Part shown: positions 1-64,000 of the stretch, piece by piece
How the letters are laid out: each line of letters starts with the position of its first letter
Position numbering within the stretch: the stretch's first letter is position 1
Assembly (NCBI GenBank): GCA_022497155.1
Contig: MU385712.1
Span: forward strand, 805,765 to 869,764
Direction of reading: 5' to 3'
DNA from: Whalleya microplaca
Lineage: Eukaryota; Ascomycota; Sordariomycetes; Xylariales; Xylariaceae
Length of the DNA: 64,000 bases
Program-made: the position numbers and the translations under genes
The notes under the pieces: generated by a model
What the model saw: the letters and a program-made list of their open reading frames with translations, nothing else
Told to the model about the DNA's origin: nothing
Databases searched by the model: none

Positions 1-1245
1 CCAGCTTTGGAACTTCCTGCGTCCGCTTATGTCAGAACATTTAAAATGAGTCATGGAGACCTTACATCCTGCGTCCATGAGGAACGCGAACTTCGGACTC
101 ATTCTGTCAAGGCGCATGATTTCACGGTCTAGAAGAACTGTCGAGACCATCTTGTTCGGCGATACGGGCGACTCCAAGAAGTTGTCGCAAAAGAATTCCA
201 GGAAAGTAAGATCCGTAACGTCCAAGACACAGATCGTGAGTAATGCACGTTCAGAAATAGGGCCCATGTCCATTGCCGTTTTGAGGAGCTTGATTGTCCA
301 ACCTTCTTGTCTAAATAATATTGCATCGACGATCAAATTGATGGCATCATCACCGGTACCAAAAATAATATGCGCGCCTGCCTCAAGGAAGATTTCAACG
401 ATCTCCGGCTTTGCGGGGCGTGGCATTCCCAATGACATGTGAAAATTCCCATCAATCTCTCCAAGTTCCATAAGAGTCAATGCCAGGTGAAGGAAACTCC
501 CATGAATCTCTCCGGGTTCCACAACATTGCCTTGCTGGTCGTAAACAGGATCTGTAAAGTACGGCGTGCCTGATAAAAGGGCACGGACAACTTTCGGATT
601 CTCCGCCCTGACTGCACACTCCATCTCGACAGGACCTGGATATATCCCCCGTTCCCTCGAGAAGTACTCTATCATCCACAATGCCATGTCATCCTGCCCC
701 TCGCTACATGCCAGATCGAAGGACCAAGTTTCTGGCTCCCAAAACCTAATCTCTGGGATAGTATTATAGTCCGAAAGTTTTCGTAAATCTGGTTCCCTGT
801 CAACAAACTCTTCTGAGTCTTCTCCACATCTCAAGCCAAGACCCTTTTTAACCAGGAGTTGAAAAACGTCTAGCCGATGTGCTTTGATGGCAGCTTGCAC
901 AGGCGTCTCGATACAGACGTCCCATTTGTCATCGATGGAAGTTGAACCAAACGCCTCCTGAAATATCTCTACAATTGCTTCAAGCTTCTCAAGGTCGTCC
1001 AAATTTCGAATTGCCCAGAGGAGACTGGGTACGTGCCTAGAACGGCGATGTTTGTCTGCGTTCTTAGCTTGGAATTGGGCGTCCCTCTTGTAGAGAAGCA
1101 AAGGAGACATCTGAACTGATGAATGCAATGCTGAACATGCACAGGAGAGGTTCAATAAGTCTGTTGGATGGCCTAGTTGTTCTATGACACTCAACAGGAG
1201 CTCCACTGGGAAGTCCAGAAGCGGCACTGAATTGTGACCTGACAT
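1..1245 (-). CDS. F-box / ankyrin-repeat-like protein, C-terminus beyond window
   Basis: The frame runs from an ATG at 1243-1245 for 415 codons to base 1 without a stop, so the gene is cut by the window edge. Residues about 9-45 (LDFPVELLLSVIEQLG, then DLLNLSCACSALHSSV) have the Leu/Pro pattern of a fungal F-box. Further on, helical pairs such as AAIKAHRLDVFQLLVKKG and ENPKVVRALLSG look like degenerate ankyrin repeats. F-box proteins of this kind usually link to SCF ubiquitin ligases through Skp1, with the ankyrin part as target binder; that role is inferred here. No intron is needed in the visible part. This family is large and variable in filamentous fungi and common in accessory regions. 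Family assignment is fairly safe, the substrate unknown. Confidence 0.75.
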   Translation of the reverse strand, partial: MSGHNSVPLLDFPVELLLSVIEQLGHPTDLLNLSCACSALHSSVQMSPLLLYKRDAQFQAKNADKHRRSRHVPSLLWAIRNLDDLEKLEAIVEIFQEAFGSTSIDDKWDVCIETPVQAAIKAHRLDVFQLLVKKGLGLRCGEDSEEFVDREPDLRKLSDYNTIPEIRFWEPETWSFDLACSEGQDDMALWMIEYFSRERGIYPGPVEMECAVRAENPKVVRALLSGTPYFTDPVYDQQGNVVEPGEIHGSFLHLALTLMELGEIDGNFHMSLGMPRPAKPEIVEIFLEAGAHIIFGTGDDAINLIVDAILFRQEGWTIKLLKTAMDMGPISERALLTICVLDVTDLTFLEFFCDNFLESPVSPNKMVSTVLLDREIMRLDRMSPKFAFLMDAGCKVSMTHFKCSDISGRRKFQSW

Positions 1246-1877
1246 TATGGTATTTGTCTTATATTTTGGTACGACTTTATTAGATTGGTTCTGTTTATCG
1301 TGTTCGTTTCCGGTTATATTGAAAAGAGTAGTTTCGAAGGGTTGCTATGGTGAATGCAAGATTGTATACATCAAGCCTCCAAAGACCACCACTTTATACG
1401 ATTCCCAATATTGAACAATACCCATTGTTAGGAACTTTGCCTGGCTAGCTCCCTTCATAGTGATCACATACAATCATCATAGACTCACTACAATGAATAA
1501 AGAGGCTGCAATTGAGGGAGGAAACAATTCTTTATGCATAATCGAACATGAAACTTCTGACATCAAAGGAATAAGAGCGTACTCTTTACAAGCCATACCT
1601 AGATGTAAAGGAGAGTAAGGATATTGATGACAGTTAAACTGCTTTGACACTATGCCGTATTTATCCAGGGGTACATCACATGTAATGCAAATAAAATATG
1701 AGCGAGGGAATGCGTTGAGAAATTATTTCATTGACAGTCTTATATAACTGTTCAACAATAACTCTCTTCCGATTGGCTACCTATTGTGATGGGACTAGAA
1801 AGCAGCTGCTTCATTTCAAGCTGGGTTTGGAGTAACATTGGTTCGCTACACAGCTAATCTAATACGTGACTTATACC
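1246..1877. other. Intergenic, no gene seen
   Basis: AT-rich spacer between the start of the F-box/ankyrin gene and the stop of the decarboxylase-like gene. It should hold the promoter of the former and the 3' region of the latter. I see no coding frame or repeat worth naming. Confidence 0.6.
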
Positions 1878-3185
1878 CTATGATTCTAAGACATAATGAA
1901 AAGCATCATCCAAGATATGAAGACCCTCTTCAATTTCCTCTGCAGAGACAGTGACAGGTGGAGCTAGACGAAACACACCACCCATTCCTGGGAGATTAAC
2001 GACATTGCACGAAAGCCCGCAGGCCATAGCCCGATCAGAGACGGCTTGTCCAAGATCTGGTCCAGGCGCTTTGGTCTCCGCATTTGAGATGATCTCGATG
2101 CCCTGGAGTAGGCCACGGCCGCGCACGTCGCCGATGCACCAATACTTCTGCTGGAGCTTCAGGAGTCCTTCACGCAGTTGGGCCCCGCGCTCCACTGCGC
2201 GCCCACAGATGTCGTCACGCTCTACGATCTCCAATACCTTATTACCGATAGCGGCGGTTAGAGGATCGTTTAGATGGGTAGTGATCCATAAGAAGCCAGC
2301 CTCTTTGCACCCGCGCGCGATTTCGGCCGTCGTGCTGACGGAGGCAAGAGGGAGCCCGCACCCGAGCGTCTTAGACAGCGCTAGAATGTCCGGCACGACG
2401 CCGTGATGCTCGAAGGCGAACATCTTACCCGTTCGACCGACACCCGTCTGCGCTTCATCCATAATCAATAGCATGCCACGCTTCTTGCACTCGGCACTCA
2501 GACGCTGCAGATAGCCGGCGGGTAAGTCGAGGACTCCACCAGTGGACAGAATTGGCTCCATGATGAATGCAGCGAGCGATCCGACGCTCTGCCGGTCGAT
2601 CATGGACCAGGCGAAGTCTAACTCGGTCTCCCAGTCATACGAGCCGTCAGGCTTCCGGAAGGGCGAGCGGTATGCGTAAGGAGCCGGGAAGGCGAGCTGG
2701 CCCGGCATTGCGGGGCCGGCATTCTTGCGGCCAGCCGAGTACGTTGCGGAGCCGGCACCGGAGGTCAGACCGTGATAACTCGCTGCGAAGGCGACAATCT
2801 CGAATTTGCCCGTGTACAATTTGGCCATCTTGATAGCAGCTTCGGTGCTCTCTGAGCCAGTGTTAAGGAAGAAGGACTTCTCGAGTGGTGGGGGTAGGTG
2901 ATTCGCTAGACGCTCAGCCAGATCTACCACAGGTTTGGTGATCATATTGCTCAGCAAGTGGTCAAGCTCTCCAACATATTTCCTGGAAACCTCCACAATT
3001 TCGGGATGTGAGTGTCCTAAGAGCGAACTCATCTGCCCCGATGTAAAATCCAGAATCTGCTTGTTCTCGTCATCGTAGAGCTTGGTCCCCTTAGCCCTCG
3101 TGATTATCACCGGAGAAGGAGGGATACCAGTGGGGATTAGGTACTGCTCGGCCTTAGCCCAAAATGTAGTAATGTCACTAGACAT
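1878..3185 (-). CDS. 2,2-dialkylglycine decarboxylase-like class III aminotransferase
   Basis: Intact single-exon gene of 435 aa with an ATG start. It is a PLP-dependent fold-type I, class III aminotransferase. It aligns over its whole length with what I remember of bacterial 2,2-dialkylglycine decarboxylase (DGD), which decarboxylates and transaminates dialkylglycines such as 2-aminoisobutyrate to a ketone and CO2, passing the amino group to pyruvate. Visible landmarks are DFTSGQMSSLLGH (Gln51), TGSESTEAAIKMAK (PLP phosphate region), DEAQTGVGRTG (Asp243), SKTLGCGLPLA (Lys272, Schiff base) and FRLAPPVTV (carboxylate-binding Arg). Tyr137 (ASYHGL) sits where I recall Trp138 in the bacterial enzyme. 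No targeting signal is apparent, so it is probably cytosolic. The next gene upstream is a Zn2Cys6 regulator in the same orientation. A generic omega-aminotransferase is the alternative, but the GQM and K272-region matches favour the DGD subgroup. Confidence 0.88.
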   Translation of the reverse strand: MSSDITTFWAKAEQYLIPTGIPPSPVIITRAKGTKLYDDENKQILDFTSGQMSSLLGHSHPEIVEVSRKYVGELDHLLSNMITKPVVDLAERLANHLPPPLEKSFFLNTGSESTEAAIKMAKLYTGKFEIVAFAASYHGLTSGAGSATYSAGRKNAGPAMPGQLAFPAPYAYRSPFRKPDGSYDWETELDFAWSMIDRQSVGSLAAFIMEPILSTGGVLDLPAGYLQRLSAECKKRGMLLIMDEAQTGVGRTGKMFAFEHHGVVPDILALSKTLGCGLPLASVSTTAEIARGCKEAGFLWITTHLNDPLTAAIGNKVLEIVERDDICGRAVERGAQLREGLLKLQQKYWCIGDVRGRGLLQGIEIISNAETKAPGPDLGQAVSDRAMACGLSCNVVNLPGMGGVFRLAPPVTVSAEEIEEGLHILDDAFHYVLES

Positions 3186-4004
3186 GTTAAGCGGCGACAG
3201 ACAGTGCTAATCAGTTAGAGAAAATAAACTTCTAATCCAAATGAAATTTATTGTAAGACCAACACTGAGCATAATATATGTGGTCCGTAGAGACAAATTT
3301 GGTAGTACTCTTTGGCCAAACCATTTATGACACGTGAAGAGCCCAGTGTATGAATCCGCTAACGGGAAGTAAAGGCTTTTCCCCGCGCGCGTTAGGAATG
3401 CATAACAGATGGATGTTGGCTCGGTGTGAGATAGAGCAACATTCGCTGTATATTCAAGAAGGTAAGGATGGTGTTGGGAGTAGCTTCTCCGCTAGCTCTC
3501 AGCCTCCCTAGCATGGTATCCTAAACAACATTTCCAGTGAGATACCCATTGCATCGTAACTGAGGTACACGTGGGCGGTTGAGATGCCAGCAATGATATG
3601 TAGGATGAGGAAGTTTGCCGCGGGTGCGATGATACTTCATTTTATAAACTAATCCAGAACCAAGTGCGCTATATAGATCAAATGTCCACTCTGTACTACC
3701 CCCAATAAGGTTTCATTGATCTGCTGTTATCTATCATAGTTAGATGATATTGCCCGCGGTCCCGCGGAAAACCTGTAATCCATACTCCTTGCTATACCTG
3801 TGCAGTATTTTGATGGGTCCAGACTATCCATAGCACCGGGCCATTGTTCTGCAGATACCCCAGTGTAACCTCTATCACAGTTACCAAAGTGAAATTATAA
3901 TAATCCAGCTAGGGCTACAGGCACCCCCTTAGCTGATAGATTGACGATAGCTTAGATGAATTCACGTTACAGGTAGATTGTATTCTGGAAATTTTGATTC
4001 TAAT
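3186..4004. other. Intergenic, upstream region of the DGD-like gene
   Basis: About 0.8 kb between the DGD-like gene start and the regulator's stop codon. It should carry the DGD-like promoter. Apart from a pair of CCGCGG palindromes (listed separately) and short GC islands, I see nothing coding. Confidence 0.6.
3754..3767. promoter_or_regulatory. Two CCGCGG palindromes, candidate Zn2Cys6 site
   Basis: CCGCGG occurs twice with 8-bp spacing (3754-3759, 3762-3767) in otherwise AT-rich DNA, about 570 bp upstream of the DGD-like start codon. Zn2Cys6 dimers bind pairs of CGG triplets, so this could be an operator; that is inference only. Confidence 0.25.
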
Positions 4005-6292
4005 TCATATCGTTTGCATCATATCCCAAATACTCGGAAATAGCGAATCAATGACCGAGGTGTTAGGCACAAACGTCGGCCAAACATTAACCCCTGTGCT
4101 AGCTCCTGCAGGAGTAACTGTTGGCGCAGCCATCAGCTTTTCGACAACTTCGGTATGCTGTGCAAGAGCAATGTCCGCCAGGTCCCAACTGAACTTTTCA
4201 CGGTGCTGCCGCAGAGATGCCAGTAGGTCCCGAGCCATCTTCAGGGATGAGCTCCGAGTCAGCCCAGTCGAATCATCGTCTATCTCCAGAGCGCAGCGGA
4301 GAAGAAAGGTGACCGTGGACGAAAAGGTAAATGCCGCAACAGGTAACCAAAAGTCGTCGAGCTGCTCCTCCAGAAGCTCTTGGGTAAAGAGCATTATCTC
4401 CTCAGCCGTGCGCCGAACTTGGATGTATCGATTCCTAATCCACACGGGGTCTGCATTTAACGCTTCCTTGTCAGAATTAAGCTGAATGCGGCTGGTGAGG
4501 AGCCTGGTTGATAAATATGCTAGTCGGAGATTGGCCGCCCCTGGAATGTCCAGCTCTGTTCCCCGGATTATGATCCGTCGGCAGCGGCCATCCAAATTTT
4601 CTACCCAGTCATCTAAGTCGCATTCAATATTATGGTGAATCGAATCACGAGTCTTATCAACCGTGTAAATTTGCTCCAAGTATTGATAAAGTACTTCTGT
4701 TAATCTCACGAGAGCGATAAATACCTTAGCTATATCACAATCCCTTGAGGCATGCCCATTGAGATACTCAAGCTTAGGCGCTGGCACATCGTATTGGGAT
4801 TTTCTAATATGTGGCGGTGTTCCATAGGCTAGGCTAGACCTGGCGATCGGAAATGTTAGGTAATGGAATGGGGGTAAGAGCCTCATAATACACATACCAG
4901 CCGTCATGTACGAGCAAAGACCACCAAATCTCTGTACACAACGTGGGATTAGCAAATACACTTTAAGATACTGGAAGCTCTAGGGATAGCCCATACAAGA
5001 CGGTATAGTTCTATGACAAGCAAAATGAGGAAAACATTTGACATCAAAAGACGTACTCATTCGTAGGTATTTCTCGGATTCGGGGATATCCCAGTTCAGG
5101 GGGTTGCGATTCAGCCCAAGTGAATGCGACAAAGAGACGGCTGATCCTATCAAAATGCCGTTACCGATCATGGACGACGTCGGTCGACCCCCAATGTTGA
5201 GTAGAAGCGCCGTGATGGTCGATATTCCGGGAGAAAGATGTAGCTCCGAATGAAGAGCTTCACTTGCGAGATTCCAAGTAAATCGAGAGTCTGGACAAAA
5301 GTGTTGCGAAAGTTCGCTATCATATCTCCAGAAAGTGAGAGTATAGGCATACAGACAAGCCAGTAAAGCTGGGGAAATACGCTCCTTTGTGTTCATAAAC
5401 TGATTCATAAACGAAACCTCATCCAATAGAGGAAAGCAAGGATTGACTTTGGCGAAGTATCTAGAATAATATTTAGTTGGGGACTTCCTTAGGTGCGAAG
5501 GGTATCATATCCTCACAGCTGTATCAGTCGCAATCCCCAAGGTTCCACTTAGGCATCCAGAGTTAGCATCGTCCCTTTTCCAGATAGTTCAAAATATGCA
5601 GGGATTTTGAGCCATTCTTCGAAGTTCATTTAATTATGAAATATAGTTTGTTAAGAAATTTTTGCTCATAAGACGGAGTAGGTATTATAAGTAATCCACG
5701 ACCTTAGAAACTCACACAACTTTTCTATGACTTGTAATTTGGAAGCCGCTAGAGTAGAATTCAGCGAGACGCCCAAGGCCCGTTTTTGGACCTTCGTGAA
5801 GATTACCGGTCCGGAATGGGTGCCCGGGGGAGGACGAATCAGGCGCATAATACCAGTATTCTGATTAACAGTAGAAAGATAGTCAGCTAGGACCTTATTG
5901 TCGTTCGTCATGTCTGGGCCAATAATATGAGGGTTGTCTGCCTCAGCTTCGTCCAGTGATAAAGGAGTATCCTGGGCCCAAGTGCCAGTCGAGCTGGGAC
6001 CAGGAGCTAGCACAGCCGGCGAATGAGCTAACACTTCCTCGCTTACGGGGGTAACGAGTTGTGATTCGGCAGCGGGCCTCGGTTGACCCGAACTCCTACG
6101 TGTCTGCCGGCGGACTCTAGATGGAGTTGCGTGGCTGTCGGGAGGAAAGGAGCAGTCGGTTCCATGTACCCGACAGATAAGGCAGGCCGGGGAATGAGCC
6201 TCGACCTTACAACGTGATTTGCGTCGCCGGCATTGTAGGCAAGCCGGACGCAAATGGGATCGATATGGTCTCTCTTGTTGACTGGCCTGCAT
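4005..6292 (-). CDS. Zn2Cys6 transcription factor, AmdR-like
   Basis: Spliced gene. Exon 1 starts at ATG 6290-6292 and carries the binuclear zinc cluster CLQCRRRKSRCKVEAHSPAC followed by LICRVHGTDC (six Cys). Later exons read 5460-5057, 4931-4898 and 4839-4005 (GTACGT...ACAG and GTATGT...CCAG introns). The joins restore the LRMKIWWSLLVHDGW - SSLAYGTPPHI segment typical of the fungal-specific TF domain in acetamidase-regulator-type proteins. The simple join gives about 615 aa. The first intron (about 5717-5461) is long and the joined protein seems to lack about 10 residues there, so a small exon may be hidden in it. Probable role is a nuclear activator of neighbouring genes. It is divergent from the 242-aa unknown gene, and the DGD-like gene lies directly downstream. 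Targets are inferred from position only. Confidence 0.82.
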
Positions 6293-7650
6293 TGTTGAGA
6301 GTAGATGGACCGGCGCCGTGGGGTAGCGAGAATGGAAGAAGCTCAATTCCGCGGACGAATTTTCGTAGAGCCCAAATGACCCACTTTGCCGAGATTATAA
6401 GCTTAACTTCAGTCTACTTAGTACTTATCATGATATCGCATACCTTATAAGGCTTCGCTTCTCACAACTACAAGCTGGACTGCGCATTTCGAGATACTCT
6501 TCTAGTCAAGTTGTTTGGGTGGCATTCAACGCCTTATTCCTGGTAAACCACGAATGCTTAGGACACCATGCTCAACGGCATAGTTAAGTTCGGCTACTGG
6601 ACCTATGAATATATACATATATCCAACAAAAGCTAAGGACATAAGCCATAACCCGATTTATATAGACCTAACATGCTGCAAGTTTATATATCAGCGTGGC
6701 TAATCTAGGGCCCAGGGCATATCGCCAATCTACAATATGTGTTAAGGAGTAGAATCCCTATCATAATAGTAACGTACTTTGAACACGTTCTTGGTTAAAT
6801 ATATATCAAATAGACATATGGCAACGAGTCTTCTAGTTATTCCATTTCCGGGTAGGTTCACGCGATTACTATCCCAATTGGAATACGAAGTTGGATAATC
6901 GATGGTGGGCTTCCTGTCTAATTTTGTTAAAGATGCCCACGAGATCGCAGCAAGATCTCATTCCGTAGTAAATTATTATTCATTCAGGTGAAATAACAAC
7001 GGCTATACAAATCAATACATTCTTAACAACTCGTAGGCCCATACCAACACGAGGAGCTTACGATGAATTTCCAGAAAAGCTCATGGGCATAGGCATACTT
7101 TGTTCATGGTATATTGGGTAAAGAAAACGCCGTTTAAAGCATAATCCTTGAAAGCTCACTGTACTCTAGTATATCTGTCGAATTATATGTTAAGTAAGTA
7201 ATCGTATTCCTCAACTCTTTGGAAAGCGATGGCCGCGCTATTATGTGATTGCTTGTTACAAATGATACATGATGGTGGTCAACGAATTCAGGTCATCCCA
7301 TGTTTATTTAACGAGACCAAGAAATTTGTGTGATTGATGCTGGCTAAACATGCAGTTAATGGAAAAAATCAAGTAAATAGTTCGGAAATAATGTGAAGGG
7401 TGAAGATTACACGTTGGGGATTGGTGAAGTTGGTTTCACAACATTTCGATAACACTTAACGGCCCGGACTTCGGACCCGAACGGGTCTCACAGAATCCGA
7501 TGAAGAAACACCATGACGTGGGTGGACGGTCTCAAAAGCCGAGTATAAATCTAAAGTTACTCACAACTCTATTGGAAACATAAATAGAATAGTTGGGTCA
7601 TCATTCACATGGGAGTAGGTAGTCAAGAAAGACATCTAATCTAACCAACA
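6293..7650. other. Divergent promoter region, AT-rich
   Basis: 1.36 kb between two outward-facing genes (regulator to the left, 242-aa unknown to the right). Strongly AT-rich with no convincing coding frame. It holds a palindromic CGG-type site and a TATA-like TATAAA near 7543. Confidence 0.6.
7474..7487. promoter_or_regulatory. Inverted repeat GACCCG-AA-CGGGTC, candidate operator
   Basis: Arms of 6 bp separated by 2 bp, containing CCG-N2-CGG, with two further CGG triplets just upstream (7465-7467, 7472-7474). It lies about 165 bp before the ATG at 7651, in the promoter shared with the Zn2Cys6 regulator. Inverted CGG triplets are the classic binding pattern of this regulator class. Binding by the neighbouring regulator is inferred. 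Confidence 0.4.
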
Positions 7651-8379
7651 ATGACAACCTGCAGTGAACTTGAGATTGATTGCTACGTTAGAGGACGGCA
7701 TGTGACAAGCTCACAAGTCGACAGCTTCGAACTCAATGCAGCCCGCCGAGCTATGAAAAATCTCAAGTCTCTCCTTGGAGGCCAGAAGATGTACGATCTC
7801 ATCCGACAGCAGGTCGAGGAAGGAGATGCTTACTACAAAGACATCATTGCTAAGTCCAATGGCCAATGGCGCGAGTGTCGTACCGATATGCACGTCAAAG
7901 GTATCACTGCCACTCAAGTCCAAGAGAATCGGAAACGGCATATCGTCTCTATGACTGGTGAATCTCAATCGCTCGATGACAAGAATGCCGCGGGACTCGG
8001 TATGATCCTGCCGGCGCATCCAGAACACTACCTCGTTCCTCTTTACGATGAGGGCATTGTTGAGGTTATCGGTGAACACATGGCACGAGTCCGAATCAAG
8101 GCTTTCACTGAGGTGCCTTCGTTTGTGATGGAATATAGCGACCCAGCTTATCCCTTCAAGAAACCAACGATTGGAGAGTTGGAGGATGGAACGGCCCTTT
8201 TTTACATATTACACGAATTCCGCGATACTGAGGACGGATGCGACTTAACTTTGCGGTTACTATTTCCTACGGCAGCCCCGGAGGTCTGGTTTGAAGAGCA
8301 CGCACAGCATCTAGCCATTGAGTTCAGGAGCTTTTTGACGACAGCATACAAGGACTTGCGTCTTACAGCGTCTGAATAG
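7651..8379 (+). CDS. Unrecognised 242-aa protein, possibly START/SRPBCC-like
   Basis: Intact intronless gene with an ATG start. I do not recognise a named family. It has no signal peptide or membrane segment, so a soluble cytosolic protein is likely. The N-terminal half is mixed alpha/beta with a charged stretch (QVEEGDAYYKDIIAKSNG). The C-terminal half (about 110-238) contains HPEHYLVP, FTEVPSFVMEY, DGTALFYILHEF, CDLTLRLLFP and then a long helix EEHAQHLAIEFRSFLTTAYK. A run of strands ending in one long helix resembles the helix-grip (SRPBCC/START) fold used to hold hydrophobic ligands or by polyketide cyclases; this is a weak structural inference. It is divergent from the Zn2Cys6 regulator and has a candidate operator in its promoter, so it may be a direct target. 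Confidence 0.75.
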   Translation: MTTCSELEIDCYVRGRHVTSSQVDSFELNAARRAMKNLKSLLGGQKMYDLIRQQVEEGDAYYKDIIAKSNGQWRECRTDMHVKGITATQVQENRKRHIVSMTGESQSLDDKNAAGLGMILPAHPEHYLVPLYDEGIVEVIGEHMARVRIKAFTEVPSFVMEYSDPAYPFKKPTIGELEDGTALFYILHEFRDTEDGCDLTLRLLFPTAAPEVWFEEHAQHLAIEFRSFLTTAYKDLRLTASE

Positions 8380-8636
8380 TTACGTATATCAAAGAACTAA
8401 ATACTTGATGCCAGGGAAAGCAAGATAGTGTATAGACTATACTCTATGCCCACTACTACCCAAATAATTACCATGTTTCCGATTTATATTTATGAAAGTT
8501 TGTCCTGTCTTAGCCGACCATACTGAGTATACCCATTGCAGCAACATAATATCACGTAGGTATCGCTCACTTGATAATATAGGTAGCTGCAAGCCTAAAC
8601 TAGCATTGAACCATGTTTATATTATAAATGTTCAAC

Positions 8637-9197
8637 TCACGGAGCATCTCCTCGCCCTTCTTCCGTAGCCCTGTCACACTCGCCCTGGTCTACTGTACAG
8701 TGACAGGGGGCTTGGGAGCAGTGCTTGCACTCAAACGCATTGTCCTCATCTGGCAGGTCCTCGACAGACATGGGAAGGTGTGTGATCCCCTGGATTTCAA
8801 CCGTCCTGCCGTCCTGTACGACATTCATGCAAAAAGGAATCCCAGCGGGCACTGTATCCCAGTCAACGTCCTGCAGACGAGGCACACAATCAGGATAGAC
8901 ATCCCAGATATTGTACTCTAATTCAATTCCCAGTCTGCTAGCTTCAGTATGAAGCATCTGATTAACTTTCCAAGCATTATACTCGTCCCTACCAGACTTA
9001 TAGTAGTGATAATATGCTACCATGGGCAGATAGCCAAGTACCAACTTTTTGTCGTCGTCATCGCAAGCGCAATCAGCGTGGTGTTGTATCTCTCCGGTGA
9101 GAGGCCACCACGTGTCTTGGTCTGTCCACATCCGACAGTCCCAAAGGAAGCTTACGCACTGAGGGTCAGGAGAAGAGAATGAAGGGTCGAAGTCCAT
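8637..9197 (-). CDS. Hypothetical protein with Cys-rich C-terminus, 186 aa
   Basis: Single open frame from ATG 9195-9197 to the stop at 8637. It is acidic, with many Trp and Tyr (FLWDCRMWTDQDTWWPLTG; MVAYYHYYKSGRDEYNAWK). Near the C-terminus a cluster FECKHCSQAPCHC could bind a metal. No signal peptide or membrane segment. It is convergent with the 242-aa gene (257 bp between the stops) and lies downstream of the lyase gene in the same orientation. I do not recognise it. The coherent composition and length argue for a real gene, but codon bias is not strong and no family supports it. Confidence 0.5.
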   Translation of the reverse strand: MDFDPSFSSPDPQCVSFLWDCRMWTDQDTWWPLTGEIQHHADCACDDDDKKLVLGYLPMVAYYHYYKSGRDEYNAWKVNQMLHTEASRLGIELEYNIWDVYPDCVPRLQDVDWDTVPAGIPFCMNVVQDGRTVEIQGITHLPMSVEDLPDEDNAFECKHCSQAPCHCTVDQGECDRATEEGRGDAP

Positions 9198-9751
9198 TTT
9201 CTAAAGTCTGCGGTACATAAAAGTGGAGTTTGATTATCCTAATGCTATCAAAACTGAGTGAATGGGAGTAAATATATACTTCGGTTACTATCTATGAAGG
9301 TCATTTCTTTTCCCTAGGGAGTGATTAGCTTTACTTGATCAATGAAAGAAGAATAACACTTTGCCATTGATATGAAACATGATAAATCTTTATCTGACAT
9401 GATAATGATTACTTGTGATGCAAGCTTCTGGGCATTGTCTTTGCTGCCTTTGTTATCTTAACCACAGCATCGAACTTCTTTCCACAATCCGATCAATCAA
9501 AAGAGGATTTATTCTTTACCACCTTTTTAATGCTTGTTCAAGCGAATGTGTTATCAATGTCTCCAGAGTCTTACTGCTCTTTTGAAAATAGTAGAGGCAA
9601 TAGCACACATAGACCATCTATATTCTAGTGCCATTCCCCCTTGTGTGAACACTACCCGGGATGATAACTCGATGACAGTGAATAAAATATCACTTCAAAC
9701 GAAAATTTCCATACTCATTGATACATAATTACCCAATATATCTTACTACAT
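9198..9751. other. Intergenic, no gene seen
   Basis: 554 bp of AT-rich sequence between the small hypothetical gene's start and the lyase stop. No coding frame or repeat that I can support. Confidence 0.6.
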
Positions 9752-11162
9752 CTAAGCTGATATCCGAACCATGTTATCAGCCATCAACTGATTGGATCCA
9801 AAATAATTGCGCGGATCACAGAGCTTAGCTAGCTCCTCTTCGCTTATGTTACTATTAACTTCACTAGATAATCTGAGCACGTCAAACAAGAGTTTACCCG
9901 TCTCGATGCTATTCTTGCAGGCACTATACACGACATCATGTGCAGGCTGTCGCCCGATGTGCCGGGCAAGAGCCATCATCACAGCCTCTCCGACGATAAG
10001 CCCCTTCGTCGAATTGAGGTTCTCCATCATAGCACCCGTGTTGACGACAAGTCCACCAAACACAAAGTTCGTTTGATGAAGAGCTCCGGCCGCCAGAACG
10101 AACGCTTCAGGTATGGCAACCCATTCCAGATGCCAAGGACCTGATGCACGCTCAAAGTCTACGACCATAGCATCGAGGCCTAGAGATGCATGGGAACGAA
10201 GAATTTTCGAAGCGGCAAGAATCACCTCGCTAGAGATCGGGTTACGCTTCTGTGGCATAGTAGATGATGCGCCCCTATGAGGTACAAAGGGCTCCGAGAC
10301 TTCCCCAAATTCGTTCGAGGACATAATCATTACATCGTACGCAATTTTACCCAACAAGCCACCGACAAGCGCCAAAAAGTTTAGGATCTCGGCAATGTTG
10401 TCTCTAACGGAGTGCCATGTGATGGGCGGGTCACGTAAATGCAGTTCGTCTGCCAGCTTGGCGCGAACTCGAATTCCATCATCAGTAGTACCGAGCGAGG
10501 CCAGAGTTCCAGCCGCGCCGCCGAACTGGACAAGGAGACATCGTGCTTCGATCTCATTCAGCCTCTCGACATTTCTAACCATACTAGACAGATAAACTGC
10601 ACATTTGTAGCCGAAGGTACAAGGCAGAGCATGTTGGAGATGTGTACGACCTGCCATCGGCGTATCCCTGTATTGCTGTGAAAGGCCCCTAAGTAACGAA
10701 ATGAGGTCGTTGAGTTCTCGCTTGACGACTTGCAATCCTTGGCGTATTTGGAGCATTGATGCATTGTCCATGATATCTTGCGTAGTAGCACCCCAGTGTA
10801 TATACTTTGCTACCTCTGGTGCCGTCCCTGAGACAAGCTGCTCAACCAACGGCAGAACAGGGTACCCAACAATATCCGTGTCTCTTGAAAGCTTCTCGAA
10901 ACTAAGACCTGATTAACTCATTTGGTGGAAATTTTCCCTTCCTTGTATTTCATGCTTACTCTAGAGGTACCGAGGTGATTGCTTCTGTAAGTTGTGTTCC
11001 AATATCAGGTGCTATCACGCCCGTTTCCGACTGAGCCCGTGCTAGCGCCGCCTCGACTTCAATCATTCGCCTAACGTAAGCCTCATCTGCAAAAATATTG
11101 CGCATCTCTTGGGTTCCGAACAGGTTCCGAAATATGCTCGAGTCAAGCGCTGAGATAGCCAT
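9752..11162 (-). CDS. 3-carboxy-cis,cis-muconate cycloisomerase / adenylosuccinate lyase family enzyme
   Basis: Two exons: 11162-10960 and 10901-9752, with a 58-bp intron (GTAAGC...CTTAG), giving 450 aa, the normal family length. The ATG at 11160-11162 opens with SALDSSIFRNLFGT. Superfamily landmarks of class II fumarase/aspartase enzymes are present: HWGATTQDIMD, GRTHLQHALPCTFGYK and the signature SSTMPQKRNPISSE on the catalytic loop. The C-terminal part (GPWHLEWVAIPEAF, NLNSTKGLIVGEAVMMALA, GRQPAHDVVY) resembles PcaB-type cycloisomerases more than purine-pathway adenylosuccinate lyase. Members interconvert fumarate-like products and N- or C-substituted succinates; the substrate cannot be told from sequence. 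There are no beta-ketoadipate pathway genes around, so a secondary or island-specific role is plausible. It is divergent from the GNAT gene. Confidence 0.87.
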
Positions 11163-12861
11163 ATTGAATACCGTTGCCAAGGGTACAGATGTCAAGGCCC
11201 TAGCATGAATCGCGTTGGATTGACGCCCCTATTTCAACTGCACTTGGCATCAAAATTTGTTTCAGGGTTTTATAAGGCTGGCTCGGAGGCGTAAGCTCAG
11301 GTTAACTACCAAAACACCAGGAAAAACAAGAACCGGGTTGTAATGTGGCGCTATGAAGACCTTGAGCGACGATATCGCAATATGTAAATATGTAACCCCA
11401 CACAGCGTGGTTTATTTAGGGCCACCCGCCAAAGAAGAGCACAGCGAGTTCGGCCTGATAAATGGACATCCATATGCTATTAATTAATAATAACTATAAG
11501 TATCGGCAATATACCCCAGTTTAAATGTTACCAGAGGAGAATCTGTGTATTACACTCTGACTTACCAGGGTATTCGACTACTTGAATAGAGTTGATAAAT
11601 TTTGAGGTTTCGTGCTTCCAAAGCCAGCCCCAACAGTCCCAATTGGGAGCAATACTGTTTTTTGCGAAGCCAGGCAGGTGTTTCGATCACGTCATTGCAC
11701 AGAAATTTACTACTTGCCTGAGATATATTAGTGTTGAAATCAGACCGTTAGGTTAGATCATTTCCAGAGACTGAAGTTTCTGATGGCAAATTCTTCACAA
11801 CAAAGAGATATATTGATCCTACGAAATCAACGAGGAGAGTCATTGTCACTAGCTGGCATTTGACGCCCTGATTAACACGGCTATCAATCTATCTACGCAA
11901 TCAAGATATCCTACGGGTCCATTACAGATGATCTTCGTTGGTGATCGCGAGCTTCCCTGAGGTGATTCAGGTAGTATATCGGATATTGTGTATGTTATGT
12001 TGTTTGTGCCTACTATCGCAAACCGCCTGGTTATGTCAAAGCTAATACTAATCGTGCATCATACTGCATAATTTTCGATACGGGACAAATTCATGAAGAG
12101 TATAGTGGCTTGATTAGTGCAGTGCAAGGTGAAGATATAGGAAGGTGACAGAGCCTCTTATAGATACATGTATAGGCGGTCAGCCATACGTAGGCCCGTA
12201 CCACCCTATAAGTCGTATCTTAACAATAGTAACTGTTAAATAGAAAATAAATCAGCTTAATGGGCTGTCAAATTTTTATATAAGCCTAACTATTATAGAA
12301 TACTATTACCTACGATTCAAATTGAAGGTTCTACATTGCCGCTGAATCAGAGTCTTGGTATATTTAGCCCCTATTTAGTATAGTCCAGTCGAAATCCACT
12401 AGATTTTTATATCGTCCCATCTAGAAGATCTAGTAGAAGAATGATTGGTCACTTATCTCATTAATATCATAGTGTAAAGGTGTCTTTGTTACGTCAACCT
12501 TGAACCTTTATTGACAATCACTCTGTGAAGCTCTCCCTCTTCAAGCTTCAGGAACCAGTGCTACTTATGCGTAATGACCATATCAGGCACCCAAGTCGAC
12601 ATCAGAGGTCTTTGCTGAGGCGAATTATGAATCACTGCATGTTTGTTCATCTCTAGTTCATATTACCGATTGCTTCTTCCACTAGTGATTCATTTGCAGC
12701 TCACAGAGCTCAGGCAAAACCTACTGGCTGCCTCATCCCATATCAAAATTATGACAACGTGCGCAAATATAAGTTTCTTCCAACTGTCAATATTAAAATC
12801 ACTCCCTTCTCTTCTGTTTACCATCCCGCAACTTCTTTTGCACTATGCAAATATTATCACC
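11163..12861. other. Divergent promoter region, AT-rich
   Basis: 1.7 kb between the lyase and GNAT start codons, strongly AT-rich. I see no coding frame with fungal codon bias and no inverted CGG pair like the one at 7474. It may contain decayed sequence that I cannot identify. Confidence 0.55.
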
Positions 12862-13646
12862 ATGGCCGAAAGCTTTGATATTCGACTCGAGGCTCCAGCA
12901 AACTGGAAGACATGGTCCGTCGCTCATCAGCAGTACTACTTATAAAGCCCTATGAACTAATTGATTTATGCAGGCTGGGCGACACTAAACCGGATAGCGA
13001 TACCAGCCCTCAGCATGTTTTGGCGGGCGCAAAGCGAATGATGGCCTACCTCGACTTCGTACGCAACGCAAATGGAGAACGGCGTTTGATCGGGCAGTGC
13101 GAGTGCTGGCTCATCATGCGAACAAAAATGGGTATCAACTCTATCCAAGACATGCTTAATCAGATTACACACGGCGAATCCTTGCATGCAGACCCCATCT
13201 TCGACACCTTCGACGAGTCTAAAGTGTCCAAATCGGTCCTCAGCCCGAAGCAGAGTGGAAGCGGAGTTTGGGGTACTGAGCTCGAGCGAGGCGTCCTAGT
13301 CTTGATCAAGGACGTCTTTATCCAACGGGAGCAGCGCAACTGTGGGTTAGGCAGGAAGCTCATTGAAGCCGTACTAGCGACGATCCAGGAACGAGTCCAG
13401 GTTTTTTTCGCCATCGCCCTTCCTCACTGCCCCCTGTTCGAGGTGAAAGACGCCCTCGCTCAGTATTTAGTGGACGATGTTTACGATTTCGATAAGCGTA
13501 CCGTCGAGTTTGCCATTCGGTTCCTCCGCACATTGGGATTTCGACGGGTTGGGTCTTCGGATTGGTTTGCGTATGCCGGAGATCCAGATCACCCGAGTAG
13601 ACGACTGGCATCGAAGGACGACTTCGACCCCGTGGATAGAGGTTAA
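12862..13646 (+). CDS. GNAT-family N-acetyltransferase
   Basis: Two exons: 12862-12914 and 12974-13646, with a 59-bp intron (GTCCGT...GCAG), giving 241 aa. The join reads APANWKTW-LGDTKPDSD. The acetyl-CoA-binding motif A is visible as VFIQREQRNCGLGRKLIEAV (R/Q-x-x-G-x-G/A), followed by a helix and the late strand-helix FAIRFLRTLGFRRVGSSDWF typical of motif B. GNAT enzymes transfer acetyl from acetyl-CoA to an amine; the acceptor is unknown. No targeting signal. The ATG at 12862 is the first that gives a continuous product; the intron donor is weak (GTCCGT), and a start inside exon 2 is the alternative. Convergent with the membrane protein gene. Confidence 0.8.
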
Positions 13647-13996
13647 TAAAGGTCGGCAACATCGCGATTTAACTATATAGACCGCGGAAGTAGACAGAAT
13701 AATGACAGCAAAATTAACACATATGATGCTTGTGTATATGTGTCAAATAGACCCTTCAGAGAGTAATTCACCTCTGTAGCGAATAATAGCATCTAGCTTA
13801 TATGATACTAGAATGCTACCACACTAGTTACTCCGTAATATCCTCCTTCCTAGCTCATAATATCATCAAAATTAATAAATTCAATTCTAAAATTGGCCAT
13901 GAACTCCGCAGCACTGGAAGAAGGTGGATGCGCCAACGACTTTCTATATATGCTCCTGCCAGCTCTCAAAGTTCCAAATCGTATCATAATAGTGTA
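13647..13996. other. Short intergenic, convergent 3' ends
   Basis: 350 bp between two convergent stop codons, AT-rich, presumably two 3' UTRs. Nothing else seen. Confidence 0.6.
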
Positions 13997-15656
13997 TTAT
14001 CCACGCATCCTCTCGCTGCTGTAGGAGCGCAGCTCCATACCTTCATAGCGCAGCGCCTCCTTCGAACCCTCGTTGTGCTCCGTCTCCTCGACGTGAATAA
14101 CTTCGTATCTCCTCGAAAGCTTCTCGCTCAAGCCCCTCTCCGGGCCATCTAACGAGTTCAAAATATGTCAGTAAACAAACAGCAACAAACTGAGGTTTCT
14201 CGAAAGGCAAGGAAAGTTCTTCTCCTGCTGGGCGGGGCGACTCACAAATAAAGACGGCAGCCAGGTCGACAAAGACCGGCGACCAGGTGGCCAGCGCCAA
14301 CACCTGACCGAACGACCAATCCTTGTCCTCGTTGGTGTCGTTCGACAGCTTCAGCGTCTCATTACGATACAGGTTAAACCAGACGACGAAGACCCACATG
14401 AGGATGGCGAGGAGCGCGCCGTTCAGAGCGCGCAGCCAAGGGCGATAGCGCTCCCAGCGCGTCCACGTCTGCCAAGAGTGTACACGCGCGTGCACGCGCG
14501 GGGGGATGGTGCTCGCGACGAAGTAGTACAGCCACCAGAGGACGTTGACGCCGAGGGCGATATGTCCAATCCGCAGGATGGTCTTGAGCTGGTTGATGCG
14601 GGTCTGGTCCTGGCAGGTGTCCTGCCAGGCGTGGCCGTTGAGGTCGTGAGCGGCCTCGAATTGGCGCTGGAAGTCGTTGTTGGTATCATGCCGCAGGTAG
14701 ATCTCGTACAACACGTCGACGGCGAGCGTGAGCCCTATGATCAGCGCCCACAGGAACTGCCGCAGGAAGCGCCCCCGCAGCCCGTCCGCCGCCGTCTGCA
14801 GGATTAGCGCTGGGAAGATCGTGTACGCTGACATGAACACGGATGCGATCAGCCGGTACACTGAGTAGTCGCTGGTCTGGCCGCGGATCACGCTGGCGTA
14901 GCGCACGATGGCGGCGCCGAGCATAGCGACGGCGAAGATGAGCGCCGTGTCCAGGAAGGTGTGGATCGATTCTTGGAATGCCTCAACGAGCCGACTCAAT
15001 ACCGGCGACCGAATAGGTCGTGACTTGAAAACGCCAATCCGAGATGGTATCAATACAATGAAGTAGACTGTCGCCGCAGCCGCAGCTAGAAAGTGTGATA
15101 CGTTAGCGTGTCCCATGTCTAATCCGACCAGATGCCTTCAAAGCTGTCAGAACGCAATTGAGCCCATGGTCCCTTACCAACGTAATAACTAATCATCATC
15201 TACGACTCCAAGTCAGTCGTGTCCCGACCACCAATTGCTTCTCATCAGGACATAGTCACTTACCCCGATCCCCGTGACATCCGGGTCACCCCTCCAGCCC
15301 AACTTCTGACAAATCAAGCCATCGCACCCCGAAAACGCCAGTTCCCACGCGCGATCCCAGGCCGCATCGAAGTCACTATTGTTATGGTTGGCCGTCTGGT
15401 TCCAAATCTCAATGTACCAGGCAGCGAGCTCCGGGTACGTTGGCTGAGTCCAGTTGTCCGGGAGAGTGGAGTTGAGGAACGCGACCCCCGAGATGAGCTC
15501 GCCGTCCTGCCAAGGGGACCGCTGCGCTCCGCGCCCCGTGGCGGCCGGTCCGAGAGCCGCGGCTACCCAGTCCGTCGTCGCGCTACAGTCATTGATGAGC
15601 ATAGAGGCCGGCGGCGGCGGGGTCCAGGAAGAGATGGTGATGCTCGTCAGCGCCAT
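13997..15656 (-). CDS. Polytopic membrane protein of unknown function (about 7 TM)
   Basis: Four exons: 15656-15264, 15199-15178 (only 22 nt), 15085-14246 and 14148-13997, giving 468 aa. All joins keep frame; for example exon 2 restores GIGMMISYYV-AAAAATVYFIV as the first membrane segment. The first about 130 residues are soluble and probably luminal/extracellular, with Cys pairs (INDCSATTDW, SGCDGLICQKLGW) and N-glycosylation sequons (FLNST, NWTQ, NQTA, NNSD). About seven hydrophobic helices follow, including FLDTALIFAVAMLGAAIVRY, LRQFLWALIIGLTLAVDVLY and LLAILMWVFVVWFNLY. The cytosolic tail is short and charged. Topology resembles a receptor-like or channel-like fungal protein, but I recognise no defined family. 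Confidence 0.82.
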
Positions 15657-17045
15657 TTTGTTCGATAGGCTACCTTGCCGGGCTTCGTGCGCTTGTGTGG
15701 TTCCAGCAGACGCGAGAAGGGCACGAATGATCGGGAGAATGTATTATTCATCAAGTTTAGTCTGAGGCTTATACTGTGATGCCTCGGTAATAGGGCCAAT
15801 TTTGCCCACTGTATGTAGGTAGGTAGATAGGTAAAACGAGAGAGGTTTCGAAGCACGAATGGGCAGGCCGGCAGATGGACAAACGAGTGAGTAGTCCAGG
15901 AATTGAAGTGCGATCGGTGCGTGCGAGCGAATGAATAAGAGATGAGAGAGAGCTAATACCTACGCCAGCAATCAATCTACATCCGACGAACGAACTGTCA
16001 AAGCCTCGACGAATCTCAGGTCGAAGCAGGTCGAGCTGTGCCCCCGGGGGGGCTGAAACCGGTCATATCTATCTATCTAGCACCGGCCCCCAACGCAGCG
16101 CAGCCCACCCGTTCAGCTCCGTAACGCGGTGCGACCACAGCATTCTCACCAGTGAATCCTGATGGCGGCGGCGGCGGACCTGCAGTGCACCGCACCGCCG
16201 CTGCAACATCGTGCTGTGGGCTGATTTTCAGGAACCGTCGCCATCGCTAGCCAATGCTAGCGTCGGCAATTACGCCTCCCCTGGACGGCAATTACGCCTT
16301 CTCAGCAGCCAGAAGGAGGCGTAGCACGCTACGCTAGTATATATAGTATCTAGACGTGCTCGTGGTGGCTGATCGCGTCGCCGATGTGGTTACACCGTCC
16401 TTGGCACCGGTTCTTATTCTCGTTGTCTGTGTTAGGTTGGTATATAGTTTCGAGTGCTATAGCGAGTATGAGGGGTTGAGAAAAAAGATCAAGATGAAAA
16501 TTCAGACAGGGGCTACTCCAATGACTCGGTCGCCAACGAACCCCCACCCCGTAAATGCAACAGCGATGCGTAGTCGACAACGTGCCTAATCGCGCATTGA
16601 TAATCAACGTTGACAACCCATCGGTATTGACAAACCAATCCCCACCTTCTTCGAGATCAATCGTCCAGTTACCTGTGACAATGACACGACATAGACGGTC
16701 ATAGAACAACATACCGTGTGCCATACCATGCTCACACAAATCACACAGCTTCTGCAACGCCAGGACGTTATACACTCACTCACGAATACCACCGGCAAGA
16801 GAGCAATACAGAACCAAGGCCTCAATCCATAAGCTTTAGAAGGTTTGCTAAGCAATTGTCTCATTCCCTCGTTGCTGCTTATCCCTATTCGTATGCATAT
16901 TTCCTAATGCTAGTAATTCCGGGGAATCTTCTCCATGCCTCCTCCCGTAAACTTCTCGTCGCACACAAACACATCAACGCCATTCCTGCCTGCCCATCAT
17001 GGAATCTTCGCACTACCGCCTCCGATGTCATCATCGGCTCAAGGA
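15657..17045. other. Intergenic, promoter of membrane gene and 3' side of HET-C
   Basis: About 1.4 kb. GC-richer in the middle (16.0-16.3 kb), where a 14-bp sequence is directly repeated. Open frames here lack codon bias or are antisense to the HET-C end. No gene called. Confidence 0.55.
16264..16299. repeat. Direct repeat of CGGCAATTACGCCT, 22-bp period
   Basis: Two exact 14-bp copies at 16264-16277 and 16286-16299, roughly 600 bp upstream of the membrane protein start. Possibly a regulator site pair; function unknown. Confidence 0.5.
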
Positions 17046-19452
17046 TCAAGGATACGGCGGGTTCCCGTACCCACTACCCCACGGCTGATGTCCATATGGG
17101 GGATATCCACCCGGCGGCGGCTGGGGTGGTGGCTGTCCTCCGTAGCCGCCTCCATAGCCCCCACCGTAGCCACCCTGACCCGGGTATCCTCCTTGTCCCG
17201 GGTATCCCCCTTGTCCCGGGTATCCGCCCTGTGCCGGGGAGGGTTGCGGGGGTTGTGAGGAGGCGCCATAATAACTAGCCGCCTCGCCTTGCGGCGCACC
17301 TCCGTACTGGCTCGGGGTCGGGGTATCGTACGCGGGGTACGGCGCGAGACGGCCATCGTAGCCCTGGGTCGAGGCTTGGTGGTTCCCGTAGCCGTAGCTG
17401 GGGCTCTGCGTGGGGCGGACTGGCGAGTGCGAAGAGGAGGTCGGACGGCTGCTGGGGTTGTTGTAGCCGGAGCTTGGACGTCCCTGGTTGACGCCCATGG
17501 CGTCGAGGTCGCGGGTCGCGCATTGCGACCACAGGGAGCCCTTGGGCTTGCCGTGGCCCAGCTGCCCGATCATGCCGTCGAGGCCGCCGTCGAAGATGCC
17601 GCCGCCGTGGGAGTGGCCTTTCTGGCCCGCCTGCACGTGGTTCTTGCCGCGTCGCACGGAGTCGGAGCCCAGGATGTGGTTGAGCTCGTGGCGCCGCGGG
17701 TACTCGTCGGCCCATTGGCGCACGGTGTTGAACATGTCGCGCTGGATCTCGACGTGGTCATCGCGGATGGCTGGGTGGTGGAACGCGCGAAGGATGTCAT
17801 TGACGACCTCGTCGACGGGAACGCCAGTGTTCTCCCAGGCGTATAGAACTCGGCTAGGTAATATGTTAGCAATGCGTGTTGAGTGAAGTTGCAACTGTTA
17901 CTTACGGGGCGACATATTTCAGGACGGTACTTGCGACTCGTCCAGCACAAGAATTCAGAACGTTTGTGAAGTGATCCTTGGAAAGCATGGAGTGCGTCGG
18001 GTCAGTGCACTGTGGGTTCTTCCATGGCTCCAGCTGCGAGTTGGCACTGGCTTCGATGACACCTGAAGAGCCGTCCTTCAGCGCCTTCGTGACGGCGTTG
18101 ATAATAGGTCGTATGAAAGGAGCCAGCAATCCAAGAACAAACGCAGTCAGGGTCTCGCTAATATGCTCAAGCAGTGACTCCAAACCCGGAATCTTAGCAA
18201 TGCCCCTGTTGATCGCTTTTACGATCTTGTCCCGGAATTCCAGGATGGGGTAAATCTGTTTCGAGACCTTGACAGGGTCGAAGCTCTCGCTCATGCCAGG
18301 AACTATGTTGACATTGGCGTCTCCTCTAGAGGAAGAGTACATCTCTTGCTGCTCGTTCTGTCTCTGCTGATTATCTGCGGCTCGCTTTAGGTCTCGCGCC
18401 TGTGAAGCCATTCCGCCTCCTATGGCTGGCAATTGACCAACAAGGGAGATGAAGTCTCCAGCGCCTCCGCCACTACCTCCGCCGAATCCTCGCGTGCCAC
18501 CGCTGCCTCCGAGTTGGGTGCTTTTCTCGGAATTCTTGAGGGCAATATCCAATTCATCGACCTCCGATTGGGTAAAGTGGTCGTTGGCTTCACCCAGAAC
18601 GGAGTGCAAGAAATCAACACCACCGAAAGTGCCCGTCACGAGAGGGTAGACGCGCTTGCCTCGTAGATGGATTTGCGAGTCTGTACCACAGTGGGGGAAG
18701 ACTTCATGATAACCGAGTTCGCGTAGGGCTAGCTCGCAGTAGTTGCTGTGCGCACTGAAGTCTTCCATGCAGTGGAGGGACTGTCCAAGACATCTCAAGG
18801 CCTCACATAGATCCTCTTCCTTTCCCCTACCGTGAGACCCATTCGTGTAGAGTCTGCCGAAGTGAACGCTTCGCGCAATGCTGTGTCGGAGGTAGCCGGC
18901 GCTGGTTGCCCAATTGCCATGTTCATTGGCAATGTAGTTTTTCATACCAGTACGCGTATCAATCTCGGTCTCGACAGGCAGGACCGGCCCACGGAGCCGC
19001 TTGTCAAAGGTCCTGGCATCGAGGCCATCGGCATAACCAAGGGGATTGTCAATATGCTCCTCTGGTCTGTAAACGCCGAGACGCTCAGCCGTGACCTCAA
19101 ATTCCTCGGTCGCATACCCGTTGGCGAGAAACGAGAGCACCCAGACCAGTATGCGGATGGTCTCCGCATTGGCGCCTTTCAAGCTCCCCACATCGATGGC
19201 CTGCGAATAATCGCGGAGCCAGTTACCGAAATACGTACGCTGAACCAGTAGAGTAGTCCATTTCTTGCCGTGGAGGAAGGCTATGGTCTTGAGCATGTCC
19301 TCGATGTCACCATGGCGCCAGTTGTGGCCCTCGACCTGGGCAATGGAGGGGATGTTACCGGCGCCGAAGGCAGCAGCCTTGCCTGGCATCATGACCAGGA
19401 TGACGCAGGCAATCAGCAGCATGCTGCCGAAGCCGAAGCGAGCCGAAGCCAT
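17046..19452 (-). CDS. het-c: HET-C heterokaryon incompatibility protein
   Basis: Two exons, 19452-17906 and 17853-17046, with a 52-bp intron (GTAAGT...CTAG), giving 784 aa. The first 28 residues form a signal peptide (SMLLIACVILVMMPGKAAAF). The central body carries the conserved HET-C sequence: VEGHNWRHGDIEDMLKTIAF, YFGNWLRDYSQAIDVG, NPLGYADG, HCMEDFSAHSNYCELALREL. The C-terminus is glycine/proline-rich with three GQGGYP units and GGYGGGYGG, as in Neurospora HET-C. In Neurospora, allelic variants of het-c trigger vegetative incompatibility and cell death when unlike strains fuse; a similar role here is assumed. The ATG at 19450-19452 is the first before the signal peptide. A Gly/Ser-rich insert (GGSGGTRGFGGGSGGG) lies in the middle of the protein. 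Family call is very secure. Confidence 0.95.
17177..17232. repeat. 18-bp coding tandem repeat in HET-C tail
   Basis: Three tandem 18-bp units encode GQGGYP in the HET-C C-terminus. Nearly identical at DNA level, so likely to vary in number between strains. Confidence 0.75.
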
Positions 19453-22400
19453 GTTGGATGTCTTGTCTCTTCCTTCGCTTCTCACCGGAATACCTGCGTC
19501 GCAATCAAGCGAAGGACGTAATGAGGTTGTTGTTGTTTTGTTGTCCTTAGGATGTCGGTAGATGTAGGAGATACAGTCAGATCGCCGAGATCCGATTAGA
19601 GACGAGGGTACTTTGTACTGTTAGGTGAGAATTCAGTGGAGGTGGTGATGGTGGGGTAGATTTTTAGTTGGTCTCCAGCTGTTAGTGGACGATAACAGGT
19701 ACATGTACATACACTATGTATGAACGAGAGGGGTGACGCAAGAGATACGGATTACGCTCTATGTAAATGGGAAATCCGACTTTTGGATTTTTCATTCAGT
19801 GGAATTGAATTATTCAGATTATTCAGAGCGGGAATTCCCTTGTAGTGTAGTCAGATCTTTAAAGTGTTTTATTTTAGCAAGAATGTTTGTAAGGTCAGCT
19901 GTCATGTTACTTACTTACACCCTACCAACCGTAAGAATTTGTAAAAATTCGCCATCCCCCTCCCTACATACCACCACATACATCATCAGTTGGCGCGTCT
20001 CAACATCAGACATCAGGAGCTGGCAGCTGAAGGACAGAGGCTCGGCGGGAAAAAAGCTCGATTTTGTGAGGTCCCAGCTTGGCCATGGTCTCTTCTCATC
20101 CAATAAGATGCTCTAGATCCGCCCAGCGACGGGAGACGCCACTTTTCACTAGCCACAAGTGAAGTCATTGTTGTCCGCATTAGGCAAGTGGCGGCTAAGC
20201 CACACCAGAGTTGCTGCCGTCTTACCCGGCACGTGAAGATAGGGTTAGAGATAGCGTAGGGCAGAGCCTATGCCGAAGCGGGTTAAGTCGAAAACAGCCC
20301 TAATGCCCTATTGCCCGTACATATGGTGTGTAACATTGATAGATCATCAACCTCCAGATTTATTATGTATGTAGTATTATTAAGCTGGAAGGCTGCAGGC
20401 TCTTCGGCTTTGATGCGGCTCTGTGTGGAGGCTCTTCGGCCCTTGGGGGCTTTGTCACCGTTAGTCAATAACACCTAAATCTGTCTTTGGAGGATATTGG
20501 AAGCGCCACGAGGTCCGAATCTGTTACCGAGTATGACTATGGATTCTCAGGGTCTCAGCCCTTTTTCTTACCTACATATATGCACACCGATCTTGCTACC
20601 AGGAACAAATCTGACTCATTCCAATTCGCAAGCGTGGGATGCGTACCTACCTACCATCATCATTTGAATTGCCATTTGAGGATCCATCTGGTACGAGAGT
20701 AGTAATCGCCACACCACAAGTTCGTCCGTCCGCGAACACCCGCGGGCTGAGGCCACGTGGATAATGAGGCGGTCATGGAGGTGCATAATCTAGTCATCGA
20801 ACCCCAGTGCCGCGGATGGTCCGACGGTCTGCAAAGTATAGCTTGCAAACGTGAGCTGACATTATCCCCCGATACTATAGGGCTGTGCAGGTATAGTGCC
20901 CCGGTGCATTTCCGCGGACGGAATCTAAATGAGAGATCGACCTAGCTACCGTATCAGAGTCTGGCTAATTGACTATGTGGTATGCGCTCTTAATTTATAT
21001 TGTGAGCTTTCAGGTACGTTGGCAACAGCCACCCGTTACACGAGTAAATGAGGATTAAGAGTAAGTCAGTATAGGGGCGTGCGGTCCGGAGTAACTTCTT
21101 ATGTCTGTGCTTTTTTGAGTTGCACAACGTTACACATGGTGCGAATAGTTGGTGGTTGGTTTTGTCTAGAGTTGATTGCATCGTGCCATGAGGCTTATTT
21201 ACATCGCAACTGTAGCCTACAACAGACAATATTGAGCAGCCCTACGCGCATCCATATTTCTTGAGCGAGATTACGGCCGGATCTCTATCATGGCTCCCCG
21301 ATATCTGCGGGTGATCCGTCCCTATCAAAGCCTAGGCGGATGTCACTTCAGCTAGGTAGAGTGACTCGCCACGGTTCATCTTCTTGTTCGTTTTGTTGGG
21401 AGGCGTCGCAAAGGCTGCTGGACAGTTAGTAGGTTCGAGCTCTCGGAGCAGCTTTCTGCAGCCATCCCAAAGGATTCGTCGTTTCAGCAACGTTGCAATA
21501 GTTGTCTAAGTCTGAAGTGTCGTTGAGAGCAGGATCTCTCTTGGGATCCTACACTGATATCAAATCAAGTCAAAGCTTCATTCGTACCAAAGGCTCAGCA
21601 CTAGTCTATTGACGCGTAAACCTTGCAATGGATTGATCAACATCTAAAGTATTGGCTCTGTGTTCGTGGCGCGGTGATGGTATTATCACATCTAGACAAA
21701 TATGGCACGATTATATTTCACATTATCGTGCTGGCCAGGGGTCGATTTCCATCGATACCAAGACAAACGCCGCCAACACGCATTATTTTGAATATAGTGA
21801 TAGGAAAACATTCCGATAGGGCACAGATGGTGATATGTGATCATTATACATATAGTTGGTTCTTTTACGTTTGATATTCCTCTGAGTGGTCGCCGTACGA
21901 CAGTTACTATGTGATGTTTATTTGTCAGTTAGAGTTCATACGTAGCTATAGCAAATAACCAATGGCAATCAGTCATTATACGCAATTTGTTTCTATTGTC
22001 AAGGTCGAAAGATATAGGTATTCGTAGTAGTAAAACATGACACAGCACTGATTTGAGGAGCAATCTTTGAAATCATTTTCTAGTTTTGTTTTGAGTGTTG
22101 TGTTCTAACGATAGCGAATAGAACCCTCCATGCATCATTGTATAATAGGACAGCTTAAGCTTTCTCAAGCATGGGTTGCACATGTGTTGGAAGCCACCAT
22201 GGCAGGCGCATGCTGCGCATGCTGTTCCAGTGACATGTCTGCATATGCAGTTCTCGGCAAAAGAGGTAGAAGCGTTTTTGAGGAGGTCAACTGGCGCCGC
22301 TGTTGCACGACATCGCAACTGTCACAACGGCGTGGGAGGGCTCACGACGGTGTAGTTCGGTATGAATCGGTGGCGCTCGGTGTCGGGGAGAGGAGTATAG

Positions 22401-24123
22401 CTTGATCCAACAACATGGGGGAGTCGCACACACTTTTGCATATTGCTCCAGCAGAGCCCCCATCGGCCCGGTGCCTTTACCATGGTATTGGTAAATTAAG
22501 TCAGAAAAGGGCGGTGGCTTTAAGTTGCCTCAGGTAGCCTTCAGGTAGCCTCACATTTCGTGATCGGAAATTCGTCATCGGAATCTGCCTACGGACCAAT
22601 AACGTTTTACGTCCTGCTGCAACTGGAAACCTATCAGCATCCTGACTCTAATCATTTAGCTCTGTTTTTCGCATAGTCAGAAATAGTGCTAGTTGCCTTC
22701 TAGGCTATGTCAAGCTCAAATGATTACTTAGGCATTGTGTCGTATCACATATAGTTAGTGCCGACGAATGCCGCGGCGTGCCGGCCAATGATATCCAGCC
22801 AGAGACCAGGCAGTTGTTGAAGGCACAAAATAAGGAAACAGACATATCACGATGTGTGATTATACGAAGGCAGTGGCACTTGATCCTACTGCGTCTGTGT
22901 GGTACAATTAGGAGTCACCGCCCTGGGATCATATTGTGTGACAATATTAGGATTAGCTATAGGATATGGGGTTGAGTTTCGTGGGGGGTAAATATGAATC
23001 GTACGAGAATCGCCAACGATGGCTGAAGTAAAGAATGAGGAGCGGTGAAAATAGACGTATTATATCATACGGCATAGAATGTGATAGACGGATAAAGCAG
23101 TTTCTACCGAAAGGTCGGAGCCTGTCAACTTCTAGAAGCACCCTATTAGGCGGCGCTAACAGTATGATAGGTTTCACAGCCCGCTCTATAAACCTTGGTA
23201 GGGATATGTTGATCGCAGCTTATACCTTTTGTGACACGGCTCTGCTGCTGCTGAACTCCGCCATTCCTTCAAGGGAAATCCCAGGACAATGGAACCAAGA
23301 CAACGGTCTCTGTGTGAGTGCCCCTAAGAGAGCCAATCGTCGAAGGGGGATAACTGATGCAGTTGGGGCGGTAAGGACGTCGATTAAGCAGATTGAAGTT
23401 GGACGATGTTGACGCACCTAGTCAGCAGTGATATCTCGTGAAACGCTATAAGGCATAGGAACCGTCGTTGAGCAGTTAATGGCCCGGGGTTGCTAAGCAT
23501 AACGTACGATTGTGTATAGAACCCATGCCAGACAAGTAACCAAGTTAACTCGGCAGCCCTACATGTAACTATACATGTACATATATGCAGAGTCGAGGCA
23601 GAGTCTATTAGGAAGCTGCCTGGATCCAACATCGCCAACAGCGCCAACTAGTGAGACATTATAGAGAGATGATATGTACAGTACTCATCCCAAGGTCATA
23701 TCTCGTCAGCCACCCCACTCTAGTAAGGTGGGCGGCGCGTCCGAATGGACAGTGACGGAAATAGCTACCTAGACGAAAGCCGCCTGTTTCGAGGTGTGTA
23801 TTGTTTCTGCAGATCTGACAAGCAATATCGTTACACTGGCCGGAGGCAGTGCATTAGGTATGGCGTAACATGTTGACCTAGAAACTGGGTAGACAGAAAG
23901 ATATCAAATGTGTATGTATATAATGCCCCAGGAAACCCCCCCAAAGTCGCCTCTCGACAATCGGACATCATCAAATACATACCTCACAACCTTATCAGAA
24001 ACTAACCTATCAACCATCCTCCTGACACTTCTCAAGAGTCTAGTCATTGAAAGGCACTTCACCTTCCAAGATTCCGTTTCAAACTAGTTCAAGGAACTTT
24101 CTTCAAATCCAATAATAACCAAA
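19453..24123. other. 4.7-kb interval without a recognisable gene
   Basis: The longest empty stretch of the window, between divergent HET-C and D-amino-acid oxidase genes. Composition is mixed; frames up to about 125 codons (e.g. 23035-23412 +) show no codon bias, family motif or splice-linked partner. I see no transposase, LTR or tRNA. It may be promoter space, decayed DNA or non-coding transcripts. Confidence 0.5.
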
Positions 24124-25655
24124 ATGACACTCACTTTGTGGAGAGATATCTCGCCAGTTGGCCAGCCACTTCGACAGCCTTCTAACAGATCACCACGCGT
24201 CCTGATAGTGGGAGGAGGTGTCACTGGACTGGTCTCGTAAGTTGACTCCCTATCTAGAAGTTCCCCTTGAACATGCCTTGCATCTCTCGAGCTCCACTTA
24301 GAGGTCCATGGTCGTGTGTAACGCACCCAAAAAGGACTTAGTCTGACTCTGTTGCTTGCAGTGCTTGGGTCCTTCTTGACCGGGGATACCGCGTTACTAT
24401 TCTTAGTAAAGCGTGGGCTAGCGATGAGCAGCGCTTGACGTCTCAGATAGCTGGCGCCCTTTGGGAATATCCACCGGCCGTATGTGGTCAACATACCGAC
24501 AAGATCTCTCTCGCACATTCAAAGCACTGGGTCATGACGGCATACCACATCTGGGATGGGATTGCTGCCATCCCCTCATTGAGGGAGGCGTCTGGGGTGC
24601 GCATGATGCCATCAGACTTCTTCTTCCCAGAGCCTGTCCACAGCAACAAAGACCAGCTCTCCAAGATGACTGAGATCATGGCCAGTGGTGTACGAGGTTT
24701 CTACCAGGGAGCTGACATCATCGATGAACGGGGAATCGACCCATCGTACGGGGCCGTTGACGCATATGAGTTGATGGCACCAGTAATCGACACAGACAAG
24801 GCTATGACCTGGCTGATGGAGCTTGTCGAGAGCAAAGGAGCTACCCTCGTCACCGAAACTATCGAAGACGACCTTGTTGAGATCGAGGATTCCTTACGGT
24901 CCCGGTTCAATGCCGACCTCATCATCAACTGCACCGGGATCGAGGGACAGACTCTGGCCGGTGATGACAGCGTCTACCCGATCAGGGGCGGTCTGATCAG
25001 AGTCATCAACGACGGATCGGACTTCCCGAAAGTAGATGCGGCTCTGACTATTACGGCAGACGCTGCTCACTCCTCGAACGAGATCGTCTTCCTCGTCCCC
25101 AGGAATGACAACATTCTATGTAAGCATCCTTGATCGCTAACCCCTTGCCCTCTTACACTCTGCCCTTGGAAAAAGACGCATTGCCTTCCAGGTATGCTGG
25201 ATGGTCTCGGCTCATCATATCTCACAATCAATTGAAGTTTAAACTTTGAGATAGAGGAGTTACTAACTCCCGATTTTGCAGTGATTGGCGGTATAACCGA
25301 GCCACATGAGTGGGATCTAGATCTCACTCTGGATAGTCCAATTATCCGCCGAATGCGGGAAAGATGCGAGAAGTTCTTACCGGGCTTGAAGGATGCACGA
25401 GTTGATCCAGATTATCCTCTGGCCCAAGGTCTCCGACCATTCAGAGGCCAGAACGTGCGAGTTGAGCGTGAGCTCCGTCGGACCGGCAGCCGCATCATCC
25501 ATTCCTACGGACACGGTGGTGCTGGATGGAGTCTCTCATTCGGATGTGCTGAAGATGTTGCGACACTTGTTGAGGAGGCGCTCGAGGGCACCCCTGCGCG
25601 GCCCATGAAGGATACATTCTTTGAGCGGAAAGTGGCTGGTGTACAAAGGTCATAG
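24124..25655 (+). CDS. D-amino-acid oxidase (FAD)
   Basis: Three exons, 24124-24236, 24362-25119 and 25282-25655, giving 414 aa. The N-terminal FAD-binding motif is VLIVGGGVTGLVSAW, split by the first intron after Ser. Other DAO landmarks are SQIAGALWEYPPAVCG, YPIRGGLIRV, GGITEPHEWD and the C-terminal SYGHGGAGWSLSFGCAEDV. The enzyme oxidises D-amino acids to 2-oxo acids, ammonia and hydrogen peroxide. Such enzymes are usually peroxisomal, but this one ends KVAGVQRS, which is not a good PTS1 tripeptide, so location is uncertain. D-aspartate oxidase is the closest alternative. Long spacers lie on both sides and no linked D-amino-acid-producing gene is present. Confidence 0.92.
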
Positions 25656-26973
25656 TGATGACGAGTTTGACCGGTTGTATTCACTTGATCATGTACGGAG
25701 TTCGGGCATTTCTTCCTTCTTCCTTTTGTTTGGTTTAGATCATATCACTGGAGCTGACAGGGGAGCATTTCTGAGGAGTAGACCTTAGACGGCGTGTTTC
25801 TATTCCATCATGTACCAACCACCATAGGGTAGCAATACAACTTTGTGACAACCAAAATGAGGACGGTGAGCAGATCTAGCGGTCTGTGGACTACACAGCC
25901 AGCTGACCACCATCAGAGGAGAAGACGACGAATATGGATCAATGGCTTACATCGAGCATAGTAGCCAACCGCTGCGAGAAGGATGACAGGGAGACGTAGG
26001 GCTGAGACCCTTACTCTGTGAAGGCTGTTGAATACGACCTAGCACGCTATTAGCTTAAGCTGGCGGAGATAAACACAGATAGTTCCTGCATTTCGAAGGT
26101 TCTACGGATATTCCACGCGGCGTGCGAATATGCAGTCAGCCATTGTCGTTGCCTCGTTGTAGCAAAAGGCCAATTGGAACGGGATGAAGTCGAAAGCACG
26201 TGTCCGGTGAATACAAGGATACAAGGCGACCCGACCCTGGCGGATTTGAAATCGAGGTTGTGTCACGAAGCCACTCGACTAATTGATATACGTATAAAGC
26301 CAAACGAGGACAGAGTGGGGATGAGTCACGCAGTCACACTGAGTTGCGCCTTGAGACATGTCTAGGCAGGTAAGACATGTGGAAAATAGGAAAGAGAATA
26401 AGCTTTGCGGTGTGGAATTGTGCATTGTGGATGGAAACAATATGCAACGCTCGAATCTTTGCGTCCCGTGGACATTCCGAGGCGAATCAACAGCAAGCTG
26501 CGATGGCTCCTGTGTTGCTCCTGTGTTGCTCTTGTGTTGCTTTCCACCTGTTGGTCGATTATATGCAGTATATAACTTGGACGACCCCGGACAGCTCCAG
26601 CACCAGCTCCAGCATCCTCCTAGAGGCGGGCAGGATTGTGGTAGGATAGAAAGATGGAGATGGACGGGGTACTGCACGCCCATTCACGAGTAGGACGAAG
26701 ACTCCCCAAGCAGCAACTTATCTGGCGGTTATCACGCTTCACTATTCATTAGTCTTGCGTGCTAGGTAATATCCCGTCGAACATGCCTCGTATAGGCAAA
26801 TCAGACTGATGCCTAGGTATGTCAATTATCATATCAAGCATGGAGCATTGATCCGTGTAATTAGGTATTGCACGAAGCAGAAGGACAGAAAAGCTCGAGC
26901 ATGTAGGAATAGGCACGTGAATAGGCAAGCAACAACGTCATCTCCATTATGCCGCAATTCGCTGGGCAGGGTT

Positions 26974-27003
26974 TTGACGTTGATGTTGACGTTGACGTTG
27001 ACG
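26974..27003. repeat. TTGACG hexamer repeat, 5 copies
   Basis: Five consecutive hexamers, one with a C-to-T change. Microsatellite; not a fungal telomere unit. Confidence 0.7.
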
Positions 27004-27294
27004 ACAGGGCTTTGACGACAGAAAGCCCAGAAAGCCTCATCAGGCAGGCCGAGCGTCTGAGAGGTTGAGCAGTTGAGCAGTCAGACAGTTGAGCGGTTTT
27101 TACTAAAGTTGCTAACATGATCAAGAAAACGACAAGCCATACGGTGGACAACAAGTGTCGTACGTTGTAGATCTAAGGGTCTGCCAAGGTTCGACGGCTC
27201 GAGAGAGAGTTGCAGCCTTTTGCAGGTTGTGCAGGTTGTGGCTATTATTCGGTCTTAGATTCTCCTCTAAATATGTGGGAAGCCCTGTGGACAT

Positions 27295-27324
27295 GCTGTG
27301 GGAAGCTGTGGGAAGCTGTGGGAA
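27295..27324. repeat. GCTGTGGGAA decamer repeat, 3 copies
   Basis: Three exact tandem decamers in non-coding sequence. Confidence 0.7.
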
Positions 27325-28072
27325 GGCGCTGTCGAGAGTCCCATGGCCCATGGGGTTGCTCGCCTTGGCACTAGAAAGGCCGCTAGAGCTGGACTTGACA
27401 TAGCGGGCTATAGAGTTCTGGTCCGCTATGCTTGTTCTCGTCTAGCGGCTTTCCAACCTCGCCATTTTGTCATGCCGTGACCACCGCGCTACATATAATG
27501 AAGAAGGCCCTACCGTGTTATTGCATGCCCTGCCGGGCGAGCCTGCCCTGCCTGCGTCAAGCACTCCATTTGCGTCATTCTGCTCAGATTTCTCTCGCAT
27601 CGGGAGACAGCGGTGCATTCCGTCCGCCTGCACAGTACGGAGTACATACATACATGCATACATGCGTACTCCGTAATCACCATATTCAGGTTAGTTGAAT
27701 GGGTAGACTACTTGATACTGCATGCACATATACCTCAATATGTACTAGTAGTTATGTATGCATCTGGATAGTTGTGTACCTCTATGCCTATTAAGTCAGA
27801 TGTCTTTCCAAATAGGGCTTGCATACGGATTAGATGCGTAGATTATGTATGTACTTAGGTATGCAGGTATGTAGGTATGTATATATGTACATATATATGT
27901 GCATACAAGCATGTAGTACATCCAGCTCTCGGAATCTATGGAAAGACAAATCAAGAATCAAGATTCGATTGATAGGGGTTTGTTTATTCCAAGAGCTTCC
28001 AACCTGAGTCAACAGTGACCTCAGATTCTTTGTCTTTCTAGCAAGTATCTAATAAGTACTGCAGTAAGTTAC

Positions 28073-28103
<31 letters not shown>
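28073..28103. repeat. TATATG hexamer repeat
   Basis: About five tandem hexamers about 0.9 kb upstream of the Siw14-like start codon. Confidence 0.65.
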
Positions 28104-28105
<2 letters not shown>

Positions 28106-28658
28106 TGCACTCACCCTGTTGCACAAACAACAATGAATAAGAGGTAGCTTAAGAATTCAAAGTTTTGTTCATACGTGTTGTTGGCTTATTACATTCACAA
28201 TCCACAAAGCAGCAATTAACCTACCTACCTAGGTATCCCGTACCACAAGCCTCAAGCTACCTGTGCTTCCACCCGGTATGAGGCACGAGGTAATGTACAT
28301 ATTGTAACATACCTACATGCTGCATACATACGTGCACTAGGTAGTGCAGCGCTCTGGAGCTCCACAGGGAAGGTTAAAACACTCGCGCCAAAAAAGGACC
28401 CCTAAAAGCCGGACCCATCGCGAACAATAGCGTGGTTCAATTCTCCAAACCCACGCAAAACCTTTCTCCATTCATTCACCCACTCACCAACACCCATTGA
28501 ACCTGAACAACCCCCTTGGATTGCATTGAATTGCAGCCCTGATCTTCTGGATCTTCGCACTACTTCATCAGCTCTGTCCCCCTGCGAGTCAATCTACATT
28601 ACAATCATTCCCTCCTCGATCTCAACATCTACAAGATTCCGACATATTGACTGACAAG

Positions 28659-28709
28659 ATGGACTTCCAGCTTCTTGGCAATATAGCTCTGGATATGAGT
28701 GCTCTTTGA
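28659..28709 (+). other. Upstream ORF in leader of Siw14-like gene
   Basis: A 16-codon ORF (ATG at 28659, TGA ending 28709) about 280 bp before the main ATG, in a pyrimidine-rich stretch that looks like transcribed leader. A possible leader intron starts at GTAAGG 28865. If transcription begins upstream, the uORF could dampen translation. Not verified. Confidence 0.35.
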
Positions 28710-28985
28710 TCCTGCTTCTGCCGGAGCAACACGCGTTTCTCACCTCACCTCACATCATATCATCGTCTACCACTCCGTCAGCTCCCCCCCTTACCTTACT
28801 AAGTGCATATTCCTATCACCGCCGTTGCATCAGCGACCAAGTCCGACTCACTACCATAGTACTTGTAAGGGTCTAGCCACTTGTCGGGGATCACCACACC
28901 GCATCCGCTCATTCACTCATCAGACCCATCTCATTTGTTACATTCTACGTCGCCAACCTCAGACGTGCATTTCGGCCAAGGCTCC

Positions 28986-29762
28986 ATGTTATCCCGCCAA
29001 CGTCCAGAATACGACGTGGAACGTGCGTCCTCGAAGGACCACAAAGTCATGGGTCACGGCGAGGAACGCCAGCGGCCGCTGCAGATGGTCAGCGTCAGAA
29101 CGGAGTCGCCCGACGTGGTGCTTCGCGATGCCTACACCTCGGCCAAGGACATCGCGGTCGAGCGCCCTGTCCCCTTTGCCGGCACGCCCCCAGTCAACTT
29201 CGGCGTGGTGCTGCCGGGCCTGTATCGCAGCGGCTACCCGCAGGCTGCCAACTACCCGTTCATCCAAGGTCTCAACCTGAAGACCATCGTCACCCTGACC
29301 GGAGACGACCTCCCCGAGGGCTTCCAGCAGTTCATCGACGGCAACCGCATCAAGCACGAGATCTTCGATATGGCGGGGACCAAGAAGGAGAAGATCCCGC
29401 TCAAGACGATGCAGTCGATCATTGCGGTTGTCGGCAATCGCAAGAACTACCCCCTGCTCATCCACTGCAACCACGGCAAGCATCGGACGGGGTGCGTCGT
29501 GGGTGTCCTGCGCAAGATCAACAACTGGGACACCACCAGCGTCGTCCAGGAGTACACCAAGTTTGCGGAGCCCAAGGTCCGAGAGACAGATGTGCAGTAT
29601 CTGAACGAGTTCAAGCTGTCCGACATGAGCCTTGTCTCGATCGCACGGCAGACTAATTATTCCGTGCGCTCGTTCTGCGGCATGGTGGTCATGGCCTCCT
29701 TCGTCCTCTCCATTTGGATGTATTCCAGCAGCAGACTGCTGATGATAGCGACGGCGTTGTAA
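28986..29762 (+). CDS. Siw14-like atypical dual-specificity phosphatase with C-terminal TM
   Basis: 258 aa from ATG 28986. The core (about 65-220) is a plant and fungi atypical DSP. VNFGVVLPGLYRSGYPQAAN and LKTIVTLTGDDLP precede the signature IHCNHGKHRTGCVVG (Cys-x5-Arg, with the KHRTG form of Siw14/Oca1). Yeast Siw14 is a pyrophosphatase that removes the 5-beta phosphate of inositol pyrophosphates. The last about 25 residues (GMVVMASFVLSIWMYSSS...) form a hydrophobic helix, suggesting a tail anchor, which I do not recall in Siw14 itself. The frame stays open further upstream but has no earlier ATG. Good family confidence; substrate inferred from the family. Confidence 0.88.
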   Translation: MLSRQRPEYDVERASSKDHKVMGHGEERQRPLQMVSVRTESPDVVLRDAYTSAKDIAVERPVPFAGTPPVNFGVVLPGLYRSGYPQAANYPFIQGLNLKTIVTLTGDDLPEGFQQFIDGNRIKHEIFDMAGTKKEKIPLKTMQSIIAVVGNRKNYPLLIHCNHGKHRTGCVVGVLRKINNWDTTSVVQEYTKFAEPKVRETDVQYLNEFKLSDMSLVSIARQTNYSVRSFCGMVVMASFVLSIWMYSSSRLLMIATAL

Positions 29763-30801
29763 AGCGCGCTATGCATATCTTGTTATAGAGGTTCCTCCTT
29801 ATCATCCAAGGGATTCATTCTATCATACAAATACGACATATCAGGGAGTTGGAGAAGCGGTTTGGAGAAGTGGTTTGAGGAAAACCCATATGGTCGGCGG
29901 ACAGCATACCATCATCTATAGAATTTGGTTGGCACATGTCGTTGTTCTTTGCATAAAGACTAAAGGGGGATTATCAAAAACCAGCATACATACACAGGGC
30001 AGGTGGCAGAAGAGAGGGGCGGCAGACTTTCACACGGGATGATAGATCTGCGAGACTGACTACACCACACAAAAAAACGGGGCGCAATTTTCACACGGCT
30101 ACGGGATTCATACAGGAAGGTCGGAAATATGGAGACCATCAAGTGCTGAGCAGTCTCCCGGCGTTTGGATTTCGGCAAGTTCGATTCGATTTGATATTTT
30201 TTTCGTTTCCTTTGTAATACTACTTTTTCTTCTGAATCGGCAAGTTCTCGGAGCAGAGAGGGATCGGCGATTATTTTCTCACCCCTTCTTCTCCCCCCAT
30301 TTGTTAGAATGCATTAGAGAACAAGAAAGAGAGAGAGAGAGAGAGAGAGACAGATGTCCTGGCCACTCGCGGATAGAGTTAGATTGAGTTCTTTCTTCTG
30401 GTATCTAATATTCTACGCATTGCTTGCAGTGTAGCGCTATTTGTAAATAATAATAATAAGGCGTGTGCTTTTGCAACATTGGTGAACATGACGTGGAATT
30501 CTGCACACAAATAGTAGTAGTAGTCTTATGATATATGTGACATTTTTGCCTTGATTTAGATGATATCTAAGGGCACCCTAATAAACAGTACTCCACGATA
30601 TGCATCCCATCGTATGTTGTACGGTCCCTTTTCCATTCGCCCCTATACACACGCACAAACCCGTTTTTTCAACCATCCATCCAACACAACACCACACACC
30701 CTCCTACTACCAACACACCTAGTCACCCAACCCAACCCTCTCCATGCCCTCCCCCTTTCTATCCCACCCTACCTTACCCCTTACCCATATCCCCCATCCC
30801 C
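29763..30801. other. Convergent 3' region with microsatellite
   Basis: About 1 kb between two convergent genes. Contains a (GA) run and small trinucleotide runs (TAG, TAA), with C-rich sequence at the right end. No gene seen. Confidence 0.6.
30329..30350. repeat. (GA)11 microsatellite
   Basis: Eleven uninterrupted GA dinucleotides in the 3' region. Confidence 0.85.
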
Positions 30802-31394
30802 CTACTCAACCCACCGCGGATTATCCCTCCTCTCCTCCTTCTCCCTGACCCGGTCCCCCGTGGCATACACCCAGCCCGCGGCCGCCACATTAATCACCGC
30901 CATCGCGATGGCGGAGGCGCGCACGGCGCCGCGCACGCCGAAGCGCACGGGCGGGCGGCGCCGCAGCGCCAGCGCCGCGTACGTCCCGCTCGCCGCCGCC
31001 GTGATGCCCGCGCTGTCGATCCGGAAGCCCTGCAGGTTCGCGTAGCTCGCGAACAGGAGGATGGGGGTGAAGAGCAGCGGACGCGGCTGCAGGGGCCGCG
31101 CGTGCAGGGCGGTTATTAGGGTCGCGAGGGAGGTGGGGGCTATTGAGGAGTCTGGGGGGTGTTAGTGAGGTTGTCGGCGAGCTGGATAGGGTGCGAGAGA
31201 AGGAGGGAGATAGGTAGGTAGGCAGGTTGGTGGTTGTGTAGCCTTGTGATCGGTAGATGGGATAAGGTGGGATGGGATGGGATGGGAGACCGGAGTGGGG
31301 AGCAGAGGAGCTAGGCGGGAGAAGAGAGGGAAGACGTACTGCCCCAGCCCTCAAAGCGCTGTAGGTAGGTCGGAGGCGGGTTTGGCGATGCCAT
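30802..31394 (-). CDS. Small membrane protein, 134 aa
   Basis: Two exons: 31394-31340 and 31151-30802 (188-bp intron, GTACGT...CCCAG). The ATG at 31392-31394 gives MASPNPPPTYLQRFEGWG, and the join adds NSSIAPTSLATLITALHARP. Two to three hydrophobic segments follow (LLFTPILLFASYANLQGF, SGTYAALALR, SAIAMAVINVAAAGWVYATG), then a charged tail REKEERRDNPRWVE. Strong GC3 bias in this frame over exon 2 distinguishes it from the competing, longer but biased-out frame on the same strand. The pattern is that of a small conserved fungal membrane protein, possibly mitochondrial. I do not recognise a named family. Confidence 0.75.
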
Positions 31395-32619
31395 GTTGTA
31401 TAGCTTGGAAGAGGGTGCGTCGAAGCTCGATGTTGCTGGGGATATGTTACGGGTATCGTGATCGATTCAGAGCTCCCCAGAAGCGCCCAGGTTGCTGGAA
31501 AGTGGAATTGAAAACTAGGGAGTTGCAATTGATATCTAGTTTGGTGGCAGCAACATGCAGGACGGCTCAAAGAACTAACGATTGGGTGTTAGGAATAGTT
31601 GCGAGAGAAATAGTAGAGACTCCAGACCATTTCGTCGTTCACCTGTCTTGATGACCTCAGTGGGTTGATATCATCATGGAAAGGTTTGAGGTCGATGTGC
31701 CCCAAGCTTCTCCAAATGGGTGCTTCCCTGTCGACCACATGTGTCGGCGAACGGCGTTAATCAAAGATGTAGATGGTACATGTCATGCTGCTTGACAATA
31801 GGTATTTTGGCTAGCCAAACTGTATTATATCAGGACAACAATGCTTCAAACTTGATATGAAATAAATTACTTATACATAATACATTATGCTATTTCAGTT
31901 CAATTTAATATCCTGGAAAACCTCGAGTAGGACTGAATCATGTATTATATAATCAGTAGATTTACCTCCTCTCTTCCATATATATAGAACTCCCAGGTGT
32001 AGGTACCATTTACATCTGTACATAGTGGGGCATTCTCGTTGTCGGTCAGTCGGCCGGTCGATGCTCCAGCCACAACAGGGCCGGACACTGCCAGATTGAT
32101 AAAGCGATAAGACCTGATAAGACCCGATAAGACCTGAAAAAGCCACTTTGCAGTAAGCACAGGCAGCCCCAGGCCAGGACGGGTCCCCCTGTGTTTTAGT
32201 AAACCAAACACCAAATTCGCCCATCCAGTCAGTCCATCCAGTCTCAGCCTCGATCATCACTCAACAACTTTTTGCTGCTGCTTTTCAACACAGCCTGCAT
32301 CTAATTTCCTCAACGACGTCATATATACGAAGTCAGCGTCGACAATCATTGCATCCCTTCATTTTTGCCTGCTTGTTCTGTGACTTCTCTATTCGCTTTG
32401 AATGGCATCAAGAATAAACTAATCCCACTTGCATTACGTACCTCGGCGCCGCAAAATCCTGTATAAATAAAGATACATTGCAGACCGGATACACCAATCA
32501 GATAGCCTCGCTCCCCGGCATACAACAAAACAACCAAACCAGCATATAACCAAGCACCCAGCTATCCAGCTATCTCTCCGCGCACATCCACCAACAAGTC
32601 CTCCCCTCGCGCTCCGGCC
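31395..32619. other. Divergent promoter region
   Basis: 1.2 kb between the small membrane protein gene and the J-protein gene, both reading outward. AT-rich at the centre, no coding frame supported. Confidence 0.6.
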
Positions 32620-33815
32620 ATGTCCAGCGCAAAAGCCAGCGGCGCCGACGCCTCCTCGCAGGGGGGCAGCGGCTCGGCGCGCCCGCGGGACCACAACCAG
32701 GGGAACCAGGACCGGAAGTACACGGCGGAGCAGAAGGCGGCGGTGATCCGGATCCGGCGGTGCAAGGCGACGGCCTTCTACGACATCCTGGACCTCGAGG
32801 CCTCGAGGACGACCTGCACCGACGCCGAGATCAAGAAGGCCTACCGCAAGCAGAGCCTGCTCACCCACCCGGACAAGAACGGCTACGAGCACGCCGACGA
32901 GGCCTTCAAGATGGTATCCCGCGCCTTCGGGGTCCTCGGCGACAAGGAGAAGCGCGAGAAGTTCGACCGCTTCGGTACCGATCCCGATAGCAGGTTCGAG
33001 AGCGCCCGCGCCCAGGCCGGCAACCCGTTCAGTGGCTTTGGCGGCGGGGCAAGGGGGCCTGGTGCGGGTGCGGGGCCCGGGCCTGGGTTCGGCGGCGCGG
33101 GCATGTGGGATGATGAGATTAGTCCTGAGGAGATGTTCCAGCGGTTCTTTGGCGGAGGTTTCGGCGGGCCTTTTGGTGGTGAGTTCACGCCTCGCCCTGC
33201 TCCTATGGTGATTGGAAAGGGGAAATCATGAAGATGGGAGAATGACAACAAGGCTGATCATATATGTGAATTACAGGTTTCGACGCGGGGCCCCAATTCG
33301 TCTTTAACATCGGCGGCAACAGGGGTTTCAGAGTACATCAGATGGGCGGCGCGAACCCGCGGGGGAGACCACGCGACACGGCGCAACGTCCGCAGTCCGG
33401 GTGGGATACATTCGTCGGCCTACTCCCGATCCTCTTCCTGTTCATCTTCCCGATCCTCTCATCCCTCTTCTCGTCGGGGGAGACGGCGCCGGCGGTGCCG
33501 ACGATGGTGTTCGACGCGGCGTACCCGCCGCAGACGCTGCACCGGACGACGCCGAAGCTGGGGGTGCACTACTACGTGGACCCGCGCGACGTGGCCGAGT
33601 GGACCGACTACCGCTTCCGCCAGCTCGACAAGGAGGCCGAGGTCGGCTTCGTGCGCACCATGCGCCGCCGCTGCGACACCGAGATCCGCACCAAGCGCGA
33701 CCTCGTCGACAAGGCCCAGGGCTGGTTCTTCCCCGACCCCGACAAGATGAAGATCGCCGAGGAGTTCGAGATGACCTCGTGCAAGCGCCTCGACAAGCTG
33801 CGCGTCTCCCGGTAG
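32620..33815 (+). CDS. Hlj1/DNAJB12-type ER-membrane J-protein
   Basis: Two exons, 32620-33178 and 33277-33815 (98-bp intron, GTGAGT...TACAG), 365 aa. The J domain (about 45-115) has KATAFYDILDLE, IKKAYRKQSLLTHPDKNG (HPD motif) and AFGVLGDKEKREKFDRFG. A Gly/Phe-rich linker follows (FGGGARGPGAGAG..., FFGGGFGGPFGG). One membrane segment (VGLLPILFLFIFPILSSLF, about 233-253) precedes a C-terminal DUF1977-like domain with HYYVDPRDVAEW and the Cys-containing end. J-proteins of this type sit in the ER membrane with the J domain facing the cytosol, stimulate Hsp70 ATPase and help degrade misfolded membrane proteins. The domain order matches the DNAJB12/14 family exactly. Confidence 0.92.
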
Positions 33816-35599
33816 CCTCTGGACTACTATGCTCGCCTTGGTTGGTAAATTACGCTCACAAGATCCTGGCTGTATGATAGCGGGTTGGGATTTAATACAT
33901 TTTAAATACGCGGAAATTGCGGTGACGTGGTAGAGTACGGGACGAGAGAGAGGACAGGATAGGGGCGGGAAACGAAACAGCAGACTTGACACTCTCCACG
34001 ATTGGTTCTTGGGGAGAGACAGAAGGAAGGGAGGGAGGATTGTGATTTTAACCTTTTTGTTTCTTCCAAAGATATGCTCGGCGTTGGGGGGGATAAATGG
34101 AATTGGGAATAGCAGCATCGTCATCATCGTTGTCGTCTCTTCCGTTTTTGAAAGTCGTGTTCTGTTTACTACTCACATGCATGTCGTATTACCGTATTAC
34201 CTACCCTGTTTAGATACACTTCGTTAGGCATATGTACTGTCTTGTATGCAGCGCAGCACACGTACGTACGTACGGGCGGACGGGAACTTATGAAGAGATA
34301 GATGGATGGATGTTTTGTGAGGATTTACTCTGCCTGCTGTCTATCTAGGGGGTGTTATATACGTAGGTGTCTGATTATGAATACCTGCGGGATAGAGTGT
34401 ATGATGAAATATACGTATGCGGACAATATCATACAGCAATGTTGGGCATATGCGGCATGTAAAGCGGCTTCGATTGATACCATAGGAGCAGCGGCTCTTC
34501 CTGAATTACTACCCTACCCTAATTTTATAAAGTAAAACGGAGTCAAGCTTTTGTTGACATTATCTACCTACCTAAACCAAGGTTGTAGTCGTAACTATAG
34601 TCTAACGCTCCATAGTATTGTATATAGAGCCAAAGCCCACGCTACGAGTCTAAGAGGATCTATACCGATAATATGGACCTATACGTGAGTGCCAGCTTCC
34701 AGGCTAAGATGTTTCGCCAGCTTCGACCGCCTTAGCTTATGTCGAGGTGCTAGCTGCTCTCCTGTGTGCGTTGAATGCAAGACTAGAGAGGATTCTCATA
34801 TACATCATCTTTATATTTTCTATCATCTATCAGACTCCCTTTCTTCACCTCTTACTGTTGTCTGTATATGAAGACAACTATGCGGCTACGCCTCACCAAA
34901 GTAGGTTTTGTATATACGTCCATCAAGTGCTGTGTGTAGGTGTCTCCATGTCTCCCCCTTCACCTGTCTGATGAAAATACAATTACTCTGTCGCTGTAGA
35001 CGAGCCTGTCTAGCTAGTGTATGTACATATATCCACAAGAGGCGAATAGACATCGAGTATACCCCATACTATGCCGATATCCTTCGACCCTAGAGCAAAA
35101 CATCCCTATCTATTTATTCGCTAGTCTTCACGATGACGGCACAGCAGTGCGGCGTATTAGAATATGATAAGATTGAACAGGAGAGCCACAACTCATGAAG
35201 TCACACCATACGTCACTCGTGTAGACATCATAAAAGGGGCCAGAACGAACAACACGCAAACCCCCGAACCAACAGCCTCATAATAACCATATATTAGATA
35301 TCTCTCCGGCACTGACACGATCCATAAAACCTCGTCGTCAGCTAGCCAGCTAAATAAATAGGCGCTCTAGTGTATCGGTATGTATTTACGCTTGCTCATG
35401 CCCAACCAGGGGTGTTCTAATATGTATGTATGTGTGCATCCACCACATCGTATAACAAGGCAGCCAGCCCCTTTTTCTAAGCAAGCTGACCCAACCTAAC
35501 CCAACCCAAGCCAACGCCGACCAGACCCCAACACGGTCGGTCATCCAATTCAGGAACCGCATCCCGTATCAAACCCGGTATCTCATCTGGTATCTAACC
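33816..35599. other. Convergent 3' region, no gene seen
   Basis: 1.8 kb between two convergent stop codons. Includes a short CGTACGTACG palindrome run near 34262. Long for two 3' UTRs, but no frame here has support. Confidence 0.55.
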
Positions 35600-37594
35600 T
35601 CACCTCCGTCCCCGCCTAGGATCCAACGCCTCGTTCCTTCTATAATCCCTAATCTCCTTCGTCCCCAGACTCCCCAAGCCGCCCTCACTCCTCCGCTCCC
35701 AGCCCCCGAGCCTCACAACCAGACACGTAGCATTATCGCCGTCCGCACTGACCTCCGTGGCGTACGCGACCACATCGCGCGCGCCCTGCTCGGGCGTCTT
35801 GGCCTCCTTGACCACATCCACGATCTCCTGATCGCTGAGCGACCCCGAAACGCCGTCCGACATCAGCGCCAGGAAGCTGTACTGCGCGGGCCCGAGCTCG
35901 GTGCGCGTGAGCTCGGGCTCCGCGGACACCCCCAGGCGCTTGGACCCCATGTCCCCGAACGCGCGCGAGTTCGCGAGCCCCTGGATCCGCTCCTCGCCGA
36001 ACGAGTCCGCGACGAAGGAGGTGGTGAAGCGGCGCAGGCGGTGCGATTCCGCGGGCGAGCCCGGGTGGTGGTCCGAGGTCAAGGGCCGCGCGAGCCCCGT
36101 CGTCGTCTCGCACAGCAGCACGCGCGTGTCGCCGACGTGGGCCACGAGGAGCGTGGAGGTGGCGGCGGGGTGCCAGAAGGGGGCGGGCGTGGGGGTCGAG
36201 ATGAGCGCGACGGAGGCGGTGGAGCCGCCCTTGAAGCGCGTGGGGCCGCCGATGACGCCGTGGCCCGAGGGGGGCGGCGGGTGGTGCGGGCTGCCGAGGA
36301 CCTCGTCGCGGTTGAGCGCCGTGTCGGAGACGTACGGGTCGTCCGGGTCGGGCTTGACGGCCTGCGAGCGCACGAAGTCCAGGTCCGCGCGCAGGAAGGC
36401 GTACATGAGGACCGACTCGATGCTGACGGGGGGCTTGGCGGATTCCGGGTCCTGCTTCAGGTGGAAGTAGGGGGGGTGGAAGCGGCGGAAGTAGCCGCCG
36501 ATGGTGGTCTTGTATTCCTTTACGAGTTTCCTTTGCAATTGCAAGGCTTTTGATTGTGAGACCTTGGCTGGCACGGGCTTGTCGCCTGCGATGGCATCGG
36601 ATTTCTCGATTTCTTGAATAGCGCCGTGAGTATCTGCTTCGGGGATTTCAGCCGTCGCCGCGACCTGTTCCGAACTCTTTATGTCCAGGCTGTCGAGCTT
36701 CTTTTGCCCGCCGGCTTCCGCATCAGACAGGATCTGGACTGGCCTCCCTCCAGACTGTGAATCAGGGTTTCGATTCCTTCGCAGTGCCCGGAGGCTGCTT
36801 TTCAGCTCGAACTCCACGGCGGCCTCTTCTATATACCCGTGGAGTTCGTCTCGAAGAAAGTCACTGCATTGGGTGCCCCCATGACCATCGAAGACTCCGA
36901 AATAGAAGACCTGGGGATCCCCAAACGCACTATCTGCCGGTGTGCCCTCCCCGCTCTTGGTCATAGCACTTCTAACAAGGCTTATAGGCGCACGCCTGGC
37001 AAAGGCCGGTATATCGATGGTCCCGGCCTGGTTCGTGTCTTCGTTGTAAGGGCGAGACCCCCTCGAGTCAGCAGCGCCAAAGTGGTGCTTGGCGCTTCGC
37101 AGCGGTATGCGAACGACGGTCAAGTCGCGATTGGGCGGGAGATGGGGTGGTGAGACGGGTTGCGTGCCCGAGCCTGCGGTATGAGGTGCCGCAGCCGAGC
37201 GAGGTAACTTGTGGTGAGGGCCGGTCTGCATTCGCGAGTCCGGGTGAAGCGAAGAGGATGGGAGATGTGTCACGAAGTAGGTGTGAAATCCACGTCGAGG
37301 GCTGTGAGAGGGCGACGGCGGTGGGACATTCTGCGGTTCGGCGGGTGACTGCGTAGCATCGGCATCTGGTGCTGTCGAGAGTGATCTGGACTGGCGCTGG
37401 ATATCTCTGAATGGTGGACCTGTCACGCGTTCGGCAGTTGCTCTGTGGGCATACGTTCGGGTTCGTGCTGGTGCTGGTGCTGGTGTTCGCGTTCGCGTTC
37501 GCATTCGCGCCTGTGCTTCGACGAAGGTTGCGATGAAGCCTAGACAGCCACCGCAGACATGTAAGTTCAACCCCGGTTTCTCGTAGACACCCAT
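35600..37594 (-). CDS. ptc6: Mitochondrial PP2C-type phosphatase, PTC6-like
   Basis: Intronless 664-aa protein from ATG 37592-37594. PP2C motifs are in order: SRPYNEDTNQAG, FYFGVFDGHGG (metal-binding Asp-Gly), TLLVAHVGDTRVLL, RAFGDMGSKRLG, LMSDGVSGSLSDQEIV and the C-terminal GDNATCLVVRLGGWERR, which is characteristic of the Ptc6/Aup1 group. The N-terminus is long, Arg/Thr/Pro-rich and basic (MRTRTRTPAPAPARTRTY at about 31), then RQSRSLSTAP, fitting a mitochondrial presequence; initiation at the second Met is possible. Yeast Ptc6 is a Ser/Thr phosphatase acting on pyruvate dehydrogenase and required for mitophagy. An acidic/Gln insert around residues 280-370 interrupts the catalytic domain, as in other fungal members. 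Confidence 0.9.
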   Translation of the reverse strand: MGVYEKPGLNLHVCGGCLGFIATFVEAQARMRTRTRTPAPAPARTRTYAHRATAERVTGPPFRDIQRQSRSLSTAPDADATQSPAEPQNVPPPSPSHSPRRGFHTYFVTHLPSSSLHPDSRMQTGPHHKLPRSAAAPHTAGSGTQPVSPPHLPPNRDLTVVRIPLRSAKHHFGAADSRGSRPYNEDTNQAGTIDIPAFARRAPISLVRSAMTKSGEGTPADSAFGDPQVFYFGVFDGHGGTQCSDFLRDELHGYIEEAAVEFELKSSLRALRRNRNPDSQSGGRPVQILSDAEAGGQKKLDSLDIKSSEQVAATAEIPEADTHGAIQEIEKSDAIAGDKPVPAKVSQSKALQLQRKLVKEYKTTIGGYFRRFHPPYFHLKQDPESAKPPVSIESVLMYAFLRADLDFVRSQAVKPDPDDPYVSDTALNRDEVLGSPHHPPPPSGHGVIGGPTRFKGGSTASVALISTPTPAPFWHPAATSTLLVAHVGDTRVLLCETTTGLARPLTSDHHPGSPAESHRLRRFTTSFVADSFGEERIQGLANSRAFGDMGSKRLGVSAEPELTRTELGPAQYSFLALMSDGVSGSLSDQEIVDVVKEAKTPEQGARDVVAYATEVSADGDNATCLVVRLGGWERRSEGGLGSLGTKEIRDYRRNEALDPRRGRR

Positions 37595-38750
37595 TCTAGA
37601 CTAGTCTTGGACTGACCATAGGTATCTTTCAGAGACCACCGTTTCGGTGGTCCACGGGCGAGGGCCATTGTGTCAGACGTGTCCGACGACGTTCAGTCGA
37701 CCCGAGTGGGATCTATTCGTGTGAAGCTTTACAACCTAGTTGTAGAACACATCCAGCAAGCGTGGGGAGTTCCGGCAGATGTAGTGTAAGAGTGTGTGAG
37801 AGTGTATAAGAGTATGTAAGAGTATGTAAGAGCGTCAGACGTCGTTTTGTTGAGCTCCCCGGCGCAGAGTCGCAAAGTCGCAAAGTGCGAAAAGGAGTTT
37901 CTCCGACGCGGTCGGTGTAAGAGAGGCAGAAGTGAGATCGGTATCATAACAAAAGAAAGGGTACAGATTACACTGTATAAAATAGGCAATATTGATGAAC
38001 CAGTTCTAAATGAAGACGTCTCAGCGCAAGAAGGAGAATCGTTTGTTCCGCTGGCCAGCTACGCAATGTAAGGGAACATGTATGTAGTTGTAATGATTGT
38101 TGAGACAACCTTGAGTCGATGTGGCGTTGAAAATGTATGCGTATCGTCTGGATCGGACGGCACATACGTATGTACGGTATTTCTTACCTTATAAGTTGTT
38201 ATTACCTATTAGTTATGTACTGGCCAAGGACGAACCCAAAGGCCTGGCTACACTGCTACAGCGCGGCGGGGGCTGGTGACGGAGGGGCGGGTCACTAACC
38301 CCACCAACTAACTGTACCGTAGCGGGGTTAACCTTGAAGACGGCATTACCAGCACCTGCAAACCACAACCTTACTCAATGGCAGCAGATTGTAACTACGT
38401 AACTAGGTAGAATTGGGATTCTTCTACCTATGCATATGTAGCCGATAATGGCGTAACTTATAATTCTAACGATCTATGGAAGCATATTGAATCTTACGGG
38501 TGCTTCCGCAGATACCGCTATAACATGTATGGACATTTATCACACTTGAGAGTCTTGCCAAGCCATCAAATGTCGTCATTCCCGACTCTGTAGACTTTCA
38601 TTGGTTGGTGCTTCGTGATAAGATAATGTATGCATGTATGTACCTGGACAGATGGGTAAATGGCTTAAATAAATCTCATTCCAACATCTTCACAAACATG
38701 CGGATTACATCCCATTACATCCCTATAGGTATACACCATCTTCTATACCT

Positions 38751-38791
38751 TGCTGCTGCTACTACATGCTGCTGCTACTACATGCTGCTGC
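38751..38791. repeat. 16-nt tandem repeat TGCTGCTGCTACTACA, 2.5 copies
   Basis: Two perfect units and a partial third, then a CCA run. Non-coding minisatellite. Confidence 0.75.
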
Positions 38792-39047
38792 CACCACCAC
38801 CAAGAAAACCCCATCCAGTGATCGGGCTAGCCAAACACGCATAGCTCATATGCTGCTGCACGACTCCACCTCCACGAGGTTACATCTAGACTACAGAAAC
38901 GACGCAGATCCGTTGCACTCGTCGTTGAACTAAGTAAAAGATTAGAGGTCGCCTCTCACTCACTCTTCCTCTCGGCACACGGCAGCACTACATACCAGCA
39001 TACATACTACTAGAAGCTGTCGACATCCCGATTCCCGAGGATCTCAC

Positions 39048-39063
39048 TTTTTTTTTTTTTTTT
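39048..39063. repeat. T16 homopolymer
   Basis: Sixteen T followed by A-rich sequence, about 300 bp before the transporter ATG; poly(dA:dT) tracts exclude nucleosomes in fungal promoters. Confidence 0.8.
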
Positions 39064-39190
39064 AAAGAAAAAAATTTAAATTTATTTTATTACGTACATA
39101 TATTGGTTGTGTCCTTCACTTCGCACAACCCCCATTACACACACTAGACTTGAACCACCCTGCCGGTACCACCGAAGCGGCCGGATTATT

Positions 39191-39373
39191 ATGTCTATTT
39201 CGAATGTCGGTTCCGTCATCCTCCACCTCGTTGTGTTCCTGACGACCCTGGTTAACTTCCATTCCGCGCTCGCGCACGTGGAACCCGTCCTGCTGCTCGG
39301 CCTCTACATAGTCTCGAAGCTGTTCAGTCGCACCCCCGACGACTTCTGCATGCTGAAATGTCCAGATCTATAA
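39191..39373 (+). other. Hydrophobic 60-codon ORF overlapping the transporter start
   Basis: ATG at 39191 to TAA at 39371-39373, overlapping the transporter ATG (39358) by 16 nt in another frame. It reads VILHLVVFLTTLVNFHSALA then VLLLGLYIVSKLF and has strongly C/G-ending codons, unlike random leader DNA. Could be a uORF repressing the transporter or a small membrane peptide. It could also be an accident of GC-rich DNA. Confidence 0.35.
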
Positions 39374-41180
39374 CCTCCCAGGTCGACGTCGAGGTCGCCG
39401 AAAATGGCTACATGACCCCCCGCGAGGACTACTTCTTCCGCAGCGCATCGTCGCCCGTCCTGTCAAACCGAATCCGTGACCAGGACCGCAAGAGGCCGCC
39501 GCCGACTAACCCTCTCTATAGTGCTCCCCCTAATGCCGAAAGTCTGGCTAGGATGATCTCTAATGCGCGGAAAGACAAGATCACGAAGATTGGTATTCGT
39601 GATCGGATATGTTGTCACCAATGGACTTGGTTCACTATGGTATACTCACATATTTTAAGTTTCTCTAAAGCCTGTTCATAATTACTGACTACCATATAGA
39701 CTATGGTAAGTCGAAACGCCTCATGAGAGTAATGGAACCGTTCACAATATTCAACAACATATACAGGCAACGGGTGGCATTGCCAATGTGCTCCATTCGA
39801 GTAAGTGCTCGCCAACAACCTAAATATGAAACCTATTTAACGGCATTTAAGTCTGGAATTCCTACCGAGGTGACTGGATATGGTATATAGGGCTGATCTT
39901 TTTTCTCTTCAATATTTGCCTTTTCATCATGAATTGCGTCCTGATCACCATGAGGTTTATAATGGTGCCTGGGTCCTTCATGCACTCTTTTCTAGACCAG
40001 ATGGAGTCTCTCTTCATCCCGGCTGTGGTAAGCTCCACTCGACTTTCTTGTCATAAAATATCTCACGCATCTTTAACAGGTCGTATCGTAAGTTGTCCAG
40101 TGCTAGATCATATCTCACTTGCCTTCGCCGTCGTTGACAATGGAACAGCTGCGGTACCATTCTCATAAACACGTGTGAATACGGCATCCCGAAGACGGGC
40201 CCATGGCTGCAGCACGCGATGGAGTGGATGTACTGGATCTACGTCGCGGTCAGCGTGGTCGCAAGCGCCGGCATGTACTTGATCCTGTGGTCGACCCAGT
40301 AAGGAAGAATTCTGGCTTGAGTCTTTTGACCATTCAATTCTAACTTCTATCTTACAGAATATTTCCAATTCATACTATGACGCCTGTCTGGGTGTTTCCC
40401 GGGTATCCGTTATTGTTGACGGCCCCTTTCGCAGCCAACCTCATACAGGCGGACAGGGTTGGTCCGGGTGATCCGGAAGTCCATAGGCTGGCCATCGCAA
40501 TGTGCGCTATTGCCGTGCAGGGGACGGGATTCCTTATCAGCTTCATGATCTGTGCTGCGTTCATATACCGTCTTATGACCCAGAAGCTTCCACGGGATAT
40601 GCAACGTCCCGGTGTGGTGAGTTCGTTGGTGATCGAAGTCACCGTGAAGAGGCATATTAACACAAAACAGTTCATCTCGATCGGTCCCAGCGGCTTCACA
40701 GTCGCCGGCCTAGGTACGCCCCACCCTCATAGTCTCCATCTCCATCCTCATCCCACTAACCCTCTTCCCAACCCCCCAGTATCCCTAGGCCAACAATCCG
40801 CGACGATCCTCCCGCCCGACTTCCAGGGCGAGCCGCACGCGGTGCCCATCCTGCAAGTCCTGTCGACGATCGCGGGGCTGTGGCTGTGGGGGCTGAGCCT
40901 GTGGTTCTTCCTGGTGTCCGTGGGCTCGCTGTGGAAGTACACGCGCCGCGACCACTCGATCATGCCCTTCCAGATGACCTGGTGGTCCTTCGTGTTCCCC
41001 AACACCGCGCTCGTCACCGCCACCCTGCAGCTCGGCGCCGCGCTGGGGAGTAGTGGCTTGCGCGTCTTCGGATGCGTCATGGCGGCCGCGCTGGTCGTGG
41101 TTTGGGTGCTGGTGTTTGCGACTATGGTTAGGTGTCTGTGGAATCGCACGTTGTTGTGGCCGAGGGAGCTTGAGAGGTAG
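39358..41180 (+). CDS. TDT-family transporter (malate/C4-dicarboxylate or sulfite, Mae1/Ssu1 type)
   Basis: Nine exons: 39358-39639, 39700-39705, 39767-39800, 39852-40027, 40080-40087, 40149-40298, 40358-40616, 40671-40713, 40780-41180; total 1359 nt, 452 aa, every junction in frame with GT-AG. Exons 2 (6 nt) and 5 (8 nt) are microexons. They are needed to give WTWFTM-TM-ATGGIANVLHS and FIPAV-VVS-CGTILINTCEYG, which match the family sequence I know. About ten membrane helices follow, e.g. IGLIFFLFNICLFIMNCVLI, YWIYVAVSVVASAGMYLILW and VLVFATMVRCLW. The N-terminus is cytosolic and charged. Family members move malate, other C4-dicarboxylates or sulfite across the plasma membrane; which one applies here is not decidable by eye. 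Convergent with Rtp1. Confidence 0.9.
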
Positions 41181-41636
41181 GAAATCCGGGATGATATAGT
41201 TACTGAGGGGAGATCTCGTGTTGTGGGTGAAGAGTCATGGTATTTTAGATGACCGAATATGCATTGCAAGCTGCGAACATGGTCGGTTGGTTATACCCAG
41301 ATTATAGAGGCACTAGCAGGACGTTTGTTTGGAGCTTAGAAAGAGCCCCAGAACTGGGATGCTTATCTGTTGATCCATCGCATTTTCTCATAGCGAAGCG
41401 ATGTTGTTTGAGAAGACTTCGCGTTGGTTTACAAGGTTATGGCATAGAGAAAAAGGGCAAAGTCGAGCGTGGCTCGACGCTTGATATGGCTCATTTCTAA
41501 TACATTCAATCATACCAATAATCCCAGTGTCATAATTCGTACTTAGATCGTCCCGTGAGTATTGCAAAATATGGTGGACATATTTCATAGTAGAAATGCC
41601 TGAGTATCATAGTAAAGATACCTAGATACCCTCCCC
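41181..41636. other. Convergent 3' region
   Basis: 456 bp between the transporter and Rtp1 stop codons. AT-rich, presumably 3' UTRs; nothing else seen. Confidence 0.6.
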
Positions 41637-44452
41637 CTACTCAACCTCCTCAATCCTCGGCCTCCTCCCCGTCTCCAGCCCCGGTAACCTCGGACCCTCA
41701 CCACCCACATCCAACCCCAACCCCTTAATCCTCCCAACGACCGGCGCCTCCTCACCCCTCCCCACCTCCGGAACCAACTCCATCAACCGCCAGTTCTCCA
41801 AACTCTCCAGCACATCCCCCGCATGCCGTCTAACCAGCCCATCCGAGTCCCCGCGCGCCACATACCCCAGCACGCGCGCGATCTCCCCTTGCCCCCGCGC
41901 ATCGAGCCCGAACCCCAACTGCCTCCCGCGCTCCCGCGCGTCCGCGAGCGCGCGCACGAACGCCAGGATCAAAAGCGCCGCCGCGCGCCGCAGGATCCCG
42001 GTTTCCGGTCCGGTCTCGAGGGTCAGGATCGCGACGCTCAGGTCGACGGCCGCGGCGACCGCGGACGCGCCGACGCCGGAGATGTTGGTCGACAGCGCGC
42101 AGCTCAGGAGCGAGAGCGCCGAGGTCCGGATCCGGATGTCCTCTGTCCCGCGCTTGCTTTCCCAGCCGTGCACGATTTGGGATAGGAGGTGCTGGTCTTC
42201 GGCATCGATGTCGTCGTCATCGGTGGCGGTGGGGGCGTCTTCTGGGTCTTCTTTGCGCTGCTTCTGCTGGCGCAGCCGCTCCTCGCGCTGCTGTCGCGCT
42301 TCGGTCTTGGGGCGCTGCGCGCGCCGGCCCGCGATGGAGAGGAGCGCCTCGCTGACCTGCGCGGCCGTCTCGCCCGCGAACGTCTCCCCGAGGCGCTGGA
42401 TCACCTGCAGCAGGGCCTCGCCGAAGCGCAGGCGGGTATCGGTGTTCTCGCGCTCGCGGGCGTCGACGTAGTGCTCGAGGATCTCCTTGGTGGTGGAGCG
42501 GGGGTGGCGGTTGGCGAGCTGCGCGAACAGGCGGATCACCGTCAGGTTGATGTAGTCGTCGTCCTCGTTCAGCAGCGACGAGAGCAGCACGAGCGTGGCT
42601 TGGATGTCGAGGATCGCGCTGTTGGCTTGGATCAGGCTTGAGAGGAGGTTCAGCCCCTCCGAGCGCACGGGTGGCGGGGAGTCTGGCTGTGTGATGTACG
42701 AGATGGCGAGGCCGTAGGTCTTGCGGTCTTCCACTTGGCGGTCTGTGGGTTCTGAGGGGCGGTCTGAGGGGTCGTCCACCGCGTCTCGGTATTTCAGAAG
42801 TAGAGAGAGGTTGTGGGCTGTCTGTGATACGTCGGCTACCTGCGATCGGCTAACTCGTTCAAGCGAACCTTCGATCGATGAAAGAAGGTCGCTGCGGACG
42901 CTTGATTTCTGGAAACCTGGTGCCGTGACCACGAGATTCAGCAGACTAAGCGCCACAGCCGTAGCATCATCGCTCGTTGACGGCGTCTGGAAGTCACTCA
43001 GTATCTGGCCGACAAGCTCGAGCATCTGCTTCCAGTTTGCGATTAGTCGGTCAGGCAGGGCATCCATCATCTTTTGGAGGACTTTAGCCTCAACGAGCTG
43101 CGTTGTTGGGTCGTTTAGTTCTTCCTTTTTGGGAACAATTTTGATCTCGTCAGCGGACTCTGGGGATTTAAGGGAGCCTTGTAGTAAGCCCAGGAACAGC
43201 GTAGAGATATCTGAATCAGACCCAACCGATCGAAGAAGATCCACGAAAGCGTCTGTCTTCGACTCTAAGACTTGCCAATTCAACTCGGGCATTGCAATGT
43301 CGTTCGTATTTCCTCGAAGACGCTTGACCTGGAGGTCGGTGTCTCCAACCTTATCATAATTCCATTGGATCTTAGATGCATCGTTGTTACCATTAAAGAG
43401 TAGATGACTAAGCAGTCCTTGGAACTTCTCAGTAGACCCTGTGAGTTTGAGGTAGACCTCGAGAAGAATCCTCGCTGGGTGACGATATCGCTCGTCGATT
43501 TCCTTACTTGCAGATGGCCATGAAGATAGTGACCACAGCGGCAGCATCAGCGGTGCAAGCAACCGCTTAGTCAAGCCTGGATTAGGATGCGAGTTTAGTA
43601 AGGAAGACAAACGTTTGAGTGCAGCGTAGAGCGCATCTGATTGAACGAGAATCGTCTCTTTCCGTAGGTCGACCACCTCATCTAGACCGGCACTAAATAC
43701 TACGGGCTCCTTTTCAGGTTCTCGAGAGGATAAGGTAGGATTTATCTGGGCGAGCATTGGCTCAGCGAAAGCTTTCCATCCCGGTGTCCCTGTGAGGAGT
43801 CAGCATCTGCAGTCACTAAATATTCACATGGCTCCGACCCATACCAGGAGCACCAAACTGCTTCCGACCTAGGACACCAAAGCCGATTATATAAGCGGCA
43901 GCTTTGGCAAGGTCTGCACCATCTTTTCCATCTAGAAGGGCCAGAAGCTGGGGTGCGATACCAGGAAACCACTCCTCAGGACCAACCGTCGCTGGTGGAG
44001 TGGATAGGAGGCTTGAGGCTAACTTCAAAGCCTCCATGGTGATATTGGCTCCTTGCTTGTGAGGCTCCGCCGCTTCGGCCGCTCTCACGGTACTCGTCGG
44101 GTCGACGGAGAAGATGAACTCGAGCGTGGCCCGGACACCGTCAGGTCGCAGGGGAAGCAGGGTCAGAACATCCATAAGAGGAGTTCGAAGCCATCCGGGA
44201 ACGCCATCTGGCTTGATCAAAGCGTTCAAGGAAGATATGAGCGCGAAAGTACCGGTCCTTAGACAAGTTCAGAGATGGGAATCGATGATGGACGAAATCC
44301 GCATCTACCTACCTCGATGTGAGAGAACTAAACTCTTTTTGGCCTTCAGCACGCAATGCTTCATCACCCGTGGGTGAGAATGCTTTCGACGCTGCATTCT
44401 CTACGGCAGATACCAGAGTATCCTTTCCTCTGCCATCCCTCTGGTCAGCCAT
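41637..44452 (-). CDS. rtp1: RNA polymerase II assembly factor Rtp1 (TANGO6-like)
   Basis: Three exons: 44452-44313, 44257-43845 and 43789-41637, 901 aa. Joins read SSLTSR-TGTFALISSLN and KQFGAPG-TPGWKAF. It is an all-helical HEAT-like protein. The N-terminal part (LIKPDGVPGWLRTPLMDVL, AAYIIGFGVLGRKQFGAPG) and two conserved C-terminal blocks identify it. RTP1_C1 lies around residue 557 (PPPVRSEGLNLLSSLIQAN, DDDYINLTVIRLFAQLANRH); RTP1_C2 around 725 (HGWESKRGTEDIRIRTSALS). Between them is a charged linker (RQQREERLRQQKQRKEDPED). Yeast Rtp1 acts in the cytoplasm in assembly and nuclear import of RNA polymerase II; human TANGO6 is the relative. The frame stays open before ATG 44452 but without another ATG. 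A core, single-copy type gene. Confidence 0.88.
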
Positions 44453-46518
44453 TTCAGCGAAGCAGATTAGTGTATCTCTTCCCGAGTAAAGTGTGAAACT
44501 TGTAGCTCGGATGACTCGGTTGGAGAGGTCAAATCTCAATTGAGGCAAACTTCCAATCTTTAAATCGTTTATTGAATGTGAATTGTATTAATCAGTTGGG
44601 AGGTCATGGTGCAGAACAGTCTGGTCCTGAACAATGAAATATGCAAGTATGCAAGTATCAAGCATGGCTATCGACGTCAGGTGAATTCTCGATTTTGGGT
44701 GGCGTACCTATGTACCTATGTACCTATGTATTTCTGCTGCTGGGGCTGCCAGGTGCCCAAGTGATCTGTCAGCTGCCCAAACGCGCTCCCTCGAACTTGA
44801 CGCGTCTGGCATTTAATGTATTTACTTTCCCTTCTACCTCATCATCTGCATTATGTTCTACAACGTCTATCGCCAACTTCCTAATTCAGCACCTGAGAGG
44901 AGTTCATCATTAATGTTCAGTCGAGATACGAGTTGCATCATCCTCAATCGCATTACATTCCCCTCAAGTTGAAGCTCTTTCATTCGGCCTTCTTTCTAAA
45001 GGAGGTCGAATCCTGCAGAACTCGCACGACGCCTCCCCTACAGTTCTCCGTCTCCCATTTTCCGAAAGGAATGTCATTGCGACCCCTCAGTCGGTCCAAT
45101 TTATCCCGCACAACACGTCGCAGCTCGGGGTCAAAGGGACCTGATGTGCATTGCCGCGTGTGGATCGTTGTGCGAGGGTGGTCAGACTGCTGGCTGGGGA
45201 CCGGCTGCTAGGGAATGGTGTTTCGGAACTTAACCCTAAGCTGTCTCTTGGTTTCCCAAGTCTTGCGTTTATAGTCGTCTACAGTCCGCCTTATAGACCT
45301 TTGGTTGTTCCTGCGACGCCTCGCCCTGCTGAAAAGTAGGTTTGGCTGACTGGGTCTTCTCGAGGTGGAAGGGTGGCCAATGGACACTCCAGTCGCCCTC
45401 GGCGTGTGAAGGCCTTTGCTATGAGTCGTATTGGGTAAGAGCTCCTGGCCTGGAGTCGCTCGTCAGCTCTGTGCCGCTGGAACTCGAACTCTGGTCATTA
45501 TGGATCGTGTAGGTGATGCCTGTACAAGTTGGCAGCGTGGAAGATGGTTTCCTGGCAACTTGCTGTTGTTGGTTGGGCATGATATAGGCCATTGAGCCCT
45601 ATCTGTGCATTTGAGAGTTCGGGGGAAGAGCGTAATACTGGCTACACACAGTCAAAGTCTTGGCAATTCATCACCTTTCATCGTTGACCTGATTCGCCGG
45701 AATCATTCGTACCCGAGTCTCTTGACTTGGTCGGCTGAGCGAGGGTCATACGGTTACAACAGAATTGCTCGCAGGTTTTGACACTACATAATACTGCCTT
45801 GTTACTTGCTCTCGGTACCCTCAACTTTCTCGACACACCCAGCTTATAGCGGCTGTCGGCGTAAAACCCGACTCTTCATCCCAGGTTGTCATGAGGCCAT
45901 CCACTCCACGCTCCAGCTATACCAGCTCTCAACACCACATCCCGGCAACAGCCACCGGTGTGTCATTTTATGAGGTCCGACCAGGCGCATTAACTTCCTC
46001 TCGTGGGTCTTTCCCTACGATGATAGAAGACGCCAAATTCTTTTGTCAGCTGTTCTTGTAGCAGTTGATGAGCTTCCCTCGCCTCTACCAGAAATGGAAT
46101 GAGAAGAGATGATAGTGCGGCTTTTATGGATGTCTTTTGGCCGCACGGAAATGCCCCCCTTGCTACTCGTTCGAGCTCGACGGGGAGGAATCAAAAACTA
46201 GTCCACGTTGGCAGTGCGTTCAACAGAAAGAGCTACTCTTGGGATAAGGGTCCATGTATTGTGGTGTTGCGACTCGCCGATTTTGACGGTGAATTCCTCA
46301 AAGACGGTACCGATGACCTCGGAAGTTGGCGCATGGCGTCGTTGTAGGATATATCGGGCCATCCGCTAGAGGTCACTCCTCGTGGTAGATTAAGCCGGGA
46401 CCCATCTCGAGTTGGTGTCAAAGCTTAGTGCTTGTCCGGTTTTTTTCACCACGAGTCCGTTGACTTCAAGCTGGGGAACCTGTAGATACAATGAATTTTT
46501 TGTCAGTTATGCTGTACC
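44453..46518. other. 2-kb interval without an intact gene
   Basis: Contains an 8-nt tandem repeat near the Rtp1 start, then sequence with only short frames on both strands. Several stretches on the minus strand (e.g. near 46.2 and 45.1 kb) read like coding sequence broken by stops, but I could not identify a family. Possibly decayed genes related to the GNAT pseudogene next door. Confidence 0.45.
44705..44730. repeat. TACCTATG octamer repeat, 3 copies
   Basis: Three exact tandem octamers and a partial fourth, about 250 bp upstream of the Rtp1 ATG. Confidence 0.7.
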
Positions 46519-47418
46519 CTAAGGGGCAGACGGTTGGGAGATGGTTTCTGGCTGTTCTCTTTCCATAAATGGATCGAGGGCAGCCCCCTGGTTCAGGGAT
46601 AAGTAATCCAGATGATTAAATCCCGATGTGGATGCTAACTCTCCGAACAGGTTCGTTTCCTCACTCTGTACATCCGTGTGAATGGTTCTGGATATCCTCT
46701 CTCCGCCCACTCCTTGTAACTGAGTCCCTGCGCGTTGGTTGGCATCTTCACCATGAGGGGTGAACTCGATATCCTCATCCATGCGGGCGTCTTCGGCCTT
46801 CTAGACCGCTAGGTCACTTGTCAAGTCTTCGAAGCCCATCAGTTCATTCAATGCTACCTCTTGCCAGTCGGTAAACTCGATAAACAGCGGGGCCCCTCAC
46901 TCATCCGCGAATTCCATGCGGGGTTACATTAAGACGGGGATAACGTCTCGTTGGTGCAATGGATCTACTACGAATCACTCACGATCTTGATTCCCTATTA
47001 GTTCTTGTTAAACTGTACCGTGCCCAGGGTCATGCTTACAGATGTGTCTGTGTTTGCCGCACACCTTCTCCCTCCTATCCCACAGCGACTTCACAATACT
47101 TTCCATCCGAAAACTCTCTTCGGTCAATGACTGAGCTGTGTGTTGCGACCTCATCTGTCCGATCTCCACGGGTGGATGCCAATACAGTTCCCAAATGACT
47201 ATTCCGGCGACCTCGTCTGTATACGCGTTGAGACATCTCATCAAGTGAGCCTCGGGTTTGTTTATCCAGTACGTTATGGCATCTTCCGCGTAGCAAGCGG
47301 TCCTGTCACAAGGACATAATGGCAAGTACTGTCTCCGTGTATCCTGTGTGCGTCTGAAGTAGAACTCCCACATTGGACCATGATCGGGGGTTTGGGTGGT
47401 TGGTTGAGCTTGGGACAT
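46519..47418 (-). pseudogene. GNAT acetyltransferase pseudogene
   Basis: Exon 1 runs intact from ATG 47416-47418 (MSQAQPTTQTPDHGPMWEF; LNAYTDEVAGIVIWELYWHP; RREKVCGKHRHI) to a GTAAGC donor at 47039. A 45-bp intron ends in CTAATAG at 46995. The frame then continues with the GNAT core, recognisable as FVVDPLHQR, MEFADE and GAPLFIEF, but it is interrupted by four in-frame stops: TGA 46975-46977, TAA 46924-46926, TGA 46897-46899 and TAG 46801-46803. No frameshift occurs up to the final stop at 46519. The acetyl-CoA loop expected after HQR (usually RxxGxG/A) is altered to DVIP. It once was a typical fungal N-acetyltransferase; a protein from it would be truncated before the cofactor site. Confidence 0.7.
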
Positions 47419-50205
47419 GTTCAATAGGTTACTAGCAACCTTAGTTACCGATAGTGATGTTGATGTTGATGTTGATGCTGAGTGTTGAATGTTGCATATT
47501 GGAAGCTCTCAATGTTAGATGGGCGTATTTGTTTCTTGTGTTAGGCAGGCGGTCATCTATAGAAGCAAGAGCTATTGCCAGTTCGGAAATTGACCGTATG
47601 TACTTATGCAGTGCAGCTATATTTCTGCGAGGCGGCCTTCCTCTACTAGGGGAAGCTGAACGCGTAGAGGCGAGCAATAACCTGTCCTCTTCGTTAGCAG
47701 GCACGTTCTAAGAGAAAACCCCAAGTCAGGGATGGGCAGGACTGCATGCCTTACATAGGTAAACTCTCATCTTCAATACACACCCATATAATTGCCTCTG
47801 GTAAACTGGTGTAATACGAGGGGATTTATATCGGGACTTGAATTGGCAATTGTGAATGGCAGCATACTGGACTAGTATTCGTCATTCGCATACCATATAC
47901 GTTGACGAACAGGAGTAAACCACTGTTCTTTTCGCTACGACTTATGCTTGTGATGAACGTTGGGCTGAGTCCAGTTGACAGAAGCTGCATGAACTGCACT
48001 TGTGGCAATGGTAATAACCAGAGAGCAACACTGGCGTCTCATGCCTTCACGCGTACCTTTAACTCCATGCCTACATGTAGTCCACCCACAATCGTCGTTG
48101 TCGTCTTCGTGTCTTAGCAGGAAGGTTGATTCATTGTCATTGATAATACCTTCCATCCATATAAGCGACATTCTCAAAGGTTGGTGATGCGGAATCATCC
48201 GGATGTTTGGATTCGGGTCTGGGGTCTTCTCGATTGTGCGGCTTACATGAGTCAGTTGCTCGAGTCTCTAAGCCAAATAAGATAAAAGTGAACCAAACCA
48301 TTCAGGACACAACCACGTATCCCAACACGTCTCGGTATCGTTTGATCCTGAAAGCCCAACGCATCTTTCTTAATCGCCGGAACATGCCGAAATTATTGTC
48401 TTAACTGGTACCTTGACTGCCGTGTCTCCCCGCAACTCTCGACCATAGATTGCCTCAGCTTTGGCGATATAGCAAGTGTGGATACATTTTGGAGCAAGTA
48501 ACATCATCGCCTTGCTTCTTGACTGCTGTATACCAGGTATCAATCTGGGTAATGTCTTATTTCACCTCACCGACTAACAGGACTTTTCTCGTAGTAGAGA
48601 CATCAAGTGTAGCTCAGACAACCTTTCCACTTCCCGTCTTCTGAGTTGGTAAAGAGACACGAGCATGTATGAATAAGCGAGCCTACTATATAGGTACAGT
48701 GTTCATACGAGTCAGACCAACGCGAAGAACTCTGTGACAGTCCAAATGATCAACACTTTAGACATATGACGGTAACTATCAGGATGTGCACAACTAGATA
48801 TTATCTGCGAACCTTACAGTAGGTCTAGGTTCCATATCGAGGGTTCCGAATGAGCGGGATAGGTGCAAGTCGAGGCAGCACGACAAGAAAGTATCTAGGT
48901 CGTCTACGTACCTAATATATGTTAAGGCTTGGTCGCTCTTCATGACACTGTGAGGTTGAACCGAAGGATAAGTCTTACATTTTCACAGACATCTCCTAGG
49001 TTTGATCAGGTAAATATGACTGTTCATGTTCTCCTTTCATGGGCACGGTCCCTGCCTATAGCCTATAGAGTCTTGTATGTTTGCTTTACATCTCAGTCAT
49101 GGTGATCTCCAGGACGCACGTTAGAGCCGTCGATAGATGCTAGGATACGGGTTATAATAGTCAACAACTTTCAATAAAATAAAAGATAGCTTTAAAATGC
49201 CCGTGCACTAATATGCCAGAGACCGTAGATGCGAGCTTCATACAGTTAAAGACTTAAGAGACAACTGCCTCATAGACAGGGTCCTATCGCATCAATATGT
49301 CGCCGATACAGATTATACAAAGCTTAAAATGTATATGACCGATTAGACTATGGCTCCGACTGGGGAAATTTTAATATGATGCTGATAGGTCTGGAGAGAG
49401 CCGTGGGATCTTGAGGGACACTCCCAGCACCCTACAAGATCGTCATAGCCGACCCTACGTAGACAACTGCTATGACTGTGTACTGCATACTTAGATGTAT
49501 GGTAGTGACAGAACCTTGTCTTTCAGCAAATTATCTGTTTCTGCGTGTAGCGCCGACTGTTGTCGGAGTTCAAATAGGGGGGGAACCTTCGAGTAGTATA
49601 TCTCATTTTCCATTTGTCTTATATAACAATTGAGTTTTATGGGACGATGGTTGGGCGACCCAGCAGACCCAAAATAGAGTATGCAAGTGATCCTTACGAA
49701 TCTCATTGTAAGTGGTTGATTGGTGGCCGGTGGAGCACCAAGACTTTCTGAATCGCTTGGCCCAAGGTTGTTAGCGCTACACAGACACTGAAAGGCTTCC
49801 TGTTGCCTCTCTGCCTGTCAAAGCTGCTGTTTGGATGTAGCAGCTGTAGTACGCTGTGCATATGTAGTACGATATAGCGGGCGATCGTTGCTGTCTCGGT
49901 TGTCGCGACACAGAATCATGTTGCATTCACCCATCTTCGCCAATGCGGATCTATACTAACTACGTAATGCCGGAGTACGGCACGCAGAGACTGACTCTGG
50001 GCTGTCTGGTCAGTTCAGCCAATCCTCCCGGAAATCGCATTTCTATATTGGTGACAACTATTATTTTCCGGTAGAAGCCGAGCTCGCCTACACGTCCGAA
50101 ATCAGCCCTGGTGGCCCATCGTCATTTTATTTCAATTGCGACAGTAAATAGGGACAATTCTCAGCAGTTCGTGGTATACCTATATATACGTTGAAGCCTA
50201 CCATC
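47419..50205. other. 2.8-kb interval without an intact gene
   Basis: Begins with a TGATGT microsatellite, then contains short frames on both strands with frequent stops. No motif or splice-linked exons that I trust. The right end is the promoter of the SGNH hydrolase gene. Confidence 0.5.
47455..47478. repeat. TGATGT hexamer repeat, 4 copies
   Basis: Four hexamers (last one TGATGC) just upstream of the GNAT pseudogene start. Confidence 0.7.
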
Positions 50206-51307
50206 ATGGTAGCCGAAGAAAAGAAAACATGGAGCTCACGCCTATCGTTTCTGCGCACCAAAAGAGCCATCTTCGTTCTGACGATGTTGGTGATCGTATC
50301 AGTCGTTCTCATCGGTAAGTTTCAGCCCGCCTACATCACTTATTTAGTGGCATGAGGGGCATTAAGGTTAACATCTGTCTCCGATACTAGCCCTCGGTGC
50401 GACGAACGTATTCGGCGCTAGGAACAGCTCCGACGTGCCGTCATCCAGTTCAATTCAGCAGCCGACGCAGTCGGATGCCGCAAAAAATGGCATCACAATA
50501 GCTCCTGGCACCTGGAACCCGGACAACTCGAGTTCGATCGCAGACGGCATACCGCTTCGCATCATGCCGCTTGGCGCCTCCGTGGTTAAAGGCGAGAACT
50601 CGACGAAAAAGTATGGGTTTCGCAAGACGATGCGCGACGGGTTGGTTAAACTCGGGTCTCCTGTCAACATGGTCGGCTCCCAGCGATACGGCGAAATGCT
50701 CGACAACGATCTCGAGGCGTACGGTGGTCAGAAGATCACCGAACTTTACGAGCATGCGCAAGATATCGTGCCCCAGGAACAACCTAATCTGTTCATCATC
50801 AACGTGGGAACAAATAACGTTCTGCAGAACAACAGTGTTGACTTGGCAGGAGAGCAATTGGGGGACCTCATTGACTACGTGTTGGAGGCCTCACCCCGTT
50901 CCACCGTGATATACAGTACCTTGTTGACCAACTTGGTCAAGGATTCCGAGCCGATGATTCTCGACATCAACCAACAATATCGAAAGTTGATCAACAGGTT
51001 CGACTCGAAACCCGTTATCATGGTCGAAATGCACTACGGTCAAGGCTTTCCCAATAGGCCGCAGGTGAAAGATATCGGTCCGGACCTCACACACCCGACG
51101 GATTACGGGTACGAGTTGATGGCGCATCTCTTTCTACAGGCCATCCAGGAGGCTGATAGGCAGGGATATCTCCGGAAGCCGGTTGACAACGGCCTCCAGC
51201 TGAATGGAAACTTGGGACGACTTGCAGCAACCACAACGACAACCGAGCTACCGCCGGCAACTAGTAGTGCATCTAGTAGTGCAGTCAATTCGACACTAGG
51301 GCGATGA
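50206..51307 (+). CDS. Membrane-anchored SGNH/GDSL hydrolase, CE3-like
   Basis: Two exons, 50206-50314 and 50391-51307 (76-bp intron, GTAAGT...CTAG), 341 aa. A basic N-terminus (RLSFLRTKR) precedes one hydrophobic helix (AIFVLTMLVIVSVVLIALGA, 21-40), suggesting a type II anchor with the catalytic domain outside or luminal. SGNH blocks: RIMPLGASVVKG (nucleophile Ser100, with GAS in place of GDS, as common in the CE3-like group), VGSQRYGEMLDNDLEAYGG, INVGTNN (176-179, oxyanion Asn) and DLTHPTDYGYE (Asp268/His271). The C-terminus is Thr/Ser-rich (TTTTTELPPATSSASSS), a likely O-glycosylated tail. Family enzymes deacetylate polysaccharides or hydrolyse esters; substrate unknown. It reads toward the UstYa gene, 1.1 kb away. 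Confidence 0.88.
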
Positions 51308-52430
51308 CAGGCTCATAGCGAAGTGCCATATGCGGTTGTAGAATTGTCAGACAAAATGCTTATATAGGCCAGACGACAGAACTCGTGATGCGAAGCAGCG
51401 AGCAATATGGGAAGAGGTAGTACAGTGGTTGACCCTGTTATTATATGAACGACCTCAAGATCGAAACACCTTGTTATATTATTGGGCTCGGCGTCGCACT
51501 TTTGTTTTTATTGCTTAAAGATACTCCTTGTTGGATACTCACACATTATGCCTTCACTTTAGAAACGCCTCGTAACAAGGACTACCACTGCATCACCATT
51601 TGGGCCAGTGTCAGTTCGGGTGATATCCGAGACGCGCGTCGGATGTCATATAAACGGGGTATCCCACAACGAGTATAGCTTTTATTACTACTGTAATATG
51701 TATGCTAATAGCGCTATGCAACTCCAGACGCTAAACAACTTGCATACCACCTGGACAGGCACTAGAGACTTGCCCAGCTGTCTTTTGATACCTCAGGGCT
51801 TTCATGGTCTATATCTGCTCAACCTGCTCAAGTGACACGAGCTCGCATTAGCACAATAATAAAGGTTGTGTCGCAAGATGGTCACACTGAACTTGGAACG
51901 TTGGTTTTAGACGGGCGAATTGACGGAGTTCACCTGTGTAGAATTAGCTAAGATAGATTTCCTTTTAGACCGCGAGATGCGATCATACATGTAGCTACGG
52001 ATGCCTTGATCCCTCGAATTCTTGAGAAAGTCCGAAGTCTTCAAACTACTTACTAGTTGCTCGTCTCGTCTGTGTTTTATCATGACGCCACCACCACTAA
52101 ACGCCTAGATTGCTCAGAGTAATCCCTGCCAAGCGCCTGTCTCAGGATCGAGTCGAAACAGGCACGGTTACGATTACCTAGCCGGCTAGTCTATCCCCAT
52201 ACCCCACGAAAGCCTCAACCAGCAGGGCTAAACGAGATGCTATGCAGGGGTCAAGTGTCCGCTGCAACCTCCAGATCTCTCAAAACCATTCCATCGCACT
52301 GATCATGTATTATCGAAGATCATTATATCTCATCCATCCATTCTCTTCAATTCTGCGCTGGGACGCATTGCCCTTTTTACGACCCGATCAATAACTGCGG
52401 GCAGTTTGTCTATCCCCTGTGTAGATCGCG
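51308..52430. other. Intergenic, promoter of UstYa-family gene
   Basis: 1.1 kb between genes on the same strand. I looked for a repeat-containing RiPP precursor with Lys-Arg sites and saw none. No other gene supported. Confidence 0.55.
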
Positions 52431-53469
52431 ATGGAGACCCAAAAGCTTAAGTACGCAAATCTCGACCGCGACGACTCGAGGTCTAGCACCGAGGTCGAGG
52501 AGTCTTTGATGGGCGACGAGAAGCAATGGCACGATATAGAACTCAACAGACATGTGGCGCGGACGCGGAGAAGCAAGTTCGTATTGGCACTCAACTCGGC
52601 GAGGTGGATCCTTGACACGATCTTGTTACTAGTGATCATTGCACTACTCGTGCGAGACCAATGGCGGAAACCGATGCCCGAGGAAGTCAACCCGTGGCAA
52701 TTCGGCCAGGACCTGACGGGAGTCGGCCCACGATGTAGGTTCAGCAAGATAATGGCCCCTGGAATACATCAACGAGGTTCTGACGAGAGAGACGGATAGT
52801 TTCCCAACAGATCACCACATTCCAGAGGGACGAGTCATACGCTCCAAATAACACGGCCGAATTCTTTACGGATGAGGTCCTGCAGAGGTGGAATGACTTG
52901 ATGCCCAGTATGCTTCTGATTGCATGCCTCGGTAGTAAAGATAAGTGCTGACAATCGGACAGAGGGCATGGGCTTTGTCTGGGTCAACGACACGCAAAAG
53001 TACCATGATTTGCCGACGCCTATTATGTGGCCCGACAAGACTGTATTCACGACGTCAGCCACGCACCAGCTGCACTGTCTTGTAAGGCTACCCTATTTGA
53101 AAGGCTGGAGCCAGTTTGTTAACCATCAAGCGTGTAGTTTGCTATTGTCCAGACGTACTCCGGCATGACGTCCGGCCATGATATACCGGATGATCATCAC
53201 TGGCATATGATCCACTGTTTTGACTACATGAGACAGGCAATTATGTGCAGCGCAGACATGGCTCTGGAGGGCCTCGAGACGACGTTTCCGGATCATAACG
53301 GCGGGTCAGACGGCTGGGACTCGAAGCATGGTAAGTTACCCTACAAAACTCTGATCTTGAATACTTTTCAAGTCGCTAACGGATTTGCTTGGTAGTTTGC
53401 AAAAACTGGAACGATGTTATATCATACCTTGAGGGCGTTCGAGCTTATGACGACCAGTTAATTTACTGA
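52431..53469 (+). CDS. UstYa-family (DUF3328) protein
   Basis: Five exons: 52431-52734, 52800-52907, 52963-53081, 53153-53330, 53396-53469; 260 aa, all joins in frame. An N-terminal cytosolic part is followed by one membrane helix (WILDTILLLVIIALLVRD, 59-76). The lumenal domain contains PWQFGQDLTGVGPRFSQQIT and the two diagnostic HxxHC motifs: HQLHC (172-176) and HMIHC (195-199, after DDHHW). UstYa proteins catalyse oxidative cyclisation or related oxidations in fungal RiPP pathways (ustiloxin) and occur in other secondary-metabolite clusters. Sequons such as NNTAEF and VNDTQK suggest glycosylation. Both motifs and the C-terminus (YLEGVRAYDDQLIY) are intact. No precursor peptide gene is visible nearby; the partner pathway may be the PKS cluster at the right edge. 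Confidence 0.88.
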
Positions 53470-55041
53470 AACGCCTTCATGTATTTTATGCCGAAGACTA
53501 GTTACTAGATAGCTGCCACAAGACTTCCACCCATGCATAATTGTAGACAAAGTCACACTTCGTCAACCCTTCCAGTATAAAAGGGGTATTCTACAGTCAA
53601 GCACTATTGTTTTTGGAATTGTTACGCTGCAAATATATGACTCAAATTAGAATCTGCCTAACGCTAGTTTCCTCCCACAATGGTGATTTCAGGTTTGCCG
53701 CGATGAAATAGTGGTTAAGAATAAGCAGACAAGAGGCGGCGAACGCATGAAATTAATCAAGTCAAATTTTCTTGACCGTTAAATTAACTATCACGCCTTA
53801 TTTCAAATAAACTTCCATCACATCTTCAAGCCTATCAAATTACACAACACGTATCCTTTCATTCGAACTGATATACCTAATAATGGATGCCCTCTCAATA
53901 GCAGGAACTACCTAAGTACCGATCAGCTTGTCCAGATAGATAGTTGGAGTTTTCTTTGCCATGTACTCAACAGAGACGAGAATACACCAGGAACAAAACA
54001 CAATAACTCACGGGAGAGCACTGTTCTAATTCCTCAAGGCATTAACATCCACATTGATATCAATGACGGCCCCGATCCCTTTTTACAGTCTGCTCTAAGA
54101 CGAAGGCATTAATGGACACATTGTATATTTTTGAGAAACCTTGTAACGGAAACTAAACAACTTCAGCCTCAATAGTGGCGCTAAGGGAATAGCATCTGGA
54201 GAAGCTGAGTATTGACAGAGTCTTGGAAACTATAAATCGACATTTCTTAGCTTAACGCCAAGTTTCAATTCCTAGTTCAAACCAGATTGTAGTGGAAAAA
54301 AAATCATCCGCAATCATGAAGCGGTTTGGTACCTAGTGTCGTGGCTTCCGTATACCGCATCGCTTTAATGTAGAAAGTTGATAGCTTATAGAAATTAAAT
54401 ATTGTGATGATATGTGGGTAAGTTTATATTTTATGCCCCTTTCTTCCAAAGGTACGGGAGAAATGTTTTAGGGAGCACATTTTACGATCTTTCTTAATGA
54501 AAAGCTTAGTCTAAGAGCATGTCTTTTTATGAATGTGTCTTCTTTATTGGTAAAGCAAGTACTCATTGGATCGGTTAAGTTGAAACCCCCTTTTCTAACA
54601 TACTGGGGCCGAGACCATCACTTGCATATTGTTATAATTTTTTTCTCGTTGTTGGTTACATATTATCATAAATTTTCTTCGATTGTTGGTTACATCCTGC
54701 ATATTTCGTTACAGACGCGTGATCAGGTCCTTTGTCGCAATAGGTCATGTCCAGAAACTTCGTCCCCATTATTACGCGCCTTCGGTGCAACCAATGTCAT
54801 CTATCGTGTAGCAAGCTACTGGGATAACATTATCGACTTTACCCTCCTTCACGACCGGGCGCGTAGTAAACCGGCCCGATGTCCTAAGCGTGAGCCTGTG
54901 TTTTGATGTTATTAGATGCTAGGCCTACAAGTATTGTTTTATAAGTTGAAGTCGATTTCCATATTTAGTCATTCAACAGTTTGACACCTGGTCAGAGCTA
55001 CCTAGCAATTCATTTTTAACCCTACACCACATACTCTAACA
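53470..55041. other. AT-rich intergenic, no gene seen
   Basis: 1.6 kb, markedly AT-rich, between two genes on the same strand. No coding frame or repeat family recognised. Confidence 0.6.
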
Positions 55042-55938
55042 ATGGCTACTTCTACTGATACTCAAGACTACGACCCCTCCGCATACTGGGCCGCACCCAC
55101 CAGAAATTTCAGGACTTCGGCACGATTGCACTTACAGCATTTCCTCCACCAACACACCGTCGGTCATATTTTAGACCCTCGTATCGAGGGTTCTGTCGTT
55201 GGGTCCCAGAGTTTAAAGATTGCCGACCTTGGGTGCGGCAATGGCATGTGGCTGATTGACCTAGACACTGAGCTCTCCAAGAAGGGAGTTTCAGCTCAGC
55301 TGGATGGATACGATATCAACCCGATCAACTTTCCGGCCTCTGCCTATCTTCCAGAGGCCGTAACCCTCAAGCAGCTTGATGTGCTTGCTAAGCCTGTCCC
55401 TGCTGAGATGGTCGGCGTCTACGATGTCGTTCATATTAGGGGCTTCACCAGCATCATTATCAATTCGGATGTCACGCCCCTGTTATCTATGGCAATCGAC
55501 CTTTTAAAGCCTGGCGGATGGCTGCAATGGGAGGATGTCCGAAGCGATAGATTCTTAGCAGAGTCTCCATCCCCGGAGATATGCAAGACTGCCTGCGACA
55601 CCATACTGCAAATAATGATGACCGGCGTTAATGCTCGGGGCCTTAAGGGGGACTGGCTAGAGGTTCTGGACCGCTATCTCGAGGAACACGGCCTTGAAGA
55701 TGCCCATCTTCAGATCTACGAGTCCAGGAAGCAAGACCTTAAGGCTTGGACTGAAAATTACTTGATGGTCTTGGAGGAACTTCATGTATTATTCCCATCC
55801 CAAAAGAAGGTTCCACAAGCACCGATGACGGCGGAGGGATGGATTGACTTGTTCTCGAAGGTCGTAAAAGAGACAGAGCAGGGCGTTGCGATACATCAAG
55901 GGAGAATTGTCGCTGGGATTGGTCGGAAGGCTCTATGA
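55042..55938 (+). CDS. SAM-dependent methyltransferase (class I, LaeA/TdiE-like)
   Basis: Intronless 298-aa gene from ATG 55042. Rossmann-type SAM site: motif I IADLGCGNGMW (60-70), motif II region LDGYDINPINFP, motif post-I QLDVLAKPVP, motif III region LLKPGGWLQWED. This arrangement is typical of fungal methyltransferases of secondary metabolism, which methylate O, N or C atoms of small molecules; I cannot tell the acceptor. No signal or membrane segment, so probably cytosolic. It stands between the UstYa gene and an AAA ATPase gene, about 6.5 kb before the PKS end. An alternative is a LaeA-like regulator, but LaeA usually has a longer, less conserved N-terminus. Confidence 0.87.
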   Translation: MATSTDTQDYDPSAYWAAPTRNFRTSARLHLQHFLHQHTVGHILDPRIEGSVVGSQSLKIADLGCGNGMWLIDLDTELSKKGVSAQLDGYDINPINFPASAYLPEAVTLKQLDVLAKPVPAEMVGVYDVVHIRGFTSIIINSDVTPLLSMAIDLLKPGGWLQWEDVRSDRFLAESPSPEICKTACDTILQIMMTGVNARGLKGDWLEVLDRYLEEHGLEDAHLQIYESRKQDLKAWTENYLMVLEELHVLFPSQKKVPQAPMTAEGWIDLFSKVVKETEQGVAIHQGRIVAGIGRKAL

Positions 55939-57561
55939 TGCGCAAGCATCGAGGAAGAGTTGGATACGGAACTAGCTAGGGGCAATATCAAAGTCAACAG
56001 TTTCGCGAGATTCTCGCTTCGAGCCTCCGTAGGTACCAATTTATGCGCTATAATACGAGCCTTATCAAGTCAAGTAAGTGAGGCCAAGTTTCTTCGTGAA
56101 TAGGTAAACACACCTGAGATTTCATCATAACAGAGTCCGTACTAACTACTCAAGTAGTCAAGTACCAAATGAGCTTCAATATTCTCTTAATACATTTAAA
56201 AATGTAAGGATAATTTCTCCGGGTTCGCATGAACGGATTCAACATATCATCAAACATACTTGTTATGGCTATTTCGCCTCCCCTCTGGGCATGAGGAGGC
56301 GAGATAGCCATAGCAAGTATGTGGATGCGTGTTTTTACGCGCTGAAAGAAGGATCCCAGAGCTAGCATCATTGGCGAAATCCTACTACACGTGGTCGTCT
56401 CGCACAGGAGGCCACATTTTGTGAAGATGTCGCAGCAAGAGAAGCACGCCGGAAAGACATACCTAGCAGCCTAGATAGTGGATCTGATTCTCAGGTGAGT
56501 TGGCTCAAAGACCCGTCCCACATTAGAAGGAATCGAGAGAGATACCTTTTGGTAACGCCAAACTGTATTAAGCAGTAGTGCCGTACAGTTCGTACAATGG
56601 CGGCGGGATAGCGGGTGCCTGGTCGAAGTGTAGTGGATCATTGACGGCCTTGGGAAAGATCGCACGATCGACGTTAGGGATTGGGGAGGCAATATGGGAC
56701 ACAGATGGGGCTATGCTATATGTAGTGTACTTTGTACGCACCACTGTTACCTCGTAGCGGCTAGGGCTGAGGTAGCTTCTATCCTTGCTGCCTTGCAATA
56801 GCTCAATCCGAGAAATCTGATCTGTAGACCAACAAGCTATTTGAGAAATACAAATGGGAATTCTGGTGGCGACACTCGGAAGACATATCTATATAATTCA
56901 TATATCTAAATCAAAAACTAGACTTAGACAAGTAGCAGCCTACTTTTTGTGTGCCTTTTCGAACACTACGTTGTAAGTGATTGGGTATAGCAAAAATGAT
57001 TTGGATAGATACAAAGGATATTCAGACAAGTGTAAGAGATTACCCACCGATCACCTAATTTCTTATGCAAAACTAGCGGTAACACAGGAATGGTTCATGA
57101 TATATTTGAGCGTAGAAGGTTGCGGTAATCAAATATTGGTTGTGTCGAAGATGCCAATGGCCAAAGCTGTGTCACACCGTCAGCCTGGTGGGGGTTTCAA
57201 TACTATACTCTGCCTGGTAACGAATAGAAGAAAACGGTGGGGCAACTGGTCTGATACGCCGGGAAACCTGTCTGAATATCTCTCTTTGTTTCTTTCTGAC
57301 GATAGTTGATGCATCTACCTGCTAGGCAGCAGTGGGGCTGTATATCATCGGGGTTTGAGTCACTTATCCTCCGGAAGGCATACATGTAGGCATATGTTTC
57401 TGAGGTGTAAATAATGAATAGATCATATGTTCTAAGTTTACCTTGTCTACCTATTTAATCATGTCTTTCCCCTGACCTTCAACCTTCAATTTTCATCCTT
57501 CATTCTCATTCCAATCATTCTAAGCCGTCAGAAATCACGCGATACCCCTACTTTACCAAAT
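55939..57561. other. Intergenic, contains a long hairpin
   Basis: 1.6 kb between genes on the same strand. The main structure is a 28-bp inverted repeat (listed). A minus-strand frame at 56568-56798 looked faintly coding but has no support. Confidence 0.55.
56254..56322. repeat. 28-bp inverted repeat (foldback) with 13-nt loop
   Basis: Left arm 56254-56281 (begins ACATACTTG) and right arm 56295-56322 pair over 28 positions with two mismatches. In RNA of the plus strand both would be G-U wobbles, so the transcript folds without a bulge. Could be a foldback element, a terminator-like hairpin or a small-RNA source. Confidence 0.75.
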
Positions 57562-59547
57562 ATGGCTGCTAATTCCAACCAAGAACCTACCGATACGCAA
57601 AATTCCAGCCATGTTGATGCCACGCAAGGCACCAAGGTGCAGCCGCCTGTAGGCTCCCTCAGCTCCCTCAAGAACCTATACAAGTCGCAGAAGGACAGCG
57701 ACGGGGAGTGGACTTGGACGGAAAAATACCCCGAAGACGCTGAAGAAGCAGTTGAGAACGAAGACACGCTGAAGTATGCTGTTATCGTTCGCAACAAAAA
57801 GAGCAATGACAGCCGGAAGAAGCTGGAAGCCGACTCAATCGTCATTCAGAGTCCATGGCTGAAGGCCGCCTTGGCTATTATATTAAAGGACTACCCTGGC
57901 ATCGCCTGTGAGCTTAAGCGGCTCGTCATCGAAGCCCCCTTTGCATGTTTCGTTCATCGCTGGGCTGAATTTGTCGACTACATGCGAAGAACTGATCTGG
58001 AGTCCATAACTAAGGAGCATCTGGTCGTATTGCACGACATACTCAAATATGAGATCGGTGATTCCATCACCGCCTTTGAAGATTATGTGTTGAATGGAGT
58101 CATTACATTTGAGCATCTTTGGATGCTCTTCCAGCCCGGCTCGGTACTCCTCTCTGCCCATAAGGGGCCGCTTTCTGCCTTTGAACTTGATGAATCTGAG
58201 TACATGGCCACCCAGTGCGGCAAATTTCTTCGTTTGAGATCCGATTGTGTTGACCACAGTGGCAAAGATTTTGGTCGCCACAGGGAGATCATCGATATTC
58301 CAGAGTTCGTCGGCACCAAAAAGATCACAGGCTTGAATGCATTCCCTTGGGCCTTCCATGAGGACAAAGACGCAATTCGCGACGAGCTTATCAAACGAGG
58401 CCAAATTTTCGAGAAACTCGCCGGCCACCACTACAAGTCGTAAGTCAACTCCCAACAAAAGTTATCTTAAAAGATGAAGTGCTAAAAATCTCCAAGTTAC
58501 AATGGCACAGCCATCACCTGGGATCGTGACGGCAACGACATCCCAATCCAGGTCTCAGGCCGGATTGTTGTTGATATTGATTCGTTCAACCGTTTCACTC
58601 CGCACTACAACAAGCGGTACCTGAGCGAATGGAAGCCTAAAGATTTGGCACAATTTTTGATAGACAGGGAGATGCGCGGTGACACTGAAGACGGCAAAGT
58701 CACTTTAACGCCGTATCACCACATGCTGGCACGGTCACGAACTAGAGGGTATTCACTTAAGCTGAAGAAATGGCTCGACTTCTATGTAGACCAGGTTGGG
58801 GAGGTTACGTGGAACACTGATGCTTTCGATAAGCTTGTGCTCCCTGAGGATCAGAAAGAGCTCATCCTGGCCTTCTCGGAGTCACAGCTCGGAGGATCTA
58901 CTTTCGATGATGTCATCTCTGGAAAGGGGAAGGGAGTTATCTGCTTGCTCTCGGGTCCCCCTGGCGTGGGAAAAACGTTGACGGCTGAAGCTGTGGCAGA
59001 AAACCTCAAGGTTCCCCTTCACACGCTCAGCTCAGGTGATCTTGGTTCTGACTCATGGGATGTCGAGCACGGATTATCTCGCATCCTTGAGCTCGTCGCT
59101 CGTTGGAACGCTATCTTACTTCTGGATGAATGCGACGTCTTTCTCGAGGCTCGATCGAAGCATGATCTAGAGCGAAACAAGGTCGTGTCCATATTTCTCC
59201 GGACGCTAGAATACTACGAGGGCATCCTGTTCATGACGACCAATCGAGTAGACAACATGGATGCTGCTTTCCAGTCTCGCATTCACGTCTCTATGGAGTA
59301 TCCAGACCTTACCCAGGAGAGCCGCAGAAAGATTTGGAAGAACTTTATCGCCACTGCGGCGCTGAAGAGCGAGCTTTCAGAGGAGGACTTGGATCAACTA
59401 TCACAACTAGATCTGAATGGTCGACAGATCAAGAATCTCCTGAAGACATCGCAATTGCTGGCTGTGCGGAAAAAGAGCGAACTGAAGAGAGAGTTCATCG
59501 ACACCGTACTTTCAATAGAGAAGCGTCGACCGGATATGGCGGAGTAG
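57562..59547 (+). CDS. AAA ATPase (fungal DUF-plus-AAA type)
   Basis: Two exons, 57562-58439 and 58497-59547 (57-bp intron GTAAGT...CAAG), 642 aa. The N-terminal 340 residues form the domain found before many fungal AAA modules (ADSIVIQSPWLKAAL, LKYEIGDSITAFEDYV, VDIDSFNRFTP). The AAA core has Walker A SGPPGVGKTLTAEA (about 445-458), Walker B AILLLDECDVFLEAR (about 498-512), sensor 1 FMTTNRVDNMD and an Arg finger region AFQSRIHVSMEYPDL. Proteins of this type are related to the BCS1/FtsH-like group and are abundant and poorly characterised in filamentous fungi; the remodelled target is unknown. All catalytic motifs are intact. Its place between two methyltransferase genes may be accidental. 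Confidence 0.88.
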
Positions 59548-60298
59548 ATTTTGCTTATTCGTGGGCATTCAGAAACATGAAAGCCTCTTTTACTGGGACT
59601 TGATGGGGTGATGATCAGTGATTGACTCCAGTTCTATAGGCTTATAGACAGCATGCATTCTAGTTAGGTGGCAAACTAGATTTCTCCTTACGGAAGGCAA
59701 AATAGGACTTAATGAAACTTAATATGTTACCATGAACAACTTCAAGTGTGGGGATTACTTTGTAGTATTCGGTGAACTGTTGATGCAATCCTTATCGTAG
59801 ACCTATACAAGTCCCACCCACGGCGTTAGTCCCACAGTCCCGTGGGAATCCCATGGGAATTTCTTTTCCCCATGGGAGTATAATGTACAGGTCTACCTTT
59901 TCGAACATGTCGTATAAGGGTGACTGCTACCCTAGCTGGATACCATGCTTTAAGTCCCCATTTTCCGTCTTATAATGGGGCTGGGAGATAGTTTCAAAGA
60001 AACTAGAGTTGTCGAAGACCCGGAACTTGTATATGTACTCCGGTAAATGATACTATACCTTTTTCCTGACATCTTTTCTGCATATACTTATAAGACGTAA
60101 GGGACCTGATCCCTTTAAGAGTGAACGAAGACCCCTGACTTGCATACGTATGACCCCGCAGCGGAAATAAAGTCGCCGAACGCTCTTCCATTCTGACAAG
60201 AGAATATCTATAAATGCGCTGCTTATTGCTTACCTGAATGTATTCATACACTTCACAACACAATTTTCTTTTTATTCAATCTTGGAAGCTACGCCACA
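59548..60298. other. Intergenic, promoter of second methyltransferase
   Basis: 751 bp before the methyltransferase start, AT-rich with a cluster of TCCCATGGGA-like palindromes (listed). No gene seen. Confidence 0.6.
59838..59877. promoter_or_regulatory. Three TCCCATGGGA-like palindromes
   Basis: TCCCGTGGGA (59838-59847), TCCCATGGGA (59849-59858) and CCCCATGGGA (59868-59877) within 40 bp, about 420 bp before the methyltransferase ATG. Closely spaced near-identical palindromes suggest a dimeric regulator site; binder unknown. Confidence 0.4.
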
Positions 60299-61231
60299 AT
60301 GCCAGAGTATATGGTAAGCTCGGTAGCGGAGGAGAATAAGCGTTTAGAACAAGGGACCGCGCTCATCAGGACCTATATGGATGGCAATGTGTTTCTTGCT
60401 CCCATTGATACAACTCGTGGTAATCTCAAAGTTCTCGACAGTGCTGCAAGCAACGGTGTGTCCAGAAATCTTTCTGGTCGTGAAATGGAAATCTGAGGCT
60501 TGAGAGCAGGTTACTGGCTATCGCAATTCCGCGGTTCCCTCAAGGACCCCGACTCAGCCGAATTAATCGGGACCGACATCCAGGACCGCTTTCCCGACCC
60601 GCCGTGGCCGGGCATCAGCATGCAAATCCAAGACATCAACAAGCAATGGCCAGAGTCGTGGGATGCTACCTTTGACTACGTGCATCAGACCCTTGTGTTG
60701 TTCCAGGCAGGACCGGGGCTGCGCGAAGTCATTGGTTCTCTTGTGAAGCTTGTGAAACCTGGTGGCTGGATCGAGCTCATGGAACCTGAGTATAAACTCA
60801 ATGACGATGATGGCACGGCCTACAAGCAGTTCCACAACATGCTTTGCGAGCTTTGGGCTATGAGAGGCACGAAGAGCGATTTTGCCGCTAGCTTAGAGGG
60901 AATAATTAAAGATGCCGGCTTCAAGGACGTCAAGAGCGTACTGTTACCTATTGGTATAGGTCCTAAAACTAAGGATGCGCAAATGGCCAATACAAGCGTG
61001 GAGAGTACCGTTGGTGGAGCAAGGAATATCACGATAGCTGGAAAATGTAGGCCCACTCCTTATGCTCCAGTTGCGATAATGTTGACGAGATCCTTAGTCA
61101 TTCCAGGAGGGCTCAAGAGCATATCCGCAGAGGATTTTGAGACTTGGCCGGAGCGTTTTGAAAAAGAATTGAGAACCGAAGGTGCCTATTTCCCCCTCAG
61201 AGTGGTCTATGGTAGAAGGCCAGGTACATAA
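60299..61231 (+). CDS. SAM-dependent methyltransferase, second copy
   Basis: Two exons, 60299-60455 and 60510-61231 (54-bp intron GTGTGT...GCAG), 292 aa. The join recreates motif I: LKVLDSAASN-GYWLSQFRGS, a variant with Ser-Ala-Ser in place of the usual Gly-rich loop but common in fungal secondary-metabolism methyltransferases. Then come ELIGTDIQDRFPDPP (acidic residue binding the SAM ribose), FDYVHQTLVL and LVKPGGWIELMEPEY. Only distantly similar to the other methyltransferase at 55 kb. It is convergent with the PKS, the stops being about 375 bp apart, so it is a good candidate tailoring enzyme for the PKS product. Acceptor unknown. Confidence 0.85.
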
Positions 61232-61606
61232 TGAAGATCTGAGAGTTAAGAAAATAAGTTCTAACCTCTTCTACGACAAGAGGTTCGACGAAGTTGATAA
61301 GGTCGGAAAATGAGTTACGGGAAGTGGTGGAGGACTGGGATGAAATGGACCCCACAGACGCTGCCACAGTGGAAGTACATACTTATTTATTAGTGTTGAA
61401 AAAAGGTCGAACCCCTCTGGAGGCGAAATTCATAAGAGTATCACTGCCATTGGGGCAAAGCACAACGTTGAAAGCCCAACGAGGATGGGTTTGGTAAAGA
61501 CCATTTCAAGTCTATGTCTTGCGTCTATGTAATTGACTCCTGATGATGTTACAACAACCAGCTATCCAAAGAGAAGAAAAAGTTAGAAAACTATGTTCAC
61601 TACGAA
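61232..61606. other. Convergent 3' region with a coding-like remnant
   Basis: 375 bp between the methyltransferase and PKS stop codons. It is not plain UTR: see the remnant at 61294-61440. Confidence 0.5.
61294..61440 (+). pseudogene. Possible decayed C-terminal methyltransferase fragment
   Basis: A frame without ATG reads ENELREVVEDWDEMDP then AATVEVHTYLLVLKKG. This looks like the C-terminal helix and strand of a small-molecule methyltransferase. In a shifted frame just upstream, NLFYDKRFDEVDK could be its continuation, implying a frameshift. It is probably a leftover of a duplicated or older gene. Identification is by feel of the sequence only. Confidence 0.3.
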
Positions 61607-64000
61607 CTAGTCGAGAAAACCTGACATCTTCCAAGCCGACACATAAGACCGCACCACTTCATCACTTACTGGCCCTTGCATGGCCATGATCTCAGAATGC
61701 GTACTTGCTCGTTGCGTGTCCAAGATAATACCACCGCAGGCCATGCGTTCGAAGTGGCCCTCGAGAAAGCCGATGACTCGGGCGGCCGGATTCTCCTTCT
61801 CGGAGAGAGGCGACTGGCGAACCCGTTTGATCCAGTCTTGGAAGGGAATGATGCCGTGGGGAGGTATATCAAGGGCGGCTGCCAGAACCGTCGACATATT
61901 CTTCCACGGCTGGCCGACGGGGTTGTCGATGTGATACACCGGGCAAGCCTCCGCCATCCCATCATGATCATTAATTCTCAGCAGATCGACCATGACGCTC
62001 GCGCTTCGATCCACGGGCAGCCAATGCAGCACCCCCTGAAGGTCGGGCCATGCCTTGAGCACCTGGGCGCTTTTCACCAGGAAGGGAAAGTGCTCGACGG
62101 GGTTCCAGACACCGCTGGCGGTCGACCCGGAGATCTGGCCCGGCCGCGCCACCGAGGCCCGGAATAGCCGCGGGTGACGACGCAGTGTCTCCGTGAGCAT
62201 GCGCTCACACACCCACTTACCCTCGTTGTAGCCGCTGGGCATCACCGCGGCCATGGGCACGGGCTGCTCGAGGACGTGGGGCCCGTCCGAGAAGCCGACC
62301 ACGCCGATGGATGAGACGAGCTGGAAACCGATCTTGCGTGGAGCGGTGGTTGTCGCCATGTCGCGCGCTAGGTCCAGTAGGTTACGCATCACCCTGATTT
62401 GGGGCTCGTAAGCCTTGAGCGGCCGTGTGCCACTCATCGGCCACCCGTTGTGGATGATGTGGGTGCCGTGTCGCGCCACCCAGGCATACTCCTCGGCCGG
62501 GAGACCGAGTTGCGGCTTGGAGGTGTCGGTGTCGTACACCCGCAGCTTCGCGCTTGCGGCGGGGGATAGCTTGATGCCTCTTGACAACAACGCATCTGCC
62601 TGCCGCTCGTCGGCCCACACATTGCTGACGGGACGATTGATGCACACGACAGTTGCGACATCCGGCCGCGCGGCGAGGGTTTGGACAAGGTGTGACCCAA
62701 GGCTGCCCGACGCGCCTGTCACAACCACCGCGGCTCCCCTACCGGTGCGGGTGGTGGTGGTACGGTCTGCCGCAGCCTCGAGTAGGGCTGACTCCCATCC
62801 TGTCGTGTAGGCAGCCACCAGGCGCTCTGCCTCTGCCTCACGCGCCGCCACGTCGCCCCTATTAAGCAATTTCGCCTCTGCGGCAGATGCATCAGTTTTT
62901 GAGGCCGGAGCTGACAGGAAGTTAGGGACTAACCTCTTGGCGGTAGTGAAGTCTGACGCGTCATCTGGAGTAGAGATATCAGAGGCTGTGTCATCGACCA
63001 TGACCATGCTGTCACCCTCTCCGGTGACAGCCGAGTCATCGTCGCTCTCGGTGTCGTCGCTAAGATCATCTTCATCATCATCCTCTTGTTCCATACCGGA
63101 CCCCTCTCCGGCCCTAGACAAAGCATTCGATACACAGGCAATGAACTAGCGAAGATTTGTGGCTTCCATCTGCTCGGCCTGGTCGAGTGTACATTTGAAG
63201 GTATTCTCGACCTCGCGTGCCAGCTCCATGCCCATCAACGAGTCAATACCCAGGTCAGCCATCTCGCTATCGAGCGTCATCTCGCTAGCCTCGATACCGG
63301 AAACGTTAGCGACTACATTGCGCACTTCTTCTGTGAGGTCGTGCCTGCCGGTAGCCTTTGCCTTTTTGCTGCTGGCGCTTTGTACCTTTGCATCTGGGCG
63401 GGGACTTCTGGTCTCGACAGACGGGGAAAGGGTGGCAGCAGGAGGGGCAGACGACGGCACAGACCCCGCGGTGCTCCTCACAAACGACTTGTCCACTGTC
63501 ACCCTCGCCAGTATCTTACTCATCGTTGCCTTGGCGACGCGTGCATATCGGAGGCCCATGATGACCTCTTCCAGCGTCCCCGTCGCAGCGTCGAAGATGT
63601 AGACGTCCGTCACGTAGGCCTTGTCGGATTGGCGCGCGTGGCGGGCAAGCACGTGCCAGACAGCGGGACCGTTTTCCCGGCCGTCCGTCACGGTCTGGAC
63701 CTTGGGCGAGCGCATCGTCAGCTCGAGGCCGGTGGCGACGTACATGTCGCTCGTCGGAAGGTCTGTCAGCAGGTTCACGTACATGCCTGCGACCTGGCCG
63801 AATGAGTCGGCCTTGGGGACGTCGAGCCAGGTGTCGCCGCTGTGACGCTTGTGCACGACCCCGGCGCTCTCGCCGTCGCGACCCACCACGGACCGCACGC
63901 CGTGGTACACCGGGCCAAAGTCGACGACGGGCTCGAAGGCCCGGTACACGTTGCGGCCCTGGAGAGCCTCCACACCCTCGTCGTTAGGGCCCAGCTGTAG
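61607..64000 (-). CDS. Non-reducing polyketide synthase, C-terminal part (PT-ACP-reductase), with in-frame TAG
   Basis: The frame enters from the right edge and ends at 61607. First comes the second half of a product-template (PT) domain: [16 protein letters not shown] and [17 protein letters not shown], the latter holding the probable catalytic Asp. Then an acyl-carrier domain follows, [20 protein letters not shown] with the phosphopantetheine Ser. After an in-frame TAG at 63146-63148 the same frame continues through an acidic linker ([14 protein letters not shown]) into a 512-codon segment ending in a thioester-reductase: [14 protein letters not shown] (NADPH), [22 protein letters not shown] (Tyr-x3-Lys). 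There is no methyltransferase domain between ACP and reductase, so the architecture is PT-ACP-R, as I recall for fusarubin-type synthases, which release aldehydes. KS, AT and SAT should lie beyond 64000. If the stop is real, the product lacks its release domain. Confidence 0.88.
63146..63148 (-). other. In-frame amber codon between PKS ACP and reductase
   Basis: TAG directly after EQMEATNLR and before FIACVSNAL, both of which look like normal family sequence in one frame. No splice pair removes it while keeping frame: the nearest candidate (a GTACAC donor ending at this TAG) would be 47 nt and delete conserved residues. The next bases (TTC) do not form a known strong readthrough context. Confidence 0.85.

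Follow-up and report, generated by a model that had tools for sequence, protein, structure and literature searches.

A probable young nonsense allele within the carrier domain of a reductively releasing non-reducing polyketide synthase gene of Whalleya microplaca

Examination of the open reading frames and translations of a 64,000-nucleotide stretch of the Whalleya microplaca genome (the window) placed an in-frame TAG on the reverse strand, interrupting the gene for a non-reducing polyketide synthase (PKS) (Table 1). In the PKS frame 1836 codons precede this single TAG, as against the 512 that follow it; within the window 284 open codons come before it, and the remainder of the 1836 were read from the adjoining contig sequence, where the frame is unbroken back to a start codon, ATG, at G000:C3:874420. 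This reading bears out the preliminary description, which had reported an in-frame TAG with 284 codons before it and 512 after. Neither the pre-stop nor the post-stop piece contains an in-frame stop, their GC3 values are 0.687 and 0.703, respectively, and the stop stands in the context CGC UAG UUC, which is not a homopolymer site. Since the post-stop frame is 91% identical over 510 residues to the corresponding part of the closest relative, it is more than a chance open frame. The GC content is 0.63 over the synthase (window positions 62000-64000) against 0.45-0.49 in the 16 kb before it.

Table 1. Positions of features at the interrupted synthase gene, numbered along the window
Feature	Position	Strand	Basis or remark
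Pre-stop part of the non-reducing PKS	63149..64000	-	SAT, KS, AT and carrier matches; frame continues off the window
In-frame TAG	63146..63148	-	Sequence
Post-stop open frame of 512 codons, bearing the reductase domain	61610..63145	-	Open reading frame and profile match
Frame end of the gene, likewise TAG	61607..61609	-	Sequence
Truncated acyl carrier domain, PF00550, profile 1-61 of 67	63149..63331	-	Pfam
Carrier-domain serine codon, GIDSLM motif	63239..63241	-	Alignment
66-nt intron of P0003, judged false; donor GTCGAG, acceptor AG being the last two bases of the TAG	63146..63211	-	
42-nt intron of P0003, judged false	63060..63101	-	
First ATG downstream of the stop, at codon 18 of the post-stop piece	63092..63094	-	Met here in 1 of 43 relatives
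Acid-rich stretch between carrier domain and reductase	62951..63094	-	Sequence
NAD(P)-dependent thioester reductase, PF07993, profile 1-257 of 258	61994..62722	-	Pfam
Reductase triad: Ser 62312-62314, Tyr 62228-62230, Lys 62216-62218	62216..62314	-	Alignment

Pfam matches in the pre-stop piece comprised SAT, both KS halves, AT and PP-binding, all in one frame, and nearly the whole profile of the NAD-binding-4 reductase was matched in the post-stop piece. No methyltransferase domain was matched anywhere in the synthase by the Pfam scan, and no product-template domain in the pre-stop piece; we infer that a product-template domain is present from the listed relatives, which align over 82-100% of this piece. 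The Ser-Tyr-Lys triad of the C-terminal reductase is kept, with a spacing of 28 and 4, and the same spacing is quoted for XP_658638, a group VII enzyme (PMC5591372). The gene thus has the SAT, KS, AT, carrier and reductase parts of a reductively releasing non-reducing PKS, except that its carrier domain and reductase do not share one uninterrupted frame.

The carrier match stops at profile position 61 of 67, on the last residue of the pre-stop piece, whereas the domain is full length in both relatives scanned by Pfam; in relative P0004 it covers 67/67 positions (residues 1766-1832), and the column aligned with the stop is residue 1827. Placed by this match and alignment, the stop sits inside the predicted acyl carrier domain, five residues before the domain's end in P0004, the closest relative, and therefore truncates the carrier domain itself. 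The earlier placement of the stop exactly in the linker between carrier domain and reductase accordingly fails; the actual linker is probably the acid-rich stretch, which starts about 17 codons past the stop. The serine of the GIDSLM motif is one that we take to be the phosphopantetheine site.

A highly reducing PKS adjoins the broken synthase (G000:C3:884325-892205; L003 and L004), with a 2626-codon open frame and matches to KS, AT, DH, methyltransferase, ER, KR and carrier domains. Beyond the window there are also an FAD-dependent monooxygenase-like gene, a SnoaL-like gene, a flavin oxidoreductase, a fungal transcription factor and an MFS transporter, together with a weak NAD(P)-binding match that falls below its cut-off. 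Judged from gene order and domain content, the layout is that of a two-PKS pathway, in which the broken non-reducing PKS probably works together with the adjoining highly reducing one. The synthase resembles PkhA of Aspergillus nidulans (AN2032; P0060), which has the same kinds of Pfam domains, likewise with no methyltransferase, and is 66% identical over 100% of the pre-stop piece; unlike the gene described here, PkhA is unbroken at the stop column, and the comparison is one of domains and sequence, not of products. The genes pkhA and pkhB have been named together as the PKS genes of one cluster whose final products await discovery (PMC6156440), and alternariol has been linked to pkhA/pkhB (PMC10455296).

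The gene model for this locus, P0003, has 2291 residues and includes the reductase, which it reaches via four GT-AG introns of 30, 36, 66 and 42 nt. The 66-nt intron takes away half of the carrier domain, deleting 21 residues that are kept in 43/43 of the relatives placed in the trees described below, and the carrier match of P0003 falls to 40 of 67 profile positions; the 30- and 36-nt introns likewise delete acyltransferase residues kept in 43/43 relatives, and the AT match of P0003 begins at profile position 56, not 4. The splice donor consensus and the CTRAY motif were used as further intron criteria, and the 66-nt intron matches 0/4 consensus positions at its donor and contains no CTRAY. 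An intron removing the TAG in frame, an option left by the preliminary description, is formally possible, as 4 of the 12 GT-AG pairs that span the TAG at 40-120 nt keep the frame, the one chosen in P0003 among them; the four in-frame donors, however, agree with the consensus at 0 or 1 of its 4 positions, and CTRAY occurs in none of the four introns. Both criteria are weak, as two gaps that separate exon matches in the neighbouring PKS show: there the candidate donors reach 1 to 3 of 4 positions, and CTRAY is found in only some of the candidate introns. It is therefore mainly because of the conserved residues they remove that we judge the P0003 introns to be annotation artefacts, and we consider in-frame splicing across the TAG scarcely credible.

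Relatives were taken as the best 120 of 1995 matches to the pre-stop piece and were compared as protein records, not as DNA; P0003, which comes from the same contig, was left out, giving 119. A residue is present at the stop-aligned column in all 119 (118 by motif, P0029 by inspection), and none has a stop there. Among the matches listed, the closest are 88-92% identical over the pre-stop piece and come from Xylaria longipes, Hypoxylon cercidicola, Xylaria sp. FL1042, Annulohypoxylon maeteangense, A. bovei and H. texense; these three genera belong to the Xylariales, within the Sordariomycetes. A lone lesion in a gene that is conserved elsewhere, at a column where every relative compared has a residue, is also what a base error in the assembly would leave behind, in which case the genome would truly have a sense codon and the gene would be intact. 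Against this, the window contains no N, the TAG is not in a homopolymer, and the long open frames of this gene and its neighbour (1836 and 2626 codons) and of a paralog (2422 codons) argue for good base quality, though they are a biased sample. We regard a base error as unlikely, if deserving of some weight; a fixed change, a polymorphism and a base error alike fit the TAG of a single assembly.

Shared stops were sought with a 1050-residue query, which limited the matches to proteins of about 577 to 1837 residues. There were 98 matches, of which 97 were examined, the 98th (P0146) being an already listed protein with a reductase. The carrier motif was present in 75/97 of these short proteins and in 22/97 it was not, and none of the 75 with the motif ends exactly at the stop column. 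Eight of these 75 end earlier, inside the carrier domain (P0191, P0194, P0195, P0196, P0198, P0237, P0264 and P0263), and P0208 and P0223 end 14 residues past the stop column. P0263 is a piece of a distant synthase (33% identity) on a 5192-base contig and ends in the carrier domain one residue before the stop column; its end may be due to a stop, an intron or the end of the contig. A 497-residue reductase, P0123 (ENA-derived, from a 7131-base contig), is 70% identical over 90% of the post-stop piece and starts just past the stop column, with MSNALARA where others have CVSNALARA; it could be a further interrupted copy, or else an intron or a frameshift may have left it as a fragment. In Lambiella insularis, a PKS with a carrier domain and no reductase (P0086, MMC13_000924) and a 446-residue reductase (P0131, MMC13_000923) are neighbours by number; their sequences seem to place the break in the methyltransferase part rather than at the carrier domain.

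Trees of the pre-stop and post-stop pieces were built from the Whalleya sequence and 43 relatives (P0004-P0047 without P0029). The Whalleya terminal branch measured 0.0605 before the stop and 0.067 after it, a ratio of 1.11 that ranks 13 of 44 from the lowest, the median of the other 43 being 1.36. Changes found in this sequence alone, at columns where eight relatives agree, numbered 11/1236 before the stop and 4/272 after it, compared with 8 and 6 for P0004. At columns invariant in all 43 relatives the sequence departs at 0/494 before the stop and 1/92 after it, and the nine closest relatives, each left out in turn, gave 0 to 4 and 0 to 2 such departures, respectively. By branch ratio, own-only changes and invariant columns, no relaxed constraint was seen after the stop, which is what would be expected of a very young stop and equally so if the post-stop piece were still used. 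Since the reductase triad is kept and the piece has changed no faster than in relatives, the stop would be either young or wrongly called, or the post-stop piece would be in use.

Continued use could mean a split gene, with a free-standing reductase made from the first ATG after the stop and acting in trans; the reductase piece is complete and conserved, and this ATG is in frame 17 codons past the stop. The split would not be a clean one, however, because part of the carrier domain is missing from the upstream product as well; of the 43 tree relatives only one has a methionine at the ATG column, and reinitiation after 1836 codons is unlikely. A physically separate reductase has been reported for DtbA of A. 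niger (PMC5591372), whereas, according to a survey of Hypoxylaceae, no split fungal PKS has been reported to retain function (PMC8403587), and we hold a split gene here to be very unlikely. Ribosomal readthrough of the TAG, giving two enzyme forms as the preliminary description had proposed, would suit a frame and a conservation that continue past the stop. The known fungal readthrough motif is UGA followed by CU, and changing UGA to UAG lowered readthrough (PMC4207609), but the context here is UAG UUC, none of the 119 relatives compared shares the stop, and a stop within the carrier domain would appear to serve no evident use; readthrough is thus still harder to accept, and we consider it highly unlikely.

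The whole assembly (48.1 Mb in 114 contigs) was searched for related copies. No second DNA copy was found, a 701-base query matching only itself; the next-best genome match to the reductase piece is 50% identical, and the best synthase paralog is 48% identical overall, with one partial match of 54% over 414 residues (26 of 125 candidates scored). Because no close paralog was found, and with one lesion rather than many, RIP, earlier suggested as the source of a C-to-T change, is unsupported and was rejected. The genome holds a second reductively releasing PKS (L006, G000:C1:383010-390281), 48% identical over most of the pre-stop piece and open for 2422 codons through its reductase. An altered genetic code was rejected as well, given this open paralog and the termination of the interrupted frame itself at a TAG. 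One TAG counted within the paralog's match falls outside its open frame, probably in an intron.

A different account would be that the UAG is recoded by sexual-stage A-to-I mRNA editing in fruiting bodies, which would confine the full-length, reductase-bearing enzyme to those structures. Editing is reported for almost 9% of the UAG or UAA triplets of Fusarium graminearum, where in 69 genes automated annotation placed the edited stop in a false intron (PMC4817773). Such editing has been called a common feature in Sordariomycetes (PMC11087585), and the closest named relatives here, among the matches listed, are Xylaria, Hypoxylon and Annulohypoxylon. The conservation of an edited stop can be limited to close species (CHE1, PMC11169179), so the absence of the stop from relatives is not decisive. 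The UAG has the favoured U at -1 and G at +1, constraint is kept after the stop, and P0003 hides the stop in a false intron, as with the 69 F. graminearum genes (PMC4817773); this annotation pattern might arise for any nonsense allele. Four DUF726 genes were found in the genome, one of which (L010) carries an MV pair close to the site described as essential in Ame1 (PMC11087585), but the pair is one residue off the published spacing, at D-88/-87 versus D-89/-88 from the published Ame1 residues. The match of another DUF726 gene (L008, G000:C53:5911-6978) contains a TAG and a TAA, which probably lie in an intron.

Other observations speak against editing. An edited UAG would be read as Trp, which is seen at the column in 0/119 relatives compared, as is a stop. 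The A lies in an internal loop in the minimum-energy folds of both a 61-nt and a 101-nt piece, with hairpin probabilities of 0.46 and 0.0, and 197/200 shuffled versions of the 61-nt piece have folds as good or better; the A lies in a hairpin loop only in a 41-nt fold, closed by two pairs, which is not the stable hairpin loop in which an edited A would be looked for. When the 34 TAG triplets of the gene, the stop included, were folded alike, the A was in a hairpin loop in 14, not at the stop, and the minimum-energy fold at the stop was the second weakest of the 34. Of the weak base preferences reported in PMC4817773, the one at -3 is present, and those at -2 and +2 to +4 are absent. A literature search on editing in Xylariales gave one paper, by its title on another subject, and among the papers listed (10 of 37) no report of an editing-gated polyketide synthase was found. 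The gene is like the F. graminearum premature-stop-correction genes (PUK1, CHE1) in having an in-frame TAG in a conserved coding region and a false intron (PMC4817773, PMC11169179), and unlike them in that none of the relatives compared has the stop or the edited residue and the fold is weak. We consider editing of this UAG improbable, and more improbable still that the UAG is a developmental switch by which editing would give the PKS its whole carrier domain and release reductase only in fruiting bodies; if it were, the release step of the pathway would be tied to fruiting-body development.

The TAG is probably a young nonsense allele, that is, a recent, ordinary loss-of-function change in the non-reducing PKS; this reading is favoured since a nonsense change by itself accounts for the data. 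Under it, the gene would encode a reductively releasing non-reducing PKS, of which this isolate's copy was recently inactivated by a single nonsense change within the carrier domain. Translation would end after 1836 residues, leaving an incomplete carrier domain and no release reductase, and with such a product the pathway would most likely be silent. A stop of this kind should be absent from homologs, and so it is among the 119 protein records compared; the relaxed constraint that would be looked for after such a stop is lacking, with the branch ratio at 1.11 and rank 13 of 44. We infer that the product is lost, that the change is recent and that the base was called correctly. Of the options raised in the preliminary description, recent loss of function is the best supported, with no stop at this column among the 119 relatives and intact motifs on both sides of the TAG, whereas a PKS that releases its product without the reductase is weakened as an option, because the truncated protein would also lack the end of its carrier domain. 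If the change is ordinary, one more fungal pathway has probably been lost through a single codon. P0003 looks nearly full length because its 66-nt intron ends on the stop, and genome mining would count the broken synthase as live.

Comparable losses have been described in other fungi. Of 33 secondary-metabolite clusters in A. fumigatus, 23 were reported to carry nonsense or frameshift variants (PMC5711037). A close parallel in kind is pksAC, the ascochitine synthase gene, in which independent nonsense changes in two Ascochyta taxa (Ascochyta lentis and A. lentis var. lathyri) were accompanied by loss of the product (PMC6763771). Those alleles are, as here, natural single-base nonsense changes in an otherwise largely complete PKS gene, with working homologs in sister taxa (PMC6763771); the location of the stop within the protein differs, and for pksAC Sanger sequencing of several isolates confirmed the changes, which were tied to product loss, in contrast to the one assembly available here. 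The gene also resembles the truncated and disintegrated PKS genes of Xylaria hypoxylon and the Hypoxylaceae (PMC8403587), which are defective PKS genes from what is probably the same fungal order. Domains are lost or separated in those cases, whereas in the synthase described here the domains that were found are all in place and a single codon breaks the frame.
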